A stretch of DNA of 64,000 bases, from the NCBI GenBank assembly GCA_900095875.1, contig LT608311.1:682001-746000 (forward strand), given 5' to 3'. Below the pieces are notes generated by a model that saw nothing but the letters and a program-made list of their open reading frames with translations, was not told the DNA's origin and searched no databases. The translations under genes were made by a program, and so were the position numbers. Position 1 is the first letter of the stretch; every line of letters begins with the position of its first letter. The DNA comes from Caecibacter massiliensis. Lineage in GTDB: Bacteria; Bacillota; Negativicutes; Veillonellales; Megasphaeraceae. Shown here piece after piece: positions 1 through 64,000 of the stretch.

Positions 1-500
1 GCAGCATTGATTCCCTGGCTGCCGGTAATAGAGATAGTCCTGCCATCCATATTCACCGTCCCGCCTGCACTCTGTCCCCATGGCTGCATGGCATTGACGG
101 TTGCCGCCGAAAGACTGTCCGTAACGGCATTTCCGGCTGTAATGAGACCGCCCGTGTTGAACCCGCCCGTAAAAGAAATGTTTTTCCCGAGGACCGTAGC
201 ATCCCCGCCATTGCCTCCCCCGTAGTCTTCAATGATCACCTGATTCGTGGCATCCGTTCCGACCGTCACCTTATCCTGATTCCAGCCCTGAAGATGCTTT
301 ACCGTAATGTGATTCCCTTCTGTGGCATCTCCGCTCCATTTATTCACATAATCATAAGTTCTGCCCGTATCCTGTGCGGAAGGATCTGCCGCCAGGGATA
401 CGCTCCCTGACAGGCTCAGACACACGAGCAGAGCTAATATGGCCTGTTTTTGACAGGTGCAGTTTCTTTTTCTGTCCTTGTAATAACGATTTGTTTTTAT
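1..500 (-). CDS. Exported autotransporter-like protein, N-terminal part, with ATA at the start position
   Basis: This is the first ~166 codons of a larger gene that runs off the left edge. The frame opens with a basic stretch (KTNRYYKDRKRN), a hydrophobic core (ILALLVCLSLSGSVSL) and a likely cleavage site around LAA-DPS, so the product is exported. The mature part is rich in Gly, Thr and Asn with short beta-like segments (TGGFNTGG, SITGSQGIN), as in beta-helical autotransporter passengers. The C-terminus is not visible, so an autotransporter barrel cannot be confirmed. A good Shine-Dalgarno (AGGAG) sits 7 nt before an ATA codon at 500-498. There is no in-frame ATG, GTG or TTG between that site and the signal peptide core. 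Either ATA is used as a rare start or the start codon has been lost. It shares strand with the giant adhesin upstream but has its own promoter. Confidence 0.7.
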   Translation of the reverse strand, partial: MKTNRYYKDRKRNCTCQKQAILALLVCLSLSGSVSLAADPSAQDTGRTYDYVNKWSGDATEGNHITVKHLQGWNQDKVTVGTDATNQVIIEDYGGGNGGDATVLGKNISFTGGFNTGGLITAGNAVTDSLSAATVNAMQPWGQSAGGTVNMDGRTISITGSQGINA

Positions 501-611
501 ATTATATCTCCTTTCAGCCCGTTCTTGCCGGGCAAGGACAGTCTTGTTATTATTAAATTTTTATGCACATATTATTGATTATTAATAATAAATATTTATT
601 GTCATATTACT

Positions 612-639
612 ATTATATCACGCCTGTCGGATCATGCAA
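612..639 (-). promoter_or_regulatory. Sigma-70-type promoter of the exported protein
   Basis: On the minus strand a -35 TTGCAT (639-634) is followed after 16 nt by a perfect -10 TATAAT (617-612). It leaves an AU-rich leader of roughly 105 nt before the ATA start. Apart from this promoter I see nothing in the 501-712 interval. Confidence 0.65.
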
Positions 640-712
640 TAAATCAGTCTGTTCCAGTAATATTATATACTTTACGCCTTATTATCGTTTTATGGCAAAA
701 TACTCTGAATGC

Positions 713-750
713 AAAACAGGTCTGCTGCACCCGTAGGTACAACAGACCTG
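713..750 (-). terminator. Rho-independent terminator of the giant adhesin gene
   Basis: An 11-bp hairpin with one mismatch (717-727 with 740-750, arms CAGGTCTGTTG / CAGCAGACCTG) lies just downstream of the adhesin stop codon. It is followed on the minus strand by a short T run (716-713). Confidence 0.75.
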
Positions 751-765
751 CTCAGACTGGCTATT

Positions 766-3700
766 CTATTGTTTTGCCGCTAATTGCTGAACCATGGCTT
801 TTAATTCAGCGATTTCTTTATCTTGTTTTTCTACCTGGGCACGAAGGGTATCATTTTCCTGTAGTTTTTCATTCTGCTGTTCGACGACGGCCTTCAATTT
901 CTGAATTTCTTTTGCCATCGCTACCCGCGATATCGTCATGGTCGTACCTTTACCGATTCTCCAGGCTACGCCGGCATTGAGCATGTTTTCCCCGCCGCCG
1001 AAACTGCCTCCGATGCTGACCATCGTATCTGCATTGGGACGGTAGAAGGCACCCAGTGCCGCTGCATTGGCATTTTTATAATGACCAAATCCGGCTGCAA
1101 AATCCCATTTTTCATCAGGATCGAATTCTAACGGATGCAGGGCCGCCAATGCCGATGCCCCGGCACCGACACGATTCATGCGGTTGCCCAGAGTATTGAT
1201 GGCATTGGTAACGCCATTGACCACGCCGCCCAGCTGGCTCACGTTCACCGCATCCGTAGGCTGGGTCCCGGGAGCCACATCGTGGATCTGCTGGCCGCCC
1301 ATGGAGACATTGCTGTTTGTGATTTCCACAGCATGGGTGCCTTCACCGCCGGCCGCGATCTTGATGCCGCTGCCGGTTACGGTGGTCCCGGCGGATCCGC
1401 TACTGTTATTGACAGTCAGGCCCTCGTTGTTCAGGGTGCTGTTTCCGGTGGTGACGCTGGTCAGCCCTGTAAGTTCACTGGACAGCTTGATGTCCAGGCC
1501 ATCGCCAGCGGCGTTCTTCACGACACCGATGTTGCCATCCGTGAGTTTCGTAGTATCCGCGCCACCGGACAGCTTCATGGATTCACCCAGGCCTCTGGAG
1601 ACGGTTTCTCCGTCGTCTCCGGCAAAGTTACGGCTGCCCAGCTTGCCGATTTCCGTCTTGGCAGCCTCACCGGCAAGGGTCTTCACATCGCCGATATTGG
1701 CCGCGTTGGTATTGTCGCTGTCGTCCCCGTTGACGATACCGCTCGCCACGTTGGTGATGTTCTTGTTGCCCGCATCGATGCCACTGCTATTGATGGTTAC
1801 GCCACCGGCCTTGAGAGAACCGTCAGTGCCAAGATCCACCTGGTTGTTCAGCTTGATGTCGATGGACTTGCCATCTTCCGAAACAGCCGTAGTGATATTG
1901 CTGTCCCCATGGATACCGATGGTACTGCCAAGGTCGGCTTTCGCCGCTTTCGTGCCGTCTCCATCAGCTGTAAGGCCAAAGCCGCCGCCCTGAGCCGACT
2001 GGGTGATACTGCCCTGCATCAGTTTCAGCTGTTCTTCCGTAGCCGCCCGGCCTTGGGTAGCAAAGTCCGGACCAATGGTGGTATTCTTCAAGCCCGTAAT
2101 GCTATCGATAGCCGTCAGATCCTTGGCCAGCTTGATGGCAAGGCCATCGGAAGAAGCGACGACGCCTACATTCTTCCCGTCAGACAGATCCGAGGTGCTG
2201 GACACACCGCCGGAGATCTTCACCGTGCTGTTCAGCGCCTGTCTGACAGTCCCTGCATCGCCGGCAAAAACAAGTCCATCATCCAGGGTGGCCACATCAT
2301 GGGCTTTGCCGCTCTGATCCGTATAGGTCAGACGGGTCTGGTCCTGCTGGGCCAGGTTCTTGGTCCCTGTATGGACGGACACGGACGCCTTGGTTCCCGC
2401 CGTGGTTCCCGTCAGGTCCAGATAGCCGGCGCCATTATCCTGATGGAGAGCAGCCGTCTGATTGCCATTGTCGCTCAGGACAATGCCAGTATCGCCGGTG
2501 ATGTTCACCTCTTTGGCAGAAGCGCCTTTGAACTGCATGCTGCCGTCCACACCGGCAACAGCCGTGCCATCTGTATCCTTCCCTGCATGGGTACCCACTT
2601 CCAGATGATCCTGGAGTTCTACGGAAATGTATTCATCTCCGTTATTGTCCTTCTTCACTTTGGTCAGGATATTGGCCTTGCTGCGGTCCCAGCCATCGCC
2701 GTCACCACCGCCGGATACCTTGGGTGCATCGCCGAAGATGCGGATGGATTGGCCGACGTTCTTGGTGATGGTGGCATCGGTGGCTTCTCCCTGACCGCCA
2801 GCCGTAATGCTGAAGGTCGCTGCATTGACCGTATCCTGGACGGATTGGCTCACTTGGTACAGCTGGTCTTCCGTAGCCGCCCGGCCGGATACATAATCGG
2901 TCCCGGTCCAGTTGGTATTGGTGAGGCCGGTGACGTAATTGCCGGTTTCAGTTTTCCGGCTGATTTTCGTGGTGGCCGTCTGGTATCCCACTTTCGTGCT
3001 GTCTGCCGTAAGGCTTCCCTGGCTTCCCAGGTTGATGTCCCTGGCCAGCGCTAAGGTCAGGCTGCCGCTGGTGCCATCGGCATTTTCTGCAGCCACCACG
3101 CCGATATTCCCGGTAACCAGCTTGTTGTTAGTGTCTTTGGCCAGTTTATCCTGGGCAGCACCGCCGGTGACAGCCAGCATACTCCCCAGGGTAACCGCCG
3201 CTGTACTGCCGCTGTCACCGCTGAACTTCAGGCCGTCACTCATAGTGGCTACCGTATGGAGGGCATCATCCGTTCCATCTTTGTAAACAAGCCGTTTATC
3301 GCCGTTGGAAGTGGTATTGGTCAGATAGGGTTTTCCATCCATATACTGGCTTTCCACGATCAGGTTGGAATAGGTGTTGTCGCTGTTGGGTCCGTACAGG
3401 AGCAGCTGGCCCTGGATATCATTGCCGCTTTCGCCATAGCCCACCTGCATGGACCGGGCTTCCAGATCCTTGTCCAGTTCCACATAGAGGGCATTGTTCT
3501 TGTTGATGACCTTCACATTGCGGCCGGAATAATTGGCATCCTCATCGGTGCCCGTACCCAGGATGGATACGGTGCCGCCCAAATCAGCATGGAGAGCTGT
3601 CGTATTGCCGGAACTGTCCGAAGGATTGCTGTTCCCCACAAAGTTCAGGCCTTTGGCATCGGAACTGTCCGTCGCCCCCTGGGCTGCTGCCTTTAAGTCT

Positions 3701-6700
3701 CCAATGGTGGCCGCATGGTTCAAGGTGTCTCCCGTGGCAGCAGACAATGCCGTAGCGCCCAGGCCGCTCGCTACATTCACGATCTGGCTGCCCCCGTTGT
3801 CCAGGCCGGTGGTGGTCAGAGACACCCTTCCACCCTCGGTGGAACCGGCCTTGGCAATGGTGATCCCCGTGCCGGTTACGGACGTGGTATTTCCTTCCGT
3901 ATCCGTATAGGTGGCAGATGTGAGCTTCAGGTTTTTGCTGAGAGCCAGCTTGATGGCTGTATCAGTCGTATCAGCCGTGGTGGTCAGGTTATCATCGTCG
4001 GCTGCCGTAATCTTGATGGTGCTTCCCAGGTTCTGTTTCACATCTTTGCTGCCGGTGCTGTCCGCCACATCCGCCGTAAGGCCAAAGCCCCCGGTGGTTT
4101 TGCTCTTCAGGCTGGTGCTGACGCTGGCCAGCTGGTCTTCCGTAGCAGCCCGTCCGGAGACAGGCGTCCCGCTCCAGGTGGTGTTGTCCAGCCCGGTGAG
4201 ATAGTCCCCGGTAGCAGAGCCGCTGGTCTGGTTCCCCAGGACCAGGTCATTCCCCAGGGAAATGGAAGTGAGGCCGGTGAGCTTCTTGGCCAGCTGTAAC
4301 TGGAGAGTGCTGCCGGAAGCGGTGACCCCGATGTTGCTGTCGGAAGAAAGGTCAGAAGAAGCTGTGGCCCCGCCTGTGACTGTCAGGGTCTTGTCCAAAG
4401 CCACAGATCCGGTACCGCTGTCACCCGCCAGCTGGAGCCCATCATTGAGGGTCGCCAGGGTATAGAGGGTCTGGGAAGCGTCGCTTTCTGTCTGGCCGGC
4501 GCTGGCGGCCCAGTACTGGATCCGGGGAGAACCGGCCACGGTGCTGTCTAGGAATTTGGGTCCCCCATAGTTCTGGACCATGGCGGCGAAATTCCCACTG
4601 GCGTCCCCCATGCGCAGGGAACCATCCGCCCCGTTCATTTTCAGATAAGCCCCGCCCTGGCCGGTGGCCATGACGCTGCCATCCACTCCGGCGGCATCAT
4701 CAGTGGTCTTGGAACCGGCGGTGAGACTGGTGGCAGTCAGGTTATCATCCAGGAGCACCCGGATATCTCCTTTATCACTGATGGTGGTGGTGATGTTGTT
4801 GGTATTGTAAGTATGGCCGTCCTGTTTGGTCCCACCGTAAATACCGATGGTATCCCCCAGCTGGGCCGTGTGGGTCAGGGATGTGGCACCGTCCGCCAGA
4901 GCGCTGGCAGTAAAGGTCAGGCCCTGTTCCAGGGCTGTTTTGCTGGCCAGGCCGGAAATGGTGATTTCCTTCCCTGTGGGATCGGTGGAGCTCGCTACCG
5001 TCAGGGTCACATCTCCGTTGTCGTCCACAGAATATTTCCCGTCGGAGCCAGTGGCGGAATTTTCCACCAGATGGTAATCCATGCTGGACAGGCCGGACAG
5101 ATCCACTGCTACTGTTGAATTGTCATTTTTGGTCAGGGTCAGTGTGGCACTGGTGGAGGTAGTCCCGTCATCGGCTTCCGTGACTTTCGTAGAAACACTG
5201 CCCCCGGTCACATAGTAGTCGTGGAGCCCGGAAACATTGACAGAATTGCCGTTTTTCTCATTCAGGGTCACTTTCAGCTGTCCCGGGTTGTTGGTATCAT
5301 CCGCGGCCGCCCCGTCTGTCACAAAGTTGTCGCTGGCCAGGGTACCGGTCTGTACTTCGGTAATGGCTTTCTGGAGCTGATCTTCCGTGGCCGCCCGGCC
5401 GCTGACGATGGAATTGGCGTCCCAGTTGGTATTCTGGAGCCCTGTAATGTAGAATCCCGTGCCGTTGTTGGCTCCGCCGCCGGCCTGGCTGCCCAGGTAA
5501 ATGCCTCCGGTGTAGGTACCGTCGGTGCCACTGGTGCCGCCTACCCGGACCGTGGTAAAGTCCACATTGGGAGTGGTAGCAATCCGGATATCCCCGTTTT
5601 GCGTAAGAGCGATGTTATCTCCTGCCACAAAGTTCAGGGTATTATCGGTGGGTGTAACAGTCTTCACATCCGTAGTACCGTTGATCTGGGCTTTCCAGCC
5701 GGCATTCACGGTGGAGGAAACGGCGGCCAGCTCATCTTCCGTGGCCGCCCGGCCGCTTACATAGGTGGGGTCCGTAGTGGTCCAGGAAGTATTGGTGAGA
5801 CCGGTCAGATAGGTACCTGAAGAAGCAGCGTTCCCCTTATTGTCCGTCAGAGACCAGGTGCTGTCAGAGCCATAATTTCCCAGATGGAGGCTGCCGATGG
5901 TCCCGTAGCCATTGATTCCATCCATGAACAGCAGGGTTCCCAGAGACAGGGTCCCGGCAGTGCCGTTCAGTACTGCACCATTGTCCCCCAGCGTCAGGGT
6001 ATCATTCAGGGCTACTTCATAATCCACGGTGCCATCCGTCTTGGTGGTCTTGGTGACCTTCGTATTGTTTTTGGTGCTGTCCTTGCTTACGGTGACCATC
6101 TGGCTGGCGATGGTCTTCACATCGCCGATGTTGGCCGCATTATCTGCCGTTCCATAGACGGCTTTCCCGGCCGTATCCACACCGCTGGCACCGCTGGCTA
6201 CACTGGTGATCTGCTTGCTGCCGCCACTGATGCCGCTTGTGGTGATACTGGGACCGCCGGTGAGGGAAAGTCCGCTGCCGTTCAATGTAGAAGATCCGGT
6301 GGTCAAAGTGCCGTTGGATCCATCCAGGGTCAGGGCCTTGCTCCCGGTTCCCACGGTCACTTTGTCCGCCGTCAGCTGGGTATCCATGGCAATGGTGATG
6401 TTCCCGCTGTCATCGATGGAAGTGGTCAGATTGTCCGTGGTATACGTGTGGCCGGATTGGGCATCATGGGCCTTGATGGACACCGTATCCCCCAACGCCT
6501 TGTTCACTGCTTTGTAGCCCGTGGTGCTGGAAGCATCAGTGGTGTTAGTGGTAAAGTTCAGCCCTTTGGCAATGGCTGCCGTATTGGTGGCAATATTTGT
6601 CTGGTTGGTGCTCACCGCATCGGACACACTCTGGAGCTGGTCTTCCGTGGCCGCCCGGCCACTGACGGCCTGGGTGGTGCCTACGGTCCAGGTCTTGTTG

Positions 6701-9498
6701 TCCAGGCCGGTTACGTAATTGCCTGTCTTCGTAGCATCACTGCCGTCACTTTGACTGCCCATGACCACCGTACCCGCTGTAATCGAGCTGAGTCCGGTCA
6801 GATTCTTTGCCAGCTGGATCTGAAGCTTTCCGTCACTGGCCGTGACGCCGATATTCTTTCCGGAAGCCAGGTTGGAAGCGTTGGTCTCTCCACCGGAAAC
6901 AGTCAGCGTATTGTCCAGCTTCACGGTGCCTGAATCTGTGTCGCCAGCCAGCTTCAGCCCATCATCCAGGGTCGCTACGGCATGTCTGGTGGTACCGTCC
7001 CCATCGATATACTGGAGCCGGTTGATATTGGTGCCACTTACATCATTGGTGCCATACCCTACTCCCAGGGAAGTCGCCACATACTTCGTACTATCAGAAT
7101 TGGGCCCTACGATTTTCACAGAACCGGCATAGCCCTGCACGGAATCGGTGGTGGCCTGACCGGCGGTGACACTGTCCACCCGGATGTTCTTGTCCAGGCC
7201 GATATTCAGTTTGGTAGTGACCGTCTTCCCGTCATCGGCCGTTTCGCTGACCCCGGTGACCAGGATATTTTCTCCGGAATATTCCGTAGATGCCTTGGTA
7301 CCACTGCCTTGGATCTGGAGGGTTCCGCCCTGGTTGGTGTGGACAGTGGTATCCGTATTGTTCCCCTGGAAATTCAAGCCTTCGCTTTCTACAGCTTTCA
7401 GCTGGGCCACGTTGACAGCGTCGGTATCATTGGTACCGGCGGCCAGATTGATAAGCTGACGGGAAACGGTGATGGCATTGCCGTTTTCATCCTTGGTATT
7501 GCCGCCCAGGGACATAGCCCCTGCCGTGGAGACCCAGGTAGTGGACGTATCACTGTCGCCCGCCAGATAGCCTTTGGCTCCTTTCGCCACATCAGCAATA
7601 GAATGGGCGCCTACAGCCACGCCGCCTTCCACATTGGCGACGGATGATACGCCCAGAGCCGTACCTTCATCCTGCACAGCCTTGGCATTATACCCATACG
7701 CAGAACTGCCTGTCTTGGTAGCCGAAGCCTGGAAACCTACAGCTACAGCAGCTCCATTGGTCGTAGAAGAAGTATCCGTATTGGCTGTCCCTGCATTGGC
7801 AAATACACCAAGGGCAACAGAAAAATTCCCTGCAGCTTTATTTTCTGTACCTACGGAAACAGACTCTGTTCCTGACGCCGTATTGTCATATCCTACCGCC
7901 AGAGCTCCCAGACCGCTGGCGGTGGAATTGATGCCCATGGAAGTGGCATAATCGCCGCTGGACTTGGTATTCACGCCGAAGGCCAGGGAATAGGTGCCGG
8001 TGGCGCCATCATTATAGTAGTTGGCCAGCGTATTTTCCGCAATGGTGGTGCCATTGGTTTTGGTACCGGTTTTGATGCTCAGGAAATGGCGGCCTGCCTG
8101 TTCCAGCTGGTCTTCCGTAGCCGCCCGTCCGGAGGCATATTTCCCCGGCGTCCAGGTGGTATTGGTGAGACCGGTGATGAAATTGCCGCTTTCCGTGGTA
8201 CGGGTGGAGGAAAGGCTTGTAATATTGCCATTGCTGTCATAGACAGGAACGTAATAGGTATAGGTATAGCTGGGCTGCTTGCCAATGGTGATGGCCCCGA
8301 TATTGGCCAGGCCTGCCGTGCCGTTCAGGGAAATATAATTGGCTGCATCGGTGCTGAGACCGGCGGAAATGGTGCCTGCCGTGCCGTCAAGGACGACGGC
8401 CTTGCTGCCTGTGGTATCGGTGCTGTCCTGCAGGGTAACTTTAGGCAACAGGCTGATGGTGGTAGTCTGCACCCCATCACTGTCTGTGGCTTCTACGGCA
8501 TGGACGTTCTTTTCGTCGCCTTTGACCTTGATCTGGTTCTTGGCCGTTGACACCGCTTCTGCTTTGGCAGCGGTCAGCTGTTCCATGACCACCACATCGT
8601 GGTCATCGATACCGTCAGCCACATTGACCAGGCGGTTATAATAGTTATCATCAAAAGTATTCGTACCAATGGTATGATCCCAGAAATCAGAAGCATAATA
8701 CGTATCTCCCTTTACATGGCCAAAAGAAATCGTACCCGTTGTATTGGCCACTGCCTGATACCCGATGGCTGTTCCATAGGCCACATTGACCGCGGACTGG
8801 TAGCCAGCCGCAAACCCCTGGGTGGCAGCAGCACTGGTGCTTCCGCCGGCAATACCCACGGAATACATCCCCTGCACAGCGGACTGCATCCCGCCCAGAG
8901 CCAGAGAGCTGTTGCCACCGGCTACATTGTAAGCACCTCCTACAATGGTAGACCAGTCACCGGTGGTTTTATTGGCCGTACCGCCACTGATGGTAGACTG
9001 GTTCCCGGCAGCCTCATTCTGATCGCCACCGGATACACTGGAAAATTCCCCGGTGGCCTTATTTTGCTTGCCACCGCTGATGCTGGATTTGGTCCCCGAA
9101 GCAATATTATCGCCACCGCCGCTGACACTGGAACTTTCTCCTGTGGCATGGTTCTTTGAGCCGCCGCTGACGCTGGAGTAGTTTCCATTTGCATGGTTGA
9201 GTTCCCCACCGCTGACCGTGGAATAATCCCCGGTAGCCTCCGCCTGGTCTTGTTTCCCTTCAGCATCAGTCACTGCGGTTTGACTGCCGCCAATCACTTT
9301 GTTGCCTGTTGCGGCAGATGCATTCATTCCCCCCAGAGGAAATAATAAAGCTGCCCCTAACCCTACAGCAGCCGTCGTCTTGCCCATAGCAGCGAAAAGA
9401 TGGGTACTCTTCACTTTACCAGCCTGCTTGGCAAATTCAGAAACGACCATATAACACTGCTTCGTCCGATTCCAGATTACTTTGTATACTCGATTCAT
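766..9498 (-). CDS. Giant YadA-type trimeric autotransporter adhesin (2910 aa)
   Basis: Predicted type Vc secreted surface fibre. The start is the second of two adjacent ATGs, after an AAGGGGG Shine-Dalgarno. It gives the typical extended signal peptide (MNRVYKVIWNRTKQCYMVVSE) followed by a hydrophobic core near residues 40-60. Residues ~90-209 form eight 15-residue SVSGG repeats. A second head of 14-residue repeats (VALG/SVGTEN type) follows further on and ends in a neck-like TDAVNVAQL. The long stalk carries seven TGLxNTxW...GRAATEDQL connector modules and five GD/TVxxSGG modules ending in KNIGV...LAKxLTGL. A final neck (TDAVNVSQL) leads into the YadA membrane anchor (NRVGAGASALAALHPL to NAGVAWRIGKG). 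Unusually, about 55 further residues of heptad-like coiled coil follow the anchor. Likely roles are adhesion or aggregation; the ligand is unknown. Confidence 0.93.
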   Translation of the reverse strand: MNRVYKVIWNRTKQCYMVVSEFAKQAGKVKSTHLFAAMGKTTAAVGLGAALLFPLGGMNASAATGNKVIGGSQTAVTDAEGKQDQAEATGDYSTVSGGELNHANGNYSSVSGGSKNHATGESSSVSGGGDNIASGTKSSISGGKQNKATGEFSSVSGGDQNEAAGNQSTISGGTANKTTGDWSTIVGGAYNVAGGNSSLALGGMQSAVQGMYSVGIAGGSTSAAATQGFAAGYQSAVNVAYGTAIGYQAVANTTGTISFGHVKGDTYYASDFWDHTIGTNTFDDNYYNRLVNVADGIDDHDVVVMEQLTAAKAEAVSTAKNQIKVKGDEKNVHAVEATDSDGVQTTTISLLPKVTLQDSTDTTGSKAVVLDGTAGTISAGLSTDAANYISLNGTAGLANIGAITIGKQPSYTYTYYVPVYDSNGNITSLSSTRTTESGNFITGLTNTTWTPGKYASGRAATEDQLEQAGRHFLSIKTGTKTNGTTIAENTLANYYNDGATGTYSLAFGVNTKSSGDYATSMGINSTASGLGALAVGYDNTASGTESVSVGTENKAAGNFSVALGVFANAGTANTDTSSTTNGAAVAVGFQASATKTGSSAYGYNAKAVQDEGTALGVSSVANVEGGVAVGAHSIADVAKGAKGYLAGDSDTSTTWVSTAGAMSLGGNTKDENGNAITVSRQLINLAAGTNDTDAVNVAQLKAVESEGLNFQGNNTDTTVHTNQGGTLQIQGSGTKASTEYSGENILVTGVSETADDGKTVTTKLNIGLDKNIRVDSVTAGQATTDSVQGYAGSVKIVGPNSDSTKYVATSLGVGYGTNDVSGTNINRLQYIDGDGTTRHAVATLDDGLKLAGDTDSGTVKLDNTLTVSGGETNASNLASGKNIGVTASDGKLQIQLAKNLTGLSSITAGTVVMGSQSDGSDATKTGNYVTGLDNKTWTVGTTQAVSGRAATEDQLQSVSDAVSTNQTNIATNTAAIAKGLNFTTNTTDASSTTGYKAVNKALGDTVSIKAHDAQSGHTYTTDNLTTSIDDSGNITIAMDTQLTADKVTVGTGSKALTLDGSNGTLTTGSSTLNGSGLSLTGGPSITTSGISGGSKQITSVASGASGVDTAGKAVYGTADNAANIGDVKTIASQMVTVSKDSTKNNTKVTKTTKTDGTVDYEVALNDTLTLGDNGAVLNGTAGTLSLGTLLFMDGINGYGTIGSLHLGNYGSDSTWSLTDNKGNAASSGTYLTGLTNTSWTTTDPTYVSGRAATEDELAAVSSTVNAGWKAQINGTTDVKTVTPTDNTLNFVAGDNIALTQNGDIRIATTPNVDFTTVRVGGTSGTDGTYTGGIYLGSQAGGGANNGTGFYITGLQNTNWDANSIVSGRAATEDQLQKAITEVQTGTLASDNFVTDGAAADDTNNPGQLKVTLNEKNGNSVNVSGLHDYYVTGGSVSTKVTEADDGTTSTSATLTLTKNDNSTVAVDLSGLSSMDYHLVENSATGSDGKYSVDDNGDVTLTVASSTDPTGKEITISGLASKTALEQGLTFTASALADGATSLTHTAQLGDTIGIYGGTKQDGHTYNTNNITTTISDKGDIRVLLDDNLTATSLTAGSKTTDDAAGVDGSVMATGQGGAYLKMNGADGSLRMGDASGNFAAMVQNYGGPKFLDSTVAGSPRIQYWAASAGQTESDASQTLYTLATLNDGLQLAGDSGTGSVALDKTLTVTGGATASSDLSSDSNIGVTASGSTLQLQLAKKLTGLTSISLGNDLVLGNQTSGSATGDYLTGLDNTTWSGTPVSGRAATEDQLASVSTSLKSKTTGGFGLTADVADSTGSKDVKQNLGSTIKITAADDDNLTTTADTTDTAIKLALSKNLKLTSATYTDTEGNTTSVTGTGITIAKAGSTEGGRVSLTTTGLDNGGSQIVNVASGLGATALSAATGDTLNHAATIGDLKAAAQGATDSSDAKGLNFVGNSNPSDSSGNTTALHADLGGTVSILGTGTDEDANYSGRNVKVINKNNALYVELDKDLEARSMQVGYGESGNDIQGQLLLYGPNSDNTYSNLIVESQYMDGKPYLTNTTSNGDKRLVYKDGTDDALHTVATMSDGLKFSGDSGSTAAVTLGSMLAVTGGAAQDKLAKDTNNKLVTGNIGVVAAENADGTSGSLTLALARDINLGSQGSLTADSTKVGYQTATTKISRKTETGNYVTGLTNTNWTGTDYVSGRAATEDQLYQVSQSVQDTVNAATFSITAGGQGEATDATITKNVGQSIRIFGDAPKVSGGGDGDGWDRSKANILTKVKKDNNGDEYISVELQDHLEVGTHAGKDTDGTAVAGVDGSMQFKGASAKEVNITGDTGIVLSDNGNQTAALHQDNGAGYLDLTGTTAGTKASVSVHTGTKNLAQQDQTRLTYTDQSGKAHDVATLDDGLVFAGDAGTVRQALNSTVKISGGVSSTSDLSDGKNVGVVASSDGLAIKLAKDLTAIDSITGLKNTTIGPDFATQGRAATEEQLKLMQGSITQSAQGGGFGLTADGDGTKAAKADLGSTIGIHGDSNITTAVSEDGKSIDIKLNNQVDLGTDGSLKAGGVTINSSGIDAGNKNITNVASGIVNGDDSDNTNAANIGDVKTLAGEAAKTEIGKLGSRNFAGDDGETVSRGLGESMKLSGGADTTKLTDGNIGVVKNAAGDGLDIKLSSELTGLTSVTTGNSTLNNEGLTVNNSSGSAGTTVTGSGIKIAAGGEGTHAVEITNSNVSMGGQQIHDVAPGTQPTDAVNVSQLGGVVNGVTNAINTLGNRMNRVGAGASALAALHPLEFDPDEKWDFAAGFGHYKNANAAALGAFYRPNADTMVSIGGSFGGGENMLNAGVAWRIGKGTTMTISRVAMAKEIQKLKAVVEQQNEKLQENDTLRAQVEKQDKEIAELKAMVQQLAAKQ
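8870..9233 (-). repeat. 45-bp tandem repeats encoding the first adhesin head
   Basis: Eight in-frame 45-bp units encode 15-residue repeats of the form G-x-x-S-S-V-S-G-G-x-x-N-x-A-x. Units are diverged at codon level but in strict register. Classical YadA head repeats are 14 residues long, which is the period seen in the second head of the same protein. Confidence 0.8.
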
Positions 9499-9591
9499 CA
9501 TAATCCCCCTTGTTATACAGCAAGCAGTTTTATTTATTCGTAAATCAAACATATATATACAACATATGCAGGTAGCATACGCATTAATGTT

Positions 9592-9619
9592 ATTGTACAC
9601 GTTATCAATAAAAAATCAA
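9592..9619 (-). promoter_or_regulatory. Promoter of the giant adhesin gene
   Basis: Minus-strand -35 TTGATT (9619-9614), 16-nt spacer and -10 TACAAT (9597-9592). The resulting AU-rich leader is about 90 nt. The rest of the 9502-9942 interval is AT-rich and holds only this promoter and the divergent one for the DeoR gene. Confidence 0.55.
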
Positions 9620-9839
9620 TATTATTTTTTTCATTAAAACCAAGAATCTACCATATATACTTATAATTTCATCATACTATAGATATATTGACCATTTTAT
9701 TCCACAAATGACATGTAAAAAAATCTATCCGCTTCATGTTCTCTTTTTATTTCAAATCGAAATTATTTCTATTTCTGTTTTATATTTATTCATATTTATA
9801 GCATAATAAATAGTTCAATACGTGTTAATAGATTCATTA

Positions 9840-9868
9840 TTGACGATATATCCGGTCTTTGTTATAAT
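9840..9868 (+). promoter_or_regulatory. Promoter of the threonate-type operon
   Basis: A -35 TTGACG (9840-9845), a 17-nt spacer and a perfect -10 TATAAT (9863-9868) precede the DeoR gene. The operator was not identified. Confidence 0.75.
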
Positions 9869-9942
9869 ATACAAACATAAAAGAACATTAATTACCATAT
9901 TTATTGTTTGTTTTTGTTAATACAACAAGGAGGTGTGTAAAA

Positions 9943-10710
9943 ATAGTACCGGTTCAACGCCGTCAGTGCATCATGGATGAATTGTATGCCCAGCAGGTCG
10001 TAACCGTACAGGCACTGGCAGAAAAATTACAAGTCGCTCCCATGACCATACGCCGGGATTTACATCTATTAGAACAACAAGGGCTGATAAAAAAGAGTCA
10101 TGGCGGAGCTGTCCTGGCGGAGTCTTCTGTACAGGAAGCGGCCTACCACAACCGCCAGCAAGTCCATCGGAAAGAAAAACAGCAGATAGCCGCTGCCGCA
10201 CTGGCAAAAGTAGACGATGCCATGTGCCTCTATCTGGATGCAGGAACAACCAATTACGAGCTAGCTGTCCTCATAAGCGGGAAAAGGTGGAGTTCTCTTA
10301 CCGTCGTTACGAATGATCTGGCTATCGCCCAGACACTGACACCGGCCCAGGGCATTACTGTCATACTGTTAGGAGGGAAAATAGATGCATCTTCCTGTGC
10401 CGTCTGCGGGCCTCTGGCTGCCCAGATGGCCGGGCAGTTTCATTTTGATATTTGTTTCCTGGGAACGCAGGCCATCACACCCGACTGGCATATCATGACA
10501 GCTAACGCCGAAAAAATTTCCATAAAAAAGATTTGTATGAATGTTTCGGACAAAGTCATCCTGCTGGCAGATCATTCAAAGTTCAGGAAGCATAAAATAT
10601 ATACCATTGCCAGTATTTTCGATATGGCTGCCATCATTAGTGATTATCTTCCCACCCGCCAGGAACAGGATATATTACAAAAACACGGTGTTACTTTTTA
10701 TCATGTCTGA
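9943..10710 (+). CDS. DeoR-family transcriptional regulator, ATA at the start position
   Basis: 255-residue DeoR/GlpR-type regulator. The N-terminal winged helix-turn-helix contains VTVQALAEKLQVAPMTIRRDL, followed by a GLIKKSHGGAVL wing. The C-terminal DeoR sensor domain shows YLDAGTTNYEL and a VILLGGKID segment, which binds sugar phosphates in this family. An AAGGAGG Shine-Dalgarno (9927-9933) lies 9 nt before an ATA codon. Starting there gives xVPVQRRQCIMDEL, the usual DeoR N-terminus and the usual family length. The only conventional in-frame starts are a TTG at 9904, upstream of the Shine-Dalgarno, and an ATG 23 residues into the HTH region. It leads the operon with the kinase and dehydrogenase, so it probably represses them and responds to a pathway phosphate ester. 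The effector is inferred. Confidence 0.85.
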   Translation: MVPVQRRQCIMDELYAQQVVTVQALAEKLQVAPMTIRRDLHLLEQQGLIKKSHGGAVLAESSVQEAAYHNRQQVHRKEKQQIAAAALAKVDDAMCLYLDAGTTNYELAVLISGKRWSSLTVVTNDLAIAQTLTPAQGITVILLGGKIDASSCAVCGPLAAQMAGQFHFDICFLGTQAITPDWHIMTANAEKISIKKICMNVSDKVILLADHSKFRKHKIYTIASIFDMAAIISDYLPTRQEQDILQKHGVTFYHV

Positions 10711-10724
10711 AGGAGGAAATACAC

Positions 10725-11930
10725 ATGCACGAATTTGTCATTCTGGCTGATGATTTTACCGGAGCCAACGACACAGGAGTACAGGTTGCCAAACGAGGAC
10801 TCCCCGTTTCCGTCATACTCCGTGCCGAAGACATCCGACCGGGATCTGAAAGCATTGTCATTGATAGTGAAAGCCGCGTTATCAGTGGAACCGATGCCTA
10901 TAAACGGGTTTATGCCATGGCCTCAGCAGTAGAACAGACTGGCAGCTGCCGCTTTTTGTATAAAAAAGTGGATTCTACACTGCGCGGTAATATCACGGCA
11001 GAAATCAAAGCCGTCATTGCCGCCTGCCACCCGGATATTATCGTCTTTGCTCCATCGCTGCCATCACAGGGCCGGACCGTACAGGACGGACGCCTCCATG
11101 TACACGGCGTTCCTCTGATGGAAACGGAAATTGCCTGTGATCCCCGCAATCCGCTGAAAACAGATACGTTATCCGAACTACTCAGTCCCTGTCTGGATAC
11201 GCCTATACATAGAGAAATACCAAAATCCGATTGGGAACCGGGCGGTTATATCTTTGATGCCAGAACGGATGACGACCTGTATGCCATTGCCCGTCAGGGA
11301 CTGGCCCAGAAACAGAAGATTCTCTGGATTGGTTCGGCCGGCCTTGCCAATGCCCTTCTCCAGATCTGCTATGCCCCCTGTCCGGCCCTGGCTATCGTCG
11401 GCAGTGTCAGCACCCGCACGATGGAACAGCTGGCCTTTTGTCAGAAACAGGGCGCTGTCATCCACAAGCTTCCCATGGAGCAGCTCTATGAAGGGGCTTC
11501 CCTTGCACCGTATATTCACGCAGCCATTGCTTCCCTTGACGAAGGAACGGATGTCCTGGTTACGGCAGCGGCAACACGGGAAGACTATGAAACCTTTCTG
11601 GACTATGGAAAGGAACGCAGTATTTCTTCAGACGAACTGGCCGCATTTACCAAACGCATTCTCAGCCAGACCGCCATGGCTATCACTGCCCACAGTTCCC
11701 TTTGTGGGCTCTTTCTCACAGGCGGTGACACGGCCATCGCCGTCGTTGAACAACTCCAGGCCTGCGGATTCCAGATTGAACGGGAAATCCTTCCCGGATT
11801 TGTACAAGGGCGCCTTCTCGAAGGGGTCTGCCCACAGTTGCCTGTAGTGACCAAAGCCGGAGCCTTTGGAGCTGCACCGGATATATGGAAAGCACTTCAG
11901 TGTTTGAAAAAAATTCCCCGCAACGCATAG
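10725..11930 (+). CDS. Four-carbon acid sugar kinase (DUF1537; threonate/erythronate kinase-like)
   Basis: 401-residue member of the DUF1537 kinase family, which phosphorylates D-threonate, L-threonate or erythronate at O4 using ATP in the cytoplasm. The N-terminal substrate-binding domain opens with ILADDFTGANDTGVQVAKRG. The C-terminal nucleotide-binding domain has FLTGGDTAIAVV and the glycine-rich KAGAFGA near the end. A GGAGG Shine-Dalgarno fixes the ATG. It starts 14 nt after the DeoR gene and is followed by a pdxA2 gene, the pairing described for D-threonate catabolism (kinase, then 4-phosphate dehydrogenase yielding dihydroxyacetone phosphate and CO2). The family is certain; which epimer it uses cannot be read from the sequence. 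Confidence 0.88.
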   Translation: MHEFVILADDFTGANDTGVQVAKRGLPVSVILRAEDIRPGSESIVIDSESRVISGTDAYKRVYAMASAVEQTGSCRFLYKKVDSTLRGNITAEIKAVIAACHPDIIVFAPSLPSQGRTVQDGRLHVHGVPLMETEIACDPRNPLKTDTLSELLSPCLDTPIHREIPKSDWEPGGYIFDARTDDDLYAIARQGLAQKQKILWIGSAGLANALLQICYAPCPALAIVGSVSTRTMEQLAFCQKQGAVIHKLPMEQLYEGASLAPYIHAAIASLDEGTDVLVTAAATREDYETFLDYGKERSISSDELAAFTKRILSQTAMAITAHSSLCGLFLTGGDTAIAVVEQLQACGFQIEREILPGFVQGRLLEGVCPQLPVVTKAGAFGAAPDIWKALQCLKKIPRNA

Positions 11931-11953
11931 GCGGAGAAACAGGAGGAAATCAT

Positions 11954-12958
11954 ATGAATCAATTTGTCGGTATTACTATGGGGGATCCCGCCGGAATCGG
12001 CCCGGAAGTATCGTTGAAAGCCATTGACGCCAGGCCGGAATATCAGGAATCCGTCCTGATTTACGGAAGTTACGGCGTGCTTCAGTATTATCATCAGTTA
12101 CTTCACCTCAAAACACCACTATCTGTCATTTCATCGCCATCCGAATTCCAGCCCGGCCATATCAATATTATTTCCGTCGTCGATCTGGAAATAGGAAAAG
12201 ATATTGAAATCGGAAAAGTATCGCCCGTTGCTGGTGATGCTGCCTATCAGTACATTGCCCGCGCCATTCACGATGCAATGGAAGGTCAGATACAGGTCGT
12301 AACGACGGCACCACTTAATAAGGAAGCTCTGCATAAAGGAGGGCACAATTTTGACGGGCATACGGAAATTTTCGCTACCCTTACGGGGACGAAACACTAT
12401 ACGATGATGCTCTGGAGTCAGAATATGTCTGTCGTACACGTTTCTACTCACTGTTCTCTTCGTGAAGCCTGCGACCGTGCCAAAAAGGTACGTGTTCTGG
12501 AATGTATCCACCTCGCCCATAATGCCATGAAACGTCTGGGCCTGGACAATCCTCATATCGCTGTCGCCGGCCTCAATCCGCACAGTGGGGAACATGGGCT
12601 GTTTGGCCGGGAAGAAATAGAAGAAATCATCCCGGCTATCGGGGAAGCCCGGGCAGAAGGACTGTACGTTGACGGACCGGTACCGCCTGATACGGTCTTC
12701 CTGAAAGCGTATAAAGGAATATACGATATCGTCGTGGCCATGTACCATGACCAGGGTCACATCCCCATGAAAATGATGGCTTTCGATACGGGAGTCAACG
12801 TCACACTGGGACTGCCTATTATCCGTACTTCCGTAGACCACGGTACGGCCTTTGACATAGCCGGCAAGGGAATTGCCAAAGAAGACAGCATGTTCAGTGC
12901 CGTTGACCTGGGAATCCGCTTCGCTAAAGGAAGATTGCAGTCAGCGTCTATTCACTAG
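11954..12958 (+). CDS. pdxA2: PdxA2-type four-carbon acid phosphate dehydrogenase
   Basis: 334-residue PdxA-family NAD-dependent dehydrogenase. Visible family signatures are GITMGDPAGIGPE at the N-terminus, FDGHTEIFA with a metal-ligand histidine, AVAGLNPHSGE, the metal-binding YHDQGHIPMK and DHGTAFDIAG near the C-terminus. An AGGAGG Shine-Dalgarno lies ahead of MNQFVG; earlier in-frame starts lie inside the kinase gene. Its position directly after a DUF1537 kinase argues for oxidative decarboxylation of threonate (or erythronate) 4-phosphate to dihydroxyacetone phosphate rather than the vitamin B6 step of true PdxA. It is the last gene of the operon and is followed by a perfect terminator. 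Substrate choice is inferred from context. Confidence 0.88.
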   Translation: MNQFVGITMGDPAGIGPEVSLKAIDARPEYQESVLIYGSYGVLQYYHQLLHLKTPLSVISSPSEFQPGHINIISVVDLEIGKDIEIGKVSPVAGDAAYQYIARAIHDAMEGQIQVVTTAPLNKEALHKGGHNFDGHTEIFATLTGTKHYTMMLWSQNMSVVHVSTHCSLREACDRAKKVRVLECIHLAHNAMKRLGLDNPHIAVAGLNPHSGEHGLFGREEIEEIIPAIGEARAEGLYVDGPVPPDTVFLKAYKGIYDIVVAMYHDQGHIPMKMMAFDTGVNVTLGLPIIRTSVDHGTAFDIAGKGIAKEDSMFSAVDLGIRFAKGRLQSASIH

Positions 12959-12976
12959 CAGACAGCCATCTAATGA

Positions 12977-13016
12977 ACAGGACACCAGCCGTATTGGGCT
13001 GGTGTCCTGTTTTCTT
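12977..13016 (+). terminator. Terminator of the threonate-type operon
   Basis: Perfect 14-bp stem (12977-12990 with 12997-13010), 6-nt loop GTATTG, then TTTCTT. Confidence 0.92.
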
Positions 13017-13040
13017 CACTTCCCACTGATCACTAACCAC

Positions 13041-13073
13041 AAAAAAAGCACTAGCATAAGCTAGTGCTTTTTT
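13041..13073 (-). terminator. Terminator of rRNA operon 1
   Basis: Hairpin GCACTAGC-ATAA-GCTAGTGC flanked by A and T runs on both sides, so it can act in both directions. It lies directly after the 5S gene on the minus strand, and the same element is repeated after the second rRNA operon. Confidence 0.88.
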
Positions 13074-13078
13074 CCACA

Positions 13079-13193
13079 ATCAGCGGCTTCCTATCCTTCC
13101 AGGGGGCTTCCCCCCAAGTACTTTCGGCGTTTGCGGGCTTAACTGCTGTGTTCGGCATGGGAACAGGTGGATCCCCGCAGCTATCGCCACTGA
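13079..13193 (-). rRNA. rrf: 5S ribosomal RNA (operon 1)
   Basis: The minus strand reads TCAGTGGCGATAGCTGCGGGG, then CACCTGTTCCCATGCCGAAC, the conserved 5S core, and ends ...GGAAGCCGCTGA, pairing with the 5' end. Ends are approximate by a few bases. It differs from the second copy at two or more positions. Confidence 0.93.
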
Positions 13194-13200
13194 ATTCTCT

Positions 13201-13220
13201 TGTCAGGGCCGTGCCCTGAC
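13201..13220 (-). other. Processing hairpin between 23S and 5S
   Basis: Inverted repeat TGTCAGGGC / GCCCTGACA in the 23S-5S spacer. Its position suggests a maturation site for the primary transcript; this is inference from position and symmetry. Confidence 0.5.
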
Positions 13221-13236
13221 AACTGTATAGAAAACG
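13218..13236 (-). other. 23S processing stalk, 3' arm
   Basis: This 19-nt stretch is exactly complementary to 16226-16244 on the other side of the 23S gene. The two arms would close the RNase III-type stalk that loops out the 23S precursor. Confidence 0.75.
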
Positions 13237-13253
13237 TATCCTTTACCTTACCT

Positions 13254-16172
<2,919 letters not shown>

Positions 16173-16225
16173 TTTTTTCTAAGGTTCGTTAAGTCTCTTT
16201 TCTTTTCAAAAAAGAGGTATTTCTT

Positions 16226-16244
16226 CGTTTTCTATACAGTTGTC
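16226..16244 (-). other. 23S processing stalk, 5' arm
   Basis: Perfect 19-nt complement of 13218-13236. It lies in the 16S-23S spacer (16173-16361), which otherwise contains no tRNA gene that I can find. Confidence 0.75.
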
Positions 16245-16266
16245 AAGGTACGTCTGAGAGGATGGC

Positions 16267-16286
16267 CTCTCAAAACTAAACAATGC
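16267..16286 (-). other. 16S processing stalk, 3' arm
   Basis: CTCTCAAAACTAAACAATGC is complementary, with about three mismatches, to 18112-18131 on the far side of the 16S gene, as expected for the RNase III stalk of the 16S precursor. Confidence 0.6.
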
Positions 16287-16360
16287 TTCATACTCTGCCA
16301 GAATGCCGACCTAAGAATCGTCAGAAGTCTGACTTTCGTCTTCCTTCCGGCCTCTATCCC

Positions 16361-17929
<1,569 letters not shown>

Positions 17930-18111
17930 TATGTGAAGAGCACTAGCTCATTCTTACTATTGTTGGTTTGTTACTCATTGTTTGACGTTCTATCTCTAGA
18001 ACCTCGCACTACCGAGTTAATCTCGGTATAAGTGATTCGCTCATGTTTGCGTGTCGCCTTACGGCTCCTTCAAACATGGCTCTCTACTTATCTGGCGTTC
18101 ATTCGTATGTT

Positions 18112-18131
18112 GCATTGTTCAGTTTTCAAAG
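18112..18131 (-). other. 16S processing stalk, 5' arm
   Basis: Partner of 16267-16286: the leader upstream of 16S reads CTTTGAAAACTGAACAATGC on the minus strand. Confidence 0.6.
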
Positions 18132-18193
18132 GTCATCTGCCAGCCGCATGATTGAGATGAAGGAAGTTCATCGCTCATCGCGGCGACTCATAT

Positions 18194-18222
18194 ATCTTAA
18201 CAAACTCACAGGAGTTTGTCAA
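18194..18222 (-). promoter_or_regulatory. rRNA operon 1 promoter, proximal (P2)
   Basis: Minus-strand TTGACA (18222-18217), 17-nt spacer, TAAGAT (18199-18194), roughly 265 nt before the 16S gene. Confidence 0.82.
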
Positions 18223-18286
18223 GCACTTTTTTGAAATACTTTTGAGAGGAGGAAGGGAACCTTCCCGTCCGCTCAACAGCTTGTTT

Positions 18287-18315
18287 AGTATATCCCACTC
18301 TCCCCTTCTTGTCAA
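18287..18315 (-). promoter_or_regulatory. rRNA operon 1 promoter, distal (P1)
   Basis: Minus-strand TTGACA (18315-18310), 17-nt spacer, TATACT (18292-18287), 93 nt upstream of P2. Tandem promoters with perfect -35 boxes are typical of rRNA operons. Between here and thiM (18316-18502) I see no gene and no clear thiM terminator. Confidence 0.85.
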
Positions 18316-18502
18316 GGGATTTTTTTACATCGCTAAAAAAAATGACGTTCATCACAGTTCGTTAACCGTTTATCGAATCACTTCGACCAACGGCCTGCGG
18401 TCTGCGACAAACGTCTCTATTCTAAGGCTTGTTAACCCTCTTTTGATACGTATACTATCGTGACAGTCCTGCCTTTCATATACGCCGATGAATGATTCTG
18501 CT

Positions 18503-19330
18503 TTACTCTAATATAAAGGGATTTCCCGCAATATCTGACGGCTGGGCCGTATACAATTCATCAATAAATGCCGTCTGGAATGAACCCGTCCCCTTTACAT
18601 AGGTTTCTGCCCGTCTTCCCGCCAGATTATATACGGCAGCGCCAGTAATTGCGGCTACAAACGGATCGGCTGCAGCTGCATAAACGGCCATGACTCCACC
18701 GAGGGAGCATCCCGTCCCGGTAATACAGGGCATCATAGGCGATCCTCCTTTTGAGATGATTACCTGTTTCCCATCGGTAATCAAATCTTCCGCTCCGGAC
18801 ACGGCAACGGCTCCACCCGTCCATGAAGCCAGTGCCATAGCTGCATCTCTCGCAGCACGCACCGTATCCGTCGAATCGACACCACGTACTTCCGAAACGG
18901 CCGAGCCACCAGATAAATTCCATAATCCTGCCAGCGCAATAATTTCCGAGGCATTTCCCCTGATAATAGATGGCTTGTATTCTTTAAACTGAGTCAGCAA
19001 ATCAGTTCGCATCTTCCCAAGACCGATAGCTACAGGGTCGAGGACCCAGGGTTTCCGTTCTTCGTGAAGTACCTTTGCCGTAAGAGGCAGTGTTTCTGCA
19101 TAAACAGGGAATAAAGTACCCACGTTGATATACATAGCCTGGCAAATATGCGCCAACCCTTCCCCTTCGTCGGGAAGGTATACCATGGCAGCCGATCCTC
19201 CCACTGCCAGCTGGGCATTCGCTACAAAATTAATGGTTACCGTATTGGTAATGGATGGAACCAGCGGGTTCATCTGCCTGACTGCCACTGCCGTCTGTTC
19301 TATTGCTTTTTTTAATGTTTCATTTGTCAT
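18503..19330 (-). CDS. thiM: Hydroxyethylthiazole kinase
   Basis: 275-residue ThiM, which phosphorylates 4-methyl-5-(2-hydroxyethyl)thiazole with ATP in thiamine salvage. The ribokinase-like fold shows VLDPVAIG, the IRGNASEI motif near residue 120 and the ATP/anion-hole segment CITGTGCSLGG near residue 200. The start MTNETL is preceded by GGTGA at good spacing; a more upstream in-frame ATG has no Shine-Dalgarno. It stands alone here without thiD or thiE, and its leader shows no THI-box riboswitch features that I recognise. It lies between the rRNA promoters and the divergent binding-protein operon. Confidence 0.93.
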   Translation of the reverse strand: MTNETLKKAIEQTAVAVRQMNPLVPSITNTVTINFVANAQLAVGGSAAMVYLPDEGEGLAHICQAMYINVGTLFPVYAETLPLTAKVLHEERKPWVLDPVAIGLGKMRTDLLTQFKEYKPSIIRGNASEIIALAGLWNLSGGSAVSEVRGVDSTDTVRAARDAAMALASWTGGAVAVSGAEDLITDGKQVIISKGGSPMMPCITGTGCSLGGVMAVYAAAADPFVAAITGAAVYNLAGRRAETYVKGTGSFQTAFIDELYTAQPSDIAGNPFILE

Positions 19331-19495
19331 ATTGGTCACCACTTTCTTTTTTATCATATATTATACAACGTATGCACGAATATGTAATCAAATGGCTTGT
19401 ATTATTTTTTCTGAATATGTATAATTATGAATGTAATCTTTTGGTAACGTTTTGGGATGCGTTATACCATACTATCTATATAAGGAGATATAGGA

Positions 19496-20272
19496 ATGAA
19501 AAAAAAATGGGCTACACTGACGGCTGTTTCATTGGCAGCCATGACTGTATTGACCGGCTGCGGCGGTTCTCAGAGTGAAAGCAGCAAGAAATCCAGTGAT
19601 ACGCTGGTCATCGGTATGGAACCGACATTTCCCCCGTTTGAATTCACAGAAAACGATCAGTATGTCGGCTTTGATATCGATTTTGCCAAAGCCGTTGCTG
19701 ACAAACTGGGAATGAAAGCCGAAGTCAAAAGTCTGGGCTTCGACGCTCTGATTCCGGCTCTCAAAAGTGGCCAGATTGATCTCATCGCCTCAGGCATGGA
19801 TGCTACACCGGAACGGGCAAAACAGGTATCGTTTACAAAACCGTATTTCCATGACGGATATTCCGTCGTCGTCCGCAAAGATAATACGACAATCAATGGA
19901 TTCCAGGATTTATCCGGTAAGAATGTCTGCACCCAGGTCGGTACAAAAGGCGTTGAACTGGGGCAGCAGGCTGGCGCGGTTATCAAACAGGTAGACGCCA
20001 ATAACCAATGCTGGATGGAGCTGAACAGCAATAACAGTGACGCCGTCATCATCAATACGTCCGTAGCAATGTATTACCTCAGCCACGGCGGTGAAAATGA
20101 CCTGAAGCTGGCTGGTGAACCTCAGATGGCCCCCGATGGCATTGCCATGGCCGTCAGCAAAGACAAGCCGGAAATGCTGGAAAAAGTCAACAAAGCCATT
20201 GATGAATTAAAGGCAGACGGTACCTACGCCCAGCTCTACAAAAAATGGTTTGGTACGGAACCGAAAGAATAA
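19496..20272 (+). CDS. Amino-acid ABC transporter substrate-binding lipoprotein (copy 1)
   Basis: 258-residue family 3 solute-binding protein. The N-terminus is a lipoprotein signal with lipobox LTGC (Cys22). The mature part begins with the family pattern TLVIGMEPTFPPFEF and continues with VGFDIDFAKAVADKLG, FDALIPALKSGQIDLI and the C-terminal LYKKWFG. It contains two cysteines in the mature domain (NVCTQ and NQCWM) that the second copy lacks. AGGAG lies 8 nt before ATG. No permease or ATPase gene follows; instead a HAD phosphatase and a paralogous binding protein do. It probably supplies a transporter encoded elsewhere. The ligand (polar amino acid or cystine type) cannot be assigned. Confidence 0.9.
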   Translation: MKKKWATLTAVSLAAMTVLTGCGGSQSESSKKSSDTLVIGMEPTFPPFEFTENDQYVGFDIDFAKAVADKLGMKAEVKSLGFDALIPALKSGQIDLIASGMDATPERAKQVSFTKPYFHDGYSVVVRKDNTTINGFQDLSGKNVCTQVGTKGVELGQQAGAVIKQVDANNQCWMELNSNNSDAVIINTSVAMYYLSHGGENDLKLAGEPQMAPDGIAMAVSKDKPEMLEKVNKAIDELKADGTYAQLYKKWFGTEPKE

Positions 20273-20284
20273 TAAGGAATAAGA

Positions 20285-20932
20285 ATGTATAAAGCATACG
20301 TATTTGATTTTGATTATACTCTGGTAAATTCCGAACAAGGCATCGTCATGTGTTTTGAAATGCTTCTCCATGATGAAGGATATGTTCCCGTTTCCCGGGA
20401 TGTCATCTGCAGTACCATCGGCAAGACAATGTACGATGCCATGTCGATTATTACAGGAGAAACAGAAAAAGGGAAACTGGCCCGGCTCATCCGGCTCTAT
20501 AAAGTCCGGTATTCCGATTTCTACATGACGCCCAATACCCATCTGTATCCGGAAACGAAACCGGCCCTCACTTATCTGAAAGAAGCCGGTGCCATTTGCT
20601 GCATCGTTTCTACCAAAACGAGGAGCCGCATCATGGAAACCATCCGTCGTGAACAGATGGAGCCCCTTATCGACCGCGTTATCGGCATTGAAGATGTAGA
20701 GCATGCCAAGCCTGCCCCCGATGGACTCCGGCTCATACAAGATTATTTTCATCTTGTCCCGGCAGATATCCTGTACGTTGGCGATAGTCTTATCGATGCT
20801 GATACTGCTCAAAATGGCGGCGTCGATTTTGCTGCCGTTACCACCGGTGCCACACCGGCATCAGCGTTTGCAACACGCCCTCACACCCGGATCATGTCTG
20901 ATCTGAGTGAATTATATATGAGGAAAAAGTAA
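20285..20932 (+). CDS. HAD-superfamily phosphatase (PpaX/Gph-like)
   Basis: 215-residue HAD hydrolase. The nucleophile motif is FDFDYTLVNSE near residue 7 and motif II lies in CCIVSTKTRS. Motif III/IV lies in HAKPAPDGL and YVGDSLIDADTAQNGG. A helical cap between motifs I and II resembles phosphoglycolate or pyrophosphate phosphatases. It begins 12 nt after the first binding-protein gene and ends about 20 nt before the second, so the three genes are probably co-transcribed. The substrate is unknown; the linkage to amino-acid-binding proteins is unusual. Confidence 0.85.
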   Translation: MYKAYVFDFDYTLVNSEQGIVMCFEMLLHDEGYVPVSRDVICSTIGKTMYDAMSIITGETEKGKLARLIRLYKVRYSDFYMTPNTHLYPETKPALTYLKEAGAICCIVSTKTRSRIMETIRREQMEPLIDRVIGIEDVEHAKPAPDGLRLIQDYFHLVPADILYVGDSLIDADTAQNGGVDFAAVTTGATPASAFATRPHTRIMSDLSELYMRKK

Positions 20933-20953
20933 TTCCGTTTGAAGGAGTGACTC

Positions 20954-21748
20954 ATGATGAACAAAAAATATGTAACTATGCTTGCTGCTTCCCTGGCAGC
21001 CGTTACGCTGATTACCGGCTGCGGTGGTTCCCAGAGTGGTGACAAGAAAGATGCCGCCAAGGAACAGAAAACTCTCGTCGTCGGCACAGAAGCCACATTC
21101 CCGCCTTTTGAATCCGTAGAAAATGATAAAGTTGTCGGGTTTGATATGGACCTCACCCAGGCTATCTGTGATAAACTGGGCTACAAGATGGAAATCAAAA
21201 ACATTGGCTTCGATGCCCTCATCCCTGCCCTCAAGAGCGGTCAGATTGACGTCATCGCTGCCGGCATGGACGCTACACCGGAACGCAAGAAACAGGTAGC
21301 CTTTACCGATGTCTATTACAAAGGCGGCTATACAATCGTCGTCCGCAAGGATAATACCGACATTACCGGCTATGACACCATTACCGGCAAGACAGTCGGC
21401 GCACAGGTAGCTTCCAAAGCCGGCGACCATGCAAAGGAACATGGGGCAACCGTCAAGGAATTTGATACCAACAGTCAGGGCTGGATGGAACTGGAAGCCG
21501 GTACAGTCGATGCAATTTCTATCGATAAAGCCGTCGCCCAGGATTACATGACCCACGGTGGCAATGAAAAAGCAAAAATCGTCGGCGATCCGATTCTGTC
21601 CCGCGGTACAGCCATGGCTATCAGCAAGGATAAACCGGAATTGTTGAAACAATTTAATGACGCACTGAGTCAGATTAAAAAAGACGGTACGTATGCCAAG
21701 ATTTACAAGAAGTGGTTTGGCGAAGAACCGAAAGATCAAGACTTATAA
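20954..21748 (+). CDS. Amino-acid ABC transporter substrate-binding lipoprotein (copy 2)
   Basis: 264-residue paralogue of the binding protein two genes upstream, with the same architecture: lipobox ITGC (Cys23), TLVVGTEATFPPFE, VGFDMDLTQAICDKLG, an identical FDALIPALKSGQID core and IYKKWFG at the end. Two adjacent ATGs (20954 and 20957) follow GGAG; either could be used. The high similarity across the whole length points to a local duplication that spans or flanks the HAD gene. The binding pockets differ (YYKGGYTIVV against YFHDGYSVVV), so the ligands may differ. No transporter membrane genes are nearby. Confidence 0.9.
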   Translation: MMNKKYVTMLAASLAAVTLITGCGGSQSGDKKDAAKEQKTLVVGTEATFPPFESVENDKVVGFDMDLTQAICDKLGYKMEIKNIGFDALIPALKSGQIDVIAAGMDATPERKKQVAFTDVYYKGGYTIVVRKDNTDITGYDTITGKTVGAQVASKAGDHAKEHGATVKEFDTNSQGWMELEAGTVDAISIDKAVAQDYMTHGGNEKAKIVGDPILSRGTAMAISKDKPELLKQFNDALSQIKKDGTYAKIYKKWFGEEPKDQDL

Positions 21749-21765
21749 TCCATCATCTATATGGA

Positions 21766-21807
21766 AAAAGGGAGCACGATGCAGATTTTTGCATCGTGCT
21801 CCCTTTT
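21766..21807. terminator. Bidirectional terminator between convergent operons
   Basis: A 17-bp stem (21766-21782 with 21791-21807) flanked by A and T runs. It serves the plus-strand binding-protein operon and the minus-strand whiA cluster. Confidence 0.9.
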
Positions 21808-21815
21808 CTCTTATA

Positions 21816-23168
21816 TTATGCTCCCTGTCCCAAATCTTCCTGAACAGGTCTCTTATTTGTTTTTGCTTTCGTTTTCTTATCTTTTTTGGCATTACTTTTT
21901 GTCTTTTTCCCCGAAAGCTCCGTCTGTTCTTCAGTACGGCCCGCATGTAATTTCTTTTCAATCCGGGCCCAATCGTCTCCGATACTCTCCTGCTGCTGTT
22001 TCTTCTGTTCTTCCAGTCGGCGCTGTGCTCCTTCACGTACGGCATCAGCCGCCTGCTGCACCGATGCATCGGGAACGATGATAATCCGCACAGGGAGGTT
22101 GGCTGCTCCCGGTGGCATAAGATGTATCGTGACAGTCGTACCCGCCGCCACAGAATCGAGGTATTCCATCGCATAGGCATTATCAAATCCCATGCTCAGT
22201 CCTTTACGGGGCAGCTCTACAATTTTACTGGCTGTTCCGCCTTTTCCGTCATCATAACTGATTTCAGCCACGCCGGCATATTCCCCTCCCTGGGTGTTGA
22301 AATAGTAGTGGAGAAGTCCCGTTCCTCTGGTTTTTATCTGTATAAGGTAATCGAGGCCATAATTGCCCACGTCCTCCGAAAGGCGGTCGTCAATCACGTC
22401 ATAACCCCGTAAAAACCGGTCTTGTATGCCATCGGCGATAAGAATATAGCCAATACCTTCATCTGCCGTAAAGGGAATCAGATTTTTGAGAGAGCGGTCC
22501 ATCCCCGGGAAGGTTCCCCGCAGTTTAACTTCATCACTGGCCAGATACTGCTGTTTTTTCATAAAAGCTACCGGATCTGCCGCAGCTGGCATAATAACGG
22601 CTGAAACATACATATCATCCGGCAGATTCATGTTGACAATACCAGAAAACAGCTGATCTGGAGCTACGATGACGCGGTTCAGCCGATCGCTGAGTACGGC
22701 ATAGCCGAGCGGTGGAACGCTGACCCGGTTATAGGTCGTATTTCCTTCATAATATAAGGTAGACAAATCCTTGCCCACATCGTAATAAGACGTACTTGGC
22801 TTGGCATAATAGACACCGCTGACCCCTGCCATAACTTCATGGTCTGAAGGGTTGTATGCCATGGCGACAATCTTGCGCGGATAATTTGCCTGATTGACAT
22901 GATAAAAATATAGCCGCGTATCACCCTTTACTTTATCGACATATAAAATTCCGTCTTTATCGGCATATTCCGGACTATCCGAGAACAGCAGCGTTCCCGT
23001 ATCATGAGGTGCTGTCATCGCCACGGGAAGCATCCGGCTGCGTACGATTTTATCCATGACTTCGGGATTATCTGCCCCGTATTCTGTATCCGCTGCCTCC
23101 AGCGACACCAGTGGCAGCACACATAAAAGACCTGCAATCAGACATTTACTGAGTATTCGTAATTTCAT
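21816..23168 (-). CDS. Exported protein of unknown function, last gene of the whiA cluster
   Basis: 450 residues, family not recognised. A clean signal peptide (MKLRILSKCLIAGLLCVLPL) with likely cleavage after LEA points to export across the inner membrane. The middle is a mixed beta-rich region, possibly of immunoglobulin-like or jelly-roll type, with YFYHVNQANYPRKIVAM and YYFNTQGGEYAG segments. A predicted helical stretch follows (residues ~365-410, rich in E, Q and K) and then a very basic Lys/Thr tail (KKTKSNAKKDKKTKAKTNK). The basic tail could contact peptidoglycan, teichoic-like polymers or lipopolysaccharide; this is speculation. The start lies 23 nt inside whiA, so translation is probably coupled. 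It is the terminal gene before a strong terminator. Confidence 0.8.
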   Translation of the reverse strand: MKLRILSKCLIAGLLCVLPLVSLEAADTEYGADNPEVMDKIVRSRMLPVAMTAPHDTGTLLFSDSPEYADKDGILYVDKVKGDTRLYFYHVNQANYPRKIVAMAYNPSDHEVMAGVSGVYYAKPSTSYYDVGKDLSTLYYEGNTTYNRVSVPPLGYAVLSDRLNRVIVAPDQLFSGIVNMNLPDDMYVSAVIMPAAADPVAFMKKQQYLASDEVKLRGTFPGMDRSLKNLIPFTADEGIGYILIADGIQDRFLRGYDVIDDRLSEDVGNYGLDYLIQIKTRGTGLLHYYFNTQGGEYAGVAEISYDDGKGGTASKIVELPRKGLSMGFDNAYAMEYLDSVAAGTTVTIHLMPPGAANLPVRIIIVPDASVQQAADAVREGAQRRLEEQKKQQQESIGDDWARIEKKLHAGRTEEQTELSGKKTKSNAKKDKKTKAKTNKRPVQEDLGQGA

Positions 23169-24093
23169 GATGTTCCATACCTTCTATTTCCTTCGCTATC
23201 GTCGCGATTTTTTTAAACCGGTGGGATAATCCCGATTTCGTAATACCTGACAAAGCTGCGATTTCTCCCATTGTCGCCTCCGGATGGGCCAGACGTAATT
23301 CGGCCGCTTCCTGCAGTCTGGGACTCAGGAGGTGATACCGGCCCGAATCACGTATGCGTTCAATATCCGCAGTCTGACGTACTGCCGCATTAACGGTTTT
23401 TTGAAGGTTGGCCGTTTCGCAATTAACCACGCGGTTCACATTGTTACGCATGTCTTTGACGACCCGCACACTTTCAAATTTCAGATACGCTTGTACGGCC
23501 CCGATCTGCTGCAAAAAAGAAGATACGCCATTTCCTTCCTTCACATAGACCAGATAGTCTCCTTTACGGTCTGTCATCTTGGCAGACAAGTGAAAATGGT
23601 GCATTAATTTCAAAAGCAGGCGGGCAAATTCTTTATTCCCTGTCATCAGTTCCAGATGGTAATCTCCCTGGGGCTGATTGACCGATCCCCCGCCCATAAA
23701 GGCGCCACGCAGAAAAGACCGGCGGCAGTCATCACGGCGTAGTTCCAGCCCCTGAAAGGCTTCCTCTGCAGGAAACAACGTCAGGGAACGTAAGGCGGCC
23801 GTACTTTCCACTGCCGGCGGAATCCGGAGGATATAATAGTTTTTTTTGCGCAGCCTGCGCCCCCGCCGCACGAGTACTTCCGGCCGTATGGAGAAAGAAT
23901 GGCGCCACATGGACAGAGCTTTTCTTGCCACGGCGTTATTGGACGTACTGAATTCCAATCCGGCGCATCCATCGGAACCGGGAAGGAGCGAACCTCCCAT
24001 ACACAGCAACGCCGCCAGTTCCGCAGTGCGACAGGCGGCGTCTTCAACGGGAATATGAGCGGCCTCGTTTTTTACTTCTTCTGCAAACGACAA
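23146..24093 (-). CDS. whiA: WhiA DNA-binding regulator
   Basis: 315-residue WhiA, a conserved Firmicute/Actinobacterial DNA-binding protein with an N-terminal LAGLIDADG-endonuclease-like fold and a C-terminal helix-turn-helix (MGEIAALSGITKSGLSHRFKK). It is linked to cell division and chromosome segregation in Bacillus. I chose a TTG start: AGGAGG lies 8 nt before it and the product then begins xSFAEEVKNE, matching the family. A GTG three codons earlier overlaps the Shine-Dalgarno itself. It follows rapZ and yvcK as in the Bacillus yvcJ-yvcK-whiA order, with its Shine-Dalgarno overlapping the yvcK stop region. Confidence 0.95.
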   Translation of the reverse strand: MSFAEEVKNEAAHIPVEDAACRTAELAALLCMGGSLLPGSDGCAGLEFSTSNNAVARKALSMWRHSFSIRPEVLVRRGRRLRKKNYYILRIPPAVESTAALRSLTLFPAEEAFQGLELRRDDCRRSFLRGAFMGGGSVNQPQGDYHLELMTGNKEFARLLLKLMHHFHLSAKMTDRKGDYLVYVKEGNGVSSFLQQIGAVQAYLKFESVRVVKDMRNNVNRVVNCETANLQKTVNAAVRQTADIERIRDSGRYHLLSPRLQEAAELRLAHPEATMGEIAALSGITKSGLSHRFKKIATIAKEIEGMEHHEITNTQ

Positions 24094-24098
24094 ACAGC

Positions 24099-25451
24099 TC
24101 ACCTCCTGGGATGTTTCAAATTATATCTCTTTAAATAATAATGCAGCAATTCAGGGGATAAATCCGTCCGCAGCGCATTAATCAAATCAAAAAGGACATC
24201 TGCCAGTTTATTCGTATCATGGGTAGCTCCCGTTTCTCTGTTGACCAGATCAGCCTGAATCAGTGTTGCGCCGGTCTTATGTATTTCTTTTTTGTCAATC
24301 TGCACAGGATACTGGCCGGCAGCAGCATATTTCTGTAAAATCGCCGGATCTACATTGCCATTATTAGCCATGACAAAATCAATGACTGGTGCTCCGGCCT
24401 GTCGTTCGATTGCCTTGACATGATCGGCTACGCTGTACCCGTCCGTTTCCCCCGGCTGTGTCATGACGTTACAGATGTAGATCTTTTTCGCCTTGCTGTC
24501 GCGCACGGCAGCCGCAATATCAGGAATGCACAAATTAGGCATAATACTCGTATAGAGGCTGCCCGGCCCCAGTACAATGGCATCGGCATCGCGGATTGCA
24601 TCTACAGCAGATTGCACGGCACGGGGATGTTCCGGTGTCGTAAAAACCCGCTTAATTTTGCCATGGGCCTTGGGGATCTGCGATTCCCCCTGTACGATAG
24701 TCCCGTCCACCATTTCCGCATTGAGGAGGATTTTATCTGCCGAAGAGGGGATGACTTTCCCACGGACTTTCAGGACTTTGCTTGTCGCATCCATAGCCCC
24801 TTCTACGTCTCCCAGGACTTCAATCAGCGCGGCAATAAACAGGTTGCCAAAACTGTGCCCGGACAAATTACCCGATCCGCCAAAGCGGTGGGCAAATAGT
24901 TTTTCCATCAGCCCTTCTTTATCAGCCAGGGCAACCAGACAGTTACGCAAATCCCCCGGCGCTATAATGTCCAGATCCTGACGGATCCGCCCGGACGACC
25001 CGCCATCATCGGCAACGGTGACGACGGCCGTCAGATTATATGTTTTTGTCTTCAATCCCCGGAGCATAACCGAAAGTCCTGTCCCCCCGCCGATAACGAC
25101 GACTTTGGGACCCTTGGACAATTTCATATTAGATAAGATGAGTTCACTGAGATTTTCCGACTCATTCGGCATGATAACGCCCAGCATGGTACGGATCAGA
25201 CGCCGGGTAGACCATCCCATGATCAGGATGCCTGCCAGGAGAATGACAATGCCAAGAGAAGCCAGGACCGTATAGTTATAATGGCCTGTCGCTTCATAGA
25301 GCAGGCGGAAGGTCCATTCTTCTACCTGGCCGATCCATTGGTAATTAAACGTCAGGACAATACCAAAACTGGTCCACATCATGCCCAGGCCAAACAGGAA
25401 GAGCCATCGCTTGATGTGCAATCCCGGATGAAGCCATTTAAAAAAGCGCAT
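24099..25451 (-). CDS. yvcK: YvcK-type gluconeogenesis/morphology factor with N-terminal membrane segments
   Basis: 450-residue YvcK/GlmR family protein. Two predicted transmembrane helices (about residues 14-35 and 60-80) precede the CofD-like domain that starts KVVVIGGGTGLSVML and continues VADDGGSSGRIRQ and APGDLRNCL. In Bacillus the soluble homologue binds UDP-GlcNAc and stimulates GlmS, linking carbon flux to wall precursor supply. The N-terminal membrane anchor is absent from the Bacillus protein but occurs in other YvcK-like proteins. AGGAGG lies 9 nt before MRFFKW; an in-frame GTG overlapping the Shine-Dalgarno is less likely. It sits between rapZ and whiA with near-zero spacing, so the three are co-translated. 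Confidence 0.93.
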   Translation of the reverse strand: MRFFKWLHPGLHIKRWLFLFGLGMMWTSFGIVLTFNYQWIGQVEEWTFRLLYEATGHYNYTVLASLGIVILLAGILIMGWSTRRLIRTMLGVIMPNESENLSELILSNMKLSKGPKVVVIGGGTGLSVMLRGLKTKTYNLTAVVTVADDGGSSGRIRQDLDIIAPGDLRNCLVALADKEGLMEKLFAHRFGGSGNLSGHSFGNLFIAALIEVLGDVEGAMDATSKVLKVRGKVIPSSADKILLNAEMVDGTIVQGESQIPKAHGKIKRVFTTPEHPRAVQSAVDAIRDADAIVLGPGSLYTSIMPNLCIPDIAAAVRDSKAKKIYICNVMTQPGETDGYSVADHVKAIERQAGAPVIDFVMANNGNVDPAILQKYAAAGQYPVQIDKKEIHKTGATLIQADLVNRETGATHDTNKLADVLFDLINALRTDLSPELLHYYLKRYNLKHPRR

Positions 25452-25465
25452 GTTCTGCACCCTCC

Positions 25466-26374
25466 TTATGCATCTTCTCCTTCATAACCGGGAGCATCTT
25501 CTTCGACATCATTTTTGGCAAGATCCCGGTGTTCAATAGATACATCGATACCTGTTTCTTTGAGATGACGGTACATTTCTTCTGCCATGCAGACACTGCG
25601 GTGCATCCCGCCGGTACACCCTACGGCAATGACCAGCTGGCTTTTTCCTTCCCGCTCATAATTGGGAAGGAGAAAATCTATCATATCGAACCATTTTTCT
25701 TTAAACGTCTGAGTGACCTGAAAACTTTGGACATAATCCCGTACTACGGGAACCCGGCCCGACTTATGGCGATATTCCTCAACATAATACGGGTTGGGCA
25801 GAAAACGCACATCATCGACAATATCCGCATCAATGGGCATGCCATGTTTGAAGCCAAAGGATACGACCGTAACGGTCAGTCCCTTGCGGCCTGTATTCAG
25901 CGCATAGCGCTTGCGCAGGATATCCCGCAGCTGGCTCGTCTTGAGTGAGCTCGTATCAATAATAAAATCAGCCTGTTCCCGGAGCGTGGCCAGCCGCTTC
26001 CGCTCTTCCGCGATTCCCTGACTGATGCGCCCATGAAGTGCCAGAGGATGGACACGCCTCGTTTCTTTATAGCGGTTTATAAGGACCTTGTCTGATGCTT
26101 CCATAAAGACGATTTCATAGGAAACGCCCTGCTTGCGCAATTCCTGTAAAGCCTGGCTCATAGCATCAAAAAACTGCCCGCCGCGGATATCGGCAATGAG
26201 GGCCACATGACGCACCCGTTCACCGCCTTTGACGCAAAGCTCGGCAAATTTTGGAATCAGCACTGGCGGCAGATTGTCTATACAAAAATAACCAATGTCC
26301 TCCAACACTTTGACAGCCTGGCTCTTACCTGCACCCGACATGCCGGTGACAATGATCAAGTGGAATTGATCCAT
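25466..26374 (-). CDS. rapZ: RapZ/YvcJ nucleotide-binding protein
   Basis: 302-residue RapZ family protein. The N-terminal P-loop VTGMSGAGKSQAVK is followed by a Walker-B-like LIADIRGG segment. The C-terminal domain contains DVRFLPNPYYV and the conserved VAVGCTGGMHRSV region. In E. coli RapZ controls glmS through a small RNA; in Bacillus the homologue YvcJ is a nucleotidase upstream of yvcK. Partnering with yvcK and whiA here favours the Bacillus-type role in cell envelope metabolism. GGAGG precedes the ATG at 26374. The acidic tail (EEDAPGYEGEDA) is not part of the conserved domain. Confidence 0.95.
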   Translation of the reverse strand: MDQFHLIIVTGMSGAGKSQAVKVLEDIGYFCIDNLPPVLIPKFAELCVKGGERVRHVALIADIRGGQFFDAMSQALQELRKQGVSYEIVFMEASDKVLINRYKETRRVHPLALHGRISQGIAEERKRLATLREQADFIIDTSSLKTSQLRDILRKRYALNTGRKGLTVTVVSFGFKHGMPIDADIVDDVRFLPNPYYVEEYRHKSGRVPVVRDYVQSFQVTQTFKEKWFDMIDFLLPNYEREGKSQLVIAVGCTGGMHRSVCMAEEMYRHLKETGIDVSIEHRDLAKNDVEEDAPGYEGEDA

Positions 26375-26386
26375 CGTGGTCCCTCC

Positions 26387-27202
26387 TTACAAGATAAATT
26401 TTTCAATAGCTCTGGCTACTCCGTCTTCATTATTGGATGCCGTAACATACGGAACCTGTTCTCTTACTTCGGGTACGGCGTTGGCCACAGCTACGCCGAA
26501 TCCGGCAGCTTTCAGCATGGATAAATCATTCATTCCGTTTCCAAAGCTCATGACGTTCTGCAGCGAAATGCCATAAATATCACAAAGACGTTTCAGGCAG
26601 ACACCTTTTGAAATTCCTTTGGGCGTAATTTCCAGGAATGTCGGCTTGGAACACATGATATCGAATCTGCCCGGCATCGCTTCTTCTATTTCCTTTGCCC
26701 GTTGCAACAGGACCTCATGTTCATCACAGGATAATAATTTATCTGGCGCACCACAGGGAGTATAAAAATCATCACCGCATACGACAGCGTGGGAATGAGT
26801 AATCCGTTCGTAATCGGCAACCCAGTGATTATACTCGGCAACACGCAGCACGTCATCAATATACGATTGCATCATCCATCCTTTTTCTTTGGCCAGCGAG
26901 AGCAGTTGTGCCGCATCTTCCTGTGGAATAGGATGACTGTACAGTATCTTCTTCGATTCCAGCGTCTGGATCAGTCCGCCGCCAAACAACATCATGGGGA
27001 TATCCCCCAGCCCGAGCATGCGGCCATAGGGACTGGCCGTCGCATACATACGGCCAGTTGCAATCATGATGTGGATTCCCTTCTGTTGTGCCCGGCGTAT
27101 CGTATCTTTCGTATAATCAGAGACGGTCGTATCGTCCCGGATGAGCGTATCATCGAGATCTATCGCTATCATTTTTATCGGGTATTCTGGTTGTTGTATC
27201 AT
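26387..27202 (-). CDS. Cof-type HAD hydrolase
   Basis: 271-residue member of the Cof/YidA HAD subfamily (sugar-phosphate or nucleotide phosphatases). Motif I is AIDLDDTLIRDD near residue 13, motif II is IMIATGRMYA, and the C-terminal metal motif is SFGNGMNDLSML (GNG rather than the usual GDG). A C2 cap domain lies between. Its ATG overlaps the stop of the preceding SLH-like gene by 4 nt (ATGA), so the two are translationally coupled. It is followed 12 nt later by rapZ. The substrate cannot be predicted. Confidence 0.88.
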   Translation of the reverse strand: MIQQPEYPIKMIAIDLDDTLIRDDTTVSDYTKDTIRRAQQKGIHIMIATGRMYATASPYGRMLGLGDIPMMLFGGGLIQTLESKKILYSHPIPQEDAAQLLSLAKEKGWMMQSYIDDVLRVAEYNHWVADYERITHSHAVVCGDDFYTPCGAPDKLLSCDEHEVLLQRAKEIEEAMPGRFDIMCSKPTFLEITPKGISKGVCLKRLCDIYGISLQNVMSFGNGMNDLSMLKAAGFGVAVANAVPEVREQVPYVTASNNEDGVARAIEKFIL

Positions 27203-27600
27203 TTCGTTTTATCCCCCTGTTTCCAATCAAACGGGTCGCCAGCCGGCTTTTCCGTCTCTGTCTTTAATGTCTCTCCATCCCTGGCGTAGGTCAGGTCCTC
27301 GGCATACTCCGAAGCCAGTTGGTCCATTTCTTTCTGCTGGGATGCCGTTGCCCGGCTGCGGTTTTTGAGTGCCGTAACCAGCATATCACGCATTTCCACA
27401 CGGGTCAGAGCATAAGAAGGTGAAAATCTGGCCATATCTGCACCGGTGAGGCCCGCCTTTGTCAAATCCAGAAGATACTTGTATTCCCAGCTATTCTGTT
27501 CAATCGCATCGAATGGATTCGGGGCGTACGGATTATACGCAGAGGCCGTACCACAGACCAATAAGGCCAATGTCAACAGCATAAGTCCCAGTCGTTTCAT
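27199..27600 (-). CDS. Small exported SLH-domain-like protein
   Basis: 133 residues with a signal peptide (RLGLMLLTLALLVCGTASA). The mature region NSWEYKYLLDLTKAGLTG followed by RFSPSYALTRVEMRDMLVTAL has the helix-loop-helix pattern of an S-layer homology (SLH) repeat, including the turn before the TR-x-E-M helix. In Negativicutes SLH domains on OmpM-type porins bind cadaverine-modified peptidoglycan and tether the outer membrane. Only one SLH-like unit is present and there is no barrel. A periplasmic wall-binding role is plausible but unproven. The gene is inserted between divIVA and the HAD gene. Confidence 0.7.
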   Translation of the reverse strand: MKRLGLMLLTLALLVCGTASAYNPYAPNPFDAIEQNSWEYKYLLDLTKAGLTGADMARFSPSYALTRVEMRDMLVTALKNRSRATASQQKEMDQLASEYAEDLTYARDGETLKTETEKPAGDPFDWKQGDKTK

Positions 27601-27640
27601 AGCAGCAGCTCCCTTTCTGTATTACCGCATTATAAACAAA

Positions 27641-27692
27641 TACGCTCTCTATCCGGCAGCCATGAGTCATACCGGGAAGAGAGCATATCTCT
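27641..27692 (-). terminator. Imperfect hairpin after divIVA, possible terminator or attenuator
   Basis: Minus-strand arms ATGCTCTCTTCCCGG and CCGGATAGAGAGCGTAT pair with about two mismatches around a 15-nt loop. The T run is weak. Just downstream is a TATAAT (in TTGTTTATAATGCGG) that could be the -10 of a promoter for the SLH-like gene. Confidence 0.4.
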
Positions 27693-27702
27693 GTACGTTC
27701 TG

Positions 27703-28218
27703 TTATTTCGCTGTGTTATCGCCAGCTTCCGGCTGTTCTGCCGGAGTATTGCCATCACTGACTGCCGTTTCTTCATCGATGACCATATCATCGAGCAGAC
27801 GCATCTGGCTGGTAAGCAGCGCCCGGCATTTAGCCCGGAAAGCACTAACCTGGGTTTTCATTTTTTCCATATTCTGCTGTGTCGTCTGCATGTTCAGTGT
27901 CGTTTCATCGAGCATTTTTTTCTTTTTATTTTCTGCTTCCTGCAGGATGAGATCGGCTTCTTTGCGGGCAGACACCTTGACATTTTCTGCCGTCTGCTGG
28001 GCCAGCATAAGCGTACTATTCATGGTAGATTCCATTTTTTCATACTGCGACAGCTTATCCTGTAACTTTTCGCATTTTTCCTTTATTTCACAATATTCCC
28101 GGTATACTTTTTCATAGTCATCGGCAATATTGTCCATAAAGGCATCGACATCTTCTTCACTATAACCGCGGAAGCCCCGTTTAAACTCTTTGTTATGTAT
28201 ATCCATTGGTGTAAGCAT
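27703..28218 (-). CDS. divIVA: DivIVA-family cell division protein
   Basis: 171-residue DivIVA/GpsB family protein. The N-terminal lipid-binding domain reads LTPMDIHNKEFKRGFRGY with the conserved YSEEDVDAFMD helix start. It is followed by a long coiled coil up to about residue 140 and an acidic, Pro-containing tail. In Gram-positive bacteria it recognises negatively curved membrane at poles and septa. It follows ylmH in the usual ylm-divIVA order. GGAGG lies 9 nt before the ATG. Confidence 0.93.
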   Translation of the reverse strand: MLTPMDIHNKEFKRGFRGYSEEDVDAFMDNIADDYEKVYREYCEIKEKCEKLQDKLSQYEKMESTMNSTLMLAQQTAENVKVSARKEADLILQEAENKKKKMLDETTLNMQTTQQNMEKMKTQVSAFRAKCRALLTSQMRLLDDMVIDEETAVSDGNTPAEQPEAGDNTAK

Positions 28219-28240
28219 GGGTACATTCCTCCAAAAATTC

Positions 28241-29026
28241 TCACATGTATCGTCTCAATAAAACACCTGTACGCCCTTTGCGTGAAGTACCAGTAATCTG
28301 GGCCAGTTCCATCCGGCCCTTTCCCCGGAGAGAAATGACATCGCCCTCCTGTACTTCCTGGCTCGGCCCTTTAGCCGGCTGCCAATTAACTTGTACCCGG
28401 TCACCCTTGATTGCTTCCGCCGCTTTGGTACGGGAAATACCAAACCCGGAAGAAGCGACGGCATCCAGGCGAAGGGACGCTACGGTCGTCTTGATTTCTT
28501 TCACCTTTTCCTGTTTAGGCGCAATATCCGACAAGGCCATGTCTTCTACCGTAACATGAACCATGGCAATCTTTAAAAAATTCTGCTTCAGATAGGCAAG
28601 AAGGGGTGCATCGGTCAGGATGACTGCTCCCGTTTCCTCCATGATGATATCGCCAAAGCGGCTGCGGTCGATTCCCAGTCCCATGAGCGATCCCAGCACA
28701 TCACGATGACTGAGAAGGCGATAACGGGCATCCCAACTCACATGGCAGGCGGTAATGGCAAAATCAACAGGTCCATCATAACTTTCCTTGACAAAGGCAA
28801 GACGCACCCGTTCTGCTCCTTCATACCCGCCAAAGGTCTTCAGGATCAGGCCAGGGGCGGACGCCTGTATCGTTTCGCCTATCTGTACGGCACCGGGTGA
28901 TACAAATTCACTGACGGCATAGGGACGGCCTTTGGCCGTACTGTCTGCCAGATCAATCAGCCGGGCAGCCAGCTCGCCGTTATCCGTTCCCTTATAATAA
29001 CGTATAATTCTATCTCTGTTTTTCAC
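28241..29026 (-). CDS. ylmH: YlmH-type S4 RNA-binding protein
   Basis: 261-residue YlmH family protein with an N-terminal alpha/beta region and a C-terminal S4 domain (residues ~185-245, containing LRLDAVASSGFGISRTKAAEAIKGDRVQVN). Bacillus YlmH has been linked to the large ribosomal subunit and to ribosome rescue, and sits in the division-gene neighbourhood. Here it lies 18 nt after sepF and 22 nt before divIVA. The ylmG (YggT) gene that normally separates sepF from ylmH is missing. Confidence 0.92.
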   Translation of the reverse strand: MKNRDRIIRYYKGTDNGELAARLIDLADSTAKGRPYAVSEFVSPGAVQIGETIQASAPGLILKTFGGYEGAERVRLAFVKESYDGPVDFAITACHVSWDARYRLLSHRDVLGSLMGLGIDRSRFGDIIMEETGAVILTDAPLLAYLKQNFLKIAMVHVTVEDMALSDIAPKQEKVKEIKTTVASLRLDAVASSGFGISRTKAAEAIKGDRVQVNWQPAKGPSQEVQEGDVISLRGKGRMELAQITGTSRKGRTGVLLRRYM

Positions 29027-29044
29027 AAAAATGCCTCATTTATC

Positions 29045-29533
29045 TTACTGCTGTTTATTACCTTCGCCGTTTTTCCAAGCCAGCTGTGCCGTGAAATCAC
29101 CGTAATCGTGTTTACTCCGGTCCACTGTTACATTGCTGGGTACGCAAAGGAAAATATCCTTGCCCACTTTCTGAATATTGCCATCCAGTGCATACGTTGC
29201 CCCACTGACAAAATCGACAACCCGTTTGGAAATATCCGGTTCCGTGTTTTCAAAATTGATGACAACCGGTTTGCGGTCCCGGAGAAAATCAGCAATGCTC
29301 TGAGAATCGTCGAAGCTTTCTGGTTCTACGATCATCATTTTGAGCGGGCGGTCTACCTGGGCCGCTCCGAGTGCAGGCCGGCGGGCAGCTGCCACTGGAC
29401 GCTGGTTCTGACGCGGTGCGTCTTCTATTTCATCGTCATCATCTTCAAAGTCTTCGTCTGTTTCATAGATATCATCTTCATCTACACCGCTGACCTTGCC
29501 TACTACATTGTTCCAAAATTTTTTCAATCCCAT
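29045..29533 (-). CDS. sepF: Cell division protein SepF
   Basis: 162-residue SepF. It begins MGLKKFWNNV, an amphipathic membrane-binding helix, then an acidic linker (DEDFEDDDDEIED) and the C-terminal core with SFDDSQSIADFLRDRKPVVIN and VDFVSGATYALDG. SepF polymerises and anchors FtsZ at the septum. The start was set at MGLKKFW, where a GGAGG lies 11 nt upstream; the longer frame reads back into yggS. It is preceded by yggS and followed by ylmH, the ylmEF-H-divIVA arrangement. Confidence 0.94.
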   Translation of the reverse strand: MGLKKFWNNVVGKVSGVDEDDIYETDEDFEDDDDEIEDAPRQNQRPVAAARRPALGAAQVDRPLKMMIVEPESFDDSQSIADFLRDRKPVVINFENTEPDISKRVVDFVSGATYALDGNIQKVGKDIFLCVPSNVTVDRSKHDYGDFTAQLAWKNGEGNKQQ

Positions 29534-29549
29534 GGTTTTATTATCCTCC

Positions 29550-30233
29550 TTAGTATTGGCGCGGTCCAAATATGGCAGTACCGACGCGTACCATATTTGC
29601 CCCTTCTTCAATGGCTATTTCAAAATCATGAGTCATGCCCATAGACAGGTAACGGACTTGACCTTCTGGAAACTGAGGTTTCATATCTTCATATAAAGCG
29701 TGGGCAATCCGGAAGATTGGGCGCGTGTCTTCCACGTTATCAAAATTCGGAGCCATACACATAAGACCGCAGACGCGGACATGAGTCAGTTCTTTTGCCA
29801 GCGCGCTGATGCGCGGAAAATCTTCTACTTCCATGCCGAATTTGCTTTCTTCCCGCGCTACGTTGACCTGCAGAAGAATATCCTGTACTTTTCCTATCTT
29901 GCCAGCTTCTTTATCGACGGCTTTCAGGAGATGTTCCGAATCAATGGAATGAATCAGGTCAAAATGAGCCACTGCCTGTTTAGCCTTATTCGTCTGGAGA
30001 TGACCGATTAAATGCCAGACAAGGTGGTTTTCTGGAAATTCCTTTATCTTTTCCATCGCTTCCTGTACGCGGTTTTCACCAACGTTCACAATGCCGTCTG
30101 CTGCGGCTTCTTTCATGCATTCTACAGGATGATTTTTCGTGACGGCAATCAGGGTAACCGTATCACTCCGGCCGGCACGGGCTGCCGCATCAGCCATGCG
30201 TTTTTCTATGGCCTCTATGTTTTCCTTTATCAA
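29550..30233 (-). CDS. yggS: YggS/PLPBP pyridoxal-phosphate homeostasis protein
   Basis: 227-residue PLP-binding alanine-racemase-fold protein without a racemase C-terminal domain. The PLP lysine is in IAVTKNHP near residue 33; further motifs are VGENRVQEA, WHLIGHLQTNK and the phosphate-binding SMGMTHDFE. It buffers free pyridoxal phosphate in the cytoplasm. The start is TTG with GGAGGG 7 nt upstream. The ~100 nt before it, after the pgeF stop, contains a TATAAT-like -10 with a poor -35, so an internal promoter is possible. Confidence 0.94.
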   Translation of the reverse strand: MIKENIEAIEKRMADAAARAGRSDTVTLIAVTKNHPVECMKEAAADGIVNVGENRVQEAMEKIKEFPENHLVWHLIGHLQTNKAKQAVAHFDLIHSIDSEHLLKAVDKEAGKIGKVQDILLQVNVAREESKFGMEVEDFPRISALAKELTHVRVCGLMCMAPNFDNVEDTRPIFRIAHALYEDMKPQFPEGQVRYLSMGMTHDFEIAIEEGANMVRVGTAIFGPRQY

Positions 30234-30336
30234 ATAAAATCCCTCCGTGGTACCTACAAAAAACTTGGCACTTACTCTATTATATATATTACGCCTTATA
30301 AATGCTAGTATTTTTGGAAAAAATCTGCCCCAATCG

Positions 30337-31155
30337 TCATATTGCCGGAATCATGGCGAAGGCTGCCATCCGTCCGGTATGACCGCCATCGCGACGATAT
30401 GAATAAAAGGCTTGTTCATCCTGATACGCGCAATGGGTTGTCGTATCGATGTGCTGTGGCAGCAGCCCCGCATGCAGCAACAGCTGCTGGTTTGCCTGCC
30501 ATAAATCAACGCAGACCGTATCCGCTGTTTTATAGACACATTGGTCATAGGCCGGTCCCATATGGCGGAAGATATCTGACGTCGCTTCACTGACCTCGAA
30601 ATGCTCCCGGGAAATAGACGGCCCGATAAAGGCGAGAATATCCCGTGGCTGTGATCCATATACGGTCTGCATGGCAAAAACCGTCTTGGAAGCCAGCCGG
30701 GAAGCCGTACCACGCCAGCCATCATGAATGACTGCACAGGCTTTTTTTACCGGATCATACAGGATAACCGGCACACAGTCGGCAATACAGATCAGGAGCA
30801 GCACTCCAGGCCGGCTGGTCATAAGCGCATCCGTATGGGGAAAGGCATCGTGATAACTGCCGGCCCCCCGTCCTATCTCGCTGTCTCCGACGGCGATTAC
30901 GTGATCTTCATGAGTCTGCTGCGGTGTAGTCAGTACATCGAGGCGGCAGCCCAGATGGGCACAGAGACGGCGCCGGTTTTCCAGGACGCATGATACGGAA
31001 TCTCCTACGTGCAGTGCCAGGTTTAGAGAATGATACGGAGCCGGACTTACCCCGCCCGTGCGGCCAGTAACGCCATGGCACAGGCCGGCACGATGCAGCT
31101 GCCCGCTTTCTTCCCAGGCAATCCCGTCCTTATGTTTAATCCACTGTGTCCCCAT
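30337..31155 (-). CDS. pgeF: PgeF/YfiH-type polyphenol oxidase (laccase-domain) protein
   Basis: 272-residue member of the PgeF/YfiH family, described as a purine nucleoside phosphorylase or as a peptidoglycan-editing factor. Conserved features are HGVTGRTGGVS at the start of the domain, TPQQTHEDHV, the metal-site segment IADCVPVILYDP, AVIHDGWRGT with its histidine, and THCAYQDEQAFYSYRRDG at the C-terminus. GTGGAGG lies 5 nt before MGTQWIKH, and the start overlaps the radical SAM gene by 20 nt, indicating coupling. Which of the reported activities applies here is not decidable from sequence. Confidence 0.92.
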   Translation of the reverse strand: MGTQWIKHKDGIAWEESGQLHRAGLCHGVTGRTGGVSPAPYHSLNLALHVGDSVSCVLENRRRLCAHLGCRLDVLTTPQQTHEDHVIAVGDSEIGRGAGSYHDAFPHTDALMTSRPGVLLLICIADCVPVILYDPVKKACAVIHDGWRGTASRLASKTVFAMQTVYGSQPRDILAFIGPSISREHFEVSEATSDIFRHMGPAYDQCVYKTADTVCVDLWQANQQLLLHAGLLPQHIDTTTHCAYQDEQAFYSYRRDGGHTGRMAAFAMIPAI

Positions 31156-32884
31156 TTGTACCTCCACATACATGACATCGCCGGCATCCTTCAAAGCATG
31201 GTATGGTGAACTCACCTTTTTCAGCCTTCTCCCGTTCCCGGATCAGGTAATCCTCTGCCAGACCATTATCGAGTACACTCCAGGGAAGGAGTTCGTCGGT
31301 CTGCCGTGGCGTATATAAAAATGATTCTACATCAAATCCTGTTTCCCGGACAGCCCGTTTCCAGCCCCTGACACCTCCGTAAGAATGGGCTTTCAGAAGC
31401 AGTTCCCCCACGCGGCGGTCCCCCCGGGAAAGGACCCCCTGGATATAGCACTGCCGCAGTGGTTCAGCCAAAACTTCCGTCTGCCGTATGCGCCCTGCCT
31501 CTTTTTTTATATATGCCAGTCTCCGTTCCACGACTTTTTGTTCCGTCATGGCCATCCACTGAAAGGGCGTCATCGGTTTTGGAATAAAAGGATTGATGCT
31601 CAGGGTAATACTGCTTTTGTTGCCAATGCGGTCCATGTGTTCCCGTACCCGGCGTGTCATATCCACAATTCCCTGTATATCTTCATCCGTTTCCATGGGG
31701 AGACCTATCATGATATACATCCGCACCTTACGGATTCCCGCAGCTGTACATAAATCGATGGATTGGAGGAGATGTTCTTCTGTAATTCCTTTATTGATAA
31801 TGTTCCGCATATGCTCACTGCCAGCTTCCGGTGCCAGGGTAATCGTCTTCTGCCCGCTTTCCGCAATGCCTTTGACAATAACAGGCGTAATGGAATCTGC
31901 ACGCAGAGACGCACAGGAAAAAGCCAGTCCCTGCTGACGGATGAATGTGACTAATTCGTCAATGTACGGATAATCGGAAATGGCAGCACCCATGAGGCCT
32001 ATCTTTTTACCCAGCTTCTTCCCCCGGAGAACGGCAGCTTTGACATATTCCAGCGGACGCACACGGGGACGGCGGTAACAATACCCAGCCATGCAGAACC
32101 GGCAGTGACGGCCACATCCACGGGCAATTTCAATGAGATACATGGATCCAAATTCCGTATCTGGCGTAGCGACGACCGTTTCCCCTGGCCGGGTCAGTTC
32201 ATGCCATTGCCGGCGTACGCGATGGGGTATACCTGGTTCGGCATCGATGCGCATCAAATTTCCCCTATCATCATACACGTGATGATACAGGGAAGGAACG
32301 TATACGCCTTCAACCCTTGCCAGACGGCGCAGCAACTCCTGCCTTCCGGCTCCGTCGGCCTTTGCCTGAAGCCAGGCGTCGAGAAATGCATGAATCAGTT
32401 CTTCTCCTTCTCCAATCAGGCAGACATCCATAAACAACGCCAGCGGCTCGGGATTAAAGAAAGCGACAGGACCACCCATGACTACCAGCGGATCGGTTTC
32501 TGTCCGGTCTGCAGCCCGGACAGGAATATGACCAGCTTCGAGAATATCCGGGATGTTAAAATAGTCCATCTCGAAATTGACAGAAAAGCCAAGAATTTCA
32601 AAATCACACAGTGGCCGCTTATTTTCCAGTGTCAGAAGTGGGGAATGTTCTTTTTCATAGATTTTCTTCAATTTCTTATCTGGCAGAAATGCCCGTTCGC
32701 ATTGAAAATCATTACGACTGTTTACCTCCCGGTAAATAATCTGCATTCCCAGATTGCTCATACCCGTCTCATAGGTATTAGGGTAACAGACAGCCATCGT
32801 ATGACGGCTGCCAAATGGATGCACGACATACCCCGTTTCCCTCGCCAGTCGTTCATTTAATGCTTTTTCCAGTTGCCAGCCCAT
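31136..32884 (-). CDS. B12-binding-domain radical SAM protein (TIGR03960-like)
   Basis: 582 residues. The N-terminal cobalamin-binding-like region carries MAVCYPNTYETGMSNLG and VVMGGPVAFFNPEP. The radical SAM core has the cluster motif C257-x3-C261-x2-C264 (GCGRHCRFC), and later ITLAPEAGSE. The C-terminus ends with a Cys-rich knot (CFEGCRRCHVCGG), which could hold zinc or a second cluster. The family is usually found beside a DUF2344 partner in Firmicutes; no such partner is present here. GGAG lies ahead of MGWQLEKA; an earlier in-frame ATG lacks support. The precise reaction is unknown. Confidence 0.88.
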   Translation of the reverse strand: MGWQLEKALNERLARETGYVVHPFGSRHTMAVCYPNTYETGMSNLGMQIIYREVNSRNDFQCERAFLPDKKLKKIYEKEHSPLLTLENKRPLCDFEILGFSVNFEMDYFNIPDILEAGHIPVRAADRTETDPLVVMGGPVAFFNPEPLALFMDVCLIGEGEELIHAFLDAWLQAKADGAGRQELLRRLARVEGVYVPSLYHHVYDDRGNLMRIDAEPGIPHRVRRQWHELTRPGETVVATPDTEFGSMYLIEIARGCGRHCRFCMAGYCYRRPRVRPLEYVKAAVLRGKKLGKKIGLMGAAISDYPYIDELVTFIRQQGLAFSCASLRADSITPVIVKGIAESGQKTITLAPEAGSEHMRNIINKGITEEHLLQSIDLCTAAGIRKVRMYIMIGLPMETDEDIQGIVDMTRRVREHMDRIGNKSSITLSINPFIPKPMTPFQWMAMTEQKVVERRLAYIKKEAGRIRQTEVLAEPLRQCYIQGVLSRGDRRVGELLLKAHSYGGVRGWKRAVRETGFDVESFLYTPRQTDELLPWSVLDNGLAEDYLIREREKAEKGEFTIPCFEGCRRCHVCGGTNGDTVD

Positions 32885-32920
32885 ATGCTTCTCCTTCCTG
32901 CACATCATAACGTATCTTTT

Positions 32921-32949
32921 ATTTTACTAGCCGCATCCCTTCTTGTCAA
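32921..32949 (-). promoter_or_regulatory. Promoter of the radical SAM-pgeF transcription unit
   Basis: Minus-strand TTGACA (32949-32944), 17-nt spacer, TAAAAT (32926-32921), about 30 nt before the start codon. Confidence 0.8.
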
Positions 32950-33036
32950 AGATAGGTCTTTATAGTAGAATATATATATTAATTGACTGTTCCGGGTCAG
33001 CGTATGTAAATTTACACTTAAAGGGATGATTACCAG

Positions 33037-33246
33037 ATGAAAATAAAATGCGTCGAATTAAGCCAGTTTGAATCCGATCTGATTCTCGCATTCTCACGAC
33101 AACCGAAAGCGGCACCTGTCTCGACGGGGTTGTGCCGTGCAATTTATCGTCGTCTGGAAGGCCAGCCGGCTTTTGCCAGAAACAATGTCACAGTTTACAG
33201 CAAACAAAGCGGCCCGGTAATCCGCCCGGCTATTGCTGAAAAATAA
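33037..33246 (+). CDS. Small basic protein of unknown function
   Basis: 69 residues, not recognised. It is basic and has no signal peptide or membrane helix. Support for being a gene: it is isolated, starts with an ATG after AAAGGG (11 nt away), and its stop is followed after about 15 nt by a near-perfect 20-bp terminator. Codon use in the second half resembles neighbouring genes. Against: the Shine-Dalgarno is mediocre and the promoter is vague (a TTGACT near 32983 lacks a good -10). It could also be a small RNA ending at the same terminator. Confidence 0.45.
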   Translation: MKIKCVELSQFESDLILAFSRQPKAAPVSTGLCRAIYRRLEGQPAFARNNVTVYSKQSGPVIRPAIAEK

Positions 33247-33262
33247 ATACGGATACACAAAG

Positions 33263-33313
33263 AAAGGACTTATGGCATAAAGGTAAAAAATCTTTATGCC
33301 ATAAGTCCTTTTT
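33263..33313. terminator. Strong terminator between convergent genes
   Basis: A 20-bp perfect stem (33263-33282 with 33292-33311), loop GTAAAAAAT, then a T run on the plus strand. On the minus strand the tail is CTTTCTTTG, so it may also stop sdaAA transcription. Confidence 0.9.
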
Positions 33314-33331
33314 CTATGTCGTGTCCCAGCA

Positions 33332-34219
33332 TCAGCCTTCGTTCATTTCCTGTTCCAGCCTCCGGGCAACGGCCTTTCCCGTTTCCGTTCTGGCAAGGCC
33401 GCCATCGGATGTTTCTTTAAGGGCAACGGGCATCATACGGCCGATTTCAGCCATAGCACTGATGACTTCATCAGGCGGAATGACACTGCGGATACCGGCC
33501 AGGGCCATTTCAGCTGCACCGACAGCCATTACAGCCAGGCAGGCATTCCGCTTAACACAGGGCACTTCTACCAGACCGGCTACGGGATCACAGGCCAGCC
33601 CCAGTGTGTTTTTCATGCACAGTGCCATAGCCTGCAGGATTGCATCATCAGAACCACCCGCCAGTTGGGCAGCCGCCGCGGCAGCCATGGCAGCAGCTGT
33701 CCCGCATTCGGCCTGACAACCGCCGACAGCTCCGGCAACTGACGCATTGCGGGATACGACAGCCCCAATTCCTGCGGCCGTAAAAAGAGCTTCTACATTT
33801 TCATCCGGACTCGTTCCCAGTTCTTCACTGACTGCCATAAGAACAGCTGGAACGATACCACAAGAACCTGCCGTCGGGCAAGCGACGATTTTGAACATCT
33901 TGGCATTGGCTTCACTGACAGCCAGCGCATACATCTCTGCCTTGCGTGGCAGGCTCCCCAGCAGCCGGCCACTGCTATGGGACAGTTTATTTGCATCTCC
34001 CCCGACGAGTCCGCTTACAGAAGTTCCCGTATCGGTAAGACCGGCCTCTATGGATTCACGAAATACCTCCAGCCGGGAAACCATGCGCTGCCGCACCACC
34101 TTTTCCGTCTGTTCAGAGGTTTCCATTTCGTGGCGGATAACGACGTCCGCTATCCGTATATCATGCTGGGCTGCCCTGTGAGAAAGTTCTTCCAGCGTTT
34201 TATATTCGTATTCGTACAT
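33332..34219 (-). CDS. sdaAA: L-serine dehydratase, iron-sulfur-dependent, alpha subunit
   Basis: 295-residue alpha subunit of the two-subunit [4Fe-4S] serine dehydratase, which deaminates L-serine to pyruvate and ammonia. The cluster and active-site cysteines lie in IVACPTAGSCGIVPA, GGCQAECG and the GLACDPVAGLVEVPC segment. It is the last gene of the addB-addA-sdaAB-sdaAA unit, 14 nt after sdaAB. Serine-to-pyruvate conversion fits the amino-acid and lactate-based fermentations of Negativicutes. Confidence 0.95.
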   Translation of the reverse strand: MYEYEYKTLEELSHRAAQHDIRIADVVIRHEMETSEQTEKVVRQRMVSRLEVFRESIEAGLTDTGTSVSGLVGGDANKLSHSSGRLLGSLPRKAEMYALAVSEANAKMFKIVACPTAGSCGIVPAVLMAVSEELGTSPDENVEALFTAAGIGAVVSRNASVAGAVGGCQAECGTAAAMAAAAAAQLAGGSDDAILQAMALCMKNTLGLACDPVAGLVEVPCVKRNACLAVMAVGAAEMALAGIRSVIPPDEVISAMAEIGRMMPVALKETSDGGLARTETGKAVARRLEQEMNEG

Positions 34220-34233
34220 CTCTCCTGTACCTC

Positions 34234-34893
34234 CTATAACGGTGCCAGCGTAATGACGCTCTCGATAGCTGAAATATTGCCGATCAGGCTGACCATTTCT
34301 GCCGGTACCGGACTGTCTGTGCAGACAATCATGACCGCATTGGCGTGTTTGCCGCTGCGGAACACCTTCATCGTCGAAACATTGATATGCCCGATTGCCA
34401 TAATCGTCGTCGCTTGGGCGATGATTCCCGGCTGATCACGATGCAGCGTAATCAGGGTATGTTCTTCCCCATTGAGAGAGACCTCAAATCCATTGATTTC
34501 GCGGATTTCAATCTTACCACCACCCAGGGAAACGCCCAATATTTCTGCCTGATTGCCATTTTTGCCTGTCATGGCAATGCGGACTGTATTCGGATGATCT
34601 ACTTCTTCATCAGATCGCCGCAGGGTAATTTCCAGCCCTTTTTCGGCCGCTATGGAAAAGGAGTCCCGGAGCCGGGTATCATCCGCTGAAAAACCCAGGA
34701 GGCCGGCGACCAGCGCCTTATCTGTCCCATGGCCTTTATAAGTCTTGGCAAACGACCCATATACGGTAATCATGGCCTTTACCGGTTCGTCCTTTAATAT
34801 ATTCCTCGCCATGAGACCGATACGCGCAGCACCGGCCGTATGCGAGCTGGAAGGGCCAATCATGACAGGCCCTACAATATCAAATACACTCAT
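34234..34893 (-). CDS. sdaAB: L-serine dehydratase, iron-sulfur-dependent, beta subunit
   Basis: 219-residue beta subunit. The N-terminal domain starts SVFDIVGPVMIGPSSSHTAG with the conserved SSSHT. The C-terminal ACT domain (TLITLHRDQPGIIAQATTIM and onward) may sense serine. It starts 9 nt after the addA stop with its own GGAG, so it is read from the addBA transcript unless an unseen promoter lies in the end of addA. The order beta then alpha matches Bacillus. Confidence 0.95.
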   Translation of the reverse strand: MSVFDIVGPVMIGPSSSHTAGAARIGLMARNILKDEPVKAMITVYGSFAKTYKGHGTDKALVAGLLGFSADDTRLRDSFSIAAEKGLEITLRRSDEEVDHPNTVRIAMTGKNGNQAEILGVSLGGGKIEIREINGFEVSLNGEEHTLITLHRDQPGIIAQATTIMAIGHINVSTMKVFRSGKHANAVMIVCTDSPVPAEMVSLIGNISAIESVITLAPL

Positions 34894-34902
34894 GATATAC
34901 TC

Positions 34903-37900
34903 CTATTCTACACGAATCGCCGTTTCCAGGCGGAAACTATACATATAGGCCTCCCGTACGGGACGGCCACTGATCTTTTCTACAGCCTGCCTGTAGAGAG
35001 AAATCTGTACGCCATACCGTTTGATAAAGGCGTCCGCATCATCGAGACGGTCTGTCTTATAATCAATCAATACCCATCCATCACCCTCCCGGAATAAACA
35101 GTCGATAACGCCCTGCACCAGTATTTCCTCTCCCGGTTCTGCGTCCGGCAGGAGACCGCCGGCAGGAAGGAGGATGCTGAACGGATATTCCCGGAGTATG
35201 CGGTCTGACGACGCCATGCGCCGGCTGAGCGGCGAATGACAAAACGCAAGGATTGGCGGCAGATAGGCCATTGATACTTCTTCTGCTGTAAATAATTCCT
35301 GAGCCTGCCAGGACCGGAGCTGTGCATCTATATCGTTCCGGTTCATGTCAGCCCTGATATCCAGATACTGCATGATTTTATGAACAATCGTACCACGGCG
35401 GGCGCCCGTTTCTTCCTCTTCCCTTCCATCCATCCATGCCGGCAGCCGGCCAAACACGTCTTCCTCACGGTCTGCCCCGGCCCCCGTCGCTGCCAGTTCC
35501 CGTTCTTCTTCCCATTCATCCTGGTGTTGGAGCTGATACTGTCTTTTGATTTCAGAGACAGAATACTTGGCTGCTGTCCCCGTCGCTTTAGGCCACGGAT
35601 AGTGCCAGGATAAGGTTTGCTCCATCCAGCCGGGAATCAGGGCTCCTACCGGTTCACCGCGGCGCACCTGCTGCAACGGTGAATCAAGGGATATATCCGG
35701 TGCCACTTCTTCCAAAGTCGGAATCTGGTGATATAAAGCCAGGCGCCAAAGGCCGTGCATTTCGTCACTTTCCAGTCCCGCCATAACCTTTTCATTGGTC
35801 TGTTTCCACTGATCCGCCCCTGCAAAAAGAGGCATGAGCCAATCGAGATATGACTTTCCTTCCGATGGACTACCTTCTTTTTGCCAGCGTTTCCAGGCTT
35901 TTCCCATATCTTTGACAGTACCTGTCAGGATCAGTTTATCCCGTGCCCGGGTCATCGCAACGTAGAGTACGCGCTGTTCTTCTGCCCGTCCTTCCCAGGC
36001 TAGTTGTTCCCTTAGACCGCTCCAAATGAAGTCAGGATAAGAAATCCGCCATTCCGTATCAAATTGCCGCAGGCCGATCCCTAAAGATTTATGGAGCAGT
36101 ATGTCCTTGGAAAGGTCTGTTTCATTGAACTGTTTCCCCATATCGGCTACGACGACAACAGGAAATTCCAATCCTTTACTTTTGTGGATGGAAATGATGC
36201 GTACAACATCTTCCCCTTCTCCCAGTACTTTGGCCGGAGCCAGATCGAGCTCGTCTTCCTGCATCTTGTCGATGAGCTGCAGATAGCGGAATAATCCGCG
36301 ATATCCCGCTTCTTCATATTGCCGGGCCCGTTCATACAGAGCCCGGAGATTAGCCTGCCGGACAGCACCGCCGGGCATACCTCCGACAAAATGGATATAC
36401 CCCGTGTCCTCATACAGCCGCTGCAATAATTCGGCAACACTGGCGCGCCGGCTAAACGTCCGCCACTGTTCCAGATGCCGCATAAAATCCCGTAATGGAG
36501 CGGCATCCTCATCGGATAACGTTTGTACATATGCAGGCAGTTTCTGCCACAATGTTCCGTCTCCTGTCAGATGAAGGCAGGCCAGGGCCGACTCATCCAT
36601 TTTGACCAGCGGTGACCGGAGGACGGCCGCCATGGGAAGATCCTGTTCCGGGTTATCGATGCATCGCAGCAAAGCCAGCATGACCTGTACTTCTATAGCG
36701 GCAAAATACCCGCCGCTTTCATCGGCATATACGGGGATGCCCGCTTCCTGAAAAATCCGGGCCATGACTTGTGCTTTATTTTTCAGTGAACGGAGCAGCA
36801 CAACCATATGGCGCCAGGAAACGGGCTCCATGGAACTATCTTTACGTTGGATACACTGACCGGAATGTTTCATGTCTATCAGGCATCGGGCCACCATCTG
36901 GCACTCTTTTTCAAATGCCGTACGTTCGTCCTCCCCGTCTCCGGCCAGCTCATCAGAAACCAATTCTGATGGCTGGTCATCCTCTGCACCGGTATCATCA
37001 CTTCCTCCTGTATCGAGTAACCGGACTTCTACCGTACCGCCCAGCCAGGAATCGTCGATGCATTCCTTACGACCGGCGTACAGCCGTTCCCGTTCACCAT
37101 AAGGCATACCGGCTGTCTCTGTCGTCATAATGCGGCTGAATACGTCGTTGATGGCTTCCAGGATATGCCTGTCGCTACGGAAATTACGGGCCAGGTCAAT
37201 GCAGCGCTGCTCCGCCCGGTCATCCCGGCTGTACGCCCGGTATTTTTCCAGAAATAATGTAGGATCTGCCAGGCGGAACCGGTATATACTCTGTTTGATA
37301 TCCCCAACCATAAAACGGTTATCCGGGCAGGCTATCAGCCGTGCTATCATTTCCTGGACGCCGTTTGTATCCTGGTATTCATCCATGAGGATTTCTTTAA
37401 ACGTGTGGCGCAATTCCTCTGCCGCATCAGACCGGATAATATGTTCCGGCGTTGAAACCGGGTCCAGGAGTATCTGCAGGCAAAAATGTTCCAGGTCATT
37501 GAAATCGACCCAGCTTTTTTCCTTCTTTGCCTGTCCGTAAGCTTCGGCAAAATCTTTTGTCAGCTGCACCAGCCCTGTAATATACGGCTCCATGCTGCGC
37601 AATCCATCCAGCCAGTCTCTGCCCGATGGCACAAACCACATATCCCGCATGGCCGTAAACTGCTTCTTGCATGACGTGCGTACCTTTTTGCATTGTTCCC
37701 AAAATTCTTTATCGTCTTCGTCCAGCTTACGCAGACTGGCAAGGCGGTCATAATTGACAGCCCGTACAGCCTGCCGCAGTTCTTCCCACGAAGTCTTATC
37801 CTGAATCGACTGCAACATAACATATTCATTTTGTATTTGCTGATATCCTTTTTCCAGTGCCGGCCGGGCCTCCAGTCCGGGTAAAATCTGCCGTAACCGT

Positions 37901-38583
37901 TCCAGGATGCTGCTGATCTGACTATGGGCCCTTTTTTTGATGGGCTGGCACCAGGGAAGATCATCCAGTCTGGCATCATCGGCCACGGCATAATCGGCCA
38001 CAGCCTTGTCCAGCCAGGCATCCGGCCAGGGCAGGCTGCGGGAAAAGTGATATATACGGATGATTTCTTCCATCAGGATGTCATCGCCGTGTTCATCGCC
38101 AAACATTTCCGCCAGTGGATAGAGGATTTGAGCCTTATCCGGATCTTCATAATAAGACAAAAAGACATCCTCCAATACCTGATGCTGCAGCAGGATTAAT
38201 TCTTCCGTTCCGGCAATGGTAAATCGGGGATCGATATCGATTTTATAAAAATATCTCCGGATAACGGCCTGACAAAAAGAATGAAGAGTAGAAATATGGG
38301 CAGAAGGCATGAGTGCCAGCTGCCGTTCCGCCCTTTCTGAATCTTCTTCAGTCAGCTTACTGGCCAGTGCCGCTGCAATCCGTTCCCTCATTTCGGCAGC
38401 AGCTGCTTTGGTAAACGTGACGACCAGCATTTCCGTTATGTCCACCGGGGCTATCTGATCCAGAAGACGGCGTATGATACGTTCTACAAGGACAGCCGTC
38501 TTGCCGCTCCCGGCAGCTGCCGACAATAAAAGTGTCTGTCCCCGGCTGTCGATTGCTTCCTGCTGTTCATGAGTCCATGCCAT
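34903..38583 (-). CDS. addA: ATP-dependent helicase/nuclease subunit A
   Basis: 1226-residue AddA, the UvrD-like helicase and nuclease subunit of the Firmicute RecBCD counterpart that resects double-strand breaks for RecA loading. Walker A is SAAAGSGKTAVLVE near residue 20, Walker B is MDEYQDTNGVQ, and SIHKSKGLEFPVVVV and VAMTRARDKLIL are late helicase motifs. The C-terminal nuclease has the catalytic LIDYKTDRLDD. The ATG follows GGAG by 9 nt and overlaps the addB end by 17 nt. The length is normal for the family. Confidence 0.97.
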   Translation of the reverse strand: MAWTHEQQEAIDSRGQTLLLSAAAGSGKTAVLVERIIRRLLDQIAPVDITEMLVVTFTKAAAAEMRERIAAALASKLTEEDSERAERQLALMPSAHISTLHSFCQAVIRRYFYKIDIDPRFTIAGTEELILLQHQVLEDVFLSYYEDPDKAQILYPLAEMFGDEHGDDILMEEIIRIYHFSRSLPWPDAWLDKAVADYAVADDARLDDLPWCQPIKKRAHSQISSILERLRQILPGLEARPALEKGYQQIQNEYVMLQSIQDKTSWEELRQAVRAVNYDRLASLRKLDEDDKEFWEQCKKVRTSCKKQFTAMRDMWFVPSGRDWLDGLRSMEPYITGLVQLTKDFAEAYGQAKKEKSWVDFNDLEHFCLQILLDPVSTPEHIIRSDAAEELRHTFKEILMDEYQDTNGVQEMIARLIACPDNRFMVGDIKQSIYRFRLADPTLFLEKYRAYSRDDRAEQRCIDLARNFRSDRHILEAINDVFSRIMTTETAGMPYGERERLYAGRKECIDDSWLGGTVEVRLLDTGGSDDTGAEDDQPSELVSDELAGDGEDERTAFEKECQMVARCLIDMKHSGQCIQRKDSSMEPVSWRHMVVLLRSLKNKAQVMARIFQEAGIPVYADESGGYFAAIEVQVMLALLRCIDNPEQDLPMAAVLRSPLVKMDESALACLHLTGDGTLWQKLPAYVQTLSDEDAAPLRDFMRHLEQWRTFSRRASVAELLQRLYEDTGYIHFVGGMPGGAVRQANLRALYERARQYEEAGYRGLFRYLQLIDKMQEDELDLAPAKVLGEGEDVVRIISIHKSKGLEFPVVVVADMGKQFNETDLSKDILLHKSLGIGLRQFDTEWRISYPDFIWSGLREQLAWEGRAEEQRVLYVAMTRARDKLILTGTVKDMGKAWKRWQKEGSPSEGKSYLDWLMPLFAGADQWKQTNEKVMAGLESDEMHGLWRLALYHQIPTLEEVAPDISLDSPLQQVRRGEPVGALIPGWMEQTLSWHYPWPKATGTAAKYSVSEIKRQYQLQHQDEWEEERELAATGAGADREEDVFGRLPAWMDGREEEETGARRGTIVHKIMQYLDIRADMNRNDIDAQLRSWQAQELFTAEEVSMAYLPPILAFCHSPLSRRMASSDRILREYPFSILLPAGGLLPDAEPGEEILVQGVIDCLFREGDGWVLIDYKTDRLDDADAFIKRYGVQISLYRQAVEKISGRPVREAYMYSFRLETAIRVE

Positions 38584-41500
38584 GCGTATCGTCTCCTTCC
38601 TGGCTGATGCGGACAATAATATCACTTTTTTTCAATTTCCCGGCCGCATCATAGGCGTTGTCCTGCGTATGAGGATCAAAGGCGCAGAACGGATGATACG
38701 GACAATACTGGCAATGGCTCTGCGTTCCAAAGAGGACCGGATGGATGGAAATATCGCCGCTTCCCATCTGTTCAGCAATGGCATGAATCCTGTTTTCAGC
38801 CACTTTCAGCACTTTCTGCCACCAGGAATAGGGAAATACATTATATCCGGCTGTACTCAGATTGCCGTTCTTATTGAGCCGCACATTAAGAAATGACGAA
38901 GATGCGTCCATAGCCGTATCCATATACCGGATAACGTCAGGACTGTCCAGATAAAAGCCCTTCAATTTGTTTTCTTTATTGTATAGCCGGATTTTTTCCT
39001 CCTGGCTGAGCAAATGATTTTCTGAAAGTTTCCGGCTTCGCACATAGCAATACAGTACAGCTGCCGGGGCGGCCTGAGGTCCTATGTTTTTCAAGGCGAT
39101 ATCCATATACGTCAGGAGCTGTAATTCCAGTCCCATGTAAATTTTCTGCAAATCCAGTACGGTGCTGCCCGATTTATAATCGATGACAACGACAAAATCC
39201 GTATCGTCTGCATGAAGTGTGTCAATGCGGTCAATCTGCCCGGTCACGATGACCTCCAGCCCATTGTCCAGCGTAAATTGCAAAGCCTTCCAGGCATTTT
39301 TCCCCTGTCCAAATCCCTTTTCCACGGCAGTCGTATGAAAATCAGAAGACTTATTGAATTCACACAAACGCCGCACTGTCCGGATGAGAACCTGGATCAG
39401 TCTTCCCTGGATTTGAATAAAATACGCATTGGACATGAGAATATCGTTTTGTATCTTCGGCGATAACTCTTCTACAATGGACGTACACAGCGGCCCTATT
39501 TCCTCATCCTGCAAATGCTGCCACTGCCGTCCTTCGGTGAGCAGTTTTTCTCCAATACGGCGCAGTGCTTCATGGACGAGCATTCCCAGATCTGGTGCCG
39601 AAAAATGCTGCACCGGCCGTTCGGCAAGGCCCAGCCCATATTGCGAAAAATACGCAAACGGGCACTGACGGTAACTTTCAAACCGGGTAACGGAACCGAC
39701 AATCCTCCCTTCCGGAGCATAGAGGCGGCGTACGGTTTCATAGGGAAGCCTATCCGGCCGGTTATGATAAAACAAGCCCTGCACAGCCCGTACGGTTACC
39801 TGTTTCCATCCATGGAGCAACGCCCAGTCATACAAGGACCACCATACGGAATCTATTTTTTTATTTTCTACAGCCGGACGCAGCATAACTGGCAGATATT
39901 TCAACGCTGCTGGCATAGAGACGATATACTCCGCAGCCGATGCCGGAGAAGCTTCTCCGCTTTCCTTTCGAAGGCCAGCAATATATCCTTTATCTATCAA
40001 CTGCTGGATCCACAAAGACGGCGTCAGCTCCTCGCCCTGCTCATCAGCCAGCGCGTAACTGATATATAGCCGTTCTCTGGCCCGGGTGGCCGCCAGATAA
40101 AACAGGAATTTTTCCTGCAGGGAACGGAACCGGCTCCCCGGCCCCAACGTCACGCCGGCCTCTGTCAGGCTTTGCCGTTCTACGTCACTTAGAAGTCCCT
40201 CATCGCCGCTGTGCTGAGGAAAAATCCCATCATTGATGCCACATAAAAACACAATGCGTCCACTACCGGTATACCCCCGTTCGATTGACGTAATCGTCAC
40301 ATGATCCAGTGTCGGCGGAATAATGCTGAACGTCATCGTCTTCAGGCCGTCTTCCACCATCTGGGAAAATTCTTCCAGACTGACCACATCATCTCCGCAC
40401 AAGGCCGTCATTTCTTCCATGAATGCCAGCATTTTTTTCCATACCTGCTCATGTTCTTTACTTTCTGTCATACGCTGGACTGCTTCATCTTCTTCCTTCC
40501 AACGCCGCAGCGTATCGGGAACATGGATAGACTGGAGAAAAGTAAATAAAAGGGTACACCAGTCACGCAAATTTTTTTCTCCCTGTGCCTTCTGCCAGAA
40601 AGGAAGTATATACTGCTGAACACGCTGCCGCACTTCATTGACCTGATGCAGTCGTTCCTGTATTTCCGGATGCTGACTTACATCATCGCTCATATATTTT
40701 TGTGGGTAATAGGTCCATTCCCGGCTGCTCAGCCACTGCCGGCTGCTGATACCGCTGGCCAGACAGTAATTTTCCAGGATATCCACTTCATGCCGGTCCA
40801 GAGGAAATAAATCCGTTTTGAGAAGGCGGAACACTGTCTCGTGTGACCAGTGGGACCGTAGCAGTGCCAGAAAAGCGGCAACAGCCTCTGCGGCAGGGTG
40901 AGATGCCATGGGACGCCGATAATCAGTAAAGCACGGTATACCATAAGACTTGCATATCCGTTCTCCCAGCGCATCATACATATTGCTAGTCCGGGTGAGT
41001 ATCAGAAAATCCCTGTACCGGTATCCGTATTGCACGAGACGGGCAATGCGTCTGGCAATGGCGTCCATTTCAGCCGCGCGATCAGAACATTCTGAAACAA
41101 TGAGTTCCTTAACCGGCACGTCCTGTGTATCCGGAACGGACTGAAAGAAATGCCTGGTAAACTGTCGTATTCCCTTGCATGGCGGATTGGGCAGGTTCTC
41201 TGTTTCCAAATGGGGAAAAATGCGGAGAAGACTCTGATACACTTCCCAGGGGCGGTGATACAAAGCCGTATGGCGGGACTGCTGTGAAATACGTTCTGCA
41301 TCCATTGTCAAGGTTATGGTCAGCGAATCAGCCACTTTTTCGGCTGCCAGCAGAATCTGCAACTGCTGCGGCGTGAACCATTGAAATCCATCGACCCAGA
41401 CCCGTGCTCCCTGAATAAACGTATAGTTTGGCAGTTCCCTTGCCAGCAGTGTCATCGTATCATCGGCATTTCCAAAATGTTCTCCCAGAAATTCCAAGTA

Positions 41501-41983
41501 TTTTTCATACAATGAAGCGATGTCTTCCAATTTATGTGACAGTGTCAGCTGATTCATCAGCCCTGCCGCATTCCGCAGCATATCCGGTGTAATACGGAAG
41601 GAGCGGCATTCCATGAGGAACTGGCCCATAGTCGTCACAAAATTAGGTTGCGAGGCGGCAGTCTGAAGGACAGTCAATACATTGCCGTGCTGCCTTAGAA
41701 GACGCTGTAGTACGATATTGCGGCTCAATTCAGATAACGACGCATGTTCTTTGTTCCGTTCCTGAAAGACCTGGAATGCCAGCCGGGAAAATCCAAAAAT
41801 CTGGGTTCCCATAAATCCATGACCCGGCATGGTGGATGCAAACCGTCTTTCCATACTGTACGTAGCCTGGTCAGGTACGAGCAAAACAGCCTTTCCGCCA
41901 TCTTTCGACCAATTCCTGATTTCTTCCAGGCATCGGGCAGTCTTTCCGCTGCCGGCCCTGCCAAATATGACGGTTACTGCCAC
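38567..41983 (-). CDS. addB: ATP-dependent helicase/nuclease subunit B
   Basis: 1138-residue AddB. It has the P-loop FGRAGSGKTARCL at the N-terminus and an inactivated helicase-like body. The C-terminal nuclease has VVIDYKSGSTV, framed by the iron-sulfur cysteines: one in SYRQCPFAYF and three in the CQYCPYHPFC segment near the end. The start is GTG (product xAVTVIFG) with GGAG 6 nt upstream; longer in-frame starts lie before that Shine-Dalgarno. It is the first gene of the operon with addA and, unusually, sdaAB-sdaAA. Confidence 0.96.
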   Translation of the reverse strand: MAVTVIFGRAGSGKTARCLEEIRNWSKDGGKAVLLVPDQATYSMERRFASTMPGHGFMGTQIFGFSRLAFQVFQERNKEHASLSELSRNIVLQRLLRQHGNVLTVLQTAASQPNFVTTMGQFLMECRSFRITPDMLRNAAGLMNQLTLSHKLEDIASLYEKYLEFLGEHFGNADDTMTLLARELPNYTFIQGARVWVDGFQWFTPQQLQILLAAEKVADSLTITLTMDAERISQQSRHTALYHRPWEVYQSLLRIFPHLETENLPNPPCKGIRQFTRHFFQSVPDTQDVPVKELIVSECSDRAAEMDAIARRIARLVQYGYRYRDFLILTRTSNMYDALGERICKSYGIPCFTDYRRPMASHPAAEAVAAFLALLRSHWSHETVFRLLKTDLFPLDRHEVDILENYCLASGISSRQWLSSREWTYYPQKYMSDDVSQHPEIQERLHQVNEVRQRVQQYILPFWQKAQGEKNLRDWCTLLFTFLQSIHVPDTLRRWKEEDEAVQRMTESKEHEQVWKKMLAFMEEMTALCGDDVVSLEEFSQMVEDGLKTMTFSIIPPTLDHVTITSIERGYTGSGRIVFLCGINDGIFPQHSGDEGLLSDVERQSLTEAGVTLGPGSRFRSLQEKFLFYLAATRARERLYISYALADEQGEELTPSLWIQQLIDKGYIAGLRKESGEASPASAAEYIVSMPAALKYLPVMLRPAVENKKIDSVWWSLYDWALLHGWKQVTVRAVQGLFYHNRPDRLPYETVRRLYAPEGRIVGSVTRFESYRQCPFAYFSQYGLGLAERPVQHFSAPDLGMLVHEALRRIGEKLLTEGRQWQHLQDEEIGPLCTSIVEELSPKIQNDILMSNAYFIQIQGRLIQVLIRTVRRLCEFNKSSDFHTTAVEKGFGQGKNAWKALQFTLDNGLEVIVTGQIDRIDTLHADDTDFVVVIDYKSGSTVLDLQKIYMGLELQLLTYMDIALKNIGPQAAPAAVLYCYVRSRKLSENHLLSQEEKIRLYNKENKLKGFYLDSPDVIRYMDTAMDASSSFLNVRLNKNGNLSTAGYNVFPYSWWQKVLKVAENRIHAIAEQMGSGDISIHPVLFGTQSHCQYCPYHPFCAFDPHTQDNAYDAAGKLKKSDIIVRISQEGDDTHGMDS

Positions 41984-42065
41984 AGCTCTCTCTCCTCTCC
42001 TGTGTTCACTGCAAATATACATATAAAATATTCTATCACACTCTGCATGTGAATCCTAGTAGAGA

Positions 42066-42105
42066 AAAAGAAAAGGCCCGCTGCTACCATTCAGATAACA
42101 GCGGG
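42066..42105 (-). terminator. Terminator of the radical SAM gene
   Basis: Stem CCCGCTG / CAGCGGG (42105-42099 with 42083-42077) followed on the minus strand by CCTTTTCTTTTT. Confidence 0.8.
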
Positions 42106-42110
42106 ATTTT

Positions 42111-43082
42111 TCAAATTGCGGCACAAGCAGTTTTGACAAAGGACAACCGGGAAGGACGGCTGCGCTGCAGCCATTTGAGGTCATATGGTTCAAATACGAC
42201 CTTACGGTACGCGTCTACATCCATGAGCGTTCCATCCCAGTCAGAATGGATATCTCCATTCTGCTTAATCAGGATATCGTACAATATATCATAGGTAATT
42301 CCTGTCTTAGGATCTGTTTCCACAATCGTACTATACGGCAGCGTCTTATGATAGGTCAGTTCCATTCCCTTATAATCAAAATGGAATCCACAACGCATGC
42401 GGCACCCATCCAGGCCCGTATAAGTGGCAATCTGTTTCAAATCATGGAGAATGCGGTCACCTTGTTCATCATACAGATTATCGGGAGTCGTCGCCGTGTA
42501 ATCGAAACGGAACTGCACAGAAGCGCCGGGAATTTTGTAGAACCGTTCCAGATACGGTACCAGTTCCTGGGCTGGATAGTTTTTGTAAAGCACGCAATTA
42601 ATGCGGAAGGGAACCGCCAGCCGACTCAGCAGAGAATCATTGGATTCTACGACATAATGCTGCATATGCCGGGATACATTGATACATGTAATCTTGTCTT
42701 TATTGCGTTTCGTAAAATTGACAATGTCATCTTCCGTCTGGAATTCAAAAACGGGCAATGTCGTGTTGATATACACCTTGTGAGTTGTGGGAATCTTATC
42801 GAGCATCATCTGAAGAGAGTCCAGATTGGCAAACGGTTCCCCACCAGTAAACACATAATCACAATAGGGCGTAATCTGATTCATCATTTCAATGCTATGA
42901 CATATCTTTTCTGCCGAAAAACCTTCTGGATGGGAATATTCTTCTTTATTGATGCAGAAGGGACAATGATTGCGGCAGTTGTACGGAACAAAAATAGTAA
43001 TAGTCGCTCCGCCTTCACGCGTTTTGTATGGATGTCTTGTCTTAACTGTGCTTGCAGTAGTATTCACCTGCGTCTGTATCAT
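42111..43082 (-). CDS. Radical SAM protein of unknown function
   Basis: 323 residues. The cluster motif C36-x3-C40-x2-C43 (NCRNHCPFC) and a TGGEPFANLDSL segment for SAM binding place it in the radical SAM superfamily, with a MoaA/activase-like single domain. A second pair of cysteines (GCRMRCGFHFDY, near residue 231) and late acidic motifs (HSDWDGTLMDVD) may form an auxiliary site, but a full SPASM domain is not evident. The gene has its own promoter, a leader of about 100 nt and its own terminator, so it acts as a single-gene unit beside an ADP-ribosylglycohydrolase. No precursor peptide gene is visible next to it. Confidence 0.85.
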   Translation of the reverse strand: MIQTQVNTTASTVKTRHPYKTREGGATITIFVPYNCRNHCPFCINKEEYSHPEGFSAEKICHSIEMMNQITPYCDYVFTGGEPFANLDSLQMMLDKIPTTHKVYINTTLPVFEFQTEDDIVNFTKRNKDKITCINVSRHMQHYVVESNDSLLSRLAVPFRINCVLYKNYPAQELVPYLERFYKIPGASVQFRFDYTATTPDNLYDEQGDRILHDLKQIATYTGLDGCRMRCGFHFDYKGMELTYHKTLPYSTIVETDPKTGITYDILYDILIKQNGDIHSDWDGTLMDVDAYRKVVFEPYDLKWLQRSRPSRLSFVKTACAAI

Positions 43083-43189
43083 GTTCTTATTCGCCTCAAA
43101 TTCATTTTACCCAGCCGGGAGCGCCAAATAAACGGGCATTCCAATTTACACTGTTCAGTGATATCCAACAAGCATGGGCACTTATTACT

Positions 43190-43217
43190 ATCATAACACA
43201 AATGTCAATATCGTCAA
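43190..43217 (-). promoter_or_regulatory. Promoter of the radical SAM gene
   Basis: Minus-strand TTGACG (43217-43212), 16-nt spacer, TATGAT (43195-43190). The ~100-nt leader contains GC-rich segments (GGCGCTCCCGGCTGGG) that might fold, but I recognise no known riboswitch. Confidence 0.65.
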
Positions 43218-43267
43218 ATAATTAACTAGACACATATTATGTTATTTTTGAATTATTTTAGCGACTT

Positions 43268-44317
43268 TCAATTCTTCTGTTTCGCTGTTTCGTGGATTTT
43301 ATAGAGATTCTGGGCCAGGCTGGTGACGAGGCCGCCACATTCCAATTTGTGAGACCAGCTGCGCGGCACAGCATCAGCCCCGTACATAGCACCTGCCATA
43401 TTGCCGCAGACTGATCCGCACGAGTCGCTGTCTCCATCCTGATTACAAGCCATAATGACGGCATCTTTCAACGTCCCTGTTTTTAACAGGCAATAAATGG
43501 CCAGAGCATACGTTTCTTCAGCAACCCAGCCTTTGCCGATCCGTTTCATAGCCCGCCAGGCTTCCCTATCGGTCACTGCTTCATCGATGGCCCGGATAAC
43601 TGCTCGCTTTACACCTTCATAATGCTCATGTTTTTGTAATATCCGCATGACTTCTGGCAGTGTATCGGCTAATTCCTTTCCCTGGCTGAGGAGAGAAACG
43701 GACGCGCTGAGCATTCCTGCTGCCAGATATCCCGTAGGATTCCCATGAGTCAGACGCCCTGACTGACAACCTACGTCAAAAGCCTTTTCCGGATCACCTG
43801 CATAAAACAATCCCACAGGAGCGGCACGCATTATGGAACCACAGCCTTTACTGTCATTATCGGCATAGAGGCTGTCTGTCCGGCCACTTCCCGCCAGAGC
43901 GGACAGGCAGGTTTTCCCCGGTGCCCGCCGGGCATATAAATCTTCTTCCCCCATCATATCGTAATCCCATTCTTTTTCATGGGCCTGCCTTGTCATCCAG
44001 GCAGACTGATCCGGTTGAATGACTTGCTTTGTCTGTGTATAATACCAACGCATGTACGAACGGTACAGACCTTCTTCTGGCGCCAATTCATCATGAGCAG
44101 CCCAAAGTAGTCCGTCGGCAGTGAAAAGAGACATTTGTGTATCATCCGAGATGATGCCTTTTCTCCCATTGGCATCCAGCCGCAGTATCGTCCGCAATCC
44201 ATAAGGCCCGAATTTTTTCCGGATAGTATACCAATCGTCAAATTCGATGATATATCCTAATGCATCGCCTGCTGCACCACCAAGCATACATCCCAGGAAT
44301 CGGTCACATGTATCCAT
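43268..44317 (-). CDS. ADP-ribosylglycohydrolase family protein
   Basis: 349-residue DraG/ARH-fold hydrolase. The dinuclear magnesium-site motifs are GAAGDALGYIIEF at the N-terminus, ISDDTQMSLFTADGL near residue 57, and QDGDSDSCGSVCGNMAGA near the C-terminus. Family members remove ADP-ribose from proteins or small molecules. The start is MDTCDRF, with GGAGG 7 nt upstream; a GTG two codons earlier is less likely. No ADP-ribosyltransferase or dinitrogenase reductase gene lies nearby, so the target is unknown. Confidence 0.9.
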   Translation of the reverse strand: MDTCDRFLGCMLGGAAGDALGYIIEFDDWYTIRKKFGPYGLRTILRLDANGRKGIISDDTQMSLFTADGLLWAAHDELAPEEGLYRSYMRWYYTQTKQVIQPDQSAWMTRQAHEKEWDYDMMGEEDLYARRAPGKTCLSALAGSGRTDSLYADNDSKGCGSIMRAAPVGLFYAGDPEKAFDVGCQSGRLTHGNPTGYLAAGMLSASVSLLSQGKELADTLPEVMRILQKHEHYEGVKRAVIRAIDEAVTDREAWRAMKRIGKGWVAEETYALAIYCLLKTGTLKDAVIMACNQDGDSDSCGSVCGNMAGAMYGADAVPRSWSHKLECGGLVTSLAQNLYKIHETAKQKN

Positions 44318-44463
44318 TTTCACACCTCCAACACGTATATTCGATTCGCTATCAATCCCATAGTTGTAAAATAATTATAAAATGGGTTTACAATTTATTG
44401 ATATTATTATATTATATAAGATTATACTTTTATTATAACAGATTAATCATCCATTGTGCAATA

Positions 44464-44501
44464 AAAAAAGCACCTGCAACGATTGTCGCAGATGCTTTTT
44501 T
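44464..44501 (-). terminator. Terminator of the tRNA-tuf operon
   Basis: Hairpin AAAAAAGCATCTGCGAC / GTTGCAGGTGCTTTTTT with a couple of wobble pairs, followed on the minus strand by TTTTTTTATTG. Confidence 0.88.
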
Positions 44502-44529
44502 ATTTTTCCCATAGGTAATACAGGGGTTA

Positions 44530-45723
44530 TCAGCCTTCGATTTCGGAAACAACGCCGGCGCCTACTGTACGGCCGCCTTCGCGGATAGCGAAACGCAGGC
44601 CTGCTTCAATAGCGATCGGAGTGATCAGTTCAACGTCCATTTTGACGTTATCGCCAGGCATGCACATTTCCGTGCCTTCCGGCAGCTGGATTACGCCCGT
44701 TACGTCCGTTGTACGGAAGTAGAACTGCGGACGATAGCCGTTGAAGAACGGTGTATGACGGCCGCCTTCTTCTTTCGTCAGGACATATACCTGTGCTTTG
44801 AATTTCGTGTGCGGATGAATCGTGCCCGGTTTTGCAAGTACCTGGCCGCGTTCTACTTCTTTGCGGTCGATACCACGGAGCAGTGCACCGATGTTATCGC
44901 CTGCTTCTGCCAGATCCAGGATCTTACGGAACATTTCTACGCCCGTTACAACCGTATCTTTCGGCTGATCTGCCAGACCTACGATTTCTACGGGGTCGCC
45001 TACTTTGATCGTACCACGTTCAACACGGCCTGTTGCAACAGTGCCACGGCCTGTGATGGTGAATACGTCTTCGACCGGCATCAGGAACGGTTTGTCTGTC
45101 GGACGGTCCGGAGTCGGGATGTATTCATCAACGGCTTTCATGAGGTCTTTGATGGACTGTACAGCTTCGGGATTGCCTTCCAGTGCCTTCAGAGCAGAAC
45201 CGACTACGATAGGTACATCGTCACCAGGGAAGTCATAGGAAGTGAGGAGATCGCGGACTTCCATTTCAACGAGTTCGATCAGTTCCGGATCGTCAACCTG
45301 GTCAGCTTTGTTGAGGTATACAACGATAGCCGGTACACCAACCTGGCGGGCCAGGAGGATGTGTTCACGAGTCTGGGGCATCGGGCCGTCAGCAGCGGAT
45401 ACGACGAGGATAGCGCCGTCCATCTGGGCAGCACCGGTGATCATGTTCTTGACATAGTCAGCATGCCCCGGGCAGTCAACGTGTGCATAGTGACGGGTCG
45501 GAGTTTCATATTCAACGTGTGCCGTGTTGATCGTAATACCACGTTCACGTTCTTCCGGAGCCTTATCAATATCAGCATATGCTTCAAACTGAGCTTTGCA
45601 GCCTTCCGTTTCGGAAAGGACCTTTGTAATAGCAGCCGTTAATGTTGTTTTGCCGTGGTCAACGTGACCGATGGTACCAATGTTAACATGCGGTTTGGTT
45701 CTTTCATAATGTTCTTTAGCCAT
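44530..45723 (-). CDS. tuf: Elongation factor Tu
   Basis: 397-residue EF-Tu, the GTPase that delivers aminoacyl-tRNA to the ribosome. The G motifs [19 protein letters not shown] and NKADQVDD are intact, and the C-terminal domains 2 and 3 are complete to [10 protein letters not shown]. It is preceded by five tRNA genes on the same strand and a hairpin, with an extra promoter directly ahead of tuf. A second tuf gene, common in bacteria, is not in this window. Confidence 0.98.
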
Positions 45724-45772
45724 AATACAGCTTTCCTCCTTTTAGGACAAAAATAACCTGACTATAATAAGT

Positions 45773-45801
45773 ATACTACAAACAATCACAAATTCCTGCA
45801 A
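45773..45801 (-). promoter_or_regulatory. Internal promoter ahead of tuf
   Basis: Minus-strand TTGCAG (45801-45796), 17-nt spacer, TAGTAT (45778-45773), between the tRNA cluster and tuf. Confidence 0.55.
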
Positions 45802-45841
45802 AATTTCGTATTTTTCATAAAATTTATAATTGTATATAGAA

Positions 45842-45864
45842 ATAACCCCGTTATACGGGGTTAT
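45842..45864 (-). terminator. Hairpin between tRNA cluster and tuf (partial terminator or processing site)
   Basis: Stem ATAACCCCG / CGGGGTTAT around a 5-nt loop, 7 nt after the last tRNA. The following sequence TTTCTATATAC is only weakly U-rich, so read-through to tuf is likely. Confidence 0.5.
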
Positions 45865-45870
45865 CGATTA

Positions 45871-45947
45871 TGGTGGCGGCTCGGAGATTCGAACTCTGGA
45901 CACTGCGGGTATGAACCGCATGCTCTAGCCAACTGAGCTAAGCCGCC
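45871..45947 (-). tRNA. tRNA-Met (CAT), elongator
   Basis: 77 nt with encoded CCA. Acceptor GGCGGCT/AGCCGCC and anticodon loop TTCATAC. It has a G1-C72 pair, unlike the initiator in the same cluster. A CAT anticodon could also mark Ile2, but the body resembles elongator Met tRNAs. Confidence 0.88.
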
Positions 45948-45950
45948 ATG

Positions 45951-46026
45951 TGGAGCTATTGACCGGGATTGAACCGGTGACCTTATCCTTACCAAGGATA
46001 CGCTCTACCGACTGAGCTACAACAGC
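45951..46026 (-). tRNA. tRNA-Thr (GGT)
   Basis: 76 nt with encoded CCA. Acceptor GCTGTTG/CAATAGC with one wobble pair, anticodon loop TTGGTAA, T loop GGTTCAATCCC. Confidence 0.94.
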
Positions 46027-46073
46027 ATAAACCGTTGACGCTAAAAATACCGTTCAACGCTAATTTTAAAATT

Positions 46074-46149
<76 letters not shown>

Positions 46150-46156
46150 ATAAAAA

Positions 46157-46242
46157 TGGTGGTGGGAGATGGATTCGAACCATCGAAGGCGAACGCCGGC
46201 AGATTTACAGTCTGCTCCCTTTAGCCACTCGGGAATCCCACC
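46157..46242 (-). tRNA. tRNA-Tyr (GTA)
   Basis: 86-nt class II tRNA with encoded CCA and a long variable arm (CCGGCGTTCGCCTTCG). Anticodon loop CTGTAAA. Confidence 0.95.
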
Positions 46243-46249
46243 ATTCGTT

Positions 46250-46325
<76 letters not shown>

Positions 46326-46346
46326 TTGTTCAACAGAACGTAATTG

Positions 46347-46375
46347 ATTATACAAGAGAATGTTCATCCTGTCAA
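46347..46375 (-). promoter_or_regulatory. Consensus promoter of the tRNA-tuf operon
   Basis: Minus-strand TTGACA (46375-46370), exactly 17 nt, TATAAT (46352-46347): a perfect sigma-70 consensus, about 20 nt before the first tRNA. The remaining interval up to carB (46380-46540) is AT-rich with no gene that I can see. Confidence 0.93.
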
Positions 46376-46541
46376 GTACTTTTTTCAATCATTTCAAACC
46401 ACTCATTAGCAGTTCTTAGTTCTGACGACTTGATAAGTATATCATGATATCCAATAAAATGCAAGAAATATTTTAATTAATTTATAAAAAAACTACCTGA
46501 TAATACACAAGGAAACTCCCCGACACGCTTATCCTACGCAA

Positions 46542-46586
46542 GAAAAAAACAGCTCTCTGCATGGCATACTGCCTGCAAAGAGCTGT
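46542..46586 (-). terminator. Terminator of the pyrBC-carAB operon
   Basis: 13-bp stem ACAGCTCTTTGCA / TGCAGAGAGCTGT (46586-46574 with 46561-46549), then seven T residues on the minus strand. Confidence 0.92.
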
Positions 46587-46600
46587 CTATAGTATCTTGC

Positions 46601-49600
46601 TTATTCTTGATCGTAATCCTGCAAAGCGGCTACATGATGATATCCCTGTCCTTTGCCTTTATTGGCAAAGACGCGCAGGACTTCGCGGGCCGTATCGAGC
46701 GAAGTCAGGCAGGGAATTGCCAGTTCGACCGCCATACGGCGCAGATTAAATCCGTCCCGTTCCGGATGTTTGCCAAAGGTCAGCGTATTGACGACTAAAT
46801 CAATTTTGCCATTGCGGATCAGCGTAGCAATATTGGTACCGCCTTCATGGATCTTCCGGACCACATCGACGGGGAATCCCTGTTCATTGAAATATTTGCC
46901 CGTACCGGCAGTGGCTATGATGTGATAGCCCAATTCCTGGAAGCCGCGGGCCAGCTGCAGTGCTTCTGCCTTATCTCGGTCAGCTACCGTAACCAGAATG
47001 GTACCACCAGCAGGAATTTTCATCTTAGCGCCATTTACAGCCTTGTATAGTGCTTCAGAATAGGTCTTTCCTATACCCATGACTTCCCCAGTCGACTTCA
47101 TTTCCGGTCCGAGAGCAATTTCTGCCAGGCCGATCTTACTGAAAGAGAACACAGGAGCTTTAGCCGCAACATGTGGTTTTGCCGGCATGAGTCCACCTTC
47201 ATATCCCATTTCCTTCAACGTTTCGCCCAGGGCTATGCGGGTGGCCAGTTCGACCATAGGCACATGCGTTACTTTACTCAGGAATGGTACAGTACGGCTG
47301 GAGCGGGGATTGACTTCAATGATATACAACTTGCCCTTCGATACGACAAACTGGATATTGACGGCACCTTTTACCTGTAGTTCCAGGGTAATGCGCGTTG
47401 TATAATCGACGATCTGGTCAATCATGGCCTTATCCAGATGCTGTGGCGGATATACGGCAATAGAGTCGCCGGAATGGACGCCAGCCCGTTCCACCTGTTC
47501 CATGATGCCTGGAATGAAGACATCTTTGCCATCAGAAATCGCATCTACTTCTACTTCCCGGCCGACCATATATTCATCAATCAGGATAGGATGATCCGGA
47601 GAGGCGATGACGGCTTCCCTCAGATAACGTTCCAATTCCTTTTCTGTATAGACGATTTCCATAGCCCGGCCTCCCAAGACATACGATGGGCGGACGATGA
47701 GAGGAAATTCCAATTCTTTTGATACCTGCATCGCTTCCGTGTCACTCGTCGCGATCCGGCCGTCCGGGCGGGGTATGTTGAGCTTGGCCAGAAGTTCATC
47801 GAACCGTTCTCTGTCTTCTGCCCGGTCCATGCCATCGACAGAGGTTCCAAGGACGGTTACGCCCCGTTTAGCCAGTGGAGCTGCCAGATTAATCGCCGTC
47901 TGACCACCAAACTGGCAGATGACGCCGACAGGCTTTTCTTTTTCGACGACAGCCATGACATCTTCTACGGTAAGCGGTTCAAAATACAGGCTGTCCGACG
48001 TATCGAAATCGGTACTGACTGTTTCCGGATTGTTGTTGATAATGATACTGTTCATCCCGGCTTTGCGCAGGGCCCAGGCTGAATGGACAGAGCAATAATC
48101 GAATTCAATCCCCTGTCCGATACGGATAGGGCCCGACCCGAGAACAATGACGCTCTTATCTCCCAGCGGTTTGACTTCATCTTCCGTTGCGTAACAAGAA
48201 TAATAATACGGTGTTGCAGCTTCAAATTCAGCGGCACACGTATCTACCATCTTGAATGTCGGACGGATATCCAGTTTTTCCCGGAACGCACGGACCTGTT
48301 CTTCCGTTTTGCTGGTAAGCTGGGCAATGACCGCATCCGGCATGCTATAGCGTTTAGCCAGGCGGATATTATCTTCCGTCAGATTATTGCGGCGTAGGTT
48401 ATCTTCCAGATCGACGATATTTTTGATTTTTTTCAGGAACCACATATCGTATCCGGTAATATAATGGATTTTATCAAAGCCGATTCCCAGACGCAGTGCC
48501 TGAGCGACGACAAAGATACGTTCATCATCCTGGTTTTTCAACAATTCTGCAATATCGATGAGTGATTTGGATTCCAGTTTCTTCAGGCTCAGATAATTAA
48601 CGCCGATTTCCAGGGAACGGACAGCCTTGAGCAGTGCTCCTTCAAAGCAGCGGTCCAGCGCCATGACTTCCCCTGTAGCTTTCATCTGCGTTCCCAGCGT
48701 GCGGTCAGCCAGAGCAAATTTTTCAAATGGCCAGCGTGGGAATTTGACGACACAGTAATCCAGCGTCGGTTCGAAGCAGGCCGTCGTCTTTCCCGTAACG
48801 GCGTTGGTTATCTGGTCCAGAGTCAGTCCTGTAGCCACTTTTGCCGCAACTTTGGCAATGGGATACCCCGTCGCTTTGGAAGCCAGTGCCGATGAACGGC
48901 TGACACGGGGATTGACTTCGATGACATAGTACTGGTTGCTGTTGGGATCCAGAGCATACTGTACATTGCAGCCACCTTCGATCTTAAGGCGGCGGATAAT
49001 GGCCAGAGAAGCCGTACGCAGCATCTGATACTGCAGATCATTCAGGGTCTGGCTCGGAGCCACGACGATAGAATCGCCAGTGTGGATGCCGACCGGATCA
49101 ATATTTTCCATATTGCAGACGATGATGCAGTTATCTGCTTTATCGCGCATAACTTCGTATTCGATTTCTTTCCACCCGGCTACGGACCGTTCGACGAGAA
49201 TCTGGTTGATAGGGCTGAGTTTAATCCCCCGCGTCGCTATCATAAACAACTCATCATCATTGTAGGCAATACCGCCGCCAGTTCCTCCCAGTGTGAAAGC
49301 AGGCCGTACAATGATCGGATAGCCGATTTTTTCAGCAAACGCCATAGCCGACGGAACGTCTTCAAAAATATCACTTTCCGGTACGGGCTGGTTGATATCT
49401 TTCATGGCCTTTTTGAAGAGTTCGCGGTCTTCCGCTTCTTCAATAGCCGAAAGGCGCGTGCCCAGGAGCTGCACATGGTATTTTTCCAGTACGCCGGCAT
49501 TAGCCAGTTCGACTGCCATATTCAGTCCGACCTGGCCGCCTAAAGTCGCCAGAAGTCCATCAGGACGTTCCTTTTCGATGACTTCTGTCACATAATCCAG

Positions 49601-49804
49601 GGAAATAGGTTCTACATAGACCCGGTCGGCAATGTCTTCATCGGTCATAATCGTCGCCGGGTTGCTATTGATCAGGACGACTTCCAGTCCTTCTTCTTTC
49701 AGGGCCCGGCAGGCCTGGGTACCGGCATAGTCAAATTCAGCAGCCTGACCGATAATAATCGGGCCAGAGCCGATAACGAGTACTTTCTTCAATCCTTCGA
49801 TCAT
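46601..49804 (-). CDS. carB: Carbamoyl-phosphate synthase, large subunit
   Basis: 1067-residue CarB, which makes carbamoyl phosphate from bicarbonate, ammonia (from CarA) and two ATP. Two homologous ATP-grasp halves are visible ([17 protein letters not shown] at the N-terminus and [17 protein letters not shown] near residue 560). A C-terminal MGS-like allosteric domain includes [13 protein letters not shown]. It begins directly after the carA stop with GAGGGG ahead of ATG and is the last gene of the pyr operon. Confidence 0.97.
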
Positions 49805-50863
49805 TTATTTCCCCTCCATCAGTTTGACAAATTGTTCAAAAAGATACAGATTGTCTGTCGGTCCCGGTGATGCTTCCGGATGATACTGAACGCAGAAGAA
49901 ATTATATTTAGGATAGGCAAATCCTTCGAGCGTCTTATCGTGGAGATTGATATGCGTTACGATAGCATCGTCTGGCAATGTGTTTTCATCGATGACATAC
50001 CCGTGATTCTGGGACGTAATGTAGACCCGGCCGGTACGGACATCCTTGACGGGATGATTAGCACCGCGGTGACCGAACGTCAGCTTGCGGCTTTTAGCTC
50101 CGACGGAAAGCCCCAGAAGCTGATGTCCCAGGCAGATGCCGAACATCGGCTTTTTGCCTATCAGTTTTTTGACTTCTTCAATAATTTCCGGCAGGTCCTG
50201 CGGGTCGCCCGGACCATTGGAAAGGAAAATACCATCAGGCTGGACGGCCAGCACGTCTTCGGCTTTCGTATATGCCGGGAAAACCGTAAGCCGGCAGTCA
50301 TTGCGGATCAGGTCTTTCAGGATATTCGCTTTGGCACCAAAATCCATGACAGCGACGTGATAACGGCCCTGTCCCACCTGCCGCACACTGCCTGGCGTCA
50401 CTTTCCTTACCAGCATCTTTTCCAGAGGCTGTGCCATGAGGTCTTTAATATCTTCTTCTGCCATCGTTTCCGGTACGATGACACCTTTCATTACCCCCTG
50501 GCTGCGGATAGCCCGTGTGATGGCACGCGTATCGACGCCATACAAGCAGGGAATGTGATGCGTCATGATAAATGTAGAAAGATTACCTTCATTCTGCCAG
50601 TTGCTGGGCATATCGCACAATTCACTGACAATGAAGCCTGCCGCATAGGGACGATCTGCCTGTTCGATTTCATGGAATAGACCATAATTGCCGATAAGCG
50701 GATATGTCATGGTAATAATCTGGCCAGCATAGGAAGGATCCGTAAAGGTTTCCTGATAACCGGTCATGCCCGTATTGAAAACGACTTCCCCTACGGCCGG
50801 CGTATCCATCAGCATCTGTCCATAAAATTTCTGTCCATTTGCTAAAATGAGGCATCCTTTCAT
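49805..50863 (-). CDS. carA: Carbamoyl-phosphate synthase, small (glutaminase) subunit
   Basis: 352-residue CarA. The class I glutamine amidotransferase domain carries the nucleophile in FGICLGHQLLG and the His-Glu pair in VQYHPEASPGP. It hydrolyses glutamine and channels ammonia to CarB. The ATG overlaps the pyrC stop (ATGA), so translation is coupled. The N-terminal part starts GCLILANGQKFYG as usual. Confidence 0.97.
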   Translation of the reverse strand: MKGCLILANGQKFYGQMLMDTPAVGEVVFNTGMTGYQETFTDPSYAGQIITMTYPLIGNYGLFHEIEQADRPYAAGFIVSELCDMPSNWQNEGNLSTFIMTHHIPCLYGVDTRAITRAIRSQGVMKGVIVPETMAEEDIKDLMAQPLEKMLVRKVTPGSVRQVGQGRYHVAVMDFGAKANILKDLIRNDCRLTVFPAYTKAEDVLAVQPDGIFLSNGPGDPQDLPEIIEEVKKLIGKKPMFGICLGHQLLGLSVGAKSRKLTFGHRGANHPVKDVRTGRVYITSQNHGYVIDENTLPDDAIVTHINLHDKTLEGFAYPKYNFFCVQYHPEASPGPTDNLYLFEQFVKLMEGK

Positions 50864-52155
50864 TTTAAGACCACCCCGTCCTTCATAACGAATTCACCAT
50901 CTACAACAGTAGCCACGGCTTTACCTGTAAAAATCATTTCATCAAAAGGTGACGATTTGCCTTTAGAATAGAACGAAGAGGCATCGACCGTCCATTCTTT
51001 GTCGAGGTCAATAATAGTAAGGTCTGCGTCTTTTCCTTCAACAATGACGCCCGCATCGAGGCCCAGCAATCCGGCCGGTGCGGTAGACATGGCGCGGACA
51101 ATCGTCATGAGATCAACCGTTCCTGTATGATACAAATGAGTCAGGACAGCACCTACACTCGTTTCCAGTCCGACAAAACCACTCGGGGCCAGGCTGAATT
51201 CCTGATCTTTTTCGTCCCACGTATGCGGGGCATGGTCGGTCACGATGGCATCAATCGTGCCATCTTTCAATCCTTCTACGACAGCAGCCCGGTGTTCTTC
51301 CGAACGCAGTGGCGGATTGACTTTGAACCGCGGATCATACGTACGCAGTGCTTCATCGGTCAGAATCATATGCTGTGGTGTCGCTTCGGCTGTAATCTTA
51401 AGTCCCTTAGCTTTGGCACGGCGTACCATGTCGACGGCATGTTTTGTACTGATATGAGCAATATGGACAGGCGTATCTGTAATTTCCGAAAGAATGATGT
51501 CACGGGCAACGGCGATGTCTTCTGCCGCAGCCGGTCTGCCTTTAAGTCCCAGTTCTGCCGAAACGATGCCTTCATGCATCTGGCCGCCGGATACGAGAGA
51601 TGTTTCTTCACAATGATCGATGACGATTTTGTGGAACATGCTGGCATATTCCATAGCCTTCCGCATGAAATCACTATCTTCCACGAAACGGCCATCATCA
51701 GAAAAAGCAACGACACCGGCTTTTGCCATCCCGCCCATAGCAGATAATTCTTTACCTTCCAGTCCTTTGGAAATGGCACCAATGACTTCAACTTTGACGA
51801 CGCCTTCATGTTCGGCCTTATATTTCATTCCTTCTACCAGAATCGCTTTATCGATGACCGGGTTGGTATTAGGCATGGTAGCGACGCGGGTAATGCCACC
51901 GGCGGCTGCAGCCTGGGTACCTGTTACAACCGTTTCCTTGGCACTCTGACCCGGCTGGCGCAAATGGACATGCATATCGATAAATCCTGGAGCTACGACG
52001 AGACCGGATGCATCGTATACTTCCGCCCCATCGGCAGGAAGATTTTTACCTATAGTTTTGATTTTACCATTTTCAATGAGAATATCGCATACTTCATCCT
52101 GATTTACGGCCGGATTAACCACTCTGCCGCCTTTAACGAGTAATGTCAACGTCAT
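50860..52155 (-). CDS. pyrC: Dihydroorotase
   Basis: 431-residue class I dihydroorotase that cyclises carbamoyl-aspartate. Metal-site motifs are GFIDMHVHLRQPG near residue 60, VIDHCEE, HIAHISTKH and the catalytic IVTDHAPHTWDEK. The frame opens at an ATG only 2 nt after GGAGG. A TTG two codons later has 7-nt spacing and may be the true start, shortening the protein by two residues. It overlaps pyrB at its start and carA at its end. Confidence 0.95.
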   Translation of the reverse strand: MTLTLLVKGGRVVNPAVNQDEVCDILIENGKIKTIGKNLPADGAEVYDASGLVVAPGFIDMHVHLRQPGQSAKETVVTGTQAAAAGGITRVATMPNTNPVIDKAILVEGMKYKAEHEGVVKVEVIGAISKGLEGKELSAMGGMAKAGVVAFSDDGRFVEDSDFMRKAMEYASMFHKIVIDHCEETSLVSGGQMHEGIVSAELGLKGRPAAAEDIAVARDIILSEITDTPVHIAHISTKHAVDMVRRAKAKGLKITAEATPQHMILTDEALRTYDPRFKVNPPLRSEEHRAAVVEGLKDGTIDAIVTDHAPHTWDEKDQEFSLAPSGFVGLETSVGAVLTHLYHTGTVDLMTIVRAMSTAPAGLLGLDAGVIVEGKDADLTIIDLDKEWTVDASSFYSKGKSSPFDEMIFTGKAVATVVDGEFVMKDGVVLK

Positions 52156-53077
52156 CGCCTCCCATGATAGTCAGATATAAGACAGCCATACGGACTGAAA
52201 CACCATTTTTTACCTGTTCCTGAATGGAGGATTGTGTCCAGTAGCATGTATCTGTATCAATTTCAATGCCGCGGTTCATTGGACCGGGATGCATAATAAG
52301 TACATCTTTTTTTGCGTTCTTCAGCCGTTTCTGGTTGACTCCGAAAAATGTATTATATTCGCCAGGTCCCGGGAAGAAGCCGACACCCTGACGTTCGCGC
52401 TGAATCCGCAGTACATTGACGACATCGGCATCCTTCAGGGCTTCATCGAGATCATAATGAACGGTAACACCCATGGCCGCCAGTTCGGGCTGCAACAGCG
52501 TACGCGGACCGACAAGGTGTACATCAGCGCCCATCGTCTTGAGGCCATAAATATTGGACCGGGCTACGCGGCCATGGTCGATATCTCCTACAATGACTAC
52601 TTTCAGTCCGTCAATATGACCTTTGACTTCCTGGATAGTGAACAGGTCCAGAAGAGCCTGTGTCGGATGTTCATGCGTACCATCGCCACCATTGATGATG
52701 ACCGGAGAAACACATTTGCTGGCATAAAGAGGAGACCCTTCCTGTTTGTGTCTCATGACGATGGCATCCACTCCCATGGCCGTTACTGTCAGAAGAGTAT
52801 CACGGAAACTTTCTCCTTTCTGGATAGAGCTGCCGCTCGGCGTGAAGTTGATGACATCAGCATCGAGATACTTGGCAGCCATTTCAAAAGAACCCCGTGT
52901 ACGCGTACTCGGTTCCCAGAACATGTTGACAATAGATTTACCCTGTAACAGGTGTAATTTTTTATTGTCGCTATTGACAACTTCTTTCATTTTTCTGGCA
53001 ACGCGCAGCACGAGCTCGATTTCTTCTTTGGGTACTCCCTGCAATCCCAACAGGCTTTTGCCCTGTATACTGACCAT
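52133..53077 (-). CDS. pyrB: Aspartate carbamoyltransferase, catalytic subunit
   Basis: 314-residue ATCase catalytic chain with the carbamoyl-phosphate loop EPSTRTRGSFE near residue 50, HPTQALLDLFT and the aspartate-side segment LRIQRERQG. The ATG is set by GGAGG 6 nt upstream; earlier in-frame starts fall inside the attenuator. No pyrI regulatory subunit follows, as in Firmicutes. It is the first gene of the attenuated pyrB-pyrC-carA-carB operon. Confidence 0.96.
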   Translation of the reverse strand: MVSIQGKSLLGLQGVPKEEIELVLRVARKMKEVVNSDNKKLHLLQGKSIVNMFWEPSTRTRGSFEMAAKYLDADVINFTPSGSSIQKGESFRDTLLTVTAMGVDAIVMRHKQEGSPLYASKCVSPVIINGGDGTHEHPTQALLDLFTIQEVKGHIDGLKVVIVGDIDHGRVARSNIYGLKTMGADVHLVGPRTLLQPELAAMGVTVHYDLDEALKDADVVNVLRIQRERQGVGFFPGPGEYNTFFGVNQKRLKNAKKDVLIMHPGPMNRGIEIDTDTCYWTQSSIQEQVKNGVSVRMAVLYLTIMGGDDVDITR

Positions 53078-53093
53078 GGAAATCCTCCTTTGT

Positions 53094-53124
53094 AAAAAAA
53101 GACCTTCGCCGAAAGGCAAAGGTC
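53094..53124 (-). terminator. Attenuator terminator of the pyr leader
   Basis: Stem GACCTTTGCC / GGCGAAGGTC with loop TTTC and a seven-T run, just before the pyrB Shine-Dalgarno. The 5' arm can instead pair with the upstream AGGCTAAAAAGGGACATAT segment, forming an antiterminator. Confidence 0.9.
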
Positions 53125-53157
53125 ATATCAAGGCACACGTAACATATGTCCCTTTTT

Positions 53158-53171
53158 AGCCTCTCTGGACT
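53158..53171 (-). promoter_or_regulatory. PyrR-binding loop 2 (anti-antiterminator)
   Basis: The minus strand reads AGTCCAGAGAGGCT, the PyrR-binding consensus. Its 3' half is shared with the antiterminator, so UMP-bound PyrR here would favour the terminator. Confidence 0.88.
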
Positions 53172-53209
53172 ATATTAAAGGTACGTATAGAAATTAACAG
53201 AATCAGCGC

Positions 53210-53223
53210 AGCCTCACAGGACT
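53210..53223 (-). promoter_or_regulatory. PyrR-binding loop 1
   Basis: A second consensus copy, AGTCCTGTGAGGCT, inside a longer stem (CAGGCGGC...GCGCTG), beginning about 16 nt into the transcript. Confidence 0.8.
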
Positions 53224-53245
53224 GCCGCCTGAATCTTTCTTTATT

Positions 53246-53274
53246 ATTTTATATAGATGTCCTTTTAAAGTCAA
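53246..53274 (-). promoter_or_regulatory. Promoter of the pyrBC-carAB operon
   Basis: Minus-strand TTGACT (53274-53269), 17-nt spacer, TAAAAT (53251-53246). Confidence 0.82.
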
Positions 53275-53298
53275 GGAAAATTTTTGACAAAAAAATTT

Positions 53299-53565
53299 TT
53301 AATTATACCATTTTGGTACATTGACATACATGTTTTCCGACTCATCCCAGAAATCTTCTTCCTCCATATACTCATCCGCATCGGCTATGGCTTCGGCTAT
53401 GTGACCGGCTTCTTCTTCCATATCATTGACGCAAGCTTCGGCCAGCCGGAGCTGGGCTTCCATTTCTTCTGTCCGCCCGTCTCTGCGCGCCTGGAAATAA
53501 TCCCGCATAGCCAGAATCAACGTTCCGGCACTGACTTGTACCTTGTAACTTGTATTTTTTTTCAT
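53299..53565 (-). CDS. Small acidic protein of unknown function
   Basis: 88 residues, not recognised. The first half has TSYKVQVSAGTLILAMRDYFQARRDGR, followed by a Glu/Asp-rich, probably helical second half (EEEAGHIAEAIADADEYMEEEDF). It has no signal peptide. GGAGG lies 5 nt before the ATG, which supports a real gene. It ends about 25 nt before the pyr promoter with no clear terminator, so it could read into the pyr leader. It is divergent from the EamA transporter. Confidence 0.65.
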   Translation of the reverse strand: MKKNTSYKVQVSAGTLILAMRDYFQARRDGRTEEMEAQLRLAEACVNDMEEEAGHIAEAIADADEYMEEEDFWDESENMYVNVPKWYN

Positions 53566-53737
53566 GTATCCTCCTGAAACAACAGCCGCCAGACGACTGC
53601 AAATAATTCATCCATGCTCTTTCTATTGTACCACTTCCGTCAAGTATCTCAGGCCTGTTGGAAGTAAAAATTTCCGGCTGTATTCCTCTCATAAAAATGT
53701 TACAATAAAGGAAATACATTACAGGAGGAATTCCATC

Positions 53738-54637
53738 GTGCCACAACGCCATTACCTGAGGGGTTATCTCTGTGCTGGCGGTGGTGCAGTTATCTGGGGA
53801 CTGACCGGTACGGCCGGCCAGTATCTGCTCCACCATTACACCATTGATTCGTTCTGGATTTCCAGCGTCCGCCTCATCGGCGCCGGTCTGTTTCTGATGC
53901 TCATGGCCGCTCCTCATTATAGAGCGATGAAAGACATGCTGAAGATACGCCGCAATGTCATTCTGCTTCTCTGTTATTCTATCTTTGGCCTGCTCATGAG
54001 TCAGACGGCATTTTATACGACCATCCAATATGCCAATGCCGGTACGGCCGCCGTCCTGCAGACGTTATGTGTCGTGATGATGGCTGTCATCGTCTGTTTC
54101 CGCGGCCACCGCCTGCCTACACGGGCCGAAACACTATCCGTCTTTCTGGCTCTGGCCGGCGTCTTCCTCATCGCTACCAACGGAGACCCATCTACGATGG
54201 TATTGTCTTCCAAGGCCCTTATGTGGGGACTGATTACAGCCGTCGCCAGTGTCTGTTATTCATTTCTGGCACAGGATCTGGTCTGGCACTGGGGCAGTAT
54301 TACCGTCAACGCCCTGGGCATGTTCATCGGCGGAGTCGTTTTCTGCTGTTTCCTGCAACCCTGGACCATTCCCACTGACCTCGATATGACAGGGTATCTG
54401 CTTCTGGCCGCCGTCGTACTCATCGGTACGGTCCTGACATACAATCTCTTTTTGCGCGGCGTCGGTGACATCGGTCCTGTCAAAGCCACCCTGCTGGGAA
54501 CACTGGAACCGGTAACCTCCTCTATTGCATCGGCTGTTTTTCTCGGTACCGTTTTCTATCTTCCCGAACTCATCGGATTCGCCTGCATCCTGGCTACCGT
54601 ATTTCTTGTCACACTTCAGCGCAGGCAGCCTGCATAA
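53738..54637 (+). CDS. EamA-family (DMT superfamily) transporter
   Basis: 299-residue inner-membrane protein with about ten hydrophobic helices in two EamA halves. The first starts GGGAVIWGLTGTAGQYLL and the second starts near LMWGLITAVASVCYSFLA. Family members export amino acids, nucleosides or other metabolites. The start is GTG, with GGAGG 8 nt upstream; in-frame codons before that lie over the promoter region. It is a single-gene unit ending in a strong terminator. The substrate is not predictable. Confidence 0.88.
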   Translation: MPQRHYLRGYLCAGGGAVIWGLTGTAGQYLLHHYTIDSFWISSVRLIGAGLFLMLMAAPHYRAMKDMLKIRRNVILLLCYSIFGLLMSQTAFYTTIQYANAGTAAVLQTLCVVMMAVIVCFRGHRLPTRAETLSVFLALAGVFLIATNGDPSTMVLSSKALMWGLITAVASVCYSFLAQDLVWHWGSITVNALGMFIGGVVFCCFLQPWTIPTDLDMTGYLLLAAVVLIGTVLTYNLFLRGVGDIGPVKATLLGTLEPVTSSIASAVFLGTVFYLPELIGFACILATVFLVTLQRRQPA

Positions 54638-54676
54638 AAAAACTGGCTTTCCTCTAAACGGAAAAGCCAGTTTTTT
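54637..54676. terminator. Bidirectional terminator
   Basis: AAAAAACTGGCTTTCC / GGAAAAGCCAGTTTTTT with one bulged base. It is preceded by A and followed by T runs, so it serves both the EamA gene and the convergent pyrFE operon. Confidence 0.88.
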
Positions 54677-54686
54677 ATAATATTAT

Positions 54687-55622
54687 TTACCATGTAAAAG
54701 CATCATCACCGACACCGAGAGGAACTTCCGGGAATCCCGACGGCACAGGCTGGACCAGCATAAAAATCAATACAGTAAGTACAGTCAGTCCCAGAGCCAG
54801 GTAGGAAAAATGGGAACGCGTACTGTGTTCGTAGAGTCCGAAAAGGCGGATGCCAATGGCCGCTCCAATAGAAGTAAACAGCGACCCCAGAGAAAAGTAC
54901 TGATACAGGAAATAGGATACAATCAGTCCGATGACCATAGCCGTATTGAGTACGATGGGATAGCACCGCGATAAGGCAGACGGTGTATTTCGCCGCATGG
55001 CCGCAAACCAGTCCGACGCATCGATGCCTGTAAGCCCCGTAACGAACGCACTTCCATAAAGAAGCTTATCCCATATGTCCGTAAGCTGATTGCGGTTGCC
55101 ACTGCGCCACATAAGGAACGCATAGGCCAGTATCATGATGCCGGCAAAAATATAATAGTATTCAGCAGGCAGGAACTGTACCAATGCTACGCCTGCCACG
55201 ACACAGACTGATCCGATGGCACATAATGTGACAAGCTGCTGCCGGGCGGGGCGCACTTTTTTATCCATGGCAAAATATACTTTTGCAAAGATTTCCAATA
55301 AAAAGACGGCGACAAAAAATACAATACCAAAAAAGGCATTCAGAGCCGTCAGCGCTATCATGACCAGAATAGGAATTGCCAGTTTAAAACCGGGGAAGAA
55401 ATAAAATTCCTTTAACTTCATCAGATGCTGCTGAGAATAAATCGTGAAATACGTAAACACATTGAAAAGCAGCATGGCGACCACTGCTTCAACCGGCTTT
55501 GCCCCCATGTACAACAGCGTCATGAGCGTACACATGCTCATATTGACACCGGTAAAACGGGCAAAGACAGCTGCTACCAAGCCTGCATTAAAGAAAGGCA
55601 AAATAGCCCATAACATATCCAT
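54687..55622 (-). CDS. Polytopic membrane protein linked to pyrE (TauE/SafE-like)
   Basis: 311 residues with about eight hydrophobic helices and no signal peptide. The N-terminal part (LPFFNAGLVAAVFARFTGVN and MTLLYMGAKPVEAVVAMLLFN) resembles the repeated unit of TauE/SafE anion permeases, but I would not call the family firmly. It starts about 20 nt after pyrE with GGAG upstream and is the last gene of the pyrF-pyrE unit. A role in moving an anionic pyrimidine intermediate or another small anion is a hypothesis from position only. Confidence 0.65.
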   Translation of the reverse strand: MDMLWAILPFFNAGLVAAVFARFTGVNMSMCTLMTLLYMGAKPVEAVVAMLLFNVFTYFTIYSQQHLMKLKEFYFFPGFKLAIPILVMIALTALNAFFGIVFFVAVFLLEIFAKVYFAMDKKVRPARQQLVTLCAIGSVCVVAGVALVQFLPAEYYYIFAGIMILAYAFLMWRSGNRNQLTDIWDKLLYGSAFVTGLTGIDASDWFAAMRRNTPSALSRCYPIVLNTAMVIGLIVSYFLYQYFSLGSLFTSIGAAIGIRLFGLYEHSTRSHFSYLALGLTVLTVLIFMLVQPVPSGFPEVPLGVGDDAFTW

Positions 55623-55643
55623 AGTAACAATCTCTCCTACAAG

Positions 55644-56231
55644 TTATTTCAGATGGTGGCTGCCCCGTTCTGTCATGGGAATTCCCTGTTTGCAAAGCGG
55701 GCATTCTTCCGGTTTGTATGTTGGAACCGTCAGATGAAGGAGAGCCTGCACCTTATCTTTAGGTACGCCGAATTCGGCTTTGCCGCCGCTGCGGTCAACG
55801 AGAAGGCCGACTCCGACAATGACGCCACCAGCTTTTTTGACTACATCGACTACTTCCTGAACGCTTCCGCCAGTAGTCACGATATCTTCTACAATCAAAA
55901 CGCGTTCGCCCGGTTCAATATGGAATCCCCGGCGCAGTGTCATGACGCCTTTTTCCCTTTCCGTAAAGATAGCCCGTGTACCCAGAGCCTTGCCGACTTC
56001 ATGAGCCAGCAGGATACCGCCCGTCATAGGCCCCATAACGGTCTGGACATTCTGATCCTTAAACCGTTCTGCCAGTTCCTTACAAAGCTTTTCTGTATAT
56101 TCCGGATGCTGGAGGACATTAAATTTTTCTACATATAAGGGGCTGTGCAGGCCGGATGTCAAAAGGAAATGACCTTCCAATACAGCTTTCGTTTCTACTA
56201 ATAATTGTCTTACTTCTTCTTCAGATAACAT
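55644..56231 (-). CDS. pyrE: Orotate phosphoribosyltransferase
   Basis: 195 residues from the ATG (197 from a TTG two codons earlier, which has 5-nt spacing to AGGAGG against 11 nt for the ATG). The PRPP-binding motif VLIVEDIVTTGGSV is intact and GPMTGGILLAHEV precedes it. The C-terminus carries CPLCKQGIPMTERGSHH, an extension found in clostridial-type PyrE. It transfers ribose phosphate to orotate. The gene follows pyrF with no gap: the Shine-Dalgarno overlaps the pyrF stop. Confidence 0.95.
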   Translation of the reverse strand: MLSEEEVRQLLVETKAVLEGHFLLTSGLHSPLYVEKFNVLQHPEYTEKLCKELAERFKDQNVQTVMGPMTGGILLAHEVGKALGTRAIFTEREKGVMTLRRGFHIEPGERVLIVEDIVTTGGSVQEVVDVVKKAGGVIVGVGLLVDRSGGKAEFGVPKDKVQALLHLTVPTYKPEECPLCKQGIPMTERGSHHLK

Positions 56232-56237
56232 TGCCAA

Positions 56238-56951
56238 TCATACCTCCTGTATTTCTTCTAAAATTTTATCGGCAGCACATGCCGGATCAGCCGCTTTCGT
56301 AATAGGCCGTCCGATGACCAGGTGAGATGCTCCATCATGCAATGCCTGAGATGGCGTCGTAAAGCGTTTTTGGTCATCTGCTACAGCAAAGGACGGACGG
56401 ATTCCCGGAGTAACAATCAGAAAATCCGGGCCATTCATTTCCCGTATTTCCCGCGCTTCATAGGGAGACGAAACAGTTCCATCAATACCCGATTCTTTAG
56501 CCAGGGCCGCCAGCTTTTTGACTTCTTCAGCAATGCTGCAGGCTCCTCCTACTTCTCTCCATGCCGTTTCATCTATACTCGTCAGGATGGTTACAGCCAG
56601 CAGACGGGGCCGGGCAATTTGCAGGCGGGCCGATTCTTCCCGTGCAGCTGCAGCCGCAGCTTCCATCATGGATCTGCCTCCCATTCCATGAAGAGTCATC
56701 AGATCCACTCCCAGACGGGTAAGGGCCCGTACGCTCTGGGCTACGGTATTAGGGATATCGTGAAGTTTTAAATCCAGAAACACATGTTTCCCCTGTTCTT
56801 TCAGATAGCGTACCGTATCAGGTCCGGCACTATAAAACAGCTCCATACCGACTTTGTAGAAAGAAATGCGGTCTCCTAAAGTTTCTACGAGACGTTTCAT
56901 ATCTTCCAGCGAATGTACATCCAGAGCTGTAATAATACGATCATCTGCCAT
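56238..56951 (-). CDS. pyrF: Orotidine 5'-phosphate decarboxylase
   Basis: 237-residue PyrF. The catalytic Lys/Asp array is in FLDLKLHDIPNTVA; the substrate-binding segments are ALDVHSLEDM at the N-terminus and VTPGIRPSF and VIGRPITKAADP at the C-terminus. It makes UMP. GGAGG lies 6 nt before MADDRII, and earlier in-frame codons belong to the leader. The operon is pyrF-pyrE-membrane protein. I find no PyrR loop in this leader, so its control differs from the pyrB operon. Confidence 0.96.
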   Translation of the reverse strand: MADDRIITALDVHSLEDMKRLVETLGDRISFYKVGMELFYSAGPDTVRYLKEQGKHVFLDLKLHDIPNTVAQSVRALTRLGVDLMTLHGMGGRSMMEAAAAAAREESARLQIARPRLLAVTILTSIDETAWREVGGACSIAEEVKKLAALAKESGIDGTVSSPYEAREIREMNGPDFLIVTPGIRPSFAVADDQKRFTTPSQALHDGASHLVIGRPITKAADPACAADKILEEIQEV

Positions 56952-57017
56952 GGTATTCCTCCTGTCACAACGTATTGCCAATCTGCAATCACACAGCTTT
57001 AAAGGCATATCTATGTA

Positions 57018-57046
57018 ATTATGACATGGTTTATATAGAGTGTCAA
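57018..57046 (-). promoter_or_regulatory. Promoter of the pyrF operon
   Basis: Minus-strand TTGACA (57046-57041), 17-nt spacer, CATAAT (57023-57018), leaving a leader of about 60 nt. It lies between pyrF and the Rrf2 gene. Confidence 0.8.
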
Positions 57047-57083
57047 CTAAAAGCCTTTCTCTGACGGCCCGTACCACTAAGCA

Positions 57084-57527
57084 TTACATGGCTTCATGGC
57101 TAATAGCCTGCACGGCCCGGTCATATACATCCTGCAACGTATGTTTTTGCAATTCTTCTTCAAACTTCTGCTGTATATCATCCAGAATTCCTTCCAGACT
57201 CTGATGAATATTTCTGCCAACAGGACACTTATCATTGGGGTGCTCATGAAAATGGAACAGGCTTTCATCAGGCTTCTTTTCTACGGCCTGGTAAACATCG
57301 AGAAATGTAATTTCCGTCAAAGGCCGCGTCAGGGTAATGCCGCCGGGACCACGCTTAATATCAATAACGCCAGCCTCCCGGAGCTGGGACATGATATTTC
57401 GGATAATAACTGGGTTATTTCCTACACTGCCTGCCAAAAAATCACTAGTTACTTTATAATTGCCGGAAAAATACCGGACAGCTGTCAATACATGTATCGC
57501 AATAGTAAATTTTGTAGAAATCTGCAT
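57084..57527 (-). CDS. Rrf2-family transcriptional regulator
   Basis: 147-residue Rrf2 protein. The N-terminal winged HTH reads STKFTIAIHVLTAV and NPVIIRNIMSQLREAGVI with the wing RGPGGITLTRP. The C-terminal dimer helix follows HPNDKCPVGRNI. Only one cysteine is present, so it lacks the three-cysteine [2Fe-2S] ligand set of IscR and NsrR and belongs with YwnA-like members. It is divergently transcribed from the DUF1858/hemerythrin operon 264 nt away and is the likely regulator of that operon, by analogy with NsrR and ytfE. The signal is unknown. Confidence 0.88.
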   Translation of the reverse strand: MQISTKFTIAIHVLTAVRYFSGNYKVTSDFLAGSVGNNPVIIRNIMSQLREAGVIDIKRGPGGITLTRPLTEITFLDVYQAVEKKPDESLFHFHEHPNDKCPVGRNIHQSLEGILDDIQQKFEEELQKHTLQDVYDRAVQAISHEAM

Positions 57528-57559
57528 GCTTCACACCTCTTTGTCAATCTATCATTCAT

Positions 57560-57573
57560 TATACAAAAGTATA
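57560..57573. promoter_or_regulatory. Candidate autoregulatory operator of the Rrf2 gene
   Basis: Inverted repeat TATAC-AAAA-GTATA directly overlaps the minus-strand TATAAT -10 box, about 30 nt before the rrf2 start. Binding here would block its promoter (inference). Confidence 0.4.
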
Positions 57574-57688
57574 TCAGGAAAGCCCCCACTTGTCTCTCTT
57601 TTTAGCAGATGTAGATAAACAAAATCTTGTTTTATGTTTTTAGTCAAATATCATTATGAAGTCAAAATCTGGGAAAGTCTTTTGCCTC

Positions 57689-57735
57689 CTGTTGTAATAA
57701 CAACAGATTTACAGGATACATCCGTGCTATAGTAC
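57689..57735 (+). promoter_or_regulatory. Promoter and candidate operator of the DUF1858/hemerythrin operon
   Basis: Inverted repeat CTGTTGT-AATA-ACAACAG (57689-57706) abuts a -35 TTTACA (57708-57713), with a -10 TAGTAC after 16 nt (57730-57735). A symmetric site at the edge of a weak -35 is a typical regulator target. It is not the same sequence as the repeat at the rrf2 promoter. Confidence 0.5.
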
Positions 57736-57790
57736 AGACAGACAAAGATAAGTCACATAAATCCATAGATATTTTCAACAGGAGGAATAT

Positions 57791-58015
57791 ATGATGAATG
57801 AAAAAACAATGACCATAACAGAAGATATGCTCATGGGAGACATTATGCGCAGCTACCCCGAAGTAGTAGACACATTATTGGAACAGGGTATGCATTGCCT
57901 GGGCTGCCCGTCATCCCAGCAGGAAAGCTTGGCAAATGCCTGCTATGTACATGGCCTCGACGCCCGCACCGTAACGGCCGCCGTCAACGCCACCATTCAG
58001 GCACATCGTGCATAA
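57791..58015 (+). CDS. DUF1858-domain protein
   Basis: 74-residue cytoplasmic protein consisting of a single DUF1858 domain: TITEDMLMGDIMRSYPEVVDTL followed by the cysteine motif GMHCLGCPSSQQESL and a further cysteine in NACYVHG. The domain is often found with hybrid-cluster or hemerythrin proteins and resembles the ScdA N-terminal cysteine domain. The function is not established; the CxxC could bind a metal or act in redox chemistry. The frame opens with two ATGs after AGGAGG. It is the first gene of a three-gene unit. Confidence 0.85.
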   Translation: MMNEKTMTITEDMLMGDIMRSYPEVVDTLLEQGMHCLGCPSSQQESLANACYVHGLDARTVTAAVNATIQAHRA

Positions 58016-58030
58016 AGGAGGAAGCAGATT

Positions 58031-58621
58031 ATGAGTAAATTTTTAGGACCTGTCCATTTCTGGTTATATCACAAAATACAGTTTCAGGAATCCCTTATAG
58101 ACGCTCTCATTTCCTGCGCCGTACAGAAAGGCTGGAACGATGAAGATCTGACCCGTTTCAGTTGCCCGGACCGCCGTCAGCTTGATGAAATCATTGACGA
58201 AACCAATATTCATGGCTGGCTGCAGACACGCATCCAGGATGCAGAAACCCGGTATGCCAACCTCGTCCTGTACCTTGCCGGCTCTGATGAAACCCGTCTG
58301 AAAGTGCTGGAACAAGCAGCTGGCGATTTTGGTGCCGCCCAAAACCTGCAAGCTGCTACCGCGCCGGAAGCATTCCACCGTCTCGATGACCTGCTCCTCG
58401 ACGGTATGCCGTGTGATCAGATTAACCGCGTCTCTCACAGCAGTGATGATGTCATTACCTGGATACAGTCTGCTGACATCCACAGTGATTACTGGCAGGG
58501 ACATGGTCAATGGTATTATCTGCTCCGTCAGGCTCTGATAGCTGGCCTGTTATCCCACACCGATTATTCATTTCTTCATAAAGAAGACGGCTCATTCCAT
58601 ATCGTGAAAAAAGCCGCCTGA
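58031..58621 (+). CDS. Uncharacterised protein between DUF1858 and hemerythrin genes
   Basis: 196 residues, family not recognised. It is soluble and predicted mainly helical, and starts SKFLGPVHFWLYHKIQFQE, a distinctive aromatic/His segment. Possible metal ligands are scattered (H8, H13, H in NIHGW, CDQINRVSHSSDD, ADIHSDYWQGHGQWYYLL, SHTDYSFLH), but no known motif emerges. GGAGG precedes the ATG. The 15- and 16-nt gaps to its neighbours show that it belongs to the operon, so a joint role with the hemerythrin and DUF1858 proteins is likely. Confidence 0.85.
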   Translation: MSKFLGPVHFWLYHKIQFQESLIDALISCAVQKGWNDEDLTRFSCPDRRQLDEIIDETNIHGWLQTRIQDAETRYANLVLYLAGSDETRLKVLEQAAGDFGAAQNLQAATAPEAFHRLDDLLLDGMPCDQINRVSHSSDDVITWIQSADIHSDYWQGHGQWYYLLRQALIAGLLSHTDYSFLHKEDGSFHIVKKAA

Positions 58622-58637
58622 GAAAGGTAGGATACGT

Positions 58638-59198
58638 ATGTATTGTACAGAAGTTATGGTAAAACAGCATGCCAATATTTCGCGGATGCTGAAGGTAATA
58701 GAAAAGGCCTGCTGTGCTATTTTGGATGGTTCCCCCATCGATTGCAATGAATTTACAGAAATTCTGAAATTTATCCGTACCTATGCAGACGGACATCATC
58801 ACCGCCGGGAAGAACTTGTCTTATTTCCCGAAATGGTACAACATCTGGAAAAAATCGCCTCCGTCATCATTAATCACGGCATGCTTGTTGAGCATGATCT
58901 CATCCGTGCCCATGTCCGTGCGTTGGATGACGCATTGAAAAACTATCAGGCTCATCCTGATACGTTATATAAACTCCAGATCCTGACAGAAGCCATGGCC
59001 TATGTAAACCGCCTGCAGGCTCATGTCGATAAAGAAAATACGGTCGTATACCCTATGGCAGACCGCAGCCTGCCGGCAGAGATAAAAGAAAAGATTGATG
59101 CTGCAGTTCATAATATGGAAAAAGAAGAAGGACAGGATTTTGCTGCTCCTTATCTGTCTCTGCTGGAACGACTGGAACATAAATATCATATCGCATAA
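58638..59198 (+). CDS. Hemerythrin-domain protein
   Basis: 186-residue HHE cation-binding protein. The di-iron ligand pattern is visible: KQHANI (helix 1), HHHRREELVLFPEM with an HxxxE, NHGMLVEHDLIRAH (helix 3) and HVDKENTVVYPM with a second HxxxE. Such proteins bind oxygen or nitric oxide, or repair iron-sulfur centres (Ric/YtfE/ScdA). Unlike those, it lacks an N-terminal ScdA-type cysteine domain; a cysteine-motif protein is encoded separately at the start of the operon. It is the last gene and is followed by a terminator. Confidence 0.9.
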   Translation: MYCTEVMVKQHANISRMLKVIEKACCAILDGSPIDCNEFTEILKFIRTYADGHHHRREELVLFPEMVQHLEKIASVIINHGMLVEHDLIRAHVRALDDALKNYQAHPDTLYKLQILTEAMAYVNRLQAHVDKENTVVYPMADRSLPAEIKEKIDAAVHNMEKEEGQDFAAPYLSLLERLEHKYHIA

Positions 59199-59209
59199 TA
59201 AGAATAGAC

Positions 59210-59244
59210 AAGGACCGCCGCCCCATATCCGGGCAGCGGTCCTT
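59210..59244. terminator. Bidirectional terminator
   Basis: AAGGACCGCCGCCC / GGGCAGCGGTCCTT with one bulge, T-rich on both sides, between the convergent hemerythrin and SDR genes. Confidence 0.78.
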
Positions 59245-59263
59245 ATTTATTACACGGTCCAGG

Positions 59264-60037
59264 TTATTTCCACAGGACGTTAGAATTTTGTACGGCGTAT
59301 TTGCCACCGCTAACCTCAATAGTAGTACCGGTAATATAACTGGCTGCATCCGATGCCAGAAAAATAAGAACCTTAGCCATTTCTTCGGGAGAACCCACCC
59401 GGTGGAGGGCAATCGCATCGATGAGTGATCCCGTAATATCAGCAGCAATGCGGTCCGCATTCATAGGAGTATCAATCACACCAGGTACATAGGCATTGAC
59501 CCGGATATGCTGGGGAGCCAGTTCAGCTGCCATCGTCTTTGTCATATTCGTAACGGCTGCTTTCGTAGCACCGTACATCGTACCTCCCACAGAAGGGACA
59601 AGCGAAGCGTAGGAAGAAGCGTTCAAAATAACGCCGCCTTTTTCGCCCATAGCCCGGGCAGCAATCTGTGTCCCAAAGAGGACACCTGTCAGATTGACCC
59701 GCACCATTTTTTCCCAGTCTGATAAGGTAATATCCATAAGTTTTTTGCCAATATTGATGCCGGCATTATTTATCCAGATATCGATATGACCATATTGGCC
59801 CAGTACCTCGTCAGCAAACCGCTGCAGCTCTTCTATATTACCGGCATCAGCCTGAGCCGCAAATACGGTCACACCTGCCGCGTGGCATTCCTGATTAAAC
59901 GCTTCGATTCTCTTCTGAGTTCTGCCACAGACAGCAACGGCTGCTCCCTCCCGGCAAAAGCCGATGGCGCAGGCCGCGCCGATGCCAGCCGTACCACCCG
60001 TAATGACAACTACTTTTCCTTTCAATCCTAATTCCAT
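59264..60037 (-). CDS. Short-chain dehydrogenase/reductase
   Basis: 257-residue classical SDR. Cofactor motif ITGGTAGIGAA near residue 12, WINNAGI, catalytic Ser in LNASSYASL, and Tyr-x3-Lys in MYGATKAAV. The C-terminal FLASDAASYITGTTIEVSGG is typical of FabG/BKR-like enzymes. The Arg after the first strand (VCGRTQKR) suggests NADP(H). It is a single-gene unit between the hemerythrin operon and rubrerythrin. The substrate is unknown; a true FabG is less likely without fatty-acid genes nearby. Confidence 0.88.
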   Translation of the reverse strand: MELGLKGKVVVITGGTAGIGAACAIGFCREGAAVAVCGRTQKRIEAFNQECHAAGVTVFAAQADAGNIEELQRFADEVLGQYGHIDIWINNAGINIGKKLMDITLSDWEKMVRVNLTGVLFGTQIAARAMGEKGGVILNASSYASLVPSVGGTMYGATKAAVTNMTKTMAAELAPQHIRVNAYVPGVIDTPMNADRIAADITGSLIDAIALHRVGSPEEMAKVLIFLASDAASYITGTTIEVSGGKYAVQNSNVLWK

Positions 60038-60152
60038 GTTGAACCTCCTATCCTGTTTTCTATGAATATGATATCATGCTTCTCCCGGCAGCACAAATCC
60101 CCTGTCCACATTAAAGCGTATCATATTTTTATTATTTAATATTGATTATTTG

Positions 60153-60181
60153 TTGACAAGATGGGTGGAAGATGTTACAAT
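60153..60181 (+). promoter_or_regulatory. Promoter of the rubrerythrin gene
   Basis: TTGACA (60153-60158), 17-nt spacer, TACAAT (60176-60181). No regulator site (for example a PerR box) was recognised. Confidence 0.85.
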
Positions 60182-60237
60182 ACAAACATCGAAAGAGAAA
60201 TGATTTAGTTGATAAAGAATATAGGAGGTTATACGTT

Positions 60238-60777
60238 ATGGAATTAAAAGGATCAAAGACTGAAAAAAATTTACAGGCTGCATTTGCTGGTGAATCTCAG
60301 GCACGCAATAAATACACCTACTATGCCAGTGTAGCTAAAAAAGCCGGTTACGAACAAATCAAAGCATTCTTCGAAGAAACAGCCAATAATGAAAAAGAAC
60401 ATGCAAAAATCTGGTTCAAACTGCTCAACGGTGGCGAATTGCCAAATGACATCAATGCATTAAAAGACGCCGCTGCCGGTGAACATTATGAATGGACCGA
60501 AATGTATCCGACGTTTGCAAAAGAAGCTCGTGAAGAAGGCTTCAATACGATTGCCTATTTATTTGAAAAAGTAGCAGAAATCGAAAAACATCATGAAGAA
60601 CGGTATTTGGCACTGCTGGCAAATGTAGAAAACGGTACCGCTTTCAAGAAACCTGAAAAGAGAACATGGGTCTGCCGTAACTGTGGGTACATCGTCGAAG
60701 CTGATGAAGCACCGAAAGTTTGCCCCGTATGCGCTCATCCCCAGTCCTTCTTCGAATTGAAAAACGACAACTATTAA
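60238..60777 (+). CDS. rbr: Rubrerythrin
   Basis: 179-residue rubrerythrin, a hydrogen-peroxide reductase of anaerobes. The N-terminal ferritin-like di-iron domain has [27 protein letters not shown] and [13 protein letters not shown] with the paired ExxH ligands. The C-terminal rubredoxin-like domain has [11 protein letters not shown] and [10 protein letters not shown]. The ATG is 9 nt after GGAGG; the longer upstream frame covers the promoter. It is a single gene with its own promoter and terminator, adjacent to the hemerythrin block. Confidence 0.97.
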
Positions 60778-60802
60778 TAAGAATATAGTAATGTGATACC
60801 GA

Positions 60803-60842
60803 AAAAAACAAGAACCATTTTATATGTGGTTCTTGTTTTTTT
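60803..60842 (+). terminator. Terminator of the rubrerythrin gene
   Basis: AAAAAACAAGAACCA / TGGTTCTTGTTTTTTT hairpin with a long T run. The 60843-61029 stretch after it holds no gene that I can support, only the 5S-like fragment listed separately. Confidence 0.9.
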
Positions 60843-60975
60843 ACGTAAGCGTAAAATCAAACTGTGTATGTAAAATGCCGGACGTTAGAAAAAGCTCTCA
60901 GATTACCTATCGGATGATGGTATATTATCTCATGAAAGAAAATCTGGGTAAATCCACCCTTTTATTATTCGCTTA

Positions 60976-60998
60976 CCCTGGGAGGATAGGAAACCGCC
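60976..60998 (+). pseudogene. 5S rRNA-like 3' fragment in inverted orientation
   Basis: 17 nt at 60976-60992 are identical to the 3' part of the adjacent 5S gene (operon 2), and the match continues with one mismatch through ACCGCC. It is on the plus strand, opposite to the real gene. It may be a remnant of an rRNA-mediated rearrangement; chance is possible given the short length. Confidence 0.45.
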
Positions 60999-61029
60999 AC
61001 TCCTCACTAGTCACTAACCACTAACCACA

Positions 61030-61062
61030 AAAAAAAGCACTAGCATAAGCTAGTGCTTTTTT
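61030..61062 (-). terminator. Terminator of rRNA operon 2
   Basis: Same GCACTAGC-ATAA-GCTAGTGC hairpin with A/T flanks as after operon 1. Confidence 0.88.
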
Positions 61063-61067
61063 CCACA

Positions 61068-61182
61068 ATCAGCGGCTTCCTATCCTCCCAGGGGGCTTCC
61101 CCCCAAGTACTTTCGGCGTTTGCGGGCTTAACTGCTGTGTTCGGCATGGGAACAGGTGGATCCCCGCAGCTGTCGCCACTGA
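61068..61182 (-). rRNA. rrf: 5S ribosomal RNA (operon 2)
   Basis: Same gene as in operon 1 with at least two substitutions, at about 61095 (CTCC against CTTC) and 61172 (TGTCGCC against TATCGCC). Confidence 0.93.
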
Positions 61183-61242
61183 ATTCTCTTGTCAGGGCCG
61201 TGCCCTGACAACTGTATAGAAAACGTATCCCTTACCTTACCT

Positions 61243-64000
<2,758 letters not shown>

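Follow-up and report, generated by a model that had tools for sequence, protein, structure and literature searches.

Only part is known of how NO and hydroxylamine are removed in strict anaerobes, and of which donors supply Hcp and small siroheme reductases with electrons. Regulators of the NsrR type are recognized by three cysteines for a [2Fe-2S] cluster.

Several described systems are close to the locus analysed here, as far as the accessible parts of the cited papers go. In the Ric protein YtfE, the di-iron ligands are His84, His129, Glu133, His160, His204 and Glu208 (PMC9052748). The SifR/YwnA class of Rrf2 regulators has a single cysteine in the motif HxxPNPxC (PMC9218516). HcpR regulons have Crp/Fnr-type palindromes before hcp, and ferredoxin- and hemerythrin-like genes are frequent in them; the HcpR2 consensus is GTAACnnnnGTTAC (PMC1274295), and the footprinted HcpR1 site is TGTGA-N6-TCACA (PMC5701242). 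Additionally, the NnrR-dependent genes listed for Bradyrhizobium include one for DUF1858 that has an NnrR box (PMC6710368).

A divergent Rrf2 gene and a three-gene operon

In the window, by which we mean the whole 64-kb stretch of DNA analysed, four open reading frames of a preliminary description were confirmed at their coordinates. An Rrf2-family regulator gene (57084-57527, minus strand) is divergent from three plus-strand genes, which encode a DUF1858 protein with a CLGCP motif (57791-58015), an uncharacterised 196-residue protein (58031-58621) and a hemerythrin-like protein of 186 residues (58638-59198). We call the middle protein of this operon MID. The intergenic gaps are 15 and 16 bp, and one transcription unit is the best explanation for the three genes. 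A likely terminator hairpin of 16 pairs lies 3' of the operon (59208-59246); it was scored on the minus strand only and would presumably be used on the plus strand.

The DUF1858 protein scores well above the Pfam cut-off (65.5 bits versus 32.2, E 4.6e-18). It is also a full member of TIGR03980, the 'hybrid cluster protein-associated redox disulfide domain' (83.8 bits versus a cut-off of 44.95), although its usual neighbour, MID, is absent from the TIGR03980 family line. Among 104 surveyed DUF1858 domains, 102 contain C-x-[GA]-C-P, and relatives of known structure include 2k53 and 2k5e. The suggested kinship of the DUF1858 and ScdA_N cysteine domains is backed by sub-cut-off matches: the ScdA_N part of a Ric-type protein encoded elsewhere in the window genome gives E 6e-5 with the DUF1858 profile and E 3e-7 with that of TIGR03980.

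The hemerythrin-like protein (PF01814, E 2.8e-15) was said to carry elements of YtfE/Ric, and it does have four histidines and two glutamates in YtfE order and spacing: H11, H55, E59, H86, H129 and E133, all unchanged in 17 of 17 aligned sequences (the broken copy of genome G235 was excluded). Unlike Ric (YtfE/ScdA/DnrN), the protein has no ScdA_N (DUF542) domain, PF01814 being the only Pfam family above cut-off; it reaches only 23.5 bits with TIGR03652 (E 3.9e-5) against a cut-off of 204.7, and its gene is accompanied by those for MID and DUF1858.

The Rrf2 protein (PF02082, E 1.1e-31) has one cysteine only, as had been noted, and no Fe-S cysteine set. The earlier analogy to NsrR was not supported, as the protein scores 22.1 bits with PRK11014 versus 182 and belongs instead to the SifR/YwnA class. 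Its HEHPNDKC fits HxxPN[P/D]xC, with D replacing the second P, and its best PDB chains are 1ylf (E 1.3e-33) and YwnA 1xd7 (E 8e-26).

The upstream box and its proposed regulon

Symmetric sites had been proposed over both promoters. The site at 57689-57706, CTGTTGTAATAACAACAG, is real, with 7-bp arms in perfect symmetry, but the one at 57560-57573 was not supported, having 5-bp arms that fall under the 6-bp minimum of our repeat search. CTGTTGTAATAACAACAG is the sole match in the 64-kb window at two or fewer mismatches; matches averaged 0.10 per shuffle, and 9 of 100 shuffles had one or more. Its core, GTTG-N6-CAAC (57691-57704), is followed 23 bp 3' of the box by a -10 element, TATAGT (57728-57733, plus strand), predicted from consensus and spacing.

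The GTTG-N6-CAAC box and a TANNNT -10 are found upstream of all 15 operons with a free DUF1858 gene and MID, the window included, whereas 200 single-base shuffles gave a mean of 0.045 boxes and a maximum of 1. The box sits 22-23 bp 5' of a TATANT -10. In 12 of these 15 loci there is no Rrf2 gene in the flanks examined and the box is still present. When 13 genomes, picked for carrying the operon or DUF1858-MID, were scanned for the box followed by N20-24 and TATANT, there were 73 matches, seven of them in the window genome, versus none for the reversed pattern. In the window genome the box also precedes, at near-identical spacing, hcp and genes for a flavodiiron NO reductase and a ferredoxin; in relatives it precedes Ric-type, AsrA and further ferredoxin genes. 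The first genes behind 40 of these box sites, 28 of them put through family scans and the remainder named by likeness, encode ferredoxins (9), Hcp (7, one behind a cupin gene), flavodiiron NO reductase (3), cupins (3), Ric-type proteins (2), DUF2249 proteins (2), AsrA (2), flavodoxin-like proteins (2), a hemerythrin-PAS-DUF1858 protein, a Crp/Fnr protein and a siroheme synthase (1 each); the other seven are genes without a clear nitrosative role or without a call. The Ric-type genes that share the box come from two f18 genomes (L334 and L342), and that of the window genome is absent from its seven matches. Box conservation was seen in two genera plus locus L102, whose genome (G325) has no full match to the box with N20-24 and TATANT.

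Among other MID loci, the GTTG-N6-CAAC box precedes just one of 81 siroheme-type operons and none of 28 MID genes without DUF1858. TGTGA-N6-TCACA was found before 11 of the 81 siroheme-type operons exactly, before 31 within one mismatch and before 46 within two, against shuffle means of 0.0, 0.75 and 8.75; the remaining 35 have no such box even with two mismatches allowed. The Hcp-DUF1858/MID/HHE loci of two Clostridia (L031 and L032) bear the HcpR2 consensus GTAACnnnnGTTAC.

As in the HcpR regulons of PMC1274295, the palindrome stands before hcp, ferredoxin and hemerythrin-like genes. It lies at activator distance, and Crp/Fnr genes are close by in some relatives (divergent in L102, beside Hcp in L031). 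Two Crp/Fnr proteins of the window genome (L304 and L305), candidates for the protein that binds the box, resemble the L031 and L102 regulators, with 221 and 152 bits to L031_3. There is no full box upstream of L304 or L305 themselves; in genome G112, the box does precede a Crp/Fnr gene (L329) that shares 60% identity with L305. The window box differs from GTAACnnnnGTTAC, TTGACnnnnGTCAA and TGTGA-N6-TCACA, and neither the DUF1858-MID pair nor a Crp/Fnr regulon whose box is GTTG-N6-CAAC was found in the accessible portions of the cited papers. From its sequence and placement, 57689-57706 is a predicted Crp/Fnr-type (HcpR-like) activator box.

This assignment replaces the earlier proposal that the adjoining Rrf2 protein controls the operon through the palindrome. 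We rejected an Rrf2 operator because the box persists without an Rrf2 gene and precedes hcp and the flavodiiron gene. A SifR-type operator, TGTAA-N9-TTACA, was not found at two or fewer mismatches in 57528-57790. The Rrf2 neighbour may be a separate thiol or electrophile sensor.

MID and its pairing with DUF1858

The middle protein had been singled out as the novel part, and this was borne out. MID has no Pfam match up to E 1, no Pfam or NCBIfam family and no match in PHROGs; its profile retrieves nothing under E 0.23 from the PDB, and we found no description of it in the open-licence literature. It was also described as His-rich and helical. The first part stands (10 His, and 3 Cys), but the protein is not purely helical, its model being an alpha/beta structure that includes four strands. 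In alignment A1, which holds 58 of 61 distinct sequences (L029, cut short, L040, with a GTG start, and the divergent L071 were left out), H9, K15, H61, R74, G125-M-P-C128-D129 and W155 are unchanged in every member. L071 keeps GMPCD, and its N-terminal IHxWL with H9 is absent. The motif IHxWLxxxIxxxxxRE occurs twice, 59 columns apart; none of 300 column shuffles reached its score. The loss of helix periodicity on shuffling makes this null a lenient one.

The best matches of two AlphaFold models (pLDDT 95-96) were H-NOX, TRAPP, YslB and phenol-sensor domains. For the second model, the 21 best Foldseek rows are H-NOX; across MID searches the E-values never fall below 1e-3 (best 2.1e-3), and the highest Z is 9.0. 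With several H-NOX chains, 162-168 residues align at Z 7.8-8.2 and 3.9-4.4 A (Z 8.2 for 6bdd). On these models MID is predicted to have an H-NOX/V4R/TRAPP-type fold, and the H-NOX likeness is a superfamily statement because TRAPP and phenol sensors share the fold. Unlike H-NOX, the MID protein of the window has no PF07700 (HNOB) match, and HNOB is missing from the 17 families to which at least one of the 58 members matched. MID has no conserved proximal histidine in the helix before strand 1 (at positions 104-124, histidine occurs in at most 9 of 58 at any position) and has an extra N-terminal IHxWL segment. YxSxR is present in 1 of 58 MID sequences in A1 and 0 of 35 in A2, a hand-picked set overlapping A1, versus 9 of 11 H-NOX controls. 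Profile-profile comparisons with H-NOX, V4R and ATC hydrolase were not significant and barely above controls, so sequence-level homology to these families was dropped: ATC hydrolase was the best of nine (E 0.0048, probability 7%), V4R gave E 0.27, and among the six unrelated controls DUF1858 (E 0.01) and Crp (0.026) came near ATC.

Relatives of MID were found in 121 of the 300 genomes surveyed in the class, the window genome counted in, and thus the observation is not due to chance. A scan of the genome contigs gave two loci only. In a search of the phylum, 16 of 22 MID-positive genomes lie outside the class, several without a nearby DUF1858. As DUF1858 is present in 290 of the 300 genomes, its genome-wide co-presence with MID is uninformative. 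Of 124 MID places, 96 have DUF1858 directly 5' of the MID gene. In 81 of them the domain is fused as a tail to a siroheme nitrite/sulfite reductase (one such fusion was confirmed by Pfam NIR_SIR domains), and in L031 and L032 it is the tail of Hcp. In the examined flanks, which reach 4 kb at most, Hcp accompanies MID at 6 of 124 places only. Of the 28 MID genes without an adjoining DUF1858, 22 belong to one family. Conservation of the middle gene with its two neighbours is therefore split: the association with DUF1858 is far more frequent than that with the hemerythrin gene, which accompanies it at 15 of 124 places. The DUF1858-MID pair is conserved, while its catalytic partner varies between a siroheme nitrite/sulfite reductase, Hcp and a hemerythrin encoded separately.

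A proposed role in nitrosative stress

We believe, with a probability of about 0.7 and on sequence evidence, that the operon is a unit of an HcpR-like nitrosative-stress regulon with a proposed NO-handling DUF1858/MID adaptor. The nitrosative-stress role of the preliminary description is thereby supported. In our model, NO or nitrite would switch a Crp/Fnr protein, which would activate the operon. Together, MID and the dithiol of DUF1858 would make up a small adaptor for redox chemistry or NO handling, in which MID would bind a ligand through His9, His61 and Cys128 (our best guess is haem, siroheme or iron-nitrosyl) and exchange electrons or NO with the CxxC of DUF1858. This adaptor would act in trans with Hcp and the Ric-like di-iron protein. 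The outcome would be removal of NO or hydroxylamine, and Fe-S enzymes would be protected or repaired. A bolder proposal, which we put forward tentatively, is that MID founds a new H-NOX-fold family that binds haem or siroheme unlike H-NOX, through two histidines from the duplicated IHxWL helices and the invariant cysteine. In strict anaerobes it would, together with DUF1858, act as the missing redox partner for both Hcp and the siroheme nitrite/sulfite reductases and carry electrons or NO between the dithiol and the metal centre.

The preliminary description had instead read the locus as a possible split Ric, in which the three proteins jointly take the place of YtfE/ScdA in Fe-S repair under the divergent Rrf2 protein. 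The hemerythrin ligand spacing, which is that of YtfE (PMC9052748, as far as accessible), the weak TIGR03652 similarity and the apparent relation of DUF1858 to ScdA_N agree with this, and the ligand set stands. The replacement role is unsupported because the window genome encodes a full-length ScdA_N and hemerythrin protein elsewhere (TIGR03652 188 bits, cut-off 204.7) and ScdA_N is present in 10 of 17 other genomes (11 of 18 in all). Since the palindrome is also retained without Rrf2, and 80 of 124 MID places have a siroheme reductase-DUF1858 with no hemerythrin after MID, we consider a split Ric unlikely.

We are similarly doubtful that DUF1858-MID handles sulfite or persulfide, with a sulfite reductase as the siroheme partner and nitrogen stress secondary. 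NIR_SIR domains are fused to DUF1858, AsrA and siroheme synthase genes lie downstream of boxes, an ArsR-rhodanese gene (labelled by eye) is divergent in L064, and the Rrf2 protein of the window is of a thiol type. Against these stand the box common to Hcp, flavodiiron NO reductase and Ric-type genes, and L031, where Hcp itself bears the DUF1858 domain adjoining MID; moreover, the accessible part of PMC10949509 reports that nitrate raises AsrABC, Hcp and a siroheme protein in A. acetoxydans. This siroheme protein contains the two NIR_SIR domains as well, and its hypothetical neighbour DEACI_1835 is co-induced. It is very improbable, in our view, that MID belongs to the V4R or ATC-hydrolase type, as a hydrolase or a binder of hydrophobic ligands, with a location unrelated to NO. 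One of 58 members does match PF14196 (E 0.0011), ATC hydrolase headed the profile comparisons, and one large family has MID genes without DUF1858, but the significance is low, unrelated controls score nearly as well, and both the pairing with DUF1858 and the box regulon argue the other way.

These results outline a putative Crp/Fnr regulon defined by GTTG-N6-CAAC. A widespread protein of predicted H-NOX fold, travelling with an enzyme-attached redox domain under an hcp-type box, is a concrete candidate partner for Hcp and the siroheme reductases, and MID-DUF1858 makes the question of their partners testable in genetically tractable anaerobes.

The operon and its shared box

The gene calls bore out the four genes of the preliminary description. 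An Rrf2 gene (57084-57527, minus strand) is oriented opposite to three plus-strand genes, which encode a DUF1858 protein of 74 aa (57791-58015), an uncharacterized protein of 196 aa that we call MID (58031-58621, 15 bp after the DUF1858 gene) and a hemerythrin of 186 aa (58638-59198, 16 bp after the MID gene). A strong hairpin, scored on the minus strand by the tool used, follows at 59208-59246. Pfam and NCBIfam name every one of these proteins except MID, and the DUF1858 protein is a full member of TIGR03980, the 'hybrid cluster protein-associated redox disulfide domain'. A rubrerythrin gene (60172-60777) lies 1 kb beyond the operon, and between them is an opposing gene that by eye resembles an SDR enzyme. 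Elsewhere in the window, a PyrR-binding RNA element (53092-53185) precedes pyrimidine genes, and TGTAA-N9-TTACA with up to two mismatches was observed 30 times against 20 expected, a number reached in 0 of 100 shuffles.

The palindrome at 57689-57706, already recognized in the preliminary description, is kept before the operon in congeners and in a second family, and occurs as a box at locus L102, where DUF1858-MID and a Crp/Fnr gene are divergently oriented. Its core GTTG-N6-CAAC, with a TANNNT -10 element 20-24 bp away, was found at all 15 operons with a free-standing DUF1858 gene, including that of the window; 200 single-base shuffles gave a mean of 0.045 boxes. The box was present at 12 of these 15 operons where an Rrf2 gene was not found in the examined flanks. 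A scan of 13 genomes, 12 of which carry such an operon, yielded 73 matches to the full pattern and none to a reversed control. The gap between box and -10 was exactly 22 bp in 35 of 40 fetched loci and 23 bp at the window site. A 22-bp gap places the box centre near -41.5, which we take to be the class II position of Crp/Fnr activators.

Genes behind the seven matches in the window genome were assigned by inspection of start codons and ribosome binding sites. They are hcp and, on the other strand, the gene for 5-formyltetrahydrofolate cyclo-ligase, which have one palindrome in common, and genes for a flavodiiron NO reductase, a small ferredoxin, a siroheme synthase N-terminal protein (C2, about 1662 kb) and a GNAT protein, as well as the DUF1858-MID-hemerythrin operon. 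At the shared palindrome (C2:1096918-1096987), each gene has its own -10 at equal distance. About 13 kb from the siroheme synthase locus is a Crp/Fnr gene that adjoins an apparent haem synthesis gene (by eye). In relatives, the box precedes Ric-type genes (ScdA_N plus hemerythrin) that score 190 and 184 bits with TIGR03652, just below its cut-off of 204.7, and genes for a hemerythrin-PAS-DUF1858 protein, ferredoxins, cupins, a flavodoxin-like protein and DUF2249 proteins (one checked, one by likeness). Two genomes of family f18 have it before asrA, the gene for subunit A of an anaerobic sulfite reductase, and it is also found ahead of a Crp/Fnr gene with 60% identity to one in the window genome (L305). 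This box evidence is drawn mainly from two genera.

MID, its partners and its predicted fold

MID is a real, widespread family. A search of 300 genomes in the class found relatives in 121 (window genome included), and a profile search of 398 genomes sampled from the phylum found them in 22. We surveyed the neighbourhoods of 124 of the 125 MID places from the class search. At 96, a DUF1858 domain on the same strand immediately precedes MID, and these places cover 24 of the 27 family labels that had matches (hand count); the distance from the domain end to the MID start has a median of 27 bp (range 20-255). At 81 places, DUF1858 forms the C-terminal end of a protein resembling siroheme nitrite/sulfite reductases; these fusions were detected by iterated profile, and the one checked by Pfam reads NIR_SIR_ferr, NIR_SIR and DUF1858. 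At the remaining 15 places DUF1858 is free-standing, and hemerythrin comes next in 14. At the level of sequence, both the shared box and the pairing of DUF1858 with MID are established.

Hcp lies inside the examined flanks at just 6 of the 124 places. In Clostridium sporosphaeroides and a Faecalispora, an Hcp-DUF1858 fusion is followed by MID and hemerythrin, and Crp/Fnr genes adjoin; in the former, Hcp and TIGR03980 both score above cut-off. At another locus (L100), an Hcp gene adjoins free DUF1858, MID and hemerythrin. The C. sporosphaeroides fusion gene carries GTAACcggtGTTAC, which fits the HcpR2 consensus as published (PMC1274295). In the siroheme-type operons, TGTGA-N6-TCACA, a site described as footprinted for HcpR1 (PMC5701242), occurs exactly in 11 of 81, with up to one mismatch in 31 and with up to two in 46, against means of 0.0, 0.75 and 8.75 in 20 shuffles. 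MID stands without an adjoining DUF1858 at 28 of 124 places, of which a single family (f14) accounts for 22. MID also lacks DUF1858 beside it in f86, and f14 lacks the box. In one genome, a partial MID gene (L112) lies about 3 kb from the H-NOX domain of a 616-codon frame.

In an alignment of 58 members, H9, K15, I60, H61, R74, G125-M-P-C128-D129 and W155 are kept throughout. Three sequences were excluded from it, among them a divergent relative (L071) that keeps GMPCD and lacks the N-terminal motif with H9. An overlapping, hand-picked alignment of 35 sequences includes some from outside the class; in it, all 35 have H9, H61, W63, R74, M-P-C-D and W155. The motif IHxWLxxxIxxxxxRE is common to the first and third helices, 59 columns apart. 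Because this repeat is the best self-match of the 35-sequence profile, with a score reached by 0 of 300 column shuffles, it points to an internal helix duplication with two matched histidines.

AlphaFold models of the window MID (pLDDT 95.2, pTM 0.91) and of a longer relative (pLDDT 95.8, pTM 0.91) agree in secondary structure. Foldseek with either model never reached E < 1e-3. For the first model, the best 17 rows were H-NOX, Bet3/TRAPP or YslB, one titled merely 'mutant transport protein', and unrelated rows began at row 18. For the second, the best 50 were H-NOX, TRAPP, YslB or the phenol sensor PoxR, with H-NOX chains filling the first 21 rows (E from 2.1e-3). For the first model, VIA-align gave Z 7.7 to Bet3 and 7.1 to H-NOX; for the second, the values were 9.0 (Bet3) and 8.2 (an H-NOX, 162 residues aligned). 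Values in this range can reflect a shared arrangement and nothing more. V4R and Bet3 are argued to be related, both binding hydrophobic ligands (PMC2253512). By sequence, MID is not an H-NOX: the window protein and the 58 members have no HNOB match, these members have no conserved histidine in the helix preceding the first strand, and YxSxR occurs in 1 of the 58 versus 9 of 11 H-NOX controls. Weak matches of MID to PF14196 prove nothing.

Hemerythrin, Ric and the adjoining regulator

Hemerythrin residues H11, H55, E59, H86, H129 and E133 are invariant in 17 sequences, and the window protein matches in order and spacing the YtfE ligands His84, His129, Glu133, His160, His204 and Glu208 (PMC9052748). 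Unlike Ric, it lacks ScdA_N and falls far below the Ric cut-off. The preliminary description had seen a possible split Ric. As a replacement this does not hold in this genome, because the window genome has a separate, full ScdA_N plus hemerythrin protein (C2:174.5 kb, L354:812-1540); judged by gene content, the operon is an addition to Ric. This Ric-type gene is absent from the seven box matches of its genome. ScdA_N was found in 10 of 17 other genomes tested. The proposed kinship of the two cysteine domains gained some support: the ScdA_N region of this protein matches DUF1858 (E 6e-5) and TIGR03980 (E 3e-7), both below cut-off, a hint that the domains may be related.

The single cysteine of the window Rrf2 protein lies within HEHPNDKC, a motif that marks the SifR/YwnA class; in SifR, quinone modification of this cysteine is reported to abolish DNA binding (PMC9218516). 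The regulator adjoining the operon is not conserved, because only two further loci of the 15 show an Rrf2 gene, divergent but of a different kind with six cysteines, and in a congener (L064) the gene divergent from DUF1858-MID-hemerythrin resembles, by eye, an ArsR-rhodanese protein.

A model for the operon

We commit to the reading that the operon is a putative nitrosative-stress operon under an HcpR-like activator. Among published systems, P. gingivalis HcpR is described as sensing NO via haem (PMC12750200), and a C. difficile hcpR mutant as NO-sensitive (PMC12915319). DUF1858 is itself linked to nitrogen oxides, through a gene of Bradyrhizobium that has an NnrR box (PMC6710368) and DrpB of nitrate-respiring Thermus (PMC6282519). 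A CxxU selenoprotein form is listed (PMC9312934) and would fit a redox role. When A. acetoxydans is on nitrate, Hcp rises together with a siroheme protein of 300 aa and the hypothetical protein encoded next to it, DEACI_1835 (PMC10949509).

We infer the inducer, what MID binds, that it contacts DUF1858, and which way electrons or NO move. We propose that DUF1858 and MID may form a portable adaptor for redox or NO handling. Elsewhere, this adaptor would be attached to Hcp or to a siroheme reductase, and here it would act beside a Ric-like di-iron protein.
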